Below are positions 1-41,588 of a DNA stretch of 41,588 bases, one piece after another. How positions within the stretch are numbered: the first letter of the stretch is position 1; every line of letters begins with the position of its first letter. The stretch lies in IMG/VR virus record IMGVR_UViG_3300044960_000659, positions 1 to 41,588 of that record, one strand, 5' to 3'. The notes under the pieces are model-generated. The model saw only the letters and a program-made list of their open reading frames with translations. It was not told the origin of the DNA and did not search any database. This DNA comes from a virus. The position numbers were made by a program, and so were the translations under genes.

Positions 1-29
1 CGAAGCACACGCGCGCGCTGATGCCGTTC

Positions 30-332
30 CGCCGGGGTGCGAACCCACCCCGGCGCTACGTGACCGTCACGAACCCATAGGATCAAGCGGAATCTGTACA
101 TCCGCCGTTCCCTTCGTTCAGTGCCGCTAGGTACAGCCCTAGCGGCACAACCTGTACAGCCGTCACGTGACGGCTCATACATGCCTAACAGTCGCGGTTG
201 TTAGGCATGTATGAGCCGGTAGGCGCATGCCTACCGGCTGAACTAGGGCAATAAAGTGCCGGTAGGCTAGTGCCTACCGGCTGAACTGAACCGGGTACGG
301 CGCTAGGTGCGACCGTACTTTCGGTTCAGTTC
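30..332. repeat. Left hairpin array (eight perfect inverted repeats)
   Basis: No gene is seen in the first 302 bases. Instead there are back-to-back inverted repeats: 30-39/46-55, 59-64/66-71, 121-131/138-148 (GTGCCGCTAGG), a 16-base palindrome at 159-174, 172-189/200-217 (18-base arms), 214-224/229-239 and 258-267/272-281 (two copies of a GCCGGTAGGC stem with 4-base loops), and 284-294/322-332, which overlaps the stop of the Ala-rich gene. The arms are perfect. Apart from the two GCCGGTAGGC copies the stems differ in sequence, so this is neither a CRISPR nor a simple repeat. None has a clear T-tract. The function is unknown; structured RNA, a protein-binding region or an end/packaging region are all possible. 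Confidence 0.85.
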
Positions 333-1067
333 GTCCAACCGGGACTGTTCCCGGTTGGACAGTCCGCCCGGGGTGCGAGCGGCTCTGCGCATCAGTTCCT
401 GCCGTTCCCGGCGCTCTGCGCGCCGGGACTCAACATCGCGGATGCGGCGATCCGCCGCGTCCGCAATCGCGGACGCGGCGCGTTCCGCCGCGTCCGGGGG
501 GAGTTCGTCCGTCAATGCGATAATCATCGCTTGACGGACATCGCCGTCCCGGACGGCTGCGGCGGCGTTCGCAATCGCGGCGGCTGCACGCCCGGCGCGC
601 GCCGCGTCACGGACGTTACGGACGATTGTTCTGCCGGCATCGGCGGATGCCGTCAGTGCGATCCGCAACGATTGCATCGTTGCGGGATCAGCGGTCCCGG
701 CGATGCGGCGCGCTAGCGCCGCCGCCGGGTCGCGGGCGACGATCGCTTCGGTCAAGATCGCGCTGACCCGCGATCGGGTCAGCCAGGCACCGGACTGATC
801 CGCCGGCACCGGCGCGCCGTCCGCGCCGGTCAACACAACCCCCAATCCGAGACTCTTGAGTGCGGCGGCGGCGCGGTTGCCCGCCGCCGCCGCCGCCGTC
901 AGGGCATCCGCCGTGTCCGCCGGCAGTTCGCCGCCGGATACGGTCAATAGCGCGGACGCGACCATACCCGCCGCCGCGTCCGCGTTCAGTTGTTCGATGA
1001 ACGCGGTTTCACCCGCCGCGTTCAAGGCATCCATCCGGTTCATCCGCCGCGTTCTGCTAGCAGTCAT
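303..1067 (-). CDS. Ala-rich helical protein of unknown function
   Basis: This 254-residue protein is very rich in Ala and Arg, with almost no Cys or aromatics, and is predicted to be mostly helical. The C-terminal ~50 residues are strongly charged (RRAERRERQELMRRAA). I do not recognise a family. The ATG at 1067 is chosen over an ATG 12 codons upstream because AAGGGATG lies at ribosome-binding distance before it and TGCTAGCA repeats flank it. A consensus-like promoter sits about 100 bases upstream, so the gene is a separate leftward unit beyond the replication operon's terminator. The coding DNA itself contains strong hairpins, for example 453-464/469-480 and 663-672/676-685. A spurious ORF in GC-rich DNA cannot be ruled out, but promoter plus ribosome site favour a real gene. 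Confidence 0.6.
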   Translation of the reverse strand: MTASRTRRMNRMDALNAAGETAFIEQLNADAAAGMVASALLTVSGGELPADTADALTAAAAAGNRAAAALKSLGLGVVLTGADGAPVPADQSGAWLTRSRVSAILTEAIVARDPAAALARRIAGTADPATMQSLRIALTASADAGRTIVRNVRDAARAGRAAAAIANAAAAVRDGDVRQAMIIALTDELPPDAAERAASAIADAADRRIRDVESRRAERRERQELMRRAARTPGGLSNREQSRLDELNRKYGRT

Positions 1068-1074
1068 GCTAGCA
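1055..1074. repeat. Paired TGCTAGCA palindromes at the start codon
   Basis: Two copies of the 8-base palindrome TGCTAGCA (1055-1062 and 1067-1074) are separated by GTCA and cover the start codon of the Ala-rich gene. They could form a hairpin masking the start, or be an operator. No regulator is identified. Confidence 0.5.
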
Positions 1075-1173
1075 CCATCCCTTCGTCTAGCGCCGGGGTA
1101 CACGTTCCCCGCGTTGCGCCCCGGCGCGTCCCCACAACGCGGTATGTCCGCCCTGTTAGGGCGTTGTGCCCAT

Positions 1174-1202
1174 AGTGTAGGCGCGGTTGCCCGTCACGTC
1201 AA
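1174..1202 (-). promoter_or_regulatory. Sigma-70-like promoter for the Ala-rich gene
   Basis: On the minus strand TTGACG (1202-1197) is followed after exactly 17 bases by TACACT (1179-1174). Transcription would begin near 1167, leaving a ~100-base leader that includes a small GCCCT/AGGGC hairpin before the ATG at 1067. Confidence 0.55.
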
Positions 1203-1516
1203 GGGTGTGTGTGTATGCCCGCCGCCGCCGCCGCCCTCTTCCCGGCATGCGCCCGGCCGCATGCATGCGCCCGTCCCGCCGGTACAGCCAGTCGGGGTGG
1301 GGAGCGCGTCGGCAGCCGCAGGCTCGCCGTCGCAGGCGGCTCCTGACCCCACCCCCATACCTAATTCCGCTCCGGTTCCGACTCCTACCACCGGAGTCCC
1401 ACCACTGCCCATACCCATCCCCAACCACCAGAACCAGCGTACATACGCGGCTTTTTGCCAGCACCGCCATGCCATCCCGAGCTTCCAGCTCGTATGTCCT
1501 GCCTGCTTCCGTCAGC
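1203..1516. other. Non-coding C-rich stretch
   Basis: Between the Ala-rich gene's promoter and the operon terminator I see no convincing gene. The plus strand is C-rich and the short ORFs here have low-complexity Pro/Arg/Gly translations without ribosome sites. Small hairpins (such as ACTCC/GGAGT near 1380-1400) and a GCC-repeat run near 1218 are present. Confidence 0.5.
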
Positions 1517-1564
1517 AAACAAAAAATGGCCAGCAGGCCTCCGTTGCCGGAAAACCTGCTGGCC
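1517..1564 (-). terminator. Intrinsic terminator of the leftward operon
   Basis: A perfect 10-base stem GGCCAGCAGG (1528-1537) / CCTGCTGGCC (1555-1564) with a 17-base loop is followed on the minus strand by a run of six T and then GTTTG. It lies ~130 bases downstream of the last small paralog and is the most convincing end of the replication transcript. Confidence 0.8.
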
Positions 1565-1690
1565 GTTTCATCTGATTCCGCTTCCCCTCAGTTCAGGTGC
1601 AACCACCCGTTACCTAATGCCAAGCTACCACATACCCGTTACTACCACTACAGCTTGATTGGGGAGCTATATGACGTATGCTGCGATCTT

Positions 1691-1909
1691 TCAGATCGTA
1701 TGCTCTTCGTCATTCACGTCGTATGCTACTACAACTGACTGATCTTCTAGCTCTACGCTGTACACCATAACGCTGTTAGGACCTTTTGGATTCTTATCCC
1801 TAACAGAGTACAGGTATGCTGCTAGATTCAATGCCGCATCGTAGTCCTCTCTAAGCTCGTACTCCGTTCGATTGTCGTATTTCATTGCAATGATATGTAC
1901 CACACTCAC
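1691..1909 (-). CDS. Small protein, tandem paralog 3
   Basis: This 72-residue acidic protein starts at a GTG that overlaps the upstream stop (GTGA). Its pattern is an N-terminal hydrophobic strand with a KYD turn, a helix (YDAALNLAAYLY), then a strand ending in VYSVELEDQSVVV. This matches the layout of the two genes before it (MxYLxRWKY, an acidic/aromatic turn, an Ala helix, LxELxL), so all three probably arose by duplication. The function is unknown. Base composition is clearly more AT-rich than the replication genes (about 42% GC in one 60-base line counted by hand), suggesting a separately acquired accessory cluster at the operon's end. Confidence 0.65.
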   Translation of the reverse strand: MSVVHIIAMKYDNRTEYELREDYDAALNLAAYLYSVRDKNPKGPNSVMVYSVELEDQSVVVAYDVNDEEHTI

Positions 1910-2127
1910 GTCGTCACCTGGGTTGGGTTATACTTCTCCACAACAACGTCACCGAATTTAGCGTTTTCCAGATCCAGCTCGTACAGAGATACCTCACTAG
2001 CCCTACCTCCATATTTTCCGTAGTCAACAAATTCCTGTATCCGACTAAATGCAGATACTGCGTCTTCGTAGATAAAGTACCGCCACGTCTTTTCTCCTTC
2101 GTATTTCCAACGAATGAGGTAAATCAT
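1906..2127 (-). CDS. Small protein, tandem paralog 2
   Basis: This 73-residue protein begins MIYLIRWKYEG and ends in a LYELDLENAKFGDVVV strand. It is visibly related to the next gene upstream (MVYLLRWKYDE ... LFELELDKSKKI). The ATG overlaps the previous stop as ATGA, and GGGGAGGA precedes it at a good distance. The family is not recognised. A single small alpha/beta domain with exposed aromatic residues would fit a protein-binding or inhibitor role, but that is only a guess. Confidence 0.7.
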   Translation of the reverse strand: MIYLIRWKYEGEKTWRYFIYEDAVSAFSRIQEFVDYGKYGGRASEVSLYELDLENAKFGDVVVEKYNPTQVTT

Positions 2128-2360
2128 CGAGCTGTCCTCCCCGATTCCTCCGGATCGTATGTGTATGTAGTCAGGTTATTGGTCTGAATCTCCACTGCGC
2201 TTATCTTCTTGCTCTTATCCAGTTCTAACTCGAACAACTGCGCAGGACCTCGTTGTACGTTACCATGTAACTTATTTAGAGCCGCCTCACGCGTATGACA
2301 AACTACGTAGTTCCACCACAGGTCGTCTTCATCGTACTTCCACCGAAGTAGGTACACCAT
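2124..2360 (-). CDS. Small protein, tandem paralog 1
   Basis: This 78-residue protein begins MVYLLRWKYDEDDLWWNY. I prefer the ATG at 2360 to the ORF start at 2381 because it aligns with the MIYLIRWKY start of its paralog and has GGAG eight bases before it. The middle is a short helix (REAALNKL) and the end a strand (LFELELDKSK). Together with the two following genes it forms a three-copy tandem family at the distal end of the leftward operon. Function unknown. Confidence 0.7.
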   Translation of the reverse strand: MVYLLRWKYDEDDLWWNYVVCHTREAALNKLHGNVQRGPAQLFELELDKSKKISAVEIQTNNLTTYTYDPEESGRTAR

Positions 2361-2380
2361 ACTCCGTACTCCAGTCATCA

Positions 2381-3013
2381 CTACGCATCGCGCTCAGTTG
2401 TTCCGCCATCGCGGCTCACATCCGCGCCGCAGCAGACACATCTATCTTCCTGTTTCTGCTTCAGCAGTGGAAAGTCTTTTATCGCATGCATCTTGTCCAG
2501 CGGCACCGCGAGCCGCTCCCCGTACCCGAAATTGACTAGCGTCCCGTGTTGGTCGATCACGTCCCGATCGAGCCATCCGGCTACTTCGATCCGGCTGGCG
2601 CATCCGTCCCAGGCCGGGATGCACAACACGCCGTAGGTATCTTTGAACTCGGCTGCGCTTGTCCCGCGCAGCGCGAAGTACGGGCCGGAGAAGCCTTCCG
2701 CAGGTCGCCAGCGCGAATACTTGACGCTGATACTTCTACCATCGCTCAGGACAAGATCTCGCGAACCTCCGTCCCCCGTCGGAGTGATGTCTACCGCCGG
2801 TTTCAGATGCAGGAGGCGGGCGACAGCTGCCTCGGCCATACACCCCAGCAGGTGCGATTCGAAGGTGTCCTTTACCTTTATCCTGTCACTACCGTATGGG
2901 TCGTTCTTGACGAGGAGACGACGATGGGCTAGCAATGCTAGCCCATACATCTCCTCCCCGCTGAATGACGTGACGTAGATGAGCTTGCCGTGTTTGTTGA
3001 ATCTCCAGCTCAT
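2381..3013 (-). CDS. PD-(D/E)XK nuclease-like protein with C-terminal Cys cluster
   Basis: The 210-residue protein has the arrangement of a PD-(D/E)XK nuclease core: E61 in a helix (GCMAEAAVARLL), then D86 (SRDLVL) and K98 (SISVKYSRW). The acidic residue usually two before the lysine is Ser here, so activity is uncertain. Near the C-terminus is CVCC (about residues 192-195), perhaps half of a metal site. GGAGG precedes the ATG. It follows the ribonucleotide reductase gene closely and may act on host DNA or in recombination or packaging. The exact family is not identified. Confidence 0.55.
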   Translation of the reverse strand: MSWRFNKHGKLIYVTSFSGEEMYGLALLAHRRLLVKNDPYGSDRIKVKDTFESHLLGCMAEAAVARLLHLKPAVDITPTGDGGSRDLVLSDGRSISVKYSRWRPAEGFSGPYFALRGTSAAEFKDTYGVLCIPAWDGCASRIEVAGWLDRDVIDQHGTLVNFGYGERLAVPLDKMHAIKDFPLLKQKQEDRCVCCGADVSRDGGTTERDA

Positions 3014-3025
3014 CCGGCCTCCGTT

Positions 3026-5017
3026 CTACAACTCGCAATAGTCACCTTCGCAGTATCTGCTCTCCTGTCCATCTGATCCGAACAACCCGAACCAGTCGAT
3101 ACCTCCGATCTCCGCTTTGCGTCGTCGATACTCGGCCTGGGTCAGGCGTTCATACGGGGGCTGCGCATACCCATGCGCGTCGTCTGAACCAGGGAGGACG
3201 GAGGTGGACTTGATGAGCGGCGCGAAGGTGGCCAGCATATAGCTGAGGTCTTTTGCCTCGTGGGGTTGAAAGGTGATGGTGTTGCTGACCATGTTGTCGG
3301 CCCAGTTCAGTTGCAACATCGCGACAAACGCGAGCTGTTCCCAGGCTGAGACTTCGCGTTGGGGACGGGTGCGGCCGTGGCCATATTCGACTGGGAACTC
3401 GAAGACCAGGGTGCGATCCGGAGCGGTGATGTCCGGCTCATTGGGCACCCCGGCCGCGATCAGCCGCTCGGCTACCGGGGAGTTCGCGTCCACCCGCACC
3501 CGACGCAGCGACCAGCGATCCCACGGGTGATGCATGCCCGGAGATACCCCGGCCAGGAGCGAAACTGTCCCCGAGGGCTTGACGGTGGTGAGCCGTACCG
3601 ATTCGGGGATGCCGAACATCCGCGCATATTTTTGGTTGACTCGTTCGACGATGCGGTAACTGTCGCGCAGGTAACGGATGAGCTGGCTAACGCCGACCAG
3701 GTCCTTCCAATCAGCCAGCCCAGACATACTAACGCCGATGCGATGGTTGCGGCTAACGACAGCGTTTGTGCTGGGGTCATGGCTCGGCATGAGCGACACC
3801 GCCATCGCGTACAAGGTCGCAAGTTCCAACACCTCCGCTAACTCTCTGAAATCGGCGCAACGAGTGGGGAACACCTCTACAAGGCAGCAGAGTTCGTGTG
3901 ACTCCAACGGGATCTCGCTGCATGGGTTGGCCCCGGTCGCCAGGTCTCGCTTCTCTTCGGTGAAGCGGCCGTATCTGGCGATGTTGCGTAGGTTAATAAA
4001 CCCCGGCTCCCCGTTACGCTCGATGCCCGGCACAATGTCCGGCAACCGGACGAACTCGTCATGTTCCTCTAACACGACCGAGTTGTTCGAGAGGAAGCTC
4101 CACCCGTGTACCGGGTCGTTCCGTTCGGGAAACACCTCCGGGTCTTTTGCGTTGATGAAGTCCCGGTCGTCGATCTTGCCCAGGGCAATCTCGGCACTGC
4201 GACGCACATTCCCAGCGACGACACAACGTCCAATCAGGTTCATCACATCCATGACCAGGATCGAGTTGGGCCGTTTGGGGCCGTTGACCTGTGCGTCCAT
4301 GATCTCGACCAGTTTCTCGTGGAGCTGGCGCAACGGCTCCGGCCCGCTGGCCGTACCACCAAAGCCGCGTATCTTCGTCCCCTTGGGACGGATTCGGCTG
4401 TAATCGAAGACGACCCGGGGCTGGTTCGGGTGTTCGTACTGGGCGAGACACCGACGTACCGACTCCACCCACCCCTCACGCGAATCGGGGATGACGTATG
4501 TCTCGGTTACCCCTTCGAGCGGTTGGAAGAAGATCCCTTTGAGGTGGTAGGTGGAAAACCCGATCCCAACCCCCAGCATGAGATGGTCCATGAGCCAGGC
4601 CGCGTCCTTGGAGAGGGTGCGTACCTCCACGTAGCCGCAGTTGTTGAGGGCGGCGTTGCCAATCTCGAATACTTTCTTTGTCCCCATCGCCCAGAGTCCG
4701 CGCCCCGGAGGGAGGAACTGCATGTTGAAGATGGCGTCGGCTGTCCTCACGGCCAGGCTATCCCAGAAGGATTCGTCCCAGGCGATGCCCATGCGCTTCA
4801 GGTGCCAGCGAATGACCGAGAACTCCCCTTCGACGACTCGGACGACCGTCTCCCAGAAGCGCTCGTTGCGTCCGTCCCACCGCTCTCGGCTGTAGGTGCG
4901 GTAGAACATGGCCTCGCTGAAGCTGCCAAACCCCCACGGGACAGGCCTATCGACGAGCTTGGCTACTTTGTTCAGCGGCAGGTGATATCGCCGGTCAATA
5001 TCAACGATATATGGCAT
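3026..5017 (-). CDS. nrdJ: Class II (B12-dependent) ribonucleoside-triphosphate reductase
   Basis: This 663-residue enzyme would reduce ribonucleotides to deoxyribonucleotides using adenosylcobalamin, supplying dNTPs without needing oxygen. It resembles the monomeric Lactobacillus leichmannii RTPR type: N364-P-C366-S-E368 matches the active-site Asn/thiyl-Cys/Glu loop, C127 (LNNCGY) and C377 match the redox pair, and C656/C661 (CEGDYC) match the C-terminal CX4C reductant pair. It is somewhat shorter than the ~740 residues of that enzyme. The ATG overlaps the upstream stop (TAATG). Its place in an operon with thyX and a DNA polymerase shows a phage that makes its own dNTPs. The only real alternative would be another class II subtype. 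Confidence 0.92.
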   Translation of the reverse strand: MPYIVDIDRRYHLPLNKVAKLVDRPVPWGFGSFSEAMFYRTYSRERWDGRNERFWETVVRVVEGEFSVIRWHLKRMGIAWDESFWDSLAVRTADAIFNMQFLPPGRGLWAMGTKKVFEIGNAALNNCGYVEVRTLSKDAAWLMDHLMLGVGIGFSTYHLKGIFFQPLEGVTETYVIPDSREGWVESVRRCLAQYEHPNQPRVVFDYSRIRPKGTKIRGFGGTASGPEPLRQLHEKLVEIMDAQVNGPKRPNSILVMDVMNLIGRCVVAGNVRRSAEIALGKIDDRDFINAKDPEVFPERNDPVHGWSFLSNNSVVLEEHDEFVRLPDIVPGIERNGEPGFINLRNIARYGRFTEEKRDLATGANPCSEIPLESHELCCLVEVFPTRCADFRELAEVLELATLYAMAVSLMPSHDPSTNAVVSRNHRIGVSMSGLADWKDLVGVSQLIRYLRDSYRIVERVNQKYARMFGIPESVRLTTVKPSGTVSLLAGVSPGMHHPWDRWSLRRVRVDANSPVAERLIAAGVPNEPDITAPDRTLVFEFPVEYGHGRTRPQREVSAWEQLAFVAMLQLNWADNMVSNTITFQPHEAKDLSYMLATFAPLIKSTSVLPGSDDAHGYAQPPYERLTQAEYRRRKAEIGGIDWFGLFGSDGQESRYCEGDYCEL

Positions 5018-5289
5018 TACTCCTCCAACACGTTTTCGGCTGTCTTCAATGCATACACCAGGAGTTGCTTGACAAACTCACTCATGATCGGGTCATACAG
5101 CGCCAGTACCTGAAGCATGGACGTGAGAGCAGCGGAAAACGCGAAGTGGAACACCTCTCGCGTTGCGTCTGGATTGACATTGTGGTTCGTGTGTTGAACA
5201 TACCCCTTCTCGTCATAGGCTATTTCGCTGCTATACACCTCCACGCCGTCGTGGATGATCCGTGTGATATATAATCCCTCGGCTGTCAC
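5017..5289 (-). CDS. Hypothetical small protein between DUF5662-like gene and nrdJ
   Basis: This 90-residue protein starts at a GTG overlapping the upstream stop (GTGA) and its own stop overlaps the nrdJ start. The N-terminal half looks like beta strands (LYITRIIHDGVEVYSSEIAY), the C-terminal half like amphipathic helices (MSEFVKQLLVYALKTAENVL). No family is recognised. Tight coupling to nrdJ suggests co-translation, though not necessarily a shared function. Confidence 0.65.
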   Translation of the reverse strand: MTAEGLYITRIIHDGVEVYSSEIAYDEKGYVQHTNHNVNPDATREVFHFAFSAALTSMLQVLALYDPIMSEFVKQLLVYALKTAENVLEE

Positions 5290-5768
5290 GTCGCTTCGTA
5301 CCCTATCAACTCCTCAACAAATCTCCGCGTGTCCGGGTGTAGGTGTATCTTTTTCCTGTTCTTCTTGTACCACCCTATGGGATTCGTTTCCCCTTCATAC
5401 GCCCACCCTGCCCCGTACCAATCAGCGACCATCTCACGCGCATCGTCCTCCGGCATGGCGACGCACACACTTGCGCCTGTATGCAGACCGTATTGTGTGG
5501 GTCCTACAAGCATCCAGTGTTGCCAGTGATGGCGGTTGCGTCGCCAGTGTTTCTCCCAAGCTTTGGCAAATGCCTGCTTCGCGTCCTGAGACGGAGGCGA
5601 CTGCTGTGGGAATGATCTGTTGACGTAGGCCAACCACATGTCCGGGAGAAACTTGTCCCAGTCGTGGAGGACGAGGTTTATCAGCGGCACTCCGTACCGC
5701 CTGCCCCCAATCAACACGCCCAGCTTGTGTTTGATGACAAGCCGCAGGTAGCGTAGATGCCGGATCAT
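5286..5768 (-). CDS. DUF5662-like phage protein
   Basis: The 160-residue product begins MIRHLRYLRLVIKHK and contains LVLHDWDKFLPDMWLAYV and a W/H-rich stretch (KHWRRNRHHWQHWML). This is the pattern of the phage protein family DUF5662, whose members carry conserved His/Asp residues that may bind metal. The longer ORF running upstream to 6230 is the shadow of thyX, so the ATG at 5768, which overlaps the thyX stop as ATGA, is the true start. The role is unknown. The family often lies near phage nucleotide metabolism genes, as here. Confidence 0.75.
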   Translation of the reverse strand: MIRHLRYLRLVIKHKLGVLIGGRRYGVPLINLVLHDWDKFLPDMWLAYVNRSFPQQSPPSQDAKQAFAKAWEKHWRRNRHHWQHWMLVGPTQYGLHTGASVCVAMPEDDAREMVADWYGAGWAYEGETNPIGWYKKNRKKIHLHPDTRRFVEELIGYEAT

Positions 5769-6472
5769 GCGCCCTCTTCTCGTATGAGTTCGTCCATACA
5801 CACGGGGAACGCGCTGCGGGTGATCGCGTCTACCGCCAGCGCGTACTGGCGTATCTCCCACTGCGCGTCGTCGGCCAGGCGCTGGCGTAGGAAGTGGACC
5901 ACCCCCTGGAGGGAGGAGGTCCACCACCAGCGCACATACATGGCGTAGGCAGGGAGGAACAACCGCGCCTGTTCTGGCGCGATGCCCGCCTGGAGCGCCC
6001 ACTGGTACGCCTCCAACCCCTCGCGGATGCGTTCGCTGAGCAGGGCGCTGGCATACGCTGCCGCAGGCCCGTCTAACGCCGCGCCGCTGCCTTGCTTGCG
6101 CGAGGCTGGAGCCGAGCGCCATTCCGAGGGGCAGTAGAAGACCGGCTCCTCGCTGATGTAACGTCTGCTCGACTCGTTCCACGCTTCGAGCGGTTCGGTA
6201 TGGCTGCCGCCGATACGGTATTTCCACCACTGCCGGGCAACCATCAACGGCGCATAGATTTCGAAGGTCAGCACCGCGTGACGGAACGGGGAGGTGTGGT
6301 CGTGTTCGGCCAGGTAGCGCAACAAGCGCCGGTCACGCGGGGCGAGTTCCCCGTCTACGTCACGCGACCCGCGTTTGTCGAATGACACGCGGGCCGCGTT
6401 GACCGGGGTGAGGTCATCCCCCATACACTGGACGAGCAGGACGTACCCGTGGTCGAGTACATCAACGCGCAT
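5765..6472 (-). CDS. thyX: FAD-dependent thymidylate synthase ThyX
   Basis: This 235-residue protein would convert dUMP to dTMP with methylene-tetrahydrofolate, FAD and NADPH. Diagnostic parts are RQWWKYR (80-86), NESSRRY (99-105), and AQWEIRQYA plus FPVC near the end. The normal RHR signature is KYR here, and about seven extra residues separate it from the NExSxRY part, so it is a divergent ThyX. The start at 6472 (MRVDVLDHGY) lies two bases after the previous stop; upstream in-frame residues belong to the neighbouring gene's DNA. It works with the class II reductase in dNTP supply. Confidence 0.88.
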   Translation of the reverse strand: MRVDVLDHGYVLLVQCMGDDLTPVNAARVSFDKRGSRDVDGELAPRDRRLLRYLAEHDHTSPFRHAVLTFEIYAPLMVARQWWKYRIGGSHTEPLEAWNESSRRYISEEPVFYCPSEWRSAPASRKQGSGAALDGPAAAYASALLSERIREGLEAYQWALQAGIAPEQARLFLPAYAMYVRWWWTSSLQGVVHFLRQRLADDAQWEIRQYALAVDAITRSAFPVCMDELIREEGA

Positions 6473-6474
6473 CG

Positions 6475-6792
6475 TTACCCCTTCTTCATACTCTCCTCCT
6501 CGACCTGTGCGAAGAGATCGACGAGCTTGACGAACTGCTCGACATTCCACTCCTCCTGGTCTTCGAAGCGGAGGAAGTTGTAGAGGGACGTGTACACCAG
6601 GAGACGCGGGGAGTACATGCAGAGCATGAGGATGAGACGCAGCGTCTCCACCCCCGAGGCCTTGTCGGCGTAGATCTTGCGCAGGAACATCAACATATCG
6701 AAGATGTCTTGGAAGTTGATGGGGGCGTGGGGAGAGACGCCCTTCCCGAAGGCAGAGGGCGTGTCATTCCCGAAGTCGAGGGTCAGACGCAA
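6475..6792 (-). CDS. Hypothetical 105-residue protein
   Basis: The start appears to be a TTG at 6792 with a strong GGAGGTG five bases upstream, overlapping the previous gene's end by 10 bases. The product is mostly helical with a hydrophobic middle (LRLILMLCMYSPRLLVYTSLYNFL) and an acidic, helical C-terminus. It is not recognised. The hydrophobic stretch contains charged residues and is probably a packed helix rather than a clear membrane span, although a membrane protein such as a holin cannot be excluded given the endolysin two genes upstream. Confidence 0.55.
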   Translation of the reverse strand: MRLTLDFGNDTPSAFGKGVSPHAPINFQDIFDMLMFLRKIYADKASGVETLRLILMLCMYSPRLLVYTSLYNFLRFEDQEEWNVEQFVKLVDLFAQVEEESMKKG

Positions 6793-7037
6793 TCATCCAC
6801 CTCCATCATGTCGATGTCGGTTGTCCACTGCAAGATCCGGGAGATGAGACAGGTACGAAACCCCTCCGACCACTCCTTCAGGTTGTCGTTGTGGATGGCT
6901 TCGGTGAGGTCGTTGAGGATCTCCATCACGTCGGCTAGTACAGCCGACTTCGCCACGAGGATTGCTGCCGCATACCCCTTGATATACCCTTCCTTGAAAT
7001 CCTCATTCGGGGCGATAACAACCTCTCTGGCCCCCAT
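6783..7037 (-). CDS. Hypothetical 84-residue protein
   Basis: The ATG at 7037 overlaps the endolysin stop by one base (TAATG), so the longer reading upstream is rejected. The sequence is an amphipathic helical protein (EGYIKGYAAAILVAKSAVLADVMEILNDL) with an acidic end. It could be a small helical partner or regulator. Its position just behind the endolysin makes a lysis-accessory role possible, but there is no clear transmembrane segment and no family match that I recognise. Confidence 0.6.
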   Translation of the reverse strand: MGAREVVIAPNEDFKEGYIKGYAAAILVAKSAVLADVMEILNDLTEAIHNDNLKEWSEGFRTCLISRILQWTTDIDMMEVDDCV

Positions 7038-8548
7038 TAAGCAGCTCCCTGTCGTACTACCCCCAGGCGATGCGCCTGGGACCGGGCGACAACATTTATC
7101 GGGTGAGGCAGACACTCGATGTGAAAGGTGTTATCGGCGGGGATGCTGGGATCGTAGAACCAGACACACCGCTCGAATACCTGGGCGACGCCGGTGCGCA
7201 CCCCACCTCGCGACGGGTCGTAGTAGGAGAATTCGAATTCATCCGACTCCGGATACCCGAAATGGGCTAAAGCCACGTGGTACGGGAACTGTTCGAACCG
7301 GGACTTGAAGCCACGTTCAAGGGACTTTCCGGTATTCGGAAAGAAGTAACTCGTTCGAGTAGGATCTTCCATTTGATCGTTCCAACCCAGGAATTTGGCG
7401 ATGGCGGACGCGGTGGCCCTGCCCGCCAGCTCGTTGAAGTACTTGCCACGGATGATTTCGATATCCGGGCTGTCATGCGCGCCGTACTCGAAGATGAGCC
7501 GGGTAGTGCGACGTCGTATCTCTTCGGTGGCGCGGAACACGCCCAGACGGCTGCCTTGGCTGCCGACGTAGGTCTGTTTCTCGCTCATGACGCCGTTGCC
7601 GCGCACCGGCAGGCCGGTAGCAGCGGAGACGTACTTGACCATGAGCGGGATGAGGATGTCGCGGGCATCGACATCGACATCGTTACCCCAATCGGGATAG
7701 ATGCCGAAGCAGCCGCGCCGTCCGCCGGCTCCTTCCGTGTGGACTTCGAGGAAGATGTCGGGCGGGTTGGCCGACACCGCCTGTCGCGCCGCCTCATATA
7801 AGGTACCGGGAAAATCTCCATCCCCCGGGATGGTGTCGTCGTCCGGGCCGTCGGGCGTACCTATCTCGGCTTGAATGCCCATGCGCCATAACTGAATGCT
7901 GATTTCTTCGGTCAACTCACCGACGATGCTATGCTCGACCGGGTTGCCGCCGCTGGTGTTGTGGTGCCCGGCAAGCAGGAAGACGCGCGGCATGGGTTTC
8001 CTTTCTATTGAGAGCAGGCGATTGGCGATGTCGCGGATCTTGACGTTGTAGTTGGGATCGACGGCCCAGCGTCCGTTGCCATAATCGGAGACGCGTTGGA
8101 TGCTGCCGCCCAGCCCGGCCTGGAGCACATTCCGGTAGCGTGGGTCGAGCGACGGGTCGGGTAGTCTGTCTGGGGACGGCCAGCGTTCCTGCGGTCCGTA
8201 GACGTAGGCGAGGAGGTGGACGACGAATGCGTCCACCCCCTCCTGCCAGGAAGCGAAGCTGTGACCCCGCGCCCCGCCCCCGGTCGCGCCGATGCCGCCG
8301 AAGTTGTACTGTTCGGGGCGCACATCGCCGGTGAAGGTGAAGTTGCCTGTCTCCAACAACATCTGCGCGGCCATAAGGGAGCCACGCAATCCGGCTGCCT
8401 GTTGATACGACAGGAGCCGGGAGAGGATGTCGAGGACGAGCGTCTGCGGGTAGGCATGATGCACCGTGGCGATGGCGTCGAACACCTGCGACGGCGTGAT
8501 ATCGGGATCGCCGCGTACCGGCGTGTCGAGGCTAAGTGTTGTTGTCAT
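7037..8548 (-). CDS. Two-domain endolysin: glucosaminidase plus N-acetylmuramoyl-L-alanine amidase
   Basis: This 503-residue protein cuts host peptidoglycan at lysis. Residues ~45-180 resemble a glucosaminidase/lysozyme-like domain (MAAQMLLETGNF with E66; NFGGIGATGGG; SWQEGVDAF). Residues ~187-390 are an Amidase_3-type zinc amidase with H195 (AGHHNTSGG), H270 (EVHTEG) and E354 (FEYGAH). Residues ~400-482 (FFPNTGKSLERGF ... HFGYPES ... VFERCVWFYDP) resemble the C-terminal repeat frequent in secreted Chloroflexota proteins and may be a wall-binding module. No signal peptide is visible, so export would need a holin, none of which is clearly seen. It is unusual in being transcribed within the replication operon. 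Confidence 0.85.
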   Translation of the reverse strand: MTTTLSLDTPVRGDPDITPSQVFDAIATVHHAYPQTLVLDILSRLLSYQQAAGLRGSLMAAQMLLETGNFTFTGDVRPEQYNFGGIGATGGGARGHSFASWQEGVDAFVVHLLAYVYGPQERWPSPDRLPDPSLDPRYRNVLQAGLGGSIQRVSDYGNGRWAVDPNYNVKIRDIANRLLSIERKPMPRVFLLAGHHNTSGGNPVEHSIVGELTEEISIQLWRMGIQAEIGTPDGPDDDTIPGDGDFPGTLYEAARQAVSANPPDIFLEVHTEGAGGRRGCFGIYPDWGNDVDVDARDILIPLMVKYVSAATGLPVRGNGVMSEKQTYVGSQGSRLGVFRATEEIRRRTTRLIFEYGAHDSPDIEIIRGKYFNELAGRATASAIAKFLGWNDQMEDPTRTSYFFPNTGKSLERGFKSRFEQFPYHVALAHFGYPESDEFEFSYYDPSRGGVRTGVAQVFERCVWFYDPSIPADNTFHIECLPHPINVVARSQAHRLGVVRQGAA

Positions 8549-8873
8549 CTCCTCGCTGCTCCTCCTGATAGGTAATCAGTTCCAGCAGGCGACCAACGGC
8601 AAAGTCGGGGATGTAATAGGTCTTGGTTTCCTTATCGCGCCAGAGAGGGACAAGGCCATAGGTTTGGACGTTATCAAGACCTTCCTGACGCATCTTGTAG
8701 GCGGTGTTGCCTGCGAACGACAGGCGGCGGTCTTGGATGAAGCGCCGCTCGACGATGCGGTCGCCGTCCTTAACGAGTCCGACGGTCACGATGGAGCTGA
8801 AGGCGTTCTCATATGGCGCGTTGGCCGCGTCGCGCGCTGCGTACTCCGGGGAGGTGGTTGCGGTCTTGCTCAT
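8532..8873 (-). CDS. Hypothetical 113-residue protein upstream of the endolysin
   Basis: The start at 8873 (MSKTATTSPEY) has GAGGAGCT upstream; the longer reading lacks this. It overlaps the end of the Cas4-like nuclease gene by 65 bases and the endolysin start by 17. The sequence has a beta-rich centre (IVTVGLVKDGDRIVERRFIQDRRLSF) and WRDKETKTYYIPDF, and no family is recognised. It could be a small DNA-metabolism protein, in line with its operon. The function is unassigned. Confidence 0.6.
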   Translation of the reverse strand: MSKTATTSPEYAARDAANAPYENAFSSIVTVGLVKDGDRIVERRFIQDRRLSFAGNTAYKMRQEGLDNVQTYGLVPLWRDKETKTYYIPDFAVGRLLELITYQEEQRGDDNNT

Positions 8874-9651
8874 TTTTGGATAGCTCCTCACAGTATGTCT
8901 TTACAGGACAATATCTACACATCCAGTAGTTAGGGTCGTCCTCGGTAAACGCTGGGGGAAGCGTCCCGGTGGATATAACATCGGCTATTGGTTTACACAT
9001 GTCAACCGCGAGGTTGTACGTGTCCTCGATATCCCACAAGTCGATCTCTACATACCTGCGAGTAGCCTCCTTGACTGTTCTCACATACCAGATACCGGCA
9101 GAATCAATGTCGTAGCCGTTGAGTTCTGCCAACAGATGATACAGATTTACCTGAAGTTCGTGTTCGTCATCTGGTAATTTGCGTGTCTCCCACCTCCCGG
9201 TTTCCATGTTCTTTTTGCGGAACTCGCTCACCGTCTTGTAGTCGATAATGCGGCTGCGTTCGGGATCGAGTACGTCGATTGTCCCGCGAAAAGGGACCTT
9301 GATGAGTTCTCCAGTTGTTGGGGCAACCACCTCCAATTCCGCTTCTAACGTGAGTTCATGTAATCCGGCCTCCTGGTTCGCCAACCAGAGGTGGATGGCA
9401 TGTCCGACGCCGGCGGCCCAGCGGTTTTCAATATTGAGTGCGTAATTGTGGTGTTGCTTCAGGGCGCGCTGGCGCAAACAACGGGTTGCGTTCGATGGGC
9501 GGAACCACAGGCCATCCTGCTCGGGTCCTTCGCGCATCGCCCGCAACGCGGCCAGGGGGAACGAGGCGAAACATCCCTCCTCTCGCGCTATTTCTTCAGC
9601 TTCTTCGACCGTGTAGGTCTCGTCGTTATAGATCCAATACGCATGCGGCAT
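8809..9651 (-). CDS. Cas4/RecB-like PD-(D/E)XK nuclease with Fe-S cysteines
   Basis: The 280-residue protein has a RecB-type nuclease core: H84, D126 (FRGTIDV), D137-Y-K139 (RIIDYKT) and the Q167/Y171 motif (LQVNLY). Cysteines C58, C245, C248 and C254 (MCRYCPVKTYC) are placed as in Cas4/AddB nucleases that bind a 4Fe-4S cluster. The expected activity is exonuclease processing of DNA ends for recombination or host DNA breakdown. It follows primase with a one-base overlap (TGATG). No CRISPR array or other cas gene is in the window, so a replication/recombination role is more likely than spacer capture. Confidence 0.85.
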   Translation of the reverse strand: MPHAYWIYNDETYTVEEAEEIAREEGCFASFPLAALRAMREGPEQDGLWFRPSNATRCLRQRALKQHHNYALNIENRWAAGVGHAIHLWLANQEAGLHELTLEAELEVVAPTTGELIKVPFRGTIDVLDPERSRIIDYKTVSEFRKKNMETGRWETRKLPDDEHELQVNLYHLLAELNGYDIDSAGIWYVRTVKEATRRYVEIDLWDIEDTYNLAVDMCKPIADVISTGTLPPAFTEDDPNYWMCRYCPVKTYCEELSKNEQDRNHLPGVRSARRGQRAI

Positions 9652-10505
9652 CAGTCTGTCCTCATCAACGCTTGCTCAACGCCGCGATATCCGTGGGTCA
9701 CATACAACTCCGATATGTCGTTAGCTCCTTCCCAATGCGCTCGTACCGCCCAGGGGTAGTGACGCAGCAGCTCCTCCGCTGCGGCCTCGCCCGCCTCGTC
9801 CTGATCGGTCGCGATGACCAGGCGGGCGTTCCGTGGCGGGGCGTACCCGTTGCGGCGTAACGTTTCGGCGAGTGACCCCGCCCCGCTGACGGCGGTGACG
9901 GGGGCGTAGCCGAGCTGGTGCAGGACGAGCGCATCCAACTCACCTTCGCAGATGACCCGTACCCCGTTGCGCCGGGGATACGGTTGATAGAGGGCCAGCC
10001 GCTCGGCGGTGCGCTGGATGTACTTGGGCGCGTCGGGGTCGGTGTACTTCGGGTCGGCGCGGAGTTTGTACCCCAGGTGGCGTTCCCCACCGATGGGGAT
10101 GACGAAGCGTTCCCCCGTATGCCCCAGCTTCTGTTCAAGAATGGTCGCGTACCAGATGCCTCGTTGCAGGAGCCAGTCGATACGCTCCCGGCGCGGGCCG
10201 TGGACGAGTGTGTGGTGCCAGATGTCGCACATGAGCGCCGACGCGCGCGGGTCGAACGCGTTGCGCTGCCGCTCTTGCTTACGCGGGGGGAGCGGCGTCC
10301 CGGTGTACCCGATACGTTCGAGAAATGCCTGGGCTGTTTCCCCTTTGCCGCAGACGAAGCACCACGACCCGTCGGGGTAGACGGCCATGGATGGGCTGGT
10401 ATCGGCGTGGAAGGGGCACAACACCCAGAGCGGGCCGTGGCCTGCGGGTTCCCCCACCGCATAGCGGATGTCACTCGCCTTCGACGATGAGGTCGGGGCT
10501 GACAT
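9651..10505 (-). CDS. dnaG: DnaG-type DNA primase
   Basis: This 284-residue primase makes RNA primers at the fork. It has an N-terminal zinc-binding domain (C30-P-F-H33 and C49-F-V-C52) and a TOPRIM domain with E187 (CEGELDALVL) and D234/D236 (ATDQDEAGE). It is much shorter than bacterial DnaG and lacks the helicase-binding C-terminus, as in many phages. The ATG at 10505 has AGAAGG nine bases before it and overlaps the polymerase gene by 35 bases. The helicase is encoded separately a few genes upstream. Confidence 0.9.
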   Translation of the reverse strand: MSAPTSSSKASDIRYAVGEPAGHGPLWVLCPFHADTSPSMAVYPDGSWCFVCGKGETAQAFLERIGYTGTPLPPRKQERQRNAFDPRASALMCDIWHHTLVHGPRRERIDWLLQRGIWYATILEQKLGHTGERFVIPIGGERHLGYKLRADPKYTDPDAPKYIQRTAERLALYQPYPRRNGVRVICEGELDALVLHQLGYAPVTAVSGAGSLAETLRRNGYAPPRNARLVIATDQDEAGEAAAEELLRHYPWAVRAHWEGANDISELYVTHGYRGVEQALMRTD

Positions 10506-12528
10506 CGACGACATCCTTCTCGTTCCAGCTGCTGCTGACCACGACGTCAACAGCCGGGGGGAGGCGCTTGAAGACGCTGTTGGCAGCCTCGATCATGCGC
10601 TGGCGCACCCGCTCGGCAGCCCAACCGCCGATCTCATGCGGCACCTCGCAGACGATCTCGTCGTAGACCTGGATGAGGATCGACCCTTCGGGCCAGAGAT
10701 CGTCTTGGATACGGCCCATGGCGATCTTGGTGATGTCGGCATTGCACCCCTGGATGACGTGGTTGGCCCCGCGTCGCTTGACCGTGGCGTTCCAGGTCTT
10801 GTGATCGTAGTCAGACGGCGGTTCGAGCGGGAAGTACCGCTTACGTCCGAGCGGGGTCGCGGCAAAGCTGTGTTCAGCCGCTTTCTGCCCCTGCTCGCGC
10901 AGCCATTCGTCCGCATCGGGGAAGGTGTCCCGCCACGATTGGAGCAGATCCTTCGCCTGAAGAAACGAGTAGAAGATGCCTCCTTCCGCGAGGGTGCGTT
11001 GGACCGACCCCGGCCCCGCGCCGTACATGATGCTGAAGTTGATGATCTTGGCGACCTTGCGGTTCTCTTCGGTGACGGTACCGAAGAGGCTATGCGCGGT
11101 GACGCTGTGTAGATCGTCTCCGGCCAGGAAGGTGGCGAGCATCAACTCATCGCCGGAGAGTTCGGCCAGCAGGCGGTATTCCATCTGCGCGTAGTCGGCG
11201 ACGACGAGCACCATCCCCTCTCCGGCGATGAAGCAGCTGCGGTAGCGTGGGTCGATCTTGGCGCTCGGCATCTGGAGCAGGTTCGGGTTCGAACAGCTCG
11301 GACGCCCCGTGGCGGTGCCGATCTGCCGGAAGGTCGCCCGTAGACGCCCGTCGGGGCCGATACGGCGGATAACCGGCTCGCCGAACGCGGTGACGAGCTT
11401 CTGCTTCTTCTTGTAGGCCAACAGCGGCAGCAGGACACTGGTGCGTATTTCGTCGTCGGCTGTCGCCAGCGCGGTGTAAAGGGTCTTGGCCTGGACGTTT
11501 TGGATGTTGATACCTTCGGCAACTAGTGCTTCCTTAAGCTGTTCCGGCGCGTTGAGGTTGATCGGTTCCTCGTCCAGTTTCGGACGCTCTGGGCGTGGGT
11601 TGTCCTTGCGCCACTGCTGCATGTGGGCGCGGACGAAGCGTTTGCGTCCTTTTGGCTGGCCGTCTTTCTTGTCGATCGACTGGTCGAGCCAGGCGTCTTC
11701 CCAGTCGTACACCGCTCCGGCGGCGAGATCGCGCTCCCAAACAGCGGCGTAGTAGTTGGTCGCGTTTTCAACCTGCCGCAGATAAGCCTCGAAAGCCTCC
11801 TGTTTGGCGTCGAACTTGGCGATCTTCTGGTGCAGGATGTGTGGAGTGAACCGCGCTTGGAGCGTAGTCGCCAGACGATCGCGTTCGTCACGGGCCTCTT
11901 CGATCAGTTTGGTGATGCGGGGGACGTTGACGGCGACGCCGCGCCGCATCATCTCGGCGAAAGCGGGCAGGGCCTGACATTCGATGTGCCAAACGTCCTT
12001 CAGCCCCTCGCTGCGCAGCTCCCGGTACTGCTGCCTGGCGATTTCGGGCAGCGGGATTACGTCGTATCCGGCATATTCGACCTGCTCCGGCGAGAGCGGG
12101 TCCGGGCCGAGGGTGAAGGAGGTTTGCAACTCCTTGTCAAGCACCAGGCCGAGACGGCGTTGTGCCGTCTCCTTGAGCGAGGTTGACCACTCCAGACCGG
12201 CGCGTAACAATCCCTCCGCCAGCCAGGTGTCCACGACGGTGCTGGGATACCCGCAATCGTATTTCTGCTGGAGGAAGGCCAGGTCGAAGGCGGCGTTGTG
12301 CAGGATGAGACGCCGGGAGAAGATGCTACGCATGACCCATTCCCGGATTGTATCTTCCGCGTGATTGCGCAGATCGACGACAACGGCGTCCGTACCGTCG
12401 GAGACAGCGACGCAGACGATGGCATCGGTGACAACATCCAACCCGGTGGTTTCGATGTCGATGGCCAGCCAGGATTTGTCCGGAAACAGGTCTGCGGGTA
12501 GCTGCGTTGTGTAGGTGATAGCGCTCAT
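10471..12528 (-). CDS. polA: Family A DNA polymerase with 3'-5' exonuclease
   Basis: This 685-residue replicative polymerase has all three exonuclease motifs: DIETTG (~24-29), HNAAFD (~77-82) and YAGYD (~152). The polymerase motifs are A, DYAQMEYR (~445); B, RKVAKIINFSIMYG (~492); and C, VYDE (~622). Motif C has Tyr in place of the usual His, and motif B keeps Phe at the position equal to E. coli F762. No 5' nuclease domain is present. About 100 residues with charged repeats (~265-340) sit between the exonuclease and palm regions. The ATG overlaps the previous stop as ATGA. Confidence 0.95.
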   Translation of the reverse strand: MSAITYTTQLPADLFPDKSWLAIDIETTGLDVVTDAIVCVAVSDGTDAVVVDLRNHAEDTIREWVMRSIFSRRLILHNAAFDLAFLQQKYDCGYPSTVVDTWLAEGLLRAGLEWSTSLKETAQRRLGLVLDKELQTSFTLGPDPLSPEQVEYAGYDVIPLPEIARQQYRELRSEGLKDVWHIECQALPAFAEMMRRGVAVNVPRITKLIEEARDERDRLATTLQARFTPHILHQKIAKFDAKQEAFEAYLRQVENATNYYAAVWERDLAAGAVYDWEDAWLDQSIDKKDGQPKGRKRFVRAHMQQWRKDNPRPERPKLDEEPINLNAPEQLKEALVAEGINIQNVQAKTLYTALATADDEIRTSVLLPLLAYKKKQKLVTAFGEPVIRRIGPDGRLRATFRQIGTATGRPSCSNPNLLQMPSAKIDPRYRSCFIAGEGMVLVVADYAQMEYRLLAELSGDELMLATFLAGDDLHSVTAHSLFGTVTEENRKVAKIINFSIMYGAGPGSVQRTLAEGGIFYSFLQAKDLLQSWRDTFPDADEWLREQGQKAAEHSFAATPLGRKRYFPLEPPSDYDHKTWNATVKRRGANHVIQGCNADITKIAMGRIQDDLWPEGSILIQVYDEIVCEVPHEIGGWAAERVRQRMIEAANSVFKRLPPAVDVVVSSSWNEKDVVDVSPDLIVEGE

Positions 12529-12887
12529 GTGTCCTGATCTGTACCCTCTTCCTCCGTCGTGGCCTGGCGCGTAAGTCGCTCGAACTCATCGAGCAAAACG
12601 GCGACCCAGGTTTCCCCGCGCACCGCCCGTCCCCCGGTAAAGGCGAAGGCGAATTTCTTACCGGGGTTCATCTTGCGATACCGGCGTATCTGCTCCATCC
12701 ATTCGGCCAGTTCGGTGGTGCTCTGGAGCCGGTACCCTTCACGTTGTTTGCATTCGATGCGATACCCCCTTGCGGTGACGTCGCCGTCGTGTTGGTGGTA
12801 GAGGTGACCGCCGAGGACGCGGGCGATTTTTTTCTCGAATTCTCGACCTCGACGACGGGAGAGGGCCTGACGGCTACTCTGCGGCAT
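12525..12887 (-). CDS. Holliday-junction-resolvase-like PD-(D/E)XK nuclease
   Basis: The 120-residue protein has the short HJC-type core: E17 (GREFEKKIARVL), D36 (HDGDVTARG) and E45-C-K47 (YRIECKQREG), followed by a helix and FAFAFTGG. Such enzymes cleave branched DNA made in replication and recombination before packaging. The family is inferred from the motif spacing. It lies between helicase (TGATG overlap) and polymerase (ATGA overlap), with an AGGGGGTG ribosome site. A related VRR-NUC-type or restriction-like nuclease is the main alternative. Confidence 0.75.
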   Translation of the reverse strand: MPQSSRQALSRRRGREFEKKIARVLGGHLYHQHDGDVTARGYRIECKQREGYRLQSTTELAEWMEQIRRYRKMNPGKKFAFAFTGGRAVRGETWVAVLLDEFERLTRQATTEEEGTDQDT

Positions 12888-13750
12888 CAACCCACCCCCT
12901 GAAGGAAGTAGCCGACATCCTCGAAAACGACCCGTTCGGGGTCGAATACCAGGGCAACCGCGCCCTTCAGACCCGAGCGGTTCTTCTCGACGGTGAGGGT
13001 TGCGGGCCAGAGCGGGCCGGTCTGGTGTGGGTTGTCGATCACCCAGACGGCGTCGGCGTCCTCTTTGACCCGTCCCGACCCCCTCACGTTATGCATGGTG
13101 GCCCGTTCCGGGTCGCCGGTGACCTGACTGCCGATGATGATGGGGATGTTTTCGACGTTGCATACGTTTTTCAACTCCAAAGATACCCTGCTTACCTCGT
13201 CATAACCGGTTGAGTTACCCTGTACGGTGATGCGCTGGAGGTAATCGACGGCAACTAACACGATTGGAGGCCCTGAGAGCTTGCGTTGGTTGATATCAGA
13301 CAGCAGTTCGTATAGGTCTAACGAGCGTCCTGCCTGAAATTCTACCACATTATCGAGTTTTAGCAACAGTTCAGCGCAGGTTAGCCACTTTTCTCGGTCA
13401 TCTCCGGCCTCTCCGGAGCGTATGCGCAGCGGAGAAACGCCGCTCATGGCGCTGATTTGACGCAAAAGGAGGGATTGTTCGGTCATTTCAGGCGAATATA
13501 ACAGAACTTTACCCTCCTTACCGGAGTCAACGAGGTCTTGAGCGACGTTGAAGACGATTTGATTGATAAATGCGCTCTTTCCGTGACTGGTTTTCGCGAC
13601 AACGACGACTAATTCTCCCGGATGCAGGCCTCTGGTGATCTCATCAAGCGCCGCAAAACCGGTTGAAATGCCAAAAACATGTCGTTTTTCGCTATTCCAG
13701 CGTTTTTCCTGCTCCAGAAGCCGTTCCAGCGCGTGTTTAAGCTGTCCCAC
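12887..13750 (-). CDS. dnaB: DnaB-like replicative helicase (ATPase domain only)
   Basis: This 287-residue RecA-fold helicase has Walker A (AKTSHGKSAF, about residues 51-60), a Walker B-type VDYLQ (~168), and a GSQVTGDP/VRGSGRVKEDAD segment typical of DnaB-family ATPases. The DnaB N-terminal domain is missing and replaced by a ~30-residue helical arm (LKHALERLLEQEKRW). A GTG at 13750 with GGCAGG nine bases upstream is preferred over a TTG three codons earlier. It would unwind DNA at the fork for the polymerase and primase encoded next. Confidence 0.9.
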   Translation of the reverse strand: MGQLKHALERLLEQEKRWNSEKRHVFGISTGFAALDEITRGLHPGELVVVVAKTSHGKSAFINQIVFNVAQDLVDSGKEGKVLLYSPEMTEQSLLLRQISAMSGVSPLRIRSGEAGDDREKWLTCAELLLKLDNVVEFQAGRSLDLYELLSDINQRKLSGPPIVLVAVDYLQRITVQGNSTGYDEVSRVSLELKNVCNVENIPIIIGSQVTGDPERATMHNVRGSGRVKEDADAVWVIDNPHQTGPLWPATLTVEKNRSGLKGAVALVFDPERVVFEDVGYFLQGVG

Positions 13751-14075
13751 GGCGCACAACCTGCCGCGCCAGACGCATCGCAGCCTGCGTTGGGTCCTTG
13801 GGATAGGCGGGAGACCGCTGATACTGCTCGCTGGCCTGTAAAACCTGCTCCGGAGTGAGTCTGCGGGAGGTGTTGATGAGGTATCCGACGACGTTGACTA
13901 CTCCCTTGCGGTCGGCAGCCTCCTGAACGACGCGAAACAGGGCATTGGCGACCTCTTTGCGCCCCGCGACGTAGGACAGCAAGAGGCTGAGCGCCTGTGG
14001 GTCGAGCGTTTCCGAGTGTGGGAAGCGTGATTGGTACGTTTCGACGAACCAGGTTTCGAAAGCAGTGTCAGTCAT
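13737..14075 (-). CDS. Hypothetical 112-residue helical protein
   Basis: The start at 14075 (MTDTAFETWF) has GGGGAGGA at correct spacing. The product is helical (LDPQALSLLLSYVAGRKEVANALFRVVQEAADRKGVVNVVGYLI) with a basic end (MRLARQVVRRGTA). No family is recognised. Its position directly before a DnaB-like helicase lacking its N-terminal domain makes a helicase loader or adaptor a reasonable guess, but nothing in the sequence proves it. Confidence 0.65.
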   Translation of the reverse strand: MTDTAFETWFVETYQSRFPHSETLDPQALSLLLSYVAGRKEVANALFRVVQEAADRKGVVNVVGYLINTSRRLTPEQVLQASEQYQRSPAYPKDPTQAAMRLARQVVRRGTA

Positions 14076-14925
14076 AACGCGATCCTCCCCATTTGCGCAG
14101 GCGTCCGGTGTCACGCAGGTACTCGCGCAGGCGTTTGTGGCCAATACCGAAATGGCGGGCGACTTCCGCGACGCTCTTGCGGGACAGTTCGTACTCGTCG
14201 GCCGCCGCTTCGAGGCGGCTACTCTCGGTGATGCCTGTCCAGATGCCGGGGTCGTCGGGGAGCGGGGTATCGGTCACTGGCGTGATGTTTTGCCGCAGGA
14301 GACGGTCCCATTCGATGCGCACATTGCGCGAGTAGAGAGCGAGGAGGGTCTCGGCGGCGGTCAAGATGCCCGGTACCTCATACATGACTTCGGCCATGAA
14401 CTGGCTGTACTCCACGTCGATGTCTTTGGTGCGTAGGTAGTCCTGCGCGTCGGCGCGCAAGGGCATCGGGCGGTCGGGTGGATAGTGGTCGCGGAGTAAT
14501 TCCCACCCGTACTGGCGCTCGGCAATGAGGGTGAGCGCGGCGCGCAGGGCGACGTAGAGTGACCAGGTCGCGTAGGTGGCGACGGGATAGCGCGATGTGA
14601 CAAGCTGCTCGAAAAAAGTCTGGTACAGGAAGTTGTCGCGCAGGTCGGCGGAACGTTCCGCAGCGTACACCCGTGGGTGGTTGCCGGGGAGGATTGCCGC
14701 AGGCGTTTCGCCTTCCTCACGCGGTGGAAGGAAGCGTCGCCAGTCGTCATCGTTGTGTAGGACGGCGAACCGTTCGGCGACGCTTCGATCCAGACGGGTA
14801 GATTCGCGATCCTCGCGCCGGGCGATTTTGGCAACCTCGGCCATGTATATGCGCGCCCGCTCCTCTTCCGCCTCGGCCTGAGCGCGGACGGCCTTGCGAC
14901 GCATAACAAGGTCGTTGAAGTTCAC
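14068..14925 (-). CDS. Protein with C-terminal helix-turn-helix
   Basis: The 285-residue protein starts at a GTG overlapping the upstream stop (GTGA). Residues 1-60 are a charged helical region (AQAEAEEERARIYMAEVAKIARRED). The middle is helical and Tyr-rich. The last ~45 residues (YELSRKSVAEVARHFGIGHKRLREYLRDTG) form a clear HTH like that of Fis or resolvase proteins. It probably binds DNA. Being the second gene of the replication operon, next to candidate iterons, it could be an initiator or helicase loader. That role is inference. Confidence 0.65.
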   Translation of the reverse strand: MNFNDLVMRRKAVRAQAEAEEERARIYMAEVAKIARREDRESTRLDRSVAERFAVLHNDDDWRRFLPPREEGETPAAILPGNHPRVYAAERSADLRDNFLYQTFFEQLVTSRYPVATYATWSLYVALRAALTLIAERQYGWELLRDHYPPDRPMPLRADAQDYLRTKDIDVEYSQFMAEVMYEVPGILTAAETLLALYSRNVRIEWDRLLRQNITPVTDTPLPDDPGIWTGITESSRLEAAADEYELSRKSVAEVARHFGIGHKRLREYLRDTGRLRKWGGSRYD

Positions 14926-15632
14926 GGGGCTGTCCGTTTCTCACACGTCAGGCAGAGGACACGGCCCTTGTTGCGGACTTTGGACAGCGCGGCCCGGCTG
15001 GGCTTGACCGCCGCGCCACACCCCTCGCAGGTAGCGTCGGTGGCGAGGGTTGGTTCAGCGGTCTTGGGAGCAGAGGCGGGGGAAACCATCGCTCCGGTAG
15101 CCTTCGCGGCCGGGGTGTCTTCGAACTCCTCGATGAAGTTGGCGTCGAGGTTGAGCGCGTCACCGAGGGCGCGGGCCTTGGCGCGGGTATCGGCCATGCG
15201 TACCAGGTGCTTGGCGACGCCGGGGCTACAATTGTCGCTGGTGGCGTCCCCGGTGCCGTGGTAGGTTTCGAAGCCGTGTTCGAGGCTAAAGAAGACGGCT
15301 TCGACCGAGCAGATGGCGATGGGCAGCTCCTCGACCTGCTTGGGATACTTGACGGTGGTGAGGATTGGCGGGTGCAGTTGGCGGAAGCCGACGAAGCCGT
15401 TGGCGTGGGCGTAGTCGAGTACTTCGCGGTAGGTGTAGTACTTCTTCCCGCCTTGGACGGTGACGCTGCCGATGTTGTGACGAGTTCGGTCTACTCGCCA
15501 CGCGTGGCTTGGTAATTCAGATACTTTGCTTGACGAATCTACGGGTAACACGTCGTGGGACAGACTGAAATTGGACTGATCCAATAGTTCTTCCATTCGT
15601 TCGTCGCGGACATCCTCGTAGGTCTTGGGCAT
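14922..15632 (-). CDS. Putative single-strand annealing/recombination protein with zinc ribbon
   Basis: This is the first gene of the replication operon, 236 residues. The start at 15632 (MPKTYEDVRDERM) has GAAGAGGGA before it and lies ~46 bases below the promoter. The core contains LVRMADTRAKARALGDALNL, similar to the ETRAxxRALR-type segment found in phage annealing or Rad52/ERF-like proteins, preceded by beta strands. The C-terminus after a Pro/Ala linker is a zinc ribbon (CEGCG ... CLTC). The expected role is binding and annealing of single-stranded DNA. Confidence in the family is moderate; an SSB-like or nuclease-partner role is possible. Confidence 0.55.
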   Translation of the reverse strand: MPKTYEDVRDERMEELLDQSNFSLSHDVLPVDSSSKVSELPSHAWRVDRTRHNIGSVTVQGGKKYYTYREVLDYAHANGFVGFRQLHPPILTTVKYPKQVEELPIAICSVEAVFFSLEHGFETYHGTGDATSDNCSPGVAKHLVRMADTRAKARALGDALNLDANFIEEFEDTPAAKATGAMVSPASAPKTAEPTLATDATCEGCGAAVKPSRAALSKVRNKGRVLCLTCEKRTAP

Positions 15633-15684
15633 AGTTCCCTCTTCCGTTGCTGGCCCGGCCGGGTATCGAGCGGTTGGTAGGGGA

Positions 15685-15712
15685 ATTATACCACAGCGCG
15701 GAGGGGTAGCAA
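15685..15712 (-). promoter_or_regulatory. Sigma-70-like promoter of the replication operon
   Basis: On the minus strand TTGCTA (15712-15707) and a perfect TATAAT (15690-15685) are separated by 16 bases, giving a start near 15678. A GGGTA/TACCC inverted repeat (15704-15717) covers the -35 box and may be an operator. Confidence 0.75.
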
Positions 15713-15750
15713 TACCCAACCCGGGGTTTTTGGCTTGTAGACGCGGAAAC

Positions 15751-15800
15751 CAAGTGGCAACGCGGGGCAAGTGGCAGAGCAAGTGGCAATTTGCCACTTG
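15751..15800. repeat. CAAGTGGCA iterons upstream of the replication operon
   Basis: Direct copies of CAAGTGGCA begin at 15751, 15768 and 15780, and an inverted copy TTGCCACTTG occupies 15791-15800; the last two make a near-continuous palindrome with one central base. They lie 40-90 bases upstream of the -35 box. Such clusters are typical binding sites for a replication initiator or transcription regulator. Confidence 0.75.
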
Positions 15801-15828
15801 ATCCGGCCTATAAGTAGAGAGGGCGTGA

Positions 15829-15858
15829 GGGGGAGGGGGGACTACAGGGGGGTGGGGG
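15829..15858 (+). other. G-quadruplex motif
   Basis: Four runs of G (5, 6, 6 and 5 bases at 15829-15833, 15835-15840, 15847-15852 and 15854-15858) are separated by loops A, ACTACA and T. This is an ideal intramolecular G4 on the plus strand, between the iterons and the hairpin array. Confidence 0.7.
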
Positions 15859-15865
15859 AGACGAA

Positions 15866-16380
15866 GCTACTTTCCCTGTTCTGACTACCAGGAAGAACAG
15901 GGAAAGTAGCGAGTAGCAGTAGTAGAACAGATCGTATAGCCTCTGTTCTATATACTATAGGCTATGAAACTACAGCTACAGCCTATAGAGTATAGGCTGT
16001 AGCTTCTGTTATCCTGCTGTATCTGTCTGATGGTTATATCTGTCTGATAGCCATCATCCTTCTTCTGTCGTTCGTTTTTATTTCTGTTGTTTAGCTAGCT
16101 ATCGTTGTTAGCTAGCTAAACGTTGTTATGTATGTATTGAGTGTTAGGCCATACTCTCATAGCCTTGTAGCAGACACTCTCTCGTACTAACAGGTACGAG
16201 AGAGTGTCTGCTGTAACTACTAGCTTCTGTATCATGTATAGCCTTGAGTATACAGCTAAACTCTAGTAGTTCGTATACAAAACGCCGTCTCGTATAGTCG
16301 AGACGGCGTTTTGTACGACAGAAGTAGAATACAGTACCTGTATTCTATTTTCCTGTTATAGCACTGAGTGCTGTAGCAGG
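15866..16380. repeat. Right hairpin array (about ten inverted repeats)
   Basis: No gene is seen from 15633 to 16554. Perfect arms: 15866-15882/15894-15910 (17 bases), 15923-15931/15942-15950, 15974-15987/15991-16004 (14, loop 3), 16089-16101/16109-16121 (13), 16169-16187/16194-16212 (19), 16215-16223/16263-16271 enclosing 16227-16232/16250-16255, 16276-16292/16299-16315 (17), and 16325-16334/16338-16347. With G-U pairs: 16029-16037/16047-16055 and 16352-16365/16367-16380. Stem sequences differ, though short words (CTGTA, TATAG, AGAACAG) recur. It may be a structured RNA, an origin, or stacked terminators. Confidence 0.85.
16276..16315. terminator. Bidirectional intrinsic terminator
   Basis: The 17-base stem has a GC core (ACGCCGTCTCG) with AAAA on the 5' side and TTTT on the 3' side and a 6-base loop, so it can terminate in either direction. 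It is well placed to stop leftward transcripts from the repressor gene. Confidence 0.65.
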
Positions 16381-16406
16381 TACTAGCATACGTCATGTGT
16401 TTGTCC

Positions 16407-16471
16407 TGCCAGGTGTAACCGGGTGCTGTCGAGGTATCGGCAGGGTGGGTTCGACTCCCACCGCTGGCACC
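16407..16471 (+). other. Short tRNA-like element
   Basis: A perfect T-arm is present: stem GTGGG (16445-16449), loop TTCGACT, stem CCCAC (16457-16461). It is followed by CGCTGGC-A-CC, whose last part pairs with TGCCAG at 16407-16412 as a five- to six-base acceptor stem. Only ~30 bases separate the acceptor and T-arm, about 11 too few for a normal D-arm and anticodon arm, and no clear anticodon loop is found. It is therefore a tRNA mimic, a degenerate tRNA, or a 3' tRNA fragment such as an attachment site; no integrase is visible. Confidence 0.5.
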
Positions 16472-16479
16472 GGCGTCCA

Positions 16480-16545
16480 ACTCGTAGCCGCTCACCTTGG
16501 GGCGGGGTGCGCTCGATCTATGTATCTATCCGAGCGGCTACGAGT
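16480..16545. repeat. Inverted repeat beside the repressor gene
   Basis: Perfect 14-base arms ACTCGTAGCCGCTC (16480-16493) and GAGCGGCTACGAGT (16532-16545) enclose 38 bases, ten bases past the stop codon of the XRE-type gene. There is no T-tract; it could stabilise the transcript end or flank a small insertion. Confidence 0.6.
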
Positions 16546-16554
16546 GTGGATGCG

Positions 16555-17013
16555 CTACGTGGCGACGCGAGAGAGGCGCGGGGCGGCCGCGATCCGAGCT
16601 GCCCAACGGGGGAGGCGCGGGTCTTTTGCGTCGCTGGTTTCGCGTTCGCGCCAGCGTTGGCTGGCGGCAACGGCGGACGCCAGCATTGCCGCGAGGATGT
16701 ACTGCTCCTCTTCGTCGCTCTGGTAGAAGAGGTTCTGGATGTCGGTGAGGACACGACGCGCCTCGGGGACGATGCGCTCCTCGTCCTCCTCGGCGGGCCA
16801 CAGCCCCATCAGGACGGCCATCTGGGTGGGGGTGAACCCGTAGTAGCGTCCGATGGCGACGATGGTCTCCATCGCCGGGCGTTCGATCCGGGCCTCTTCC
16901 AGGTTGTCGTACTGGTCCTTGGTGATGCCCGCGCCGCGATACACGTCGGCGACGGTCTGGTCATGCCGAAGCGCGCGCAGCACCTCGGCGAAACGTTCTT
17001 TGTCGAATGCCAC
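16555..17013 (-). CDS. XRE-family transcriptional regulator (putative phage repressor)
   Basis: The 152-residue protein has a Cro/C1-type HTH in the first ~65 residues (FAEVLRALRHDQTVADVYRGAGITKDQYDNLEEAR ... METIVAIGRYYGF). This is followed by an acidic linker and a helical C-terminus with no visible Ser/Lys self-cleaving peptidase. The start is GTG with GAAAGGT upstream. It lies between the leftward replication operon and the rightward late block, beside operator-like half-sites, so it probably controls the switch between them. A lysogeny repressor is possible, but no integrase or partition gene is visible. Confidence 0.8.
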   Translation of the reverse strand: MAFDKERFAEVLRALRHDQTVADVYRGAGITKDQYDNLEEARIERPAMETIVAIGRYYGFTPTQMAVLMGLWPAEEDEERIVPEARRVLTDIQNLFYQSDEEEQYILAAMLASAVAASQRWRERETSDAKDPRLPRWAARIAAAPRLSRVAT

Positions 17014-17041
17014 TGTATCTGACCTTTCGCTTCAGGCTACG

Positions 17042-17094
17042 TATACCCACCGGGGAGTATAAACCCTCACGTATGGGATGTAAATAGGGGTATA
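17042..17094. promoter_or_regulatory. Operator-like GTATA half-sites
   Basis: The 92-base gap between the divergent genes contains TATACCC (17042-17048), GGGAGTATA (17053-17061), GTATGGG (17071-17077) and GGGGTATA (17087-17094), variants of one half-site in both orientations. They overlap the repressor's promoter and lie just before the first rightward gene, as expected for autoregulatory operators. The binding protein is inferred. Confidence 0.45.
17056..17084 (-). promoter_or_regulatory. Sigma-70-like promoter of the repressor gene
   Basis: On the minus strand TTTACA (17084-17079) and TATACT (17061-17056) have a 17-base spacer, giving a start near 17049 and a short leader to the GTG at 17013. 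I see no equally good promoter on the plus strand here, so rightward genes may use a weaker or activated one. Confidence 0.6.
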
Positions 17095-17105
17095 AAAACG
17101 AGAAG

Positions 17106-17531
17106 ATGCGTATTCGTTACATTTTTGACGTTCCCGGCTGGACGGCGCTGTACGCCTCTCCCGTCCACCCGTTCTACGTGATGCGCCCAGTCGCGTTCCT
17201 CGGCTCCATCGACCGTGGGCGGTCGGTCGATGGGGTGCCGGTTGGGGAGGAGGTGGTTGGTTTCGTGGCGTATGCGGGGTTTGTCCCCGCTGATGACGTG
17301 GGGGACGGGACGGTGTTTATCACCTACCTCCACTCCAATCTCCTGCTGTCGCAGGATGCCGCCGATGTTCAGCACAAGTCGGATCTGATTAGTTTTGCCG
17401 TGGGGTATGGACGGCAGTTAGCAGAGATGTACGAAAGGCAAGCGCATGAAGGTAGGGGAACATCTTGGGTTGGGGAACCCGCCGCTGCGGGTAGTCACGG
17501 GGTTGACGTACAACCCGACGACAGCGGGTGA
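17106..17531 (+). CDS. Hypothetical protein, first rightward gene
   Basis: The 141-residue product begins MRIRYIFDVPGW and is beta-rich at the start, then has HKSDLISFAVGYGRQLAEMYERQ, a helix. The last ~28 residues overlap the next gene's frame by 86 bases, so the C-terminal tail may be less constrained. GAGAAG directly precedes the ATG and is a weak ribosome site. No family is recognised. Confidence 0.55.
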   Translation: MRIRYIFDVPGWTALYASPVHPFYVMRPVAFLGSIDRGRSVDGVPVGEEVVGFVAYAGFVPADDVGDGTVFITYLHSNLLLSQDAADVQHKSDLISFAVGYGRQLAEMYERQAHEGRGTSWVGEPAAAGSHGVDVQPDDSG

Positions 17532-17730
17532 TCGAGCGACTTTTGCTCACGGGTTGCAGGATCTGGTGGGGAACGCGGTGACGCCGGAGGTGGCTATCGT
17601 GGTCCCGACGGCGACGGACGCGGATGGCGCGTTGACTGAGGGGACGTTGCGCGTGGTGAAGATGGACGCGACGAACGTGACCATCCGTGGCACTGCCAAG
17701 CCGATTACATTCACGCTGTATGTTGGCTGA
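17446..17730 (+). CDS. Small beta-rich protein resembling phage H-type-lectin-like domains
   Basis: The 94-residue product contains TFAHGLQDLVGNAVTPEVAIVVPTATDAD ending in VTIRGTAKPITFTLYVG. This matches the layout of short phage surface domains related to H-type lectins, in which strands are followed by a xxVTIxxT turn and a final strand. It could be a capsid or fibre decoration protein, but it lies before the terminase, so the role is uncertain. AAAGG precedes the ATG. Confidence 0.5.
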   Translation: MKVGEHLGLGNPPLRVVTGLTYNPTTAGDRATFAHGLQDLVGNAVTPEVAIVVPTATDADGALTEGTLRVVKMDATNVTIRGTAKPITFTLYVG

Positions 17731-18292
17731 TGGACCGCTCTCGCAGCGCGAGGAGCGTGAACTGATCCGCCGGGAACGGGCGAAACACGATTTCTATAAC
17801 CTGGGGGCGAAACGGAGCGTTGAGAAGCTCTTCCGCTACTATGTCAAGCTGGCGCGCGAGAACCAGGACAACCCGGAGGTCCTGGAGAACATCCCCTCGC
17901 GGAACAAATCCCAGTTGCAGCGGTGGGCGCGCGAGGACAACTGGGATTACTGGGCGCGCCAGCGGGATGCCAAGGTGCAGGAGCAGATCGAGGCCGACCA
18001 GGCGCGGCAACGGATGCTGGTGATCCAGTCGATGACGATGCTGACGGAGAAGGCGGTCCAGACGCTGAATGCGTTGATGGAGCCGAGCCAGGAGCCGCGT
18101 ATCCGCTTGGAGGCGGCGAAGGAGTTGCTCGACCGCACTGGGTATGGCCGTATCGACCGCAAGGTGATCGAGCAGACGATCAACGATACGCGGGGGATGG
18201 ATGTCCCCGATCCGGACACGGCATCCGATGACGATATTATCCAATTCCTGGCGCGGAAACGCGACCTGGAGACGCAGAGAAAGGCGATGTGA
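17720..18292 (+). CDS. Putative terminase small subunit
   Basis: The 190-residue, highly charged, helical protein begins MLADGPLSQREERELIRRER, overlapping the previous gene by 11 bases. It contains a segment like the DNA-binding part of small terminases (KSQLQRWAREDNWDYWARQRDAKVQEQIEADQARQR) and a helical oligomerisation-type region (IRLEAAKELLDRTGYGRIDRKVIEQ). Small subunits recognise the packaging site. Together with the large subunit 1.3 kb downstream the assignment is good, though not proven. Confidence 0.7.
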   Translation: MLADGPLSQREERELIRRERAKHDFYNLGAKRSVEKLFRYYVKLARENQDNPEVLENIPSRNKSQLQRWAREDNWDYWARQRDAKVQEQIEADQARQRMLVIQSMTMLTEKAVQTLNALMEPSQEPRIRLEAAKELLDRTGYGRIDRKVIEQTINDTRGMDVPDPDTASDDDIIQFLARKRDLETQRKAM

Positions 18293-18293
18293 T

Positions 18294-18455
18294 ATGGCGC
18301 ATGGCATCCCAAAGGAGATGACGAAAAACGGCGTGTTGGATGTGCGTTCGTCCAGCGTGGCGAAGAAGTGGCCGTTACCGAAGCAGGCCCCGGTGACGCG
18401 CACCGTGTTCCCTTGCAAGCAGGTTCCGCTGCCGATGTCGAAGCGGAAGAGCTAG
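18294..18455 (+). CDS. Small basic protein (53 residues)
   Basis: The ATG lies one base after the small terminase stop. The product, MAHGIPKEMTKNGVLDVRSS ... PMSKRKS, is basic and Pro-rich with a single Cys. The longer in-frame reading upstream is the terminase in another frame. No family is recognised; small basic proteins in this position of phage packaging operons are common. Confidence 0.5.
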   Translation: MAHGIPKEMTKNGVLDVRSSSVAKKWPLPKQAPVTRTVFPCKQVPLPMSKRKS

Positions 18456-18457
18456 CC

Positions 18458-18595
18458 ATGCCGAAGGTAGGGAACAAACACTTCCCCTATACCCCTGAGG
18501 GGATGAGACAGGCGCGTGAGGAAGCCTTACGCACCGGAAAACGGGTTATTATCACCAAGAAGACGAAGAAAACGTCTTCCAAGCGGTATCGCTAG
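18458..18595 (+). CDS. Small basic protein (45 residues) near the terminase
   Basis: This starts at MPKVGNKHFPYTPEGMRQAREEA and ends with a Lys/Thr-rich tail. It resembles the short MPKVGxKxFPYTxxGM-type proteins found next to packaging genes in many phages, whose function is unknown. It begins two bases after the previous stop; ribosome-binding sequence is GAAGAG. Confidence 0.65.
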   Translation: MPKVGNKHFPYTPEGMRQAREEALRTGKRVIITKKTKKTSSKRYR

Positions 18596-18610
18596 GGGGT
18601 GAGTAGGCAC

Positions 18611-18961
18611 ATGGCAACACCTCCGAAGTATAAGCGTACCCTCCCACAGCAGGAAAAACCGCGTGTCCGGGCGGTTCCGAAACCACGGAGCAAGACGAAG
18701 AGCCAGCTGGGCGCGGAGAATCTGGCTCAATCCGTGTCTGCGCCAAAACCGAGGAAGACGACACAGGAGTACGCTTACGGTCCGAACAAGTATTACCGGA
18801 CTGATGCTGAAGTCCGCCGTATTATGTTCCATTCGGATGATATGTCCTTCCGACCTGAGGGGAACAAGAACAGGAAAGAGTTTATTATCATACCGTACAA
18901 AGGCGGAAAGCCGTATAACCTGCACCTGAAGTATAAGCGTAATGTTTACAAGGATAAGTAA
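18611..18961 (+). CDS. Hypothetical basic protein
   Basis: This 116-residue product begins MATPPKYKRTLPQQEK after GGGGGTGAG. The N-terminal half is a basic Pro/Lys linker. The C-terminal half looks folded (YYRTDAEVRRIMFHSDDMSFRPEGNKNRKEFIIIPYKGGKPYNLHLKYK). The DNA is more AT-rich than the flanking terminase and portal genes, suggesting recent acquisition. The function is unknown. Confidence 0.6.
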   Translation: MATPPKYKRTLPQQEKPRVRAVPKPRSKTKSQLGAENLAQSVSAPKPRKTTQEYAYGPNKYYRTDAEVRRIMFHSDDMSFRPEGNKNRKEFIIIPYKGGKPYNLHLKYKRNVYKDK

Positions 18962-19000
18962 ACGAACGCAGAAGCAAACCGCTAGTTATGAGAGTAGAGT

Positions 19001-19612
19001 ATGGCAGACGGAAGACGCAAACTACAAGAAGAACTGAAAAGACAAGACAGTCGTCCGAAAAATAACCGACCAGGTACGGGACAAACCCCTCAGTATCGTC
19101 GCCCGAAGATCAATCCGGTAAGCATTCAGGTCAAGGGAGATAGCGAGTACTCCATTCGTCACAGATCCATGCCAGGCGATACCTCAAAGAATGCGCCGAA
19201 AAAGCCATCGGGGGGACCTAAGCGCATGTCCGCTCCCGGTGTGGAGAGTCAGTTTGAGAAATATGGAGTGAGTCCGGTTGGGTATAAAGGCAAACCCGAC
19301 GTAAGGTATGGTAAACCACGTAATGGACGGTTTCCACTAACTTACGATAAACTGCGCATGTTGGAGCGTATGAATTGGGTGGAGGAAGCGCGTTCTCCCG
19401 GTGAACCAAGTAAAGGGAGAATTCCGAAACATTCGCTGCACTACTATATGTCAACAGGTATAACTCCGTTTACTGATTCTCGCGGCGCTTGGTTCGTGTT
19501 CAGGCCCGTTACGGATGCGAATCTGGATTACAACAGGGAAATTCCAACTAAACAACAGGCAAAGCGGAAAGAGCCGGAGGTAATGGAGAAGAAGCCTCTG
19601 CGCAGGAAGTAA
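19001..19612 (+). CDS. Hypothetical basic protein with disordered N-terminus
   Basis: The 203-residue product has a long Lys/Arg/Pro/Gly-rich, probably disordered N-terminus (about residues 1-90) and a small folded part (FPLTYDKLRMLERMNWVEEA ... HYYMSTGITPFTDSRGAWFVFRPVTD). It lies 26 bases before the large terminase gene. The AT-richer composition matches the preceding gene. No family is recognised; a DNA-binding or virion role is possible. Confidence 0.6.
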   Translation: MADGRRKLQEELKRQDSRPKNNRPGTGQTPQYRRPKINPVSIQVKGDSEYSIRHRSMPGDTSKNAPKKPSGGPKRMSAPGVESQFEKYGVSPVGYKGKPDVRYGKPRNGRFPLTYDKLRMLERMNWVEEARSPGEPSKGRIPKHSLHYYMSTGITPFTDSRGAWFVFRPVTDANLDYNREIPTKQQAKRKEPEVMEKKPLRRK

Positions 19613-19638
19613 ACTGGTGGCGGTAGAGGGGTAGAGGT

Positions 19639-21267
19639 ATGTTCCATCTTCCTGAGGGTCCTCCAACGTTGGATGAGCGGGTTGCGATCGAGTTACAGTG
19701 CGATCGCAGCGCGGAATTCCGGGAGCTGGTCCGTCAGCGGTGCGCGCGGGACTCGGCTTGGTTCATTTCGGCGTTTGGCTGGACGTTCGATCCGAGGCCG
19801 GACGCGCCTCACCCCGACCTGCCGTTTGTGCTTCACGGGCCGTATGCGTACCAGGCGGATATTGTGCGCTGGATCGACGAGCGCATTGACGCGGGTGAGG
19901 ATGGGATCATCGAGAAGAGCCGGGAGATGGGCCTCACCTGGATCGTCGTGGGGATTTTGGTACGGCGTTGGTTGTTCCAACCGGGGTTTCAGGCGCTGTT
20001 CGGGTCCTCGAAGGAGGACAAGGTTGATAACCGGCTGATCGAGTCCCACTTTGGCAAGCTCGACTACTTTATTCGCCGTCTTCCGGGGTGGTTGTTGCCG
20101 AGTGGGTGGAACCCTCGGCAACACCGCAACCACATGCGTATTGTCAACCCGGAGAACGGGAACGCGATTGCGGGCGATAGCGCGAACCCGGAGTTTAGCC
20201 GCCAGGGCCGGTACACGGTGATCTTCTACGATGAGGCGGCGTTCTGGCCGGATTTGAACGCGTCGTGGCGGGCCGGTTCCCAATCGGCCCGCTGCCGCAT
20301 CGCGGTCTCGACGGCGAATGGGCAGGAGGAGTTCTACCGGCTGCGTTCGTCTGGCCTGTACAAGGTGTTGACGGTGCATTACTCGCTCGACCCGCGCAAG
20401 GACAAGCAGTGGTATCTGCGGCAGTGTGAGCGGGATACGCCGGAGACGATTGCCCAGGAGTTGGATATTTCGTACACCCGCTCGGTGCGGGATGTAGTCT
20501 ACCCCGGCTGGGCGGATATCCCTCGCGGGTCGTATCCGTTCGAGCAGGGGTGGTCGTTGTATACCGCGTGGGATTTTGGGGTGAACGATGACACGGCGAT
20601 CATCTGGATCGCCCAGAACCCGCAGACGGGGAAGTTCCGCGCGGTCGATTGCTACTCGAACCGGGGCAAGCCGATCGACTTCTATGTTCCGTTTGTTCTT
20701 GGGCGTATCCCCCAGGGGACGGAGACGCGGGTGGATGAGTCGGGGCAGGAGTATCAGTACACCTTTCCGGTGTATGCGTACACGCCGTTCGAGCTGGAGA
20801 TGATTAACCGCCACGCGACCTGGGGGACGAGCATCAACTTCGGTGACCCAAGCGGGAAGGCGCGGGCGGCGACGACGGCGACCTCGCCGATCGAGGTGTT
20901 GCGCCAGCATAAGGTGTTTATCCACACCAATGACGCGGCGCGGGATTTCCGCTCGCGGTATATGGCGACGCAGCTTGTCTTGCGGCAGTTCGAGGGGATC
21001 AACCTGCCGGAGTGTATCCCGCTGGATGAGTCGATTACGAATGCGCGGTTTCCGCCATATAACCCGGATACGCGCTCGGTGGCGGAGGTGAACCGTCCGA
21101 TCCATAACTGGACGAGCCACTTCCGCAGCGCGTTGGAATATTTTTGCGTCAATATCAACAGTATGCATGGGAAGAAGCGTCGCGACCCGGTTGTGCGTCA
21201 GATGGCCTACGATAGCCTGCGCCCAACTGGCGGGCGCGCGCCGCGTGTAGCCCTCCGCACAAGGTGA
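19639..21267 (+). CDS. terL: Terminase large subunit
   Basis: The 542-residue packaging motor has an ATPase with a Walker A-type loop (K93-SREMGLT100), Walker B (IFYDEA with D198/E199) and the ISTANG-like coupling motif (VSTANG, ~223-228). The nuclease domain has D312 (YTAWDFGVNDDTAII) and FGDPSG (~405). The nuclease cuts concatemers and the ATPase pumps DNA through the portal encoded next. RBS GTAGAGG precedes the ATG. Which packaging strategy it uses cannot be told from the sequence. Confidence 0.93.
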   Translation: MFHLPEGPPTLDERVAIELQCDRSAEFRELVRQRCARDSAWFISAFGWTFDPRPDAPHPDLPFVLHGPYAYQADIVRWIDERIDAGEDGIIEKSREMGLTWIVVGILVRRWLFQPGFQALFGSSKEDKVDNRLIESHFGKLDYFIRRLPGWLLPSGWNPRQHRNHMRIVNPENGNAIAGDSANPEFSRQGRYTVIFYDEAAFWPDLNASWRAGSQSARCRIAVSTANGQEEFYRLRSSGLYKVLTVHYSLDPRKDKQWYLRQCERDTPETIAQELDISYTRSVRDVVYPGWADIPRGSYPFEQGWSLYTAWDFGVNDDTAIIWIAQNPQTGKFRAVDCYSNRGKPIDFYVPFVLGRIPQGTETRVDESGQEYQYTFPVYAYTPFELEMINRHATWGTSINFGDPSGKARAATTATSPIEVLRQHKVFIHTNDAARDFRSRYMATQLVLRQFEGINLPECIPLDESITNARFPPYNPDTRSVAEVNRPIHNWTSHFRSALEYFCVNINSMHGKKRRDPVVRQMAYDSLRPTGGRAPRVALRTR

Positions 21268-21277
21268 AGGAGCGCGT

Positions 21278-23335
21278 ATGAGTTTGCCCATTCCTCCACC
21301 GGGCGTTGCGCCGCCCCTTCCCGGAATGCCGGAAGCGCCGAAGGTCCCGAACCCATTCACCGATCCGCAGGTGTTGGAGCGGTTTCTTGAGCTGTTGGAG
21401 CAGATCGAGGGGAACCCGCGACAGCCGGTGGAGGCGCGGCCAAAACCGAAGCGGAAACGCCCGGATGAGAAGACGGTGCGCGACCGGATTGACCGGGTGG
21501 TCGAGCTGTGGAGCCTGCGCGATAAGCGTATGGACGAGGATTACCGGCTGTATACGCTGGAGCGGAATGAGACGGGCGAGGGGGAGCTGGTCGTCAAGAA
21601 CACCCCGTGGGTCGTTGTGCACAAAGTGGCGGATATCGTCGGGTCGCAGATGCCCGCGATCCAGGTGGTCCCGACGACGAACCGGCTGCGGGACCAAGCG
21701 CAGTTGATTGAGGATTTTCTGCGCTATTGCTGGGATGTGTGGGATGAGGCCCACATGAATAACCAGCTCCAGAATACGTTGCGGCACACGATGTCGTTGT
21801 TGCTGGGGCTGCGCGGGTGGTTGTCGTTGCGGATCAGCTACCAGCCGAATGAGGATGACCCGTCGGAGTTGCCGTTGCGTTTGGAATCGGTCGATCCACG
21901 GACGGTGTACCCGATGTTGGGGATGAAGTGGGTGGCCAGGCGCTATCACCAGACGGTGGCGGAGATCCTGGATGAGTTCGAGGAGGCGAGGAAGCTCTTC
22001 GACGAGAACCAGGATCTGACCGAGATGAAGTTGGTTGAGTCGTACTACGATGACTGGTGGCACTGTATCTTCGTGGATGGGAAGATGCTGAAGGCTCCCA
22101 CCGCGCATGAGTACGGCTTTGTTCCGTGGATTATCCGCACCGGGATTGGTTCCCCGGTGCGGGCGACGGCAGAGGATACGACGAGCTGGGTGCAGCTCAC
22201 AGGGGTGAGCATTTTTCACTCGTTCAAGGATCAGTATGTCCAGTTGAATCGGGTGTTGAGCCAGATCGCGACGGATGTGGCGCGGTCGAGCAACCCCCCG
22301 ATCATTGTCTACACCGACCCGGCCGCGCCGGACGAACCGAAGACGTTGGCGCTGTCCCCTGGGGCGGTGAACTACCTGTGGATCAGTGAGCGGACGGAAC
22401 CGATCAACCTCTCGACGCGGCCGAGCGATGTGGCCCCGCTGTTGGAGACGATCAACGAGGATATCGCCAAGGGGGGCCTGCCGGGCATCCTCTGGGGCGA
22501 GGGGTTACAGTCGGGATACGCGAGTTCGATCCTGACGGATTCGGCGGGGAACGCGCTGGCCCCGATTATTGCCGCGATGACCAGCGCGATGAAGCAGGTC
22601 AACACGTATGCGTTGCGTTTGATCCGTGACCTCCACGAGGGGGAGGTCGGGTTCTTTGTCAAGGACCGGCGTACCGGGGAGTGGTATGGGGGCGTGACGA
22701 TTACTCCGGCGCTGATCGAGGAGGTCGGCACCACGACGATCGTCAAGTATCGGGATATCAGCCCGAAGGACCGGGCGATGTGGGCGCAACTTGCGATCCA
22801 GCTCACCAAGGAGAAGCTGATCTCGATGGAGACGGCGCGCGAGGAATACCTCATGTTGGACAACCCGGAGCGGGAGAACGAGCGGGTGCTGACCGACCTA
22901 ATCTACATGAACGAGGCGGTGACGAAGGAACTGGCTGTCCCCTTGGCGCTGTACCGCTTCGACCCGCAGATGTACCAGTTGTGGTTGCTGTCGGAGATGC
23001 GTAAGCGGCGAGAGGCGGAGATGGGTAAGCAGGAGCAGCCGGGTGGTCCGGCTCCGCCCCCTCCGGGGGCCGTTCCGCCGGGCGAACCGCCACCGCCGCC
23101 GATGAGCGGGCCGGTGACGGGGCTGCCGTTGGTGCCGCCGCCGGGTCCGCCGCCGGGTCCACCGCCCGCGCCGGGTCCGGGGTTGCCGCCGACGGTGGTG
23201 CCGCCGATCATGCAGCCGGGGGCGAACCTGTTGCGGCAGTCGTTGGGTTCCGCGTTGGGCGGAGCGGGGTTCGTCCGCCCGCCGGGCTTGCCGGGAGGAC
23301 CGCAGCCGCCGCCGTTGCCGATTGGGTTGATCTAG
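21278..23335 (+). CDS. Portal protein
   Basis: The 685-residue protein follows terL and has the alpha/beta layout of portal proteins: RIDRVVELWSLRDKRMDEDYRLYTLE, then VHKVADIVGSQMPAIQVVPTTNR, and WIIRTGIGSPVRATAEDTTSWV. It would form the ring at the capsid vertex through which DNA enters and leaves. The first ~50 residues and the last ~95 (about 590-685) are Pro-rich, low-complexity tails rarely seen in typical portals, with PPPPP and PGPPPGPPP runs. GGAG precedes the ATG. Confidence 0.85.
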   Translation: MSLPIPPPGVAPPLPGMPEAPKVPNPFTDPQVLERFLELLEQIEGNPRQPVEARPKPKRKRPDEKTVRDRIDRVVELWSLRDKRMDEDYRLYTLERNETGEGELVVKNTPWVVVHKVADIVGSQMPAIQVVPTTNRLRDQAQLIEDFLRYCWDVWDEAHMNNQLQNTLRHTMSLLLGLRGWLSLRISYQPNEDDPSELPLRLESVDPRTVYPMLGMKWVARRYHQTVAEILDEFEEARKLFDENQDLTEMKLVESYYDDWWHCIFVDGKMLKAPTAHEYGFVPWIIRTGIGSPVRATAEDTTSWVQLTGVSIFHSFKDQYVQLNRVLSQIATDVARSSNPPIIVYTDPAAPDEPKTLALSPGAVNYLWISERTEPINLSTRPSDVAPLLETINEDIAKGGLPGILWGEGLQSGYASSILTDSAGNALAPIIAAMTSAMKQVNTYALRLIRDLHEGEVGFFVKDRRTGEWYGGVTITPALIEEVGTTTIVKYRDISPKDRAMWAQLAIQLTKEKLISMETAREEYLMLDNPERENERVLTDLIYMNEAVTKELAVPLALYRFDPQMYQLWLLSEMRKRREAEMGKQEQPGGPAPPPPGAVPPGEPPPPPMSGPVTGLPLVPPPGPPPGPPPAPGPGLPPTVVPPIMQPGANLLRQSLGSALGGAGFVRPPGLPGGPQPPPLPIGLI

Positions 23336-23348
23336 GGATAGGGGTGTG

Positions 23349-24689
23349 ATGATGTCGATTCCAGTACCGAATCCTGTCCCCATCGGCGTGGCGATGGCGC
23401 GGCGGGCGCTTCAGGGGCGTTCGCCGTTTGTGCGCCCAGGGGCGTTTCAGGGACGGAGCTTGACCAGCCCGCGTGATCTGGCGGTGCTGGCGGCGCAGGG
23501 GTTTGTGCGCATGAGTCCACCGGCGCAGGTGAACGCGCAGTTGCGGGCGTTTTCGAACCGGCTGAACCCGCGTGGGATGATGCTGTCGGCGTTCCCGTCG
23601 ATGGCTCCGATGATGGCGGCATTGCCGCTTGCCCAGCGGGTGCTGACGGGCGGAGGCGGAGCAGGCTCTCCCCCTCCGCCGACGCCGCCGATGCTCGCGC
23701 ACCCGAATGTCGCGGATCGGTTGAACCCCTCGCGGGTGATTGAGGCGCGTGAACGGCAACGACAGCAACAGCAGGAGATGCTGGCGGACCCACAACTGGC
23801 GGCGGCGTCGTCGATGTTGAACCAACTGCCGCCTGGGTCGAGTCCGGCGTTTGTTCCGTACCTGCGCGCCTCGGGAGGTGTGACTGTCCCGCAGCAGGGG
23901 GCGTCGGTAGGCGTATCGCAGCCATCGGGCCAGGCGGGCGATTCGTTTCAGCAGCCGATTCAGGCGGGGTTGATGGAGCCGTTCTCGGGGGAGAAGGTCC
24001 CGGTGACGACGCCCACGCCCACGGGGACGGGAGATGGGACGGCTCCGGCTGCGCCAACGGGTGGGCAGGTGAACATCCCCGCCTGGATCGACGAGGTGAC
24101 GACCGAGCAGTTGCAGTATGCGATGGCGGAGCCGGATGCCGGGGTGCGGTTTTTCCTGGCGATGAACGGGATCAACGAGGATAGTCTGAACGGGCGTATG
24201 CTGTTGCAGGACGCGCCGATGTTGCCCGCGCTGTATGAGATGATTACTGGCGTCCCCGGCGCGGCGAACGAGTTCCCGGATGATTACTTCGTGTTCATGC
24301 AGGGGTATTACGACCGCATGACCAAGCCCGCGTCGCAGGTACAGGATGTGCGTTCGGCGATGCGGCGCAAGGTGTTGGAGCAGGTGGACCAGGTGTTGGA
24401 GAACCCGGAATCGCCGCTGGCGCAGGGGCTGGCGCAATTGTTGGCGCAGTATAACGACCCGACCCAGGGGGGACGGGGGTATCCGGAGAATGAATTCTAC
24501 TGGAACATGCTCTTTGCTCCGGCGATGTTGGCGATGGGCGCGACGCCGATGTCGATGCAGGTGTATAAGGCGCGGTTGGATACGTTGTACAACAACTGGA
24601 ATATGATGCGCGTCGCCGGGGACCAGCGGGATTTCGTTACCTTCCTACGTGACAGTGGATACACGCAGGATTGGGGGGTGAGGAGGTAG
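23349..24689 (+). CDS. Probable structural protein with Pro/Gln-rich linker
   Basis: The 446-residue product begins MMSIPVPNPVPIGVAMARRALQGR. The first ~250 residues are low complexity (Pro, Gly, Gln, Ala). The last ~180 look folded and helical (WIDEVTTEQLQYAMAEPDAGVRFFLAMNG ... DFVTFLRDSGYTQDWGVRR). The last ~60 residues weakly resemble the end of the 327-residue protein two genes on, with MGAT and FxxFLxxxGF at similar spacing. Position between portal and ejection-type proteins suggests an internal virion protein; unproven. Confidence 0.6.
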   Translation: MMSIPVPNPVPIGVAMARRALQGRSPFVRPGAFQGRSLTSPRDLAVLAAQGFVRMSPPAQVNAQLRAFSNRLNPRGMMLSAFPSMAPMMAALPLAQRVLTGGGGAGSPPPPTPPMLAHPNVADRLNPSRVIEARERQRQQQQEMLADPQLAAASSMLNQLPPGSSPAFVPYLRASGGVTVPQQGASVGVSQPSGQAGDSFQQPIQAGLMEPFSGEKVPVTTPTPTGTGDGTAPAAPTGGQVNIPAWIDEVTTEQLQYAMAEPDAGVRFFLAMNGINEDSLNGRMLLQDAPMLPALYEMITGVPGAANEFPDDYFVFMQGYYDRMTKPASQVQDVRSAMRRKVLEQVDQVLENPESPLAQGLAQLLAQYNDPTQGGRGYPENEFYWNMLFAPAMLAMGATPMSMQVYKARLDTLYNNWNMMRVAGDQRDFVTFLRDSGYTQDWGVRR

Positions 24690-24692
24690 CCG

Positions 24693-25061
24693 GTGGCGCA
24701 GAACTATGCCTATGGTTTTGGCCGGTTGGATACGACGCCGTATGGCACCGCGCATGCGCAGATGAATGAACGCACCAGGGTCATGTTCAACAACGATCCC
24801 GGAGCGGCGTATGAGTGGTGGATGCGATTTTTCAACCCGTCGCAGACGTTGGAGCGGACGCTGCGTATGGCGCGTGATGCGTGGTATCAGCGGTATCTGA
24901 TGGACCAAGCGACGAAGTCGCCGGAGGAGGCGAATAACTATCGCTGGTATGACTGGTTGCGGGATTTTGATATCAACCGCGAACTGGCCCGGCTCTCTCC
25001 AAGCGCGAGGTCGGAGGACCCATCGCGGTACGTTGGCCGGGCGCGCTGGGTTGCGTTCTAG
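24693..25061 (+). CDS. Hypothetical virion-region protein
   Basis: The 122-residue product starts at GTG 24693, with GAGGAGG just upstream. It is aromatic-rich and helical (AAYEWWMRFFNPSQTLERTLRMARDAWYQRYL ... YRWYDWLRDFDINRELARL). No family is recognised. Tight spacing with its neighbours (three bases after the previous stop) puts it in the structural operon. Confidence 0.65.
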   Translation: MAQNYAYGFGRLDTTPYGTAHAQMNERTRVMFNNDPGAAYEWWMRFFNPSQTLERTLRMARDAWYQRYLMDQATKSPEEANNYRWYDWLRDFDINRELARLSPSARSEDPSRYVGRARWVAF

Positions 25062-25076
25062 GAGGGGGCCGAGTCT

Positions 25077-26060
25077 ATGGTTCTAACGTATACACGTTTT
25101 GGCGGTTCCGGCTCCACGCGCAAGCGAAAGAAGGCGGAACAGAACCCGTTTGCAACGCCGCAGACACGCTATCAACAGTATCTGGACCAGTTGGGGCGGC
25201 GTTGGGCGGAGGCGCTGGGGACGCGGAACACCACGACGGCGGCGACGCCGTTTGTTTCGTCGCAGCGTACCTACACGACGACGAACCCGAAGTATATCGA
25301 GTGGTTGCAGCAGAACACGCCCGGCGGTAGCGCTGCTCCGCGCAGCAACACTCCGGCGGATATGTTGTTGCCGGGCGGTGGGACGAACCCGTATGAGGCG
25401 GGACAGGCCCCGCTATCGACCGCAGAGGATACCGGCGGGACCGATAACGATGGTGTGAATACGACCGGGCCGGGGTCGGGAGCGGACATCAGCGAGTATT
25501 CGGACCGTTGGTTCTGGGAAAACCCGCAGGCTGGGGTTGGGAAGATCTTCGGTGACCTGGGGTGGTCAACCGATATCCGCGACCCGTTCCTGCGGACGAT
25601 GAATGACCTTGCCTCGGCGATGCCGGACCTGTTCCTGTGGTTGAACCCGGAGAAATCGATCGAAGGGGAGAACCTGGATGTACTCGGGTTCAAGGAGTGG
25701 ATGGAGAACTACTTCAAGGGCATGAAGACGCCCGGCGGTAACCCCGCAGGGTTTGTGCCGCAGGATATCTACAACCTGATTAGCGCGCTTGCCTCCGGTG
25801 AGGAGGGTAAGGTGCACCCCAGCTTGCAGTACTTCCTGACGGATAACCCGGATGCTGCCTCGGTGGCTGCGCGGCTGAGCGACATGATCGCGGCGATGGG
25901 GGCGACCGCCCTCAACCCGACGACGGTTGAAGCCATGCAGGGTATGTTGAACCAACTGTTGTACGACTACTCCGTCTACTACCCGGGGGAGGATAATCCC
26001 ATGAAGTTCGCGCAGTTCCTGATCGATCGTGGGTTCTTGAGATACTTCTTCGGGGTTTAG
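25077..26060 (+). CDS. Probable structural protein
   Basis: The 327-residue product has a basic, low-complexity N-terminus (about residues 1-140, Gly/Thr/Asn-rich) and a helical C-terminal domain (DPFLRTMNDLASAMPDLFLWLNPEKSIEG ... MKFAQFLIDRGFLRYFFGV). The C-terminal ~100 residues share layout with the 446-residue protein (MGAT, then LxxLLYxxxxxY, then FAQFLxDRGF), suggesting an old duplication. A role inside the capsid or at the vertex is likely from position; not proven. Confidence 0.6.
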   Translation: MVLTYTRFGGSGSTRKRKKAEQNPFATPQTRYQQYLDQLGRRWAEALGTRNTTTAATPFVSSQRTYTTTNPKYIEWLQQNTPGGSAAPRSNTPADMLLPGGGTNPYEAGQAPLSTAEDTGGTDNDGVNTTGPGSGADISEYSDRWFWENPQAGVGKIFGDLGWSTDIRDPFLRTMNDLASAMPDLFLWLNPEKSIEGENLDVLGFKEWMENYFKGMKTPGGNPAGFVPQDIYNLISALASGEEGKVHPSLQYFLTDNPDAASVAARLSDMIAAMGATALNPTTVEAMQGMLNQLLYDYSVYYPGEDNPMKFAQFLIDRGFLRYFFGV

Positions 26061-26069
26061 GGGGCGTAC

Positions 26070-26498
26070 ATGGTAGCGAGAAATTTCAACCAGTTTGGTC
26101 CGATGACCTGGGGTCCGGACTCGATTTACAGGCCGTCCCCGGAGTGGGAAGAGTATCGACGCCGTATTATGAATCCTGGGGCGGAACGTGGGTGGTATGA
26201 TTACCCGAATTTTGAGGAGTTTGTCAGGCGGTATGCTGATATTGGTCCCGCATTCTCGGATATGCGCAAATTCGTCGGCGCTTATCCTGGGCGTTCGTAT
26301 AATCCTGTTGCTACCCAGTATGGGCCGTCGTTCTTGATGCGGACGTTCCCGCTGTCTCGTTCCGCCTGGGGACAGTATCTGTTGAACCAGCCAGAGGCGC
26401 TTGGGTGGGTGCGACAGCAGATGACGAACACGGCGCGGAATTACGCGCAGCAGCGGACCGGATATGGCCAGGCCGGGCGCTACCTACCCAGGTACTAA
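26070..26498 (+). CDS. Hypothetical virion-region protein
   Basis: The 142-residue product is rich in Arg, Tyr and Pro (PSPEWEEYRRRIMNPGAERGWYDY ... NTARNYAQQRTGYGQAGRYLPRY). GGGGG lies before the ATG. It sits directly upstream of the transglycosylase gene (three-base gap) and may be a small ejection protein. The family is not recognised. Confidence 0.6.
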   Translation: MVARNFNQFGPMTWGPDSIYRPSPEWEEYRRRIMNPGAERGWYDYPNFEEFVRRYADIGPAFSDMRKFVGAYPGRSYNPVATQYGPSFLMRTFPLSRSAWGQYLLNQPEALGWVRQQMTNTARNYAQQRTGYGQAGRYLPRY

Positions 26499-26501
26499 CC
26501 C

Positions 26502-27755
26502 ATGGTGAGCCGGTCTCCGTTCAGCGCGGCCGCGCAGGGCGCGGCCGACCGTTGGAGCCAGGCGTTCCGCCCGAAGTCTGCCCTGCGCTGGACGAATTCG
26601 TTCCAGGGGGGCATGAACCAGGCGCTGGGGCGGTTGATGCAGTCGGCATTCCGTCCCTCGGGGCGGCTGTTCGGGGGGCAGAACCCGTTCGCATCGGGCG
26701 GTTTTTCCTTCGGGAATGGGTTTGGCGGGGGCGGGTTCGGGTTGAGGAGCAACCCGTTCGCGCCACAACCTACGAACTTCAACCTGGCGCAGATGAGTAT
26801 GAACATCGCTATGGACCTCGATCCGGGGTATTACAGCCGACCAAACCCGATGGAACCGGATTCGGGCGAGGGGACGGATTTCGAGGGTCAGGGGCGGGGC
26901 CTGAGCGGCGCGATGCGCTGGAAGGATATGGCGCAGCGGGTTGCCCGCGAGGTGGGTATCCCCTGGGAAGTCATCATCGCCATCATGGGGATCGAGTCCG
27001 GCGGGGAGAATATCCGCGACCCGCATGGCGCGGTGGGTCTGATGCAGATCATGCCGCAGTACTGGCAGAGCCTGGCGAACAAGTACGGTGGAGACCTGAT
27101 GGACCCCTACACGAATATCCGGGTGGGGGCGGAAATCCTGAAGTCGAACTACGAACGCTACGGCTCGTGGGAACTGGCTGCGGCGGCGTATCTGGGGTCG
27201 ATTGAACGCGGGCCGGACGGGTCGTGGCGGCCGGGTACCGCGACGGATGCGTATGGGACGAGCGGGAAGCTCTACGTTGACCTGTTCAACGAGAACCTGT
27301 ATGCGCTGGGGTACGGGCGTCAGACGCCTGGTGAGTCGAACACGTCCCATTACCGGTACACGCTGGTGACGGACATGGCCAGCCGGGTGATTGGCCAGCC
27401 GTACCGGTGGGGCGGCGAGTCGTTCGAAGAGGGTGGTTTCGACTGCTCGGGGTTGGTGCACTACTTCTACGGCAAATATCTTGGGGTGAATATCGGACGT
27501 ACCGCCCAGGACCAGTACAACAACACGCGGCGTATTGGGCAGAACGAACTGCGCCCGGGGGACTTGGTGTTCTACACGCGGACGTATGCGGGCGCGCCGA
27601 CGGTGAGCCATGTGGGGATCTACATGGGGAATGGTCAGGTGTTGATGGCGACGTCGGAGGGGGATATCGTCCGCTACGTATCGTTGAATGATCCGTGGTG
27701 GTCGAAGCATATCTACGGATACGGAGCGTTGTACCGAGGTCCAAGCAGCTGGTAG
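26502..27755 (+). CDS. Virion-associated wall hydrolase: lytic transglycosylase plus NlpC/P60
   Basis: This 417-residue protein probably travels in the virion and locally opens the wall for DNA entry. Residues 1-130 are Gly/Phe/Asn-rich and flexible. Residues ~138-275 are an SLT-type transglycosylase with catalytic E165 (MGIESGG) and AVGLMQIMPQ. Residues ~285-415 are an NlpC/P60 peptidase with C315 (FDCSGLVHYFY) and H370 (VSHVGIYMGNG). The ATG is three bases after the previous stop. It lies just before the giant protein, matching ejection-protein clusters of podoviruses. It is distinct from the endolysin of the leftward operon. Confidence 0.9.
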   Translation: MVSRSPFSAAAQGAADRWSQAFRPKSALRWTNSFQGGMNQALGRLMQSAFRPSGRLFGGQNPFASGGFSFGNGFGGGGFGLRSNPFAPQPTNFNLAQMSMNIAMDLDPGYYSRPNPMEPDSGEGTDFEGQGRGLSGAMRWKDMAQRVAREVGIPWEVIIAIMGIESGGENIRDPHGAVGLMQIMPQYWQSLANKYGGDLMDPYTNIRVGAEILKSNYERYGSWELAAAAYLGSIERGPDGSWRPGTATDAYGTSGKLYVDLFNENLYALGYGRQTPGESNTSHYRYTLVTDMASRVIGQPYRWGGESFEEGGFDCSGLVHYFYGKYLGVNIGRTAQDQYNNTRRIGQNELRPGDLVFYTRTYAGAPTVSHVGIYMGNGQVLMATSEGDIVRYVSLNDPWWSKHIYGYGALYRGPSSW

Positions 27756-27771
27756 GGCGTAAGGAGGCGCT

Positions 27772-30700
27772 ATGAGTACACCGTACACGTTCCTTGATGA
27801 GATCAAGGAACGGCAGCGCCGCCGCGCCGAGTCGTACCAGGCGGGTATTCAGGCGGCGGACCGGGCGGCGCGGAACGCGGTGCCGGAGCCGGAGGAGCCG
27901 CAGGACCGGGGGGTGCTGGACCAGACGCTGGGTGCGCTGGGGACGGCCGCTTCTGCTGCGGGGACGTTCTTTGACTTGGGGAATCGGTTCATCACCCGCC
28001 CGGCGATTGGGTTTTTGGCGAAGGAAGTGATCGCGCCGCTGGAGTTGGCTGGGGTCCCGTTGGGGGATAGCCCGGAGAAGGCGCGGGCGATCCGGGACGC
28101 CCCGTCGTACACAGCCGCGTTCCGTGAGGCGTATAAGGACAAGCAGTACACGCGCATCGGGACGGAGATTGCCGGCGACCCGTTGAACCTGGTCGGTATC
28201 GGGTTGCCTGTCAAGGCGGCGAAGGCATACCAGGCGGGACGCCTGGCTGCCGAGGGCGCGATGGATGCGAAGGCGGCGGCGGCGTTGGCGCGAGGCCTAC
28301 CGCTACCAAAGGGCCGGGGCATAGTGTTGGCCGAAGCGGCGGATGAGGTGGCGAACCGTATCCTGGCGGCTCCGGTGGCGGTGCCGTGGGCGGTGGCGAA
28401 GCGCGCGCAACGGCGGTTCGCGCCGGATATGTTTGGCCTGTCCGACAAGGTGAAGCTCCTGCGCGAGGGGCGGTATATGGAACGCGCGCTGGAGAAGCTG
28501 GGGTTGTTCGAGCCGGACTTCGCCAGCGAGACGGGGCAACAGTTGTTGCCGTTGGGTCCGCCGAAGCCGGATGCGCGTTTCCCGCTTGAGCGCCGCAAGC
28601 GTCGGATGCGGGTGCGCCCGATGACGCCGGAGGAGCGCAAGCTGCGTAACGAGATGCAGTCGCAGTTCGCGCAGCGGTTCGGGCAGAAGCCGTATACACA
28701 ACCGGGGTTCGTGAGTCCGACGGGGGATGTGCAGCTCGATTTCTTCCGTCCGCCGGAGGACCTGGTGGGGGACCTGCTCCAACGCCCGAATACGAACACG
28801 ATTTCGGCGGCGACGGTGTCGAAGGAGTTGGGCTGGCCGCGCGGTGACGCGGCCAAGGTGTTGAATGCGTGGGTGCGGAGAGGAGCGCTCTCCGCGCCGA
28901 ACAAGAACGGGATTTACAAGATCCTCAAGCGTCCGAGCGAGGTTCAGGCGGAGGCGGCGACCCGCGTGGGTTGGTCGTTTGTGCCACGGGGGGCTGACCA
29001 GAAGCTGACCACGGCGGTGGAGCAGGAGACGCAGGAACGGCTGCGCGAGGCGCGCTTGACGGGGGAGGTGCGTACCCCGACGGCGCATGAACTGCGGCGT
29101 AAGTACGATCTGGGGTACCAGGAGTCGTTCCAGGTGCGGGACGAGGTGGTGCGGAACCTGAACCGGCAGCGGGAGGCTGGGCAGCGGGTGGTGGCGTCGC
29201 GGGTGCGCCAGCCGATGACGGATGCTGAGGTAGAGCAGCAAGTCCGCAACTTCATCACAGGCAGCAACCGGGTACAGCAGACGACGTCGAAGCGGCGGGG
29301 TGAGCGGTTTGTGCTGATCTCGCACCTGCGCCAGGCGGTGCCGGACGCGACCGACCGGCAGCTGTTCGACACGATCATCAAGTTGAATAACGAGGGGTGG
29401 TTCACGCCGAACAGCATTGATGCCCAGCGTGGTATCCCCGGCAACGCCTTTGGGAAGCTGACGCTTACTGACGCTGTCCCCTTCGAGGGGGAGGGGATCG
29501 CGACGATTGGCCCGATCGAGAACGGCTCGTTCAGTTTGGATGAGTTGGGGGAGAAGGCGCGGGCGGTGCAGGAACGGCTGCGTTCCGGGGTGTTGGACCC
29601 TGGTTTGGCGGCCGACCGGCGGCGCTTGCGCGCGCAGATGCAGCGGCAGTATGGGGACGCTGGGCGTGAGCTGGCGGATACGATCTTCGGCCCGGTCCCG
29701 GAGACGCTGCGGGCGGATGAGGCGGTGTTGGTCAATTGGGTGCGGAACCAGTCCGGGAAGCCGCTTGACGAGGTGTCGTATGGCTCGGAGAACATGCGCA
29801 GGGCGATTCAGGCGGCGATTCGGAAACTGGGGCTGCGGGAGCGGATACCGCGTGGGGCGACACCGGCGCAGACATTCGAGGCAGTACGCGACGCGATCAA
29901 TACCGGGCTGGTTGAGGATATTGTGGATACCGACCCGGAGCAGCAGGCGTTACAACAGATTTTGCGCTGGATGGATGTGGTTGACCCGGAGACGGTTACG
30001 CCGCGCAGGCGCACACCGAAGCGGGTGCTGGAGGCGGCGCAGTACCTGAATGCGAACCATGGGTACGCCTTGAACCTGTCGGGGAAGCTGGCGGATGACT
30101 TCGAGCGGGTACGGGCGTGGCTCGGGGAGTCGGGGGACGAAGGCGTGGTCGATGCGGCTACCCGGCAGGTAGGCGCGGAGGCGATGCCGCAGGAACAGGC
30201 GCGTGTTCCGGAGCCGGAGGTGCAGCCTCAGGTCGCGCCGCAGGCTGAGATCGCGCCGCAGCCTGAGGTTGTGCCGGAACGGCCGGTTGAACAGGCGTTG
30301 CCCGAGGTGGCAGAACCGTCGTCGCTGGCGGACCTGGAGCCGATTGACCTGACGCGGGGCGTCCCAACGACATCGGATACGCGGGTGCAGCGGGGGGATA
30401 TCCTGGTCTACAACGGGCAGCTCTACATGGCGGACCGGGTGAACGGTCTCGTTGTTACGGCGGATGCGATCACCCCCGGAGCCGAGCGGTTCCGCTCGTT
30501 CACGTTGGGGCGGGACCAGCTCCTGCACACGGGGAGAAACTTCTGGGATATCGTGAGTAGGCTGCCCAAAGGTACGTCGCATGATGCGATCAAGATGACG
30601 CTTTCCGGGGACTGGAAGGGACTTGAACAAGCGCTTCTACGCAACAAACGCAACGCTATCGAGTCGGAGATGCGTCGAATCGATGATGAGATAGGTCTTC

Positions 30701-33700
30701 TGGCGTTCCGATTCGATCCTGAAGCCGCTCGGGAGGTTGAGCGTCTCAAGGCCCGGCGTAATGAGTTGCAGCAAGAGCTGAATGCTACGCGGACTCCGGA
30801 AGAGATTCTTCAGGCGAATCGTCAGTCTTTCCGGAACCGGGCGAGGGATACGGACACGGATGAGTTTCGGCAGCTGTCTCGCCCTGCGCAGGAGGCTGTT
30901 CGGCGGGCCAGTGGGGCGAAACGACTCTTCGATTCTGAGATGAGTATGTTGACGCCTGAAGAGCGGCGATTCGTCAGGGACACGCATCTTTCGCTTGATG
31001 GGTTGAAGACGAAGAAGTCGAGAAACGCTGTCAGCCGTGTACGTAAACAATATCAGGAGTACAAAGAACTAGACCTTGAAGCTTCAAGGCTGCTTGTCAG
31101 CGAGTCGGAGCGTTTATTCCCTTCTCCAGGTCCGTTTGCTAACGTGACCGAAGAGAGTATTCTTCCTCCAAATGCGACGAAGCAACAAGTAGAAGAGAAG
31201 CTGAAAGAGATACGTGACCGGATGTCCTCGTTGCGTTATAAGATAAGTGAACCGGGTGTTGACGACGAATACCGGCATTTGTCTACGCTGCATGACTCGT
31301 TGTTACGGCGTCTCGATGCGTTCAAGAGTTCCGAGCAGATCCTTCGTGATCGAATCAATAGCTTCATCAGCAAGGCCGAGAACGTCGAAAGCGCTGAATT
31401 CGCTCAGCTTTCTCCAGAGACGCAGGAGGCGGTGCGCCGTATGCAGCAGGCGTATCAGAAGTATAATGAAGCGGTCGGGGCGATCCGTTCACGGCAAGAA
31501 CATATGGCAGCAGAATCAGCGGAAGCTAATTTTGCTGCTGCTTTGGCTGATCTACCTACAGAAGCGGCGCGGAAACGGGCCAGGACGCTGAGGAAGACGT
31601 TTGCCGCGTATTCAGCAGCGAGGGACGTTTCTGATTCGCTGTTGCGCGCTGAGGCTGAGCGGATTATCCAGGCGGGGAACGCACCACAGGTACGGGCGGC
31701 AGGACGAGCGAATGATGAGCGGCTGGGCGATGTGGACCTGGGCGAGGATGTCGTCGCCGCTCCGAGCGTCCTTCGGTTGAATGATCTGGAACAGCGGGCC
31801 GCTCGATTCATCACTGAGGTGACTGGCGCGAATATCCTATCCGAGCGGGCGAACAAGTTCTTTGGTCCGGCGCTTGAGATGATCCGCTGGGCGCGTAAGG
31901 CGTCGGATGCGGATGTGCTGGCGGTTGCGCGGCGTGAGCAGGACCCGCCATTCCGGCATGTCGGCGCTCCGGGGAGTGTGGAGTTCGATGCGGGCGAGGA
32001 GATTGCCCGGCGCATCGCGCGCGACGAAGCGGAGGCTCGTGGCCTGCGGGTGTTTCCGCAGGCGTCGGAGGAGGTTACGCCCGCTGCGGAGGAGGTTGTG
32101 CCTGCACCCGAGCCGGAGGCCGCGCCGTTGCCTGAGCGGGCGGAGCCGGAGGCTGAGCCGGGTGTCGGGACACAGGCGGACACTGGGCCGGTCTACCACC
32201 CAGCGGAACAACTTCAGTTGACCTTCTCTGGTGGGACGCGGTTTGTCCAGGACGAGATCGACGCTTGGAAGCAGCAGGCGCTGGCGCGGCAGCGGGAGCG
32301 GGCGCGGGAGGAGCTGGATCGACAGTTCCTGGAGACGCAGCCGGTGCAGGGGCCGCGTATCCCGCCGGTTGAGGCTCCGGATGCGTATGACTCGGTCGGC
32401 TCGGTGGTGGACCGGATCGCCCGGGAGACGGGACGCCAGGCGGATGACCCGGAGGTGGTGCAGGTCCGGGAGATCCTTACCGAGGCGGTGGGGGACTACC
32501 CGGAACAGTTCCAGGCGTTCGAGTTGTGGGAGCCGGGGGAGTTCCGCGAGGCGATCGAGCGCGCGTTTGCTGAGCCGGACACGGCGCGGGAGACGCTCTC
32601 GCTGGCGTTGCGCGACCTGGGGCTGACGATGGAGGCGGCAGGAATCCTGTCGCCGGTGTTCCGCTCGTTGGCGCGCTTGCCGGGGGGCAAGCGGCCGGTG
32701 GAGCGTAGCCGCGCATTTGGCGGGACCGGGGTGTTGACCCGGGAGGAGCGTGAGGCGCTGGAGCACTTCCGCACCTCGGAGCTGGGGGTGAAGCTGGAGC
32801 AGAACTGGCGCAAGTTCCAGGACACGGTGACGGAACTGGCCGCTGAGATCAACCAGCGCAACCCGTTGTCGATGCCGGTGGGGCCGTTGATGACGGTCGG
32901 GGACGTGTTGCGGCTGGTTCCGTATGCCAAGCAGAGCCAGCGTAACGTGATTCTGTCGTTTCTGCGGGCAGCGCATATCAACATCTCCGATCTCCAGGTC
33001 GGGACGGCGGACGGGTCGTTGCGCGTGTTGAGCGACCTGCACCCGAACATGACCGAGGAGGAGCGACTGGTGCGGGCGGCCGAGTATGCGTCCAAACCGG
33101 GGTCGATTGTGATCTTCGCGGCGCAGGATCGTCCGATCGGCAAGGCGGCCCGCGAGGGGGCGGTGATCGCCTACCAGAAGCAGCTTGCCAAAGAGATGGG
33201 GATCAAGTGGGATGAGAAGCCCCGGGGGTTGATTGCCGACCTCCCCAAGGCCTGGCGCGAACAGGCGCTGCTGTCGGTGCGCCGCTTCACGGTGAATGTG
33301 CTTGACATGAGCGTGAAGTCGGCCATCTTCGGGATCAATCCCTTGGTGCCGAAGGAATCGGCCGAGATGTACGCGCAGCGGTACGGTATTGCCGTCCCGG
33401 AAGAGGCGTTGATGGGCGGCGAGGCGACGGCGCTGGTCGAGGACATCCCCGCGTCGTGGGATGCCCGCGTGGGGCGGTTCCTCGCGGGGTTTAACCGCGC
33501 GCGACAGGCGCAGGGGGTGCGGTTGCGCGACCTGCCGTCGGAGTTCCAGGCGGTGCAGTCCGATGTGGCGTTGGAGCGGTTGTTGCCGGGCCGGTTGGGC
33601 CGTTGGGCTGGGCTGGCGGTGCGCTTCGACCGCTACGTCAACCGTGGGGTGGAGAATGCGTTCCGTAAGGCTGCCTGGCGTTTCGCGCACCAGGAGTATA

Positions 33701-35028
33701 TGGAGAAGCTCTTCCTCCCCCGCTTCCGCAAGGAGGTGGAGCGGCTGCTGCCGCCGTATCTCCAGGCGCGGGAGGATGTGCTGCGACAGCTCGACCTGGG
33801 TCCGTTTACGGCGGAGCAGCTGCGTGAGGCGTTGCAACGTGGCGGCGCGGACGCCGACACGGTGCGGTCGCTGGTGGAGACCTGGCGGCGTGGGCTGGAT
33901 GAGGCCAGCCAACGCGGCGTTGATATGTCGAACAAGATCCACTTCCCGATTGAGGATGAGCGGGTCATCGAGGAACGGTTGCGGTTGTCGAGCTGGCTGC
34001 CGTTCCACTGGTGGGCGACGCGGAACATCCCGTTCTATCTGGACACGCTGGCCGCGAACCCGCTGATCCTGCGTATTTGGCAGACGTATGACCAGGTGGC
34101 GGACGAGGATCGGAAGGAACGAGGCCTGACGAGCCGGTTTACCGGTATGTTGGGGACGCGGCTGGGGTTTATGGAGACGTTGTTTGGCCGGGATGGGATG
34201 GTCTACTTCAACCCGATGGTGGCACTGTCCATCGCCGACCAGACGCGGCCTCGGTATATCTCGGCGGATGCTCCGGCGTATGGCAAGGTGTTGAACCTGG
34301 TCGGGGCAGCCGGTATTTCTCCCGCCCCGTGGGTTCAGATTCCGCTGACGATGGTGGGGGTGTACGGGGCCGATGCTGAGGCTCCCGGGTTGTTGCGCAC
34401 ATCCGGGATGATCGAATCGTTCACGGGGGTGAATCCAGAGCGTCTGACCCTGATCCCGCAGATCGTGGATCGCGGGCAGCGCGTGTTGTTGGGGAAGCGT
34501 TCGACGACGCTGACTGGTTCGCATTATCGCGATTACGAGATCAACAAACGTATTGCGGAGTTGAGTATCGAGGAGACGGGGCGGGCGAACCACCCGGATT
34601 ATCTGCGGGCGATGAATGACCCGACGAGTCCGATTTACCGGCGGGCCGAGCGCGATGTGCGCCGGGCGCAGCAGATCGGGAGTGTGTGGGGGTTCTTCGC
34701 GCCGATACCGATGAAATTCCTTTCCGACACCGAGGCTGGTATTCGCGCCTCGGCGGCTGGCCTTCCGGAGCGCCTCCCGGATGAGGTCAGCAATCAACTG
34801 GCGAACGCGGGGCATCCGGCGACAGGGTATTGGAACGTTGCGGATGATAACCGCGCCGCGCAGATCTATGCGGCTCTCGCGATGTCACGCGGGCGCACAC
34901 CGCACTGGTCGAGGATACGCCGGTACGAGGCACAGGCACAGTACCCGTCGTATGCGGAGTACCTCAACTGGTTGCAGACACGCGCTCCGGGGGCGGATAC
35001 GGGAGTGAGGACGTTTTTATCTGAGTAG
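27772..35028 (+). CDS. Giant virion protein (2,418 residues), probable internal/ejection protein
   Basis: By size and position, between a transglycosylase gene and the scaffold gene, this is most likely injected or lines the ejection channel. AAGGAGG precedes the ATG. Visible parts: hydrophobic stretch ~50-95; winged-helix-like segments ~344-385 (ISAATVSKELGW ... VRRGALS) and ~512-565 (ISHLRQAVPD); a Pro/Glu/Val linker ~805-850; a coiled-coil island ~960-1300 with two diverged repeats (EEIL ... EFRQLS / EQIL ... EFAQLS); another acidic linker ~1430-1475; and an aromatic, hydrophobic C-terminal third (about 2,070-2,220). No polymerase motifs like those of phage N4 virion RNA polymerase, and no enzyme motif, were found. 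Confidence 0.8.
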   Translation: MSTPYTFLDEIKERQRRRAESYQAGIQAADRAARNAVPEPEEPQDRGVLDQTLGALGTAASAAGTFFDLGNRFITRPAIGFLAKEVIAPLELAGVPLGDSPEKARAIRDAPSYTAAFREAYKDKQYTRIGTEIAGDPLNLVGIGLPVKAAKAYQAGRLAAEGAMDAKAAAALARGLPLPKGRGIVLAEAADEVANRILAAPVAVPWAVAKRAQRRFAPDMFGLSDKVKLLREGRYMERALEKLGLFEPDFASETGQQLLPLGPPKPDARFPLERRKRRMRVRPMTPEERKLRNEMQSQFAQRFGQKPYTQPGFVSPTGDVQLDFFRPPEDLVGDLLQRPNTNTISAATVSKELGWPRGDAAKVLNAWVRRGALSAPNKNGIYKILKRPSEVQAEAATRVGWSFVPRGADQKLTTAVEQETQERLREARLTGEVRTPTAHELRRKYDLGYQESFQVRDEVVRNLNRQREAGQRVVASRVRQPMTDAEVEQQVRNFITGSNRVQQTTSKRRGERFVLISHLRQAVPDATDRQLFDTIIKLNNEGWFTPNSIDAQRGIPGNAFGKLTLTDAVPFEGEGIATIGPIENGSFSLDELGEKARAVQERLRSGVLDPGLAADRRRLRAQMQRQYGDAGRELADTIFGPVPETLRADEAVLVNWVRNQSGKPLDEVSYGSENMRRAIQAAIRKLGLRERIPRGATPAQTFEAVRDAINTGLVEDIVDTDPEQQALQQILRWMDVVDPETVTPRRRTPKRVLEAAQYLNANHGYALNLSGKLADDFERVRAWLGESGDEGVVDAATRQVGAEAMPQEQARVPEPEVQPQVAPQAEIAPQPEVVPERPVEQALPEVAEPSSLADLEPIDLTRGVPTTSDTRVQRGDILVYNGQLYMADRVNGLVVTADAITPGAERFRSFTLGRDQLLHTGRNFWDIVSRLPKGTSHDAIKMTLSGDWKGLEQALLRNKRNAIESEMRRIDDEIGLLAFRFDPEAAREVERLKARRNELQQELNATRTPEEILQANRQSFRNRARDTDTDEFRQLSRPAQEAVRRASGAKRLFDSEMSMLTPEERRFVRDTHLSLDGLKTKKSRNAVSRVRKQYQEYKELDLEASRLLVSESERLFPSPGPFANVTEESILPPNATKQQVEEKLKEIRDRMSSLRYKISEPGVDDEYRHLSTLHDSLLRRLDAFKSSEQILRDRINSFISKAENVESAEFAQLSPETQEAVRRMQQAYQKYNEAVGAIRSRQEHMAAESAEANFAAALADLPTEAARKRARTLRKTFAAYSAARDVSDSLLRAEAERIIQAGNAPQVRAAGRANDERLGDVDLGEDVVAAPSVLRLNDLEQRAARFITEVTGANILSERANKFFGPALEMIRWARKASDADVLAVARREQDPPFRHVGAPGSVEFDAGEEIARRIARDEAEARGLRVFPQASEEVTPAAEEVVPAPEPEAAPLPERAEPEAEPGVGTQADTGPVYHPAEQLQLTFSGGTRFVQDEIDAWKQQALARQRERAREELDRQFLETQPVQGPRIPPVEAPDAYDSVGSVVDRIARETGRQADDPEVVQVREILTEAVGDYPEQFQAFELWEPGEFREAIERAFAEPDTARETLSLALRDLGLTMEAAGILSPVFRSLARLPGGKRPVERSRAFGGTGVLTREEREALEHFRTSELGVKLEQNWRKFQDTVTELAAEINQRNPLSMPVGPLMTVGDVLRLVPYAKQSQRNVILSFLRAAHINISDLQVGTADGSLRVLSDLHPNMTEEERLVRAAEYASKPGSIVIFAAQDRPIGKAAREGAVIAYQKQLAKEMGIKWDEKPRGLIADLPKAWREQALLSVRRFTVNVLDMSVKSAIFGINPLVPKESAEMYAQRYGIAVPEEALMGGEATALVEDIPASWDARVGRFLAGFNRARQAQGVRLRDLPSEFQAVQSDVALERLLPGRLGRWAGLAVRFDRYVNRGVENAFRKAAWRFAHQEYMEKLFLPRFRKEVERLLPPYLQAREDVLRQLDLGPFTAEQLREALQRGGADADTVRSLVETWRRGLDEASQRGVDMSNKIHFPIEDERVIEERLRLSSWLPFHWWATRNIPFYLDTLAANPLILRIWQTYDQVADEDRKERGLTSRFTGMLGTRLGFMETLFGRDGMVYFNPMVALSIADQTRPRYISADAPAYGKVLNLVGAAGISPAPWVQIPLTMVGVYGADAEAPGLLRTSGMIESFTGVNPERLTLIPQIVDRGQRVLLGKRSTTLTGSHYRDYEINKRIAELSIEETGRANHPDYLRAMNDPTSPIYRRAERDVRRAQQIGSVWGFFAPIPMKFLSDTEAGIRASAAGLPERLPDEVSNQLANAGHPATGYWNVADDNRAAQIYAALAMSRGRTPHWSRIRRYEAQAQYPSYAEYLNWLQTRAPGADTGVRTFLSE
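30650..31690 (+). other. Compositional island inside the giant gene
   Basis: Within the giant protein gene about 1 kb is clearly AT-richer than its surroundings: the line 31021-31080 is about 42% GC by hand count, against about 75% for 33481-33540. It encodes charged coiled coils with two diverged repeat units (about 960-1070 and 1140-1250) that each read as helix, xEEIL/xEQIL, SF, EFxQLS, QEAVRR. This suggests an inserted, duplicated segment. Confidence 0.6.
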
Positions 35029-35047
35029 ACGATGAGGTGAATAACGT

Positions 35048-35722
35048 ATGGACCCAGAGATCTCGGTCCCCGCTGAGCTGGAAGACGTTCCTTCGGAACA
35101 GGGAGACACGGGAGGTAATCTACCTCCGGTCGCTCCGGCTGGCCAAGGAGGCGGGCCGCTCGGTGGAACGGAGCAACCACGGGCTGTACCACCACAGGAC
35201 AATTGGGAGATGCGCTTCAAGGGACTACAGCGCACTGTACAGGAGAAGGAGGAGCGGCTGCGCGAGTTGCAGACGCAGCTCCTGGCGTATGAGTCCCAGT
35301 TATTCCAGCTTCAGTTGCAATCCCTGCCCCCGGAGCAGCAGGCCGCTGCCTGGCAGGCGTGGACTGCGCAGAAGGAGGCGGAGGCGCGGGAGGCGGAGCT
35401 GGAGGAGCGCCAACGGGAGATCGTGGAACGCGATAGTCAGGCTGCGGGCGCGTTGAAATTCGCGGTGGCGAATATCATCAGCACCCGGTATGGGGTTCCG
35501 TTGGAGAAGTTGCTGGCGTTTGATTCGCCGCAGGCGATGGAGACATACGCGGCTGACGTGGCCGCATTGCGACGGCAGCAACAACGGACGGATCGCCAGC
35601 GGAGTGGCGCGGATCGGTTCGAAGGCGGATCGGCTCCGGCTCCCGGACCGAAGAAGCGCGCGACGACGTTTGATGAGGCGTTCGATATCTTGCGCAGTCT
35701 CCCGGTTCCAACCACTCGTTAG
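35048..35722 (+). CDS. Capsid scaffolding protein
   Basis: The 224-residue protein has the profile of a phage scaffold: an acidic, Pro/Gly-rich N-terminus, a long coiled coil (~50-130: MRFKGLQRTVQEKEERLRELQTQLLAYESQLFQLQ ... REAELEERQREIVERD), and a basic C-terminus (KKRATTFDEAFDIL) that would touch the capsid shell. It directly precedes the major capsid gene, the usual order. Start ATG has GAGGTGAA upstream. No protease is seen, so a reusable rather than cleaved scaffold is possible. Confidence 0.85.
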   Translation: MDPEISVPAELEDVPSEQGDTGGNLPPVAPAGQGGGPLGGTEQPRAVPPQDNWEMRFKGLQRTVQEKEERLRELQTQLLAYESQLFQLQLQSLPPEQQAAAWQAWTAQKEAEAREAELEERQREIVERDSQAAGALKFAVANIISTRYGVPLEKLLAFDSPQAMETYAADVAALRRQQQRTDRQRSGADRFEGGSAPAPGPKKRATTFDEAFDILRSLPVPTTR

Positions 35723-35743
35723 TATGTATGGAGAGGCTGAGGT

Positions 35744-36688
35744 ATGGCGACAGATCTTGCTGCTGTCGCGCAACTGATTAAAGAACATTACGAGACGCCG
35801 TTTACCGAGGCGATGAATCGCTCGTTGTCGATGTACAACTTCTTCCCTCGGAAGGCTGGCGTCGCGGATTCAGTTGCGTGGAAGGTGCACTATCCCGGTT
35901 CTGGCGGTTCGAATGCTACGTCGTATAGCGAATCCGACGCGCTGACGGCGACTGACAAGCAGTTCTATCTTGCGGCTTCGCGGCCGTTCAAGATGAACTA
36001 TGTCGGTATCGAAGTGACGCGCTTTGCGCAGGCGGCGACGGCTGGCGCTGGCGGGTTCATGGAGGCGTTGGCGAACGATGCGCGGGAGGCGTTGGAGAAC
36101 TTCAAGGACAAGCTGAACACCCAACTCCTCTCGGCAAGCGCCCCAGGCAACTCGGGGAAGGATATCGACGGGTTCGCGTATATCATCAACGACAAGGCTT
36201 CGAGCGGAGGCGTTAATGTGTACGCGGGCATCGACCGCTCGACCTACTCATTCTGGGAGTCGTATGTGCAGCGGAACGGCGGTACCGGCCGTCCGTTGAC
36301 GCTTGCGCTGCTCCAGAACGTCGTCAAGGAGATGGCGAAGCCGTCGCGCTCGGGAGCGAAGATCAATCGTATCCTGAGTTCGTATAAGCACTGGTTCGAT
36401 TACGGCAACATGTTGGACGACCAGCGGCGCTGGGTGGATACGAAGTCGCTCGACTGGGGCTTCTCCTCGATCTCGTACAACGGGATCGAATGGATCGCTG
36501 TCCCGGATCTGGCGGATGGCGCGGTGTATGCGTTGGATACGCGGGACTGGGCCTACTACATCCTCCAGAACTTCGAGACTAGCCCGCAGGCGGTCAACAC
36601 GGATGCCGACCGCTTTGTCGTGACCCACTACTCGCAGCTGATCTGCAAGCATCCGGGGCGACAGGCAAAGATCGTTGACCTGAGCTAA
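35744..36688 (+). CDS. Major capsid protein
   Basis: The 314-residue protein follows the scaffold with a GAGAGGCTGAGG ribosome region. Its sequence has the HK97-fold layout: a helical N-terminus, a long beta-rich part (VAWKVHYPGSGG ... FKMNYVGIEVTRFAQAA), a spine-like helix (FMEALANDAREALENFKDKLNTQLL), and an A-domain-like end with IEWIAVPDLADGAVYALDTRDW. No clear maturation cleavage site is visible. It would assemble the icosahedral head around the scaffold. A strong hairpin follows, so it may be highly expressed. Confidence 0.85.
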   Translation: MATDLAAVAQLIKEHYETPFTEAMNRSLSMYNFFPRKAGVADSVAWKVHYPGSGGSNATSYSESDALTATDKQFYLAASRPFKMNYVGIEVTRFAQAATAGAGGFMEALANDAREALENFKDKLNTQLLSASAPGNSGKDIDGFAYIINDKASSGGVNVYAGIDRSTYSFWESYVQRNGGTGRPLTLALLQNVVKEMAKPSRSGAKINRILSSYKHWFDYGNMLDDQRRWVDTKSLDWGFSSISYNGIEWIAVPDLADGAVYALDTRDWAYYILQNFETSPQAVNTDADRFVVTHYSQLICKHPGRQAKIVDLS

Positions 36689-36711
36689 CCGCTCGGGATT
36701 GGCGTTGGTTG

Positions 36712-36738
36712 GGGCGGGGCGTATGCCCCGCCCTTCTC
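36712..36738 (+). terminator. Strong GC hairpin after the major capsid gene
   Basis: A perfect 9-base stem GGGCGGGGC (36712-36720) / GCCCCGCCC (36725-36733) with loop GTAT is followed by TTCTCT. The weak T-tract suggests partial termination, which would keep capsid mRNA more abundant than downstream tail mRNA, and a protected 3' end. Confidence 0.7.
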
Positions 36739-36750
36739 TATACGGGAACT

Positions 36751-37050
36751 ATGCGCGCGTTACGAGATTACCTATGTCACGACTGTGGGCACATGTTTGA
36801 GGCCTACAGACACGAAACAGAGAAGATTGTTCCGTGTGAGGTGTGCGACGCTGACGCACACCTCGTGTTTTTACCGCATGCGCCGGCAGTTAGGATACGT
36901 CCTGACGGGTATTATCTGAAGCCCGATGAGCCGGGGTATTGGGACTTTACTGATCCAAAGAACGTGAGGCAACCGCAGAGATGGCAGTACCAGAAGACAT
37001 CCAAGAGGCATACCGACGAGAGTACGGAGACTACTACCCGGAAAACATAG
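36751..37050 (+). CDS. Zinc-ribbon protein (FmdB-like)
   Basis: The 99-residue product has a CX2C ... CX2C ribbon near its start (MRALRDYLCHDCGHMFEAYRH ... VPCEVCD), like FmdB-type regulators found in phages. The rest is Pro/Tyr-rich and basic at the end. The ATG at 36751 is chosen because it opens the conserved ribbon; the 14 residues upstream in-frame overlap the hairpin. It overlaps the next gene by 70 bases. Likely role: binding a nucleic acid or protein through zinc; uncertain. Confidence 0.7.
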   Translation: MRALRDYLCHDCGHMFEAYRHETEKIVPCEVCDADAHLVFLPHAPAVRIRPDGYYLKPDEPGYWDFTDPKNVRQPQRWQYQKTSKRHTDESTETTTRKT

Positions 37051-37463
37051 ATGATATTTTATCGCTTGAAGAACCCTACCGTTCGGTTGCTCTAGACTGG
37101 TTTTTGAACGGCTACCATGATCGCCCTGACGTACTTATCAAGACTAATGATGGTAGACCCATGACGGTGTACCTGAATAAACCGGGGGGTGGTAGCCGGG
37201 AGTTCAACATCTCTCCCCGTTTTGGTAAGCGCGTGTCGCGGAGGGACGCCGTAGCCCTGATTATGGCATACGGGCGTAACGGGCAGTACTACATGACCGA
37301 CCAGGCCACGGGGTTGCATAAACAGACGTGGTTGTCGATGAAGCCGAAGCGACGCGAAGAAGAATACGGCATGTACGAGCTGAACTTCTTGGAGCAGTAT
37401 CTGGTCCATGTTCCGGACCGGGAGGAAGAACCCGAGGACGCGGAGGAGTTTGCGGCGGATTGA
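36981..37463 (+). CDS. Hypothetical acidic protein
   Basis: The 160-residue product has an unusual 70-base out-of-frame overlap with the zinc-ribbon gene. It shows helices followed by KTNDGRPMTVYLNKPGGGSREFNI and VSRRDAVALIMAYGRNGQYYMTDQATGLHKQTW and ends acidic (REEEPEDAEEFAAD). CGCAGAG lies before the ATG. No family is recognised; the position between capsid and adaptor suggests a head-tail or accessory protein. Confidence 0.6.
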   Translation: MAVPEDIQEAYRREYGDYYPENIDDILSLEEPYRSVALDWFLNGYHDRPDVLIKTNDGRPMTVYLNKPGGGSREFNISPRFGKRVSRRDAVALIMAYGRNGQYYMTDQATGLHKQTWLSMKPKRREEEYGMYELNFLEQYLVHVPDREEEPEDAEEFAAD

Positions 37464-37481
37464 CCGTGGGGAGGAAACGCT

Positions 37482-38531
37482 ATGCCTGACTTTGTGCTCG
37501 GGAGGGACGCGGTCCTCACGGAAATGTTGCCGGGTCTGGAGGATGAAACGGTTAGCGTATCGGTGGTCAACAGCGTGGGCCAGGAGGTGCTGCCGCAGAC
37601 GGAAGCGACGGCGCGGGGTGAGGGGAGGTACGACACAGACCTCCCCGGTACCTCGCTCAACGTGAGCGGGCAATATGTGGCCACGTGGCTCGGCCCTGAC
37701 CCGCTCACGGTAACGCGCCGTTTCGTGGTTGGCCGTTCGCATGCGGCGGGGCTGACCTTGTGGGAGTTGCGTATTGCGGTGGCGAAGCGCGTGGGTGAGG
37801 TGATCCTGGGACGGGTGACTCGCGCCACTGAGGCGTCGTTGATCGACGATACGCTGCTATCGGGCAGTTACCGGGGTTGGTGGTTGATGCTAGACCCGGC
37901 GAACGCGGGGTACGATGCGGGGCGGGTACGGCGTGTTGTGGGGTACAACGCATCGGTGCTGGAGCTGTCATCGCCGTTGGTGTCGGTTCCGGCTGCCGGT
38001 GACCGCTACGCGCTCTTCCGGAACGATGTTTCTCCGTATGACGTAGATGCCGCGATTCACGCGGCAGTGCGTGAGGTAGCGACGATCTCGCGCATCTCGG
38101 TCGAGATATCCCAAATACCGGTGGTCACGGATACCGACGGGAACCGGGAGATTACGATCCCGGATCTGGTGACCCATGTGACCGCTGTGTGGGACGGCGC
38201 GACGCAGCTTGACGCGGACGCGTGGTCGATGCTCCCCGGACGGGTGATTCGGTTGACTGACTCTGCGCCGGAGACGGTGTCGGAGACGTTGACGATCACC
38301 GGGGTGCGGACACTGAGTGTTCCCCAGTTCGAGCTTTCGACGTTGGATATCGAACCCGGCGTGGTGATTGCCCGCGCCGCTGTGTTGTTGCATGCGGAGC
38401 GGGCGCGCGGCGGCGGTGTCGATGTTGATGAGCACCTGCGACGGCAGCTTGTGGCGCAGGAGGAATTCGAGCGCAACATACGCCGGGTGGCGGGGAGGAT
38501 TGCCCAAGGTAGCCGTCCGGTGATCGACTAG
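37482..38531 (+). CDS. Head-tail adaptor-like protein
   Basis: The 349-residue protein follows a GGGGAGGAAACG ribosome site. Residues 1-85 look like an Ig-like beta domain (VLTEMLPGLEDETVSVSVVN ... GQYVATWLG). The rest is mixed, with a helix pair at LTLWELRIAVAKRVGEVILG and a segment IHAAVREVATISRISVEI, plus many beta strands. The location between capsid and nozzle fits an adaptor (gatekeeper) ring that joins the portal to the tail. It is assigned by context; no strong family motif is seen. Confidence 0.6.
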   Translation: MPDFVLGRDAVLTEMLPGLEDETVSVSVVNSVGQEVLPQTEATARGEGRYDTDLPGTSLNVSGQYVATWLGPDPLTVTRRFVVGRSHAAGLTLWELRIAVAKRVGEVILGRVTRATEASLIDDTLLSGSYRGWWLMLDPANAGYDAGRVRRVVGYNASVLELSSPLVSVPAAGDRYALFRNDVSPYDVDAAIHAAVREVATISRISVEISQIPVVTDTDGNREITIPDLVTHVTAVWDGATQLDADAWSMLPGRVIRLTDSAPETVSETLTITGVRTLSVPQFELSTLDIEPGVVIARAAVLLHAERARGGGVDVDEHLRRQLVAQEEFERNIRRVAGRIAQGSRPVID

Positions 38532-38553
38532 CGCACAGCGGAGGAGGAAACGC

Positions 38554-40395
38554 ATGTCCGATAACGTTGTGCGTACAGATGAGGTTGTCCTATACGGGTA
38601 CCGGTTCCCGATTGTCGGGACGGTACGCAAGACGGCGGTCAACCCATTCCCACCGAAGATTGTGACGGGGGACTACTCGCGGGATAGCCGCGTGTTGGAC
38701 TCGTCGTGGATCTCGTCCAAATGGAATGGTGGGTTGGGCATCCTGTATGGGCAGTTTCCACGTGACCAGGAACGGTTCTGGTGGGCGAACGGGGTTGACA
38801 CGAGCCATAAGTTCTTGACGCTTGGACCGTTGATTACGAAGGTGCACACCACTGGTCCAGCCGACTTGATTATTGATTACAACGGTGACACGTTCTTTGT
38901 TGTCGATGGTGCGGCAAAGCGTTGGAATGGAACTGCCATCGTTTCGACTAGCCCGTCGCAGACGATTACCGGGACGCTTGCCGGAGGGGTTGTTTTCGAC
39001 GATTCGTTACTGATCTTTACCAGCTCGAATATCTACAAGTGGAACGGTTCGAGCTGGTCCTCGTGGGCAGTTGGGTCGAACGCCTGTGTTGTTTGGGATG
39101 ACAAGGTGTGGCGGATAGACCAGAACAACAACATGTACTGGTCGATTGGCCCGAATTATTCAAGTGGTGACTGGACGGCGGCCGGTAAGTTACGTGTTCC
39201 GCCAGGCTATTGTAAGCAACTGATTGTCTACTTTGACCTGACCGGTGAGGAAGCAATACACGCGGTGACGCGGGCTGGGTTGTATGCCTATGACTTTGCC
39301 AGTCAGCGTTTCTATCGCACCCCGTTGACGTATCCGGTGTCGGATGGCGGCGCGACGATTGCGGACGTGTTTCGCGGGGAGTTGCGTGTACCGGACAAAG
39401 CGACGATTTATAACTGGAACGGGTCAACGATCACCAACGTGGGTCCTGCCCGGGACGACGGACTGCCGAGCGAGCTGTTTGGCAGCATACGGCAGGTTGT
39501 CGGCGGGCATGCATATTGTTTCGCTGTCCTGAACTCGCTGCCGTCTGGAGGAGAACCTCCGGTGAACGAGGTGCGGGTCAGCGACCCGCTGGCGCTCGAT
39601 CCGATGGGACAAACCACGTCGGTTGGGGCGGTGTTGTACTCACCTGGGGTGAGCTGGCATGTGCTCTACTCTGGTTCCGCTGGGACGCAGATGGGGTATG
39701 CCTACGTTACCACATCGAGCGTTGACGGGAAGTACCGGCTGTGGTTTTCGGACGGTAACGGGGTGTATACCGTTGAGCTATCGACGGAATTGCACAACCC
39801 ATTACAGAACCCAACGCAAACATTTTCCCAACAGGGGTACCTGGAGACGTACTGGAACGATATGGGCTGGCCGGAGATGGACAAGGTGGCCCTGTCGTTG
39901 GATGTGGAGACGGCTGGGTGTTCCAGTACGGAAAAGATCCGGATATGGATTGATTTCGACGAACGCGGTCAGTACGAGCAGGTGTGTGAGATCACTACGA
40001 ACGGGGCATCGAGTTTCCGGTTGGGGAGCGATTCGGGGGTCCCGTTCCGTTCGGCTCGTCTGCGGTTCGAGTTGGAGCGGGGTAGCGACAACACGAAGAC
40101 GCCGGTCCTCAAATCGGCAGCGTTGGTGTATGTGAGACGTCCGGACATTGTCTGGGGGTGGCAACTGGAGTTGAACCTGACGCGGGACTGGGATGGAGTA
40201 ACCAAGTCCGAACTCATGCGGCGCTTTGTCGAAATTGTCGAACGCAAGGAAGTCGGGCAGTTTACCTACCGGGACGAGCGAGACGAGGAACGCTCGGCGC
40301 GGGTGGTGTTCACCCAGGTGAACGGCGCTGAGCGAGGCGGCGCGGAGGACGAGGGGCGCTTTACGGTTTTCCTGGCGTCGGTCGGGGAGTTGTAA
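38554..40395 (+). CDS. Tail nozzle/beta-propeller-like protein
   Basis: The 613-residue protein has repeated Trp-Asn-Gly strand motifs (AAKRWNGTAIVS, IYKWNGSSWSSW, IYNWNGSTITN) and GGVVFDDSLLIF typical of beta-propeller or tail-tube proteins such as podovirus nozzles. The C-terminal ~130 residues form a separate beta domain ending in VFLASVGEL. GGAGGAGGAAACG precedes the ATG. Next to the adaptor, and with no tape-measure gene, this fits a short-tailed (podovirus) architecture. An alternative is a tail or fibre anchor protein. Confidence 0.7.
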   Translation: MSDNVVRTDEVVLYGYRFPIVGTVRKTAVNPFPPKIVTGDYSRDSRVLDSSWISSKWNGGLGILYGQFPRDQERFWWANGVDTSHKFLTLGPLITKVHTTGPADLIIDYNGDTFFVVDGAAKRWNGTAIVSTSPSQTITGTLAGGVVFDDSLLIFTSSNIYKWNGSSWSSWAVGSNACVVWDDKVWRIDQNNNMYWSIGPNYSSGDWTAAGKLRVPPGYCKQLIVYFDLTGEEAIHAVTRAGLYAYDFASQRFYRTPLTYPVSDGGATIADVFRGELRVPDKATIYNWNGSTITNVGPARDDGLPSELFGSIRQVVGGHAYCFAVLNSLPSGGEPPVNEVRVSDPLALDPMGQTTSVGAVLYSPGVSWHVLYSGSAGTQMGYAYVTTSSVDGKYRLWFSDGNGVYTVELSTELHNPLQNPTQTFSQQGYLETYWNDMGWPEMDKVALSLDVETAGCSSTEKIRIWIDFDERGQYEQVCEITTNGASSFRLGSDSGVPFRSARLRFELERGSDNTKTPVLKSAALVYVRRPDIVWGWQLELNLTRDWDGVTKSELMRRFVEIVERKEVGQFTYRDERDEERSARVVFTQVNGAERGGAEDEGRFTVFLASVGEL

Positions 40396-40397
40396 AC

Positions 40398-40940
40398 ATG
40401 TCCGTATCGTATGACCGCTCCACCAAGATCAAGTTGCCGAAGGTGCGCGTTCCATCACTGACGACGCGACGCAAGAACCCGCGTGGGTGGTCGCAGGAGC
40501 CGTTGACGCTGCGAGAGCGCGGTCTCCCGCAGGCGACGCGCTTCACACGGGAAGAACCGGCCGGGGACCCCCCGCCGAGCTGGCCGGGGACGCGGCCGGA
40601 GTGGGCAATCTTCTGGGCGTTGACGGCGATGGGCCGCTCTCCGGGGGTGGATTTTGAATACATTGCTCGTACTCCGGGAGCGTACCAGAGTTATTACTCT
40701 ACTGTGGACTTTTTGCTTATACCTGAGAATATCGGCATCGAGGTGCAGGGGTTGTTTTGGCACTACGGTCAAGGTAATGACAAGATACTCAAGGACGCCT
40801 TTCGACAGGCGAATTTTCAGGCTGGTGGGATCAAGGTGATCTATATCGACGAGGATCACGCACAGGCTGATCCGCTGTATTACGTTCGTGAGGCGCTTGC
40901 GGGACGGGACCACTCGCGGGCGAACAGGTCTGGGCTGTAG
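40398..40940 (+). CDS. Vsr/DUF559-like endonuclease
   Basis: The 180-residue protein has a Vsr-type nuclease core: E69, D104 (TVDFLLIPENIGIEVQGLFWH), E115-V-Q117, W121-H122, then KDAFRQANFQAGGIKVIYIDEDH. The first ~65 residues are a basic Pro/Arg linker. These nucleases nick or cut DNA; whether it acts on host DNA, mismatches or in mobility is unknown. It begins two bases after the nozzle-like gene's stop. The core (about 40,640-40,870) is more AT-rich than its flanks, suggesting it arrived separately. Confidence 0.75.
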   Translation: MSVSYDRSTKIKLPKVRVPSLTTRRKNPRGWSQEPLTLRERGLPQATRFTREEPAGDPPPSWPGTRPEWAIFWALTAMGRSPGVDFEYIARTPGAYQSYYSTVDFLLIPENIGIEVQGLFWHYGQGNDKILKDAFRQANFQAGGIKVIYIDEDHAQADPLYYVREALAGRDHSRANRSGL

Positions 40941-40956
40941 CCGTAGGAGGTGACAT

Positions 40957-41588
40957 ATGGCCAATAACAAGACGCTCCGAGGCTATGTCAAGAACTCGCT
41001 CGGCGGTGCGATCTCCGGCCTGTCGGTGAAGGCATACGGGAGGGCGAACGACGGTACGCTCACCTACTCCGGCGTGTCCACGACGACCGACTCGAACGGG
41101 TTCTGGCAGCTTACTGTCGATCTGGACATCCCCGAGAGTGGGATGTACGCGATCGAGATCCATAACACGACCACCGGGGAGAAGCGTTGGATTCACCCGG
41201 ATATCTCGTTCATGGCGCAGGAGATCATCGGCGCGGGTGGTGTGGCCCCGCTGGCGGCGGGGTCGGTGACATCGACGCTGTTGGCCTCTGAGGCAGCGAC
41301 GGATACGGTGATCGGTAGCCGGACGGTCGATCAGAACATCGCGACATCGTTTTCCAACACGGGGAATCTCACGACGCTGCTGTCGTTCTTCGCGAAAGCG
41401 CTGAAGGCAGCGGTAGGCGGGACGAACTGGTACTCCACCCCGTCCAGCGGGACATTGAACGAGAAGGTGAAGAACGCGGGGTCTACCCCGAGCATCGCCG
41501 CTGGGACGGATGCGTCGAAGCCGAGCGCGTCTTCGGCGGGTTCCGGTGCGTTGTACCTGGCGACCGACACTGACAAGCTCTACCGCTC
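40957..41588 (+). CDS. Tail fibre protein, cut by the window edge
   Basis: The reading frame opens at ATG 40957 after a very good TAGGAGGTGA ribosome site and runs off the end of the window (210 complete codons). It starts MANNKTLRGYVKNSLGGAISG, a carboxypeptidase-regulatory/Ig-like fold that may anchor to the tail, then has GSVTSTLLASEAATDTVIGSRTVD and ends near LYLATDTDKLYR, a turn common in fibre shafts. Host receptor recognition is expected in the missing part. The frame does not continue plausibly into position 1, so the window does not simply close into a circle here. Confidence 0.8.
   Translation, partial: MANNKTLRGYVKNSLGGAISGLSVKAYGRANDGTLTYSGVSTTTDSNGFWQLTVDLDIPESGMYAIEIHNTTTGEKRWIHPDISFMAQEIIGAGGVAPLAAGSVTSTLLASEAATDTVIGSRTVDQNIATSFSNTGNLTTLLSFFAKALKAAVGGTNWYSTPSSGTLNEKVKNAGSTPSIAAGTDASKPSASSAGSGALYLATDTDKLYR

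Follow-up and report, generated by a model that had tools for sequence, protein, structure and literature searches.

The hairpin array at 15866-16380 of a 41,588-nt stretch of viral DNA (IMG/VR record IMGVR_UViG_3300044960_000659, the whole of which is called the window below) probably corresponds to a previously undescribed non-coding RNA of a phage. This putative assignment comes from sequence comparison and is made because dense hairpins occupy the site that in related phages is taken up by 24-33 tRNA genes downstream of a shared control region. A preliminary description of the window had proposed either an undescribed non-coding RNA or an origin-linked structure; the first option is now the better supported, given that no gene and no Rfam family is found there and that the site is that of the relatives' tRNAs, and the second has gained no support.

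The hairpin array

Between 15866 and 16380 lie seven hairpins with perfectly paired arms of 9-19 bp around loops of 3-11 nt, against a shuffle mean of 0.13 (arms of at least 8, loops of at most 12). With loops of up to 40, the region 15860-16550 forms seven stems that pair perfectly over 10 bp or more, and none was obtained in 40 dinucleotide shuffles. Its MFE is -323 kcal/mol on the + strand (shuffle mean -214; z -18.7) and -292 kcal/mol on the - strand (z -13.8). No gene fits the array stretch, and elsewhere in the 41.6-kb window comparable hairpin clusters are restricted to a left array and the G+C-rich gene beside it. The left array, already reported in the preliminary description, does exist at 30-496, at the contig end, with perfect hairpins of up to 20 bp; it includes a repeated unit GCCGGTAGGC-4-GCCTACCGGC at 215-238 and 258-281, and the fold of 1-380 has a z of -14.8.

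Along the + strand, H1 (15866-15910) has 17 bp and a loop of 11, H2 (15922-15951) 10 bp with one G-U, H3 (15974-16004) 14 bp and a loop of 3, and H4 (16028-16056) 10 bp with one U-G, its inner stem being shifted in a second fold. H5 (16088-16122) has 13-14 bp and a loop of 7, H6 (16165-16216) reaches 24 bp including three G-U around a perfect core of 19 bp, and H7 (16215-16271) has a closing stem of 9 bp and a 39-nt loop containing an inner stem. H8 (16276-16315), a 17-bp stem with A4/T4 flanks, is by inspection a candidate bidirectional terminator serving both strands. The outer part of H9 (16316-16357, ~17 bp, 2-nt bulge) competes with the adjoining H10 (16352-16380, 13 bp, two G-U), and H11 (16480-16545, 14 bp, 38-nt loop) sits where the islands of the relatives end. 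A possible long-range helix of 10 bp between 16062-16071 and 16315-16324 encloses H5-H8; it is found once against a shuffle mean of 0.05, a chance level that recurring CTTCTGT words lift.

Listed by start, the perfect arms measure 17 (15866), 17 (16276), 14 (15974), 14 (16480, loop 38), 13 (16089), 10 (16325) and 9 nt (15923), and the 19-nt arms placed earlier at 16169-16187 and 16194-16212 are indeed there and 100% complementary. The first estimate of about ten inverted repeats is fair, because G-U pairing lengthens the 16169 stem and yields two adjacent stems (16321-16351 and 16352-16380); ten hairpins are counted once G-U pairs and longer loops are allowed, and several abut end to end. As had been noticed, the arms differ from one another and short words recur; because of this mutual difference, duplication of a single hairpin was rejected as the source of the array. 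The range first given, 15866-16545, is right as far as the hairpins go, but the proper limit of the array is 15866-16380; a tRNA-like element that had escaped notice occupies 16407-16471. The control region upstream of the array (15685-15858) had also been missed. Bridge mismatches did not settle the strand (G-U versus A-C, 4 versus 2; coding control, 29 versus 11), and a strand call from G-U counts (11 versus 2, two folds) was dropped, the controlled count being weak and coding sequence being equally biased.

The site and its control region in related phages

The window is a member of an undescribed clade of uncultured IMG/VR phages (40-53% identity for TerL, 40-49% for the portal), which was found by TerL alignment (A1) and then by portal alignment (A2). 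Viral contigs scanned with the single sequences of P0001, polA, MCP, TerL and DnaB yielded no relatives, an alignment search with P0001 returned just two already-known loci, DNA searches of phage and plasmid collections gave no match, and the GenBank phage records searched contained no close member of the clade. The scan of genome contigs yielded no portal relative and only TerL matches of at most 41% over full length, none accompanied by further window genes where checked, so that no host can be named. The array sequence is shared by none of the relatives found. Elsewhere in the window, 3026-5017 encodes a class II ribonucleotide reductase that is closest to one of an Actinomycetia phage (38.7%) and had no match in the clade records searched, which are mostly fragments. 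A 2418-aa frame at 27772-35028, flanked by the SLT/NlpC gene and the gene of the major head protein, had no PHROG match and probably specifies an internal virion or tape-measure-like protein.

On its left the site is bordered by P0001 (14922-15632, - strand), the first gene of the leftward block, which has homologues in contigs L096 and G004; beyond the array lies a convergent Cro/C1-type HTH gene (P0002, 16555-17013, - strand), and by eye an HTH-like gene takes the equivalent place in L017/L106. The leftward genes of G004, exo-primase-polA-RusA-DnaB-285-P0001, are collinear with those of the window, and P0001 is followed there by a rightward island of 33 tRNA genes and then by the '201' homologue, TerL and portal. 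In L096, 26 tRNAs separate P0001 from the '141' homologue, L103 (24) and L098 and L099 (27 each, in the contig part covered) carry theirs ahead of '201', TerL and portal, and in L095 the last six tRNAs of the island are seen. This site, between leftward replication genes and rightward structural genes, is syntenic with the array, and the island tRNAs are all on the + strand, like the tRNA-like element of the window (one weak minus call in L103 overlaps a plus one). The G004 island, on a 48.8-kb phage contig (L144 reverse complement, L099), packs its genes for most isotypes into ~7.1 kb. L101 and L104 have no tRNAs at the site. On the TerL tree, the tRNA-bearing phages group together as a single clade, the window stands just outside it (83/85) and L101 and L104 are further off. 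With the window outside the tRNA-bearing clade, both loss of an island and its original absence would therefore fit.

The control region starts with a candidate leftward promoter for the replication block (15685-15712, - strand; TTGCTA-16-TATAAT, identified by consensus match alone, at 10/12 positions), in which TG precedes the second hexamer. An operator-like cluster at 15751-15800 comprises CAAGTGGCAA at 15751 and 15780, CAAGTGGCAG at 15768 and an inverted TTGCCACTTG at 15791; G004 has, in the interval from P0001 to the island, the 10-mer CAAGTGGCAA at 10184 and the inverted TTGCCACTTG at 10217, and in the equivalent place L096 shows two copies of CAAGTCCCA (1587, 1628) and one GGGACTT. A candidate rightward -10 (TATAAG, 15809-15814, + strand) was read from the sequence, with no good -35 at 16-18 bp; L101 has TTGCCA-17-TATACT in the equivalent place. 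Downstream lies a G-rich leader of four tracts (GGGGGAGGGGGGACTACAGGGGGGTGGGGG, 15829-15858, + strand), a potential G-quadruplex. The four-tract motif (G runs of four or more, separated by short loops) has a single copy in the window, both strands considered, and a single copy in 33.4 kb of G004, and the two leaders, GGGGGAGGGGGGACTACAGGGGGGTGGGGG and GGGGAGGGGGATCAGGGGGAGGGG, are in the identical syntenic place. Two-run G versions are present in L096 (1684), L101 (~6433) and L104 (4399), and the leader G-run cluster ranks top on the + strand in the window, G004 and L096. Another multi-run G cluster is found at the head of contig L015 (1-50), on the opposite, minus strand. The control region is a conserved regulatory or RNA element rather than a recent copy, since protein identity among these phages is ~30-50%.

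The same region could be viewed as a replication origin, in which RNA transcribed from a divergent promoter would form an R-loop at the G-tract leader and prime the leading strand, and hairpins of single-stranded DNA would load primase or helicase. G-rich RNA is an established component of priming R-loops, as in ColE1 RNA II and mitochondrial CSB II, and the leader could support one. The unique G-tract element lies 3' of a candidate promoter and between divergent blocks, at a site that adjoins the replication genes and is AT-rich relative to the genome. However, GC skew has no sharp switch at the site, iterons were not seen apart from the CAAGTGGCAA cluster between the divergent candidate promoters, and the hairpins are not a conserved part of an origin, because the relatives have tRNA genes behind the leader instead. 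We thus consider an origin unlikely.

The tRNA-like element and predicted structured RNA in the islands

The tRNA-like element (16407-16471, + strand) was recognized by its fold, by a D-armless model and by relaxed ARAGORN. It has an acceptor TGCCAG/CTGGCA, a T arm GGTGGG-TTCGACT-CCCACC, ACC on the 3' side and an extra 7-bp stem at the place of the anticodon or variable arm, but no D arm; its acceptor-T helix bears the T-loop signature GGTTCGANTCC, whose sole occurrence in the window is at 16448 on the + strand. ARAGORN with default settings called no tRNA in the window. The relaxed match covers 16376-16471 (0 in 300 shuffles of the region), with a loop of 8 nt and a poor acceptor; U33 is missing from the D-armless model, and the Rfam tRNA-Sec model scores 22.6 bits, below its gathering threshold of 47. 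A canonical cloverleaf with D arm, 7-nt anticodon loop and U33 is absent from 16407-16471, and a decoding role is unlikely. The element shares its strand with the tRNAs of the relatives and lies near the position of their last one, and an 18-nt stretch of it is 94% identical to the terminal tRNA-Met of L095, although T arms are generally conserved. Its best reading is a tRNA remnant near the 3' end of the putative RNA.

Candidate structured RNA also occurs within the islands. The spacers of the relatives contain 8 short perfect hairpins in 12,429 nt versus 1.8 expected. A hairpin GCTAT..GACCGGCCAGTC..ATAGC in the spacer between tRNA-Ser(tga) and tRNA-Cys(gca) is conserved in L095 (1360-1674), L103 (5574-5842) and L098 (5736-6042), L098 having G-C in place of an A-U pair, and its covarying outer stem makes a separate island RNA possible. 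The array of the window is not this element, the core GACCGGCCAGTC being absent from it. A large terminator-like hairpin follows the last tRNA in L095 (1973-2052) and L103 (6073-6148), with a shared inner CTTCGATACCGCAGAGT.TTTACTCCTT. The G004 stretch from the leader to the first tRNA folds with a z of -6.8, and the structure behind the G-tract leader of L101 and L104 is weak (z -2.3 and -2.0). Because of the spacer hairpin excess, the Ser-Cys hairpin and the G004 leader-to-tRNA fold, structured RNA beside tRNAs seems to be a feature of the clade, of which the array of the window would be the extreme case; long hairpins of its kind are present in none of the relatives.

The synteny with tRNA islands, the one degenerate tRNA that remains and the presence of some hairpins in the relatives' spacers might suggest that the array is just the functionless remnant of a decayed island and its processing spacers. 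Yet decay would neither create nor preserve perfect hairpins of 17-19 bp, tRNA arms being 4-7 bp, and the density in the window (7 hairpins in 755 nt) far exceeds that of the relatives' spacers (8 in 12,429 nt), which makes this remnant quite improbable.

The array could also be an antitermination leader or a cluster of terminators, with put-like or terminator hairpins deciding the passage of RNA polymerase rightward into the late genes, since H8 resembles a bidirectional terminator and, in L095 and L103, a strong terminator-like hairpin separates the last tRNA from the late genes. However, put sites consist of two stems and the array of ten, an HTH gene on the opposite strand separates the array from the late genes, and terminator flanks are seen at one stem only. 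A terminator scan flagged two array hairpins (15974-16004 and 16088-16122) versus 1.6 in shuffles, so without excess, and G+C-rich stems followed by a T run were not found above chance in the array. The earlier view that only 16276-16315 looks like a terminator agrees with inspection (A4...T4 flanks), but not with the scan, which picked those two other stems at chance level. An array of ordinary terminators of small genes, the refutation envisaged at the outset, is unlikely because such flanks occur at one stem only and the intervals between stems contain no small genes. Altogether, a role in antitermination or termination is distinctly improbable. That the array acts at the DNA level, as protein-binding palindromes or cruciforms rather than RNA, is extremely improbable: perfect arms do fold on either strand, but the same site is a transcription unit of RNA genes in the relatives, and the arms are not repeated binding sites because they mutually differ.

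The proposed RNA and known systems

On balance, we lean towards reading the array as the clade's untranslated unit between replication and structural genes, a rightward RNA in which hairpins stand instead of tRNAs. Synteny, the strand of the tRNA-like element, the shared control region and the extreme hairpin density are directly observed; counterpoints are that the candidate rightward promoter has no clear -35 and that the tRNA-free L101 and L104 keep the G-tract leader yet have weak structure behind it. Transcription would start from a promoter near 15810, with the RNA 5' end at or just before the G-tract leader, which may form a G-quadruplex that shields that end. The RNA would fold into consecutive long hairpins, with H5-H8 perhaps inside a multibranch domain closed by 16062-16071/16315-16324. 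If transcription continues beyond H8, host RNase P could cut at the tRNA-like element, which would create the 3' end; otherwise H8 would end the RNA at ~16319, the tRNA-like element then being reached by read-through alone. H8 may in this way stop transcription ahead of the tRNA-like element and split the unit, and in the opposite direction may end the HTH transcript. The predicted product is a stable structured RNA of ~490-580 nt, similar to ROOL or GOLLD, and as a guess it might serve as a scaffold or sequester RNases or RNA-binding proteins of the host. That it represents a new class of large RNA, combining a G-quadruplex leader, a ten-hairpin multibranch fold, a 3' end set by RNase P at a D-armless tRNA-like element and the promoter that in sister phages serves a near-complete set of tRNAs, is a tentative and rather doubtful proposal.

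ROOL and GOLLD are large RNAs, and ROOL can reach high abundance; to our knowledge, the function of neither is known. No Rfam family reached its gathering threshold in the whole window, ROOL and GOLLD included, and at E<=5 neither was found in 15700-16700, where the sub-threshold matches were mostly chance-level microRNA models. One of the sub-threshold candidates, Pseudomonadales-1 (31.8 bits, gathering 68), was rejected, its stem pairs merely coinciding with H1 and H2. The array thus differs from ROOL and GOLLD in lacking an Rfam match and in consisting mainly of long perfect hairpins, whereas those RNAs have conserved multi-helix folds. A homo-oligomeric RNA cage is a further feature that defines a ROOL or GOLLD RNA. 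As to context, the window is of a phage and, although it has no tRNA itself, the relatives' island is at the exact site. ROOL and GOLLD are phage RNAs that often lie near tRNA islands, and the putative RNA of the window would share with them a length of ~0.5-0.8 kb, a dense multi-stem fold and its encoding by a phage (PMC12286853). Among the systems compared, it is these phage RNAs that the putative RNA appears to resemble most closely (PMC12286853).

Locus, strand and control region are also those of the relatives' islands of 24-33 tRNAs, in place of which the window has hairpins, a single D-armless tRNA-like element and no canonical tRNA. The tRNA cluster of phage T4 includes the stable RNAs C and D. 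The acceptor and T arms and the missing D stem recall the tRNA-like domain of tmRNA, but ARAGORN called no tmRNA, which would join such a domain to a tag reading frame, in the window. Finally, in the tRNA-like mascRNA and menRNA of MALAT1 and MEN-beta, 3' ends are formed by RNase P (PMC11693755). There, too, a tRNA-like element with an acceptor-T helix lies downstream of a long non-coding RNA; those RNAs are eukaryotic and unrelated, and in the window cleavage is a prediction only and H8 may halt transcription earlier.

What would be new here is a structured RNA that occupies the very position of the tRNA island, under a control region common to tRNA-bearing sisters. If the RNA is real, comparing sister phages that have tRNAs with those that lack them would directly test the contribution of such RNAs, including whether they replace, protect or process phage tRNAs.
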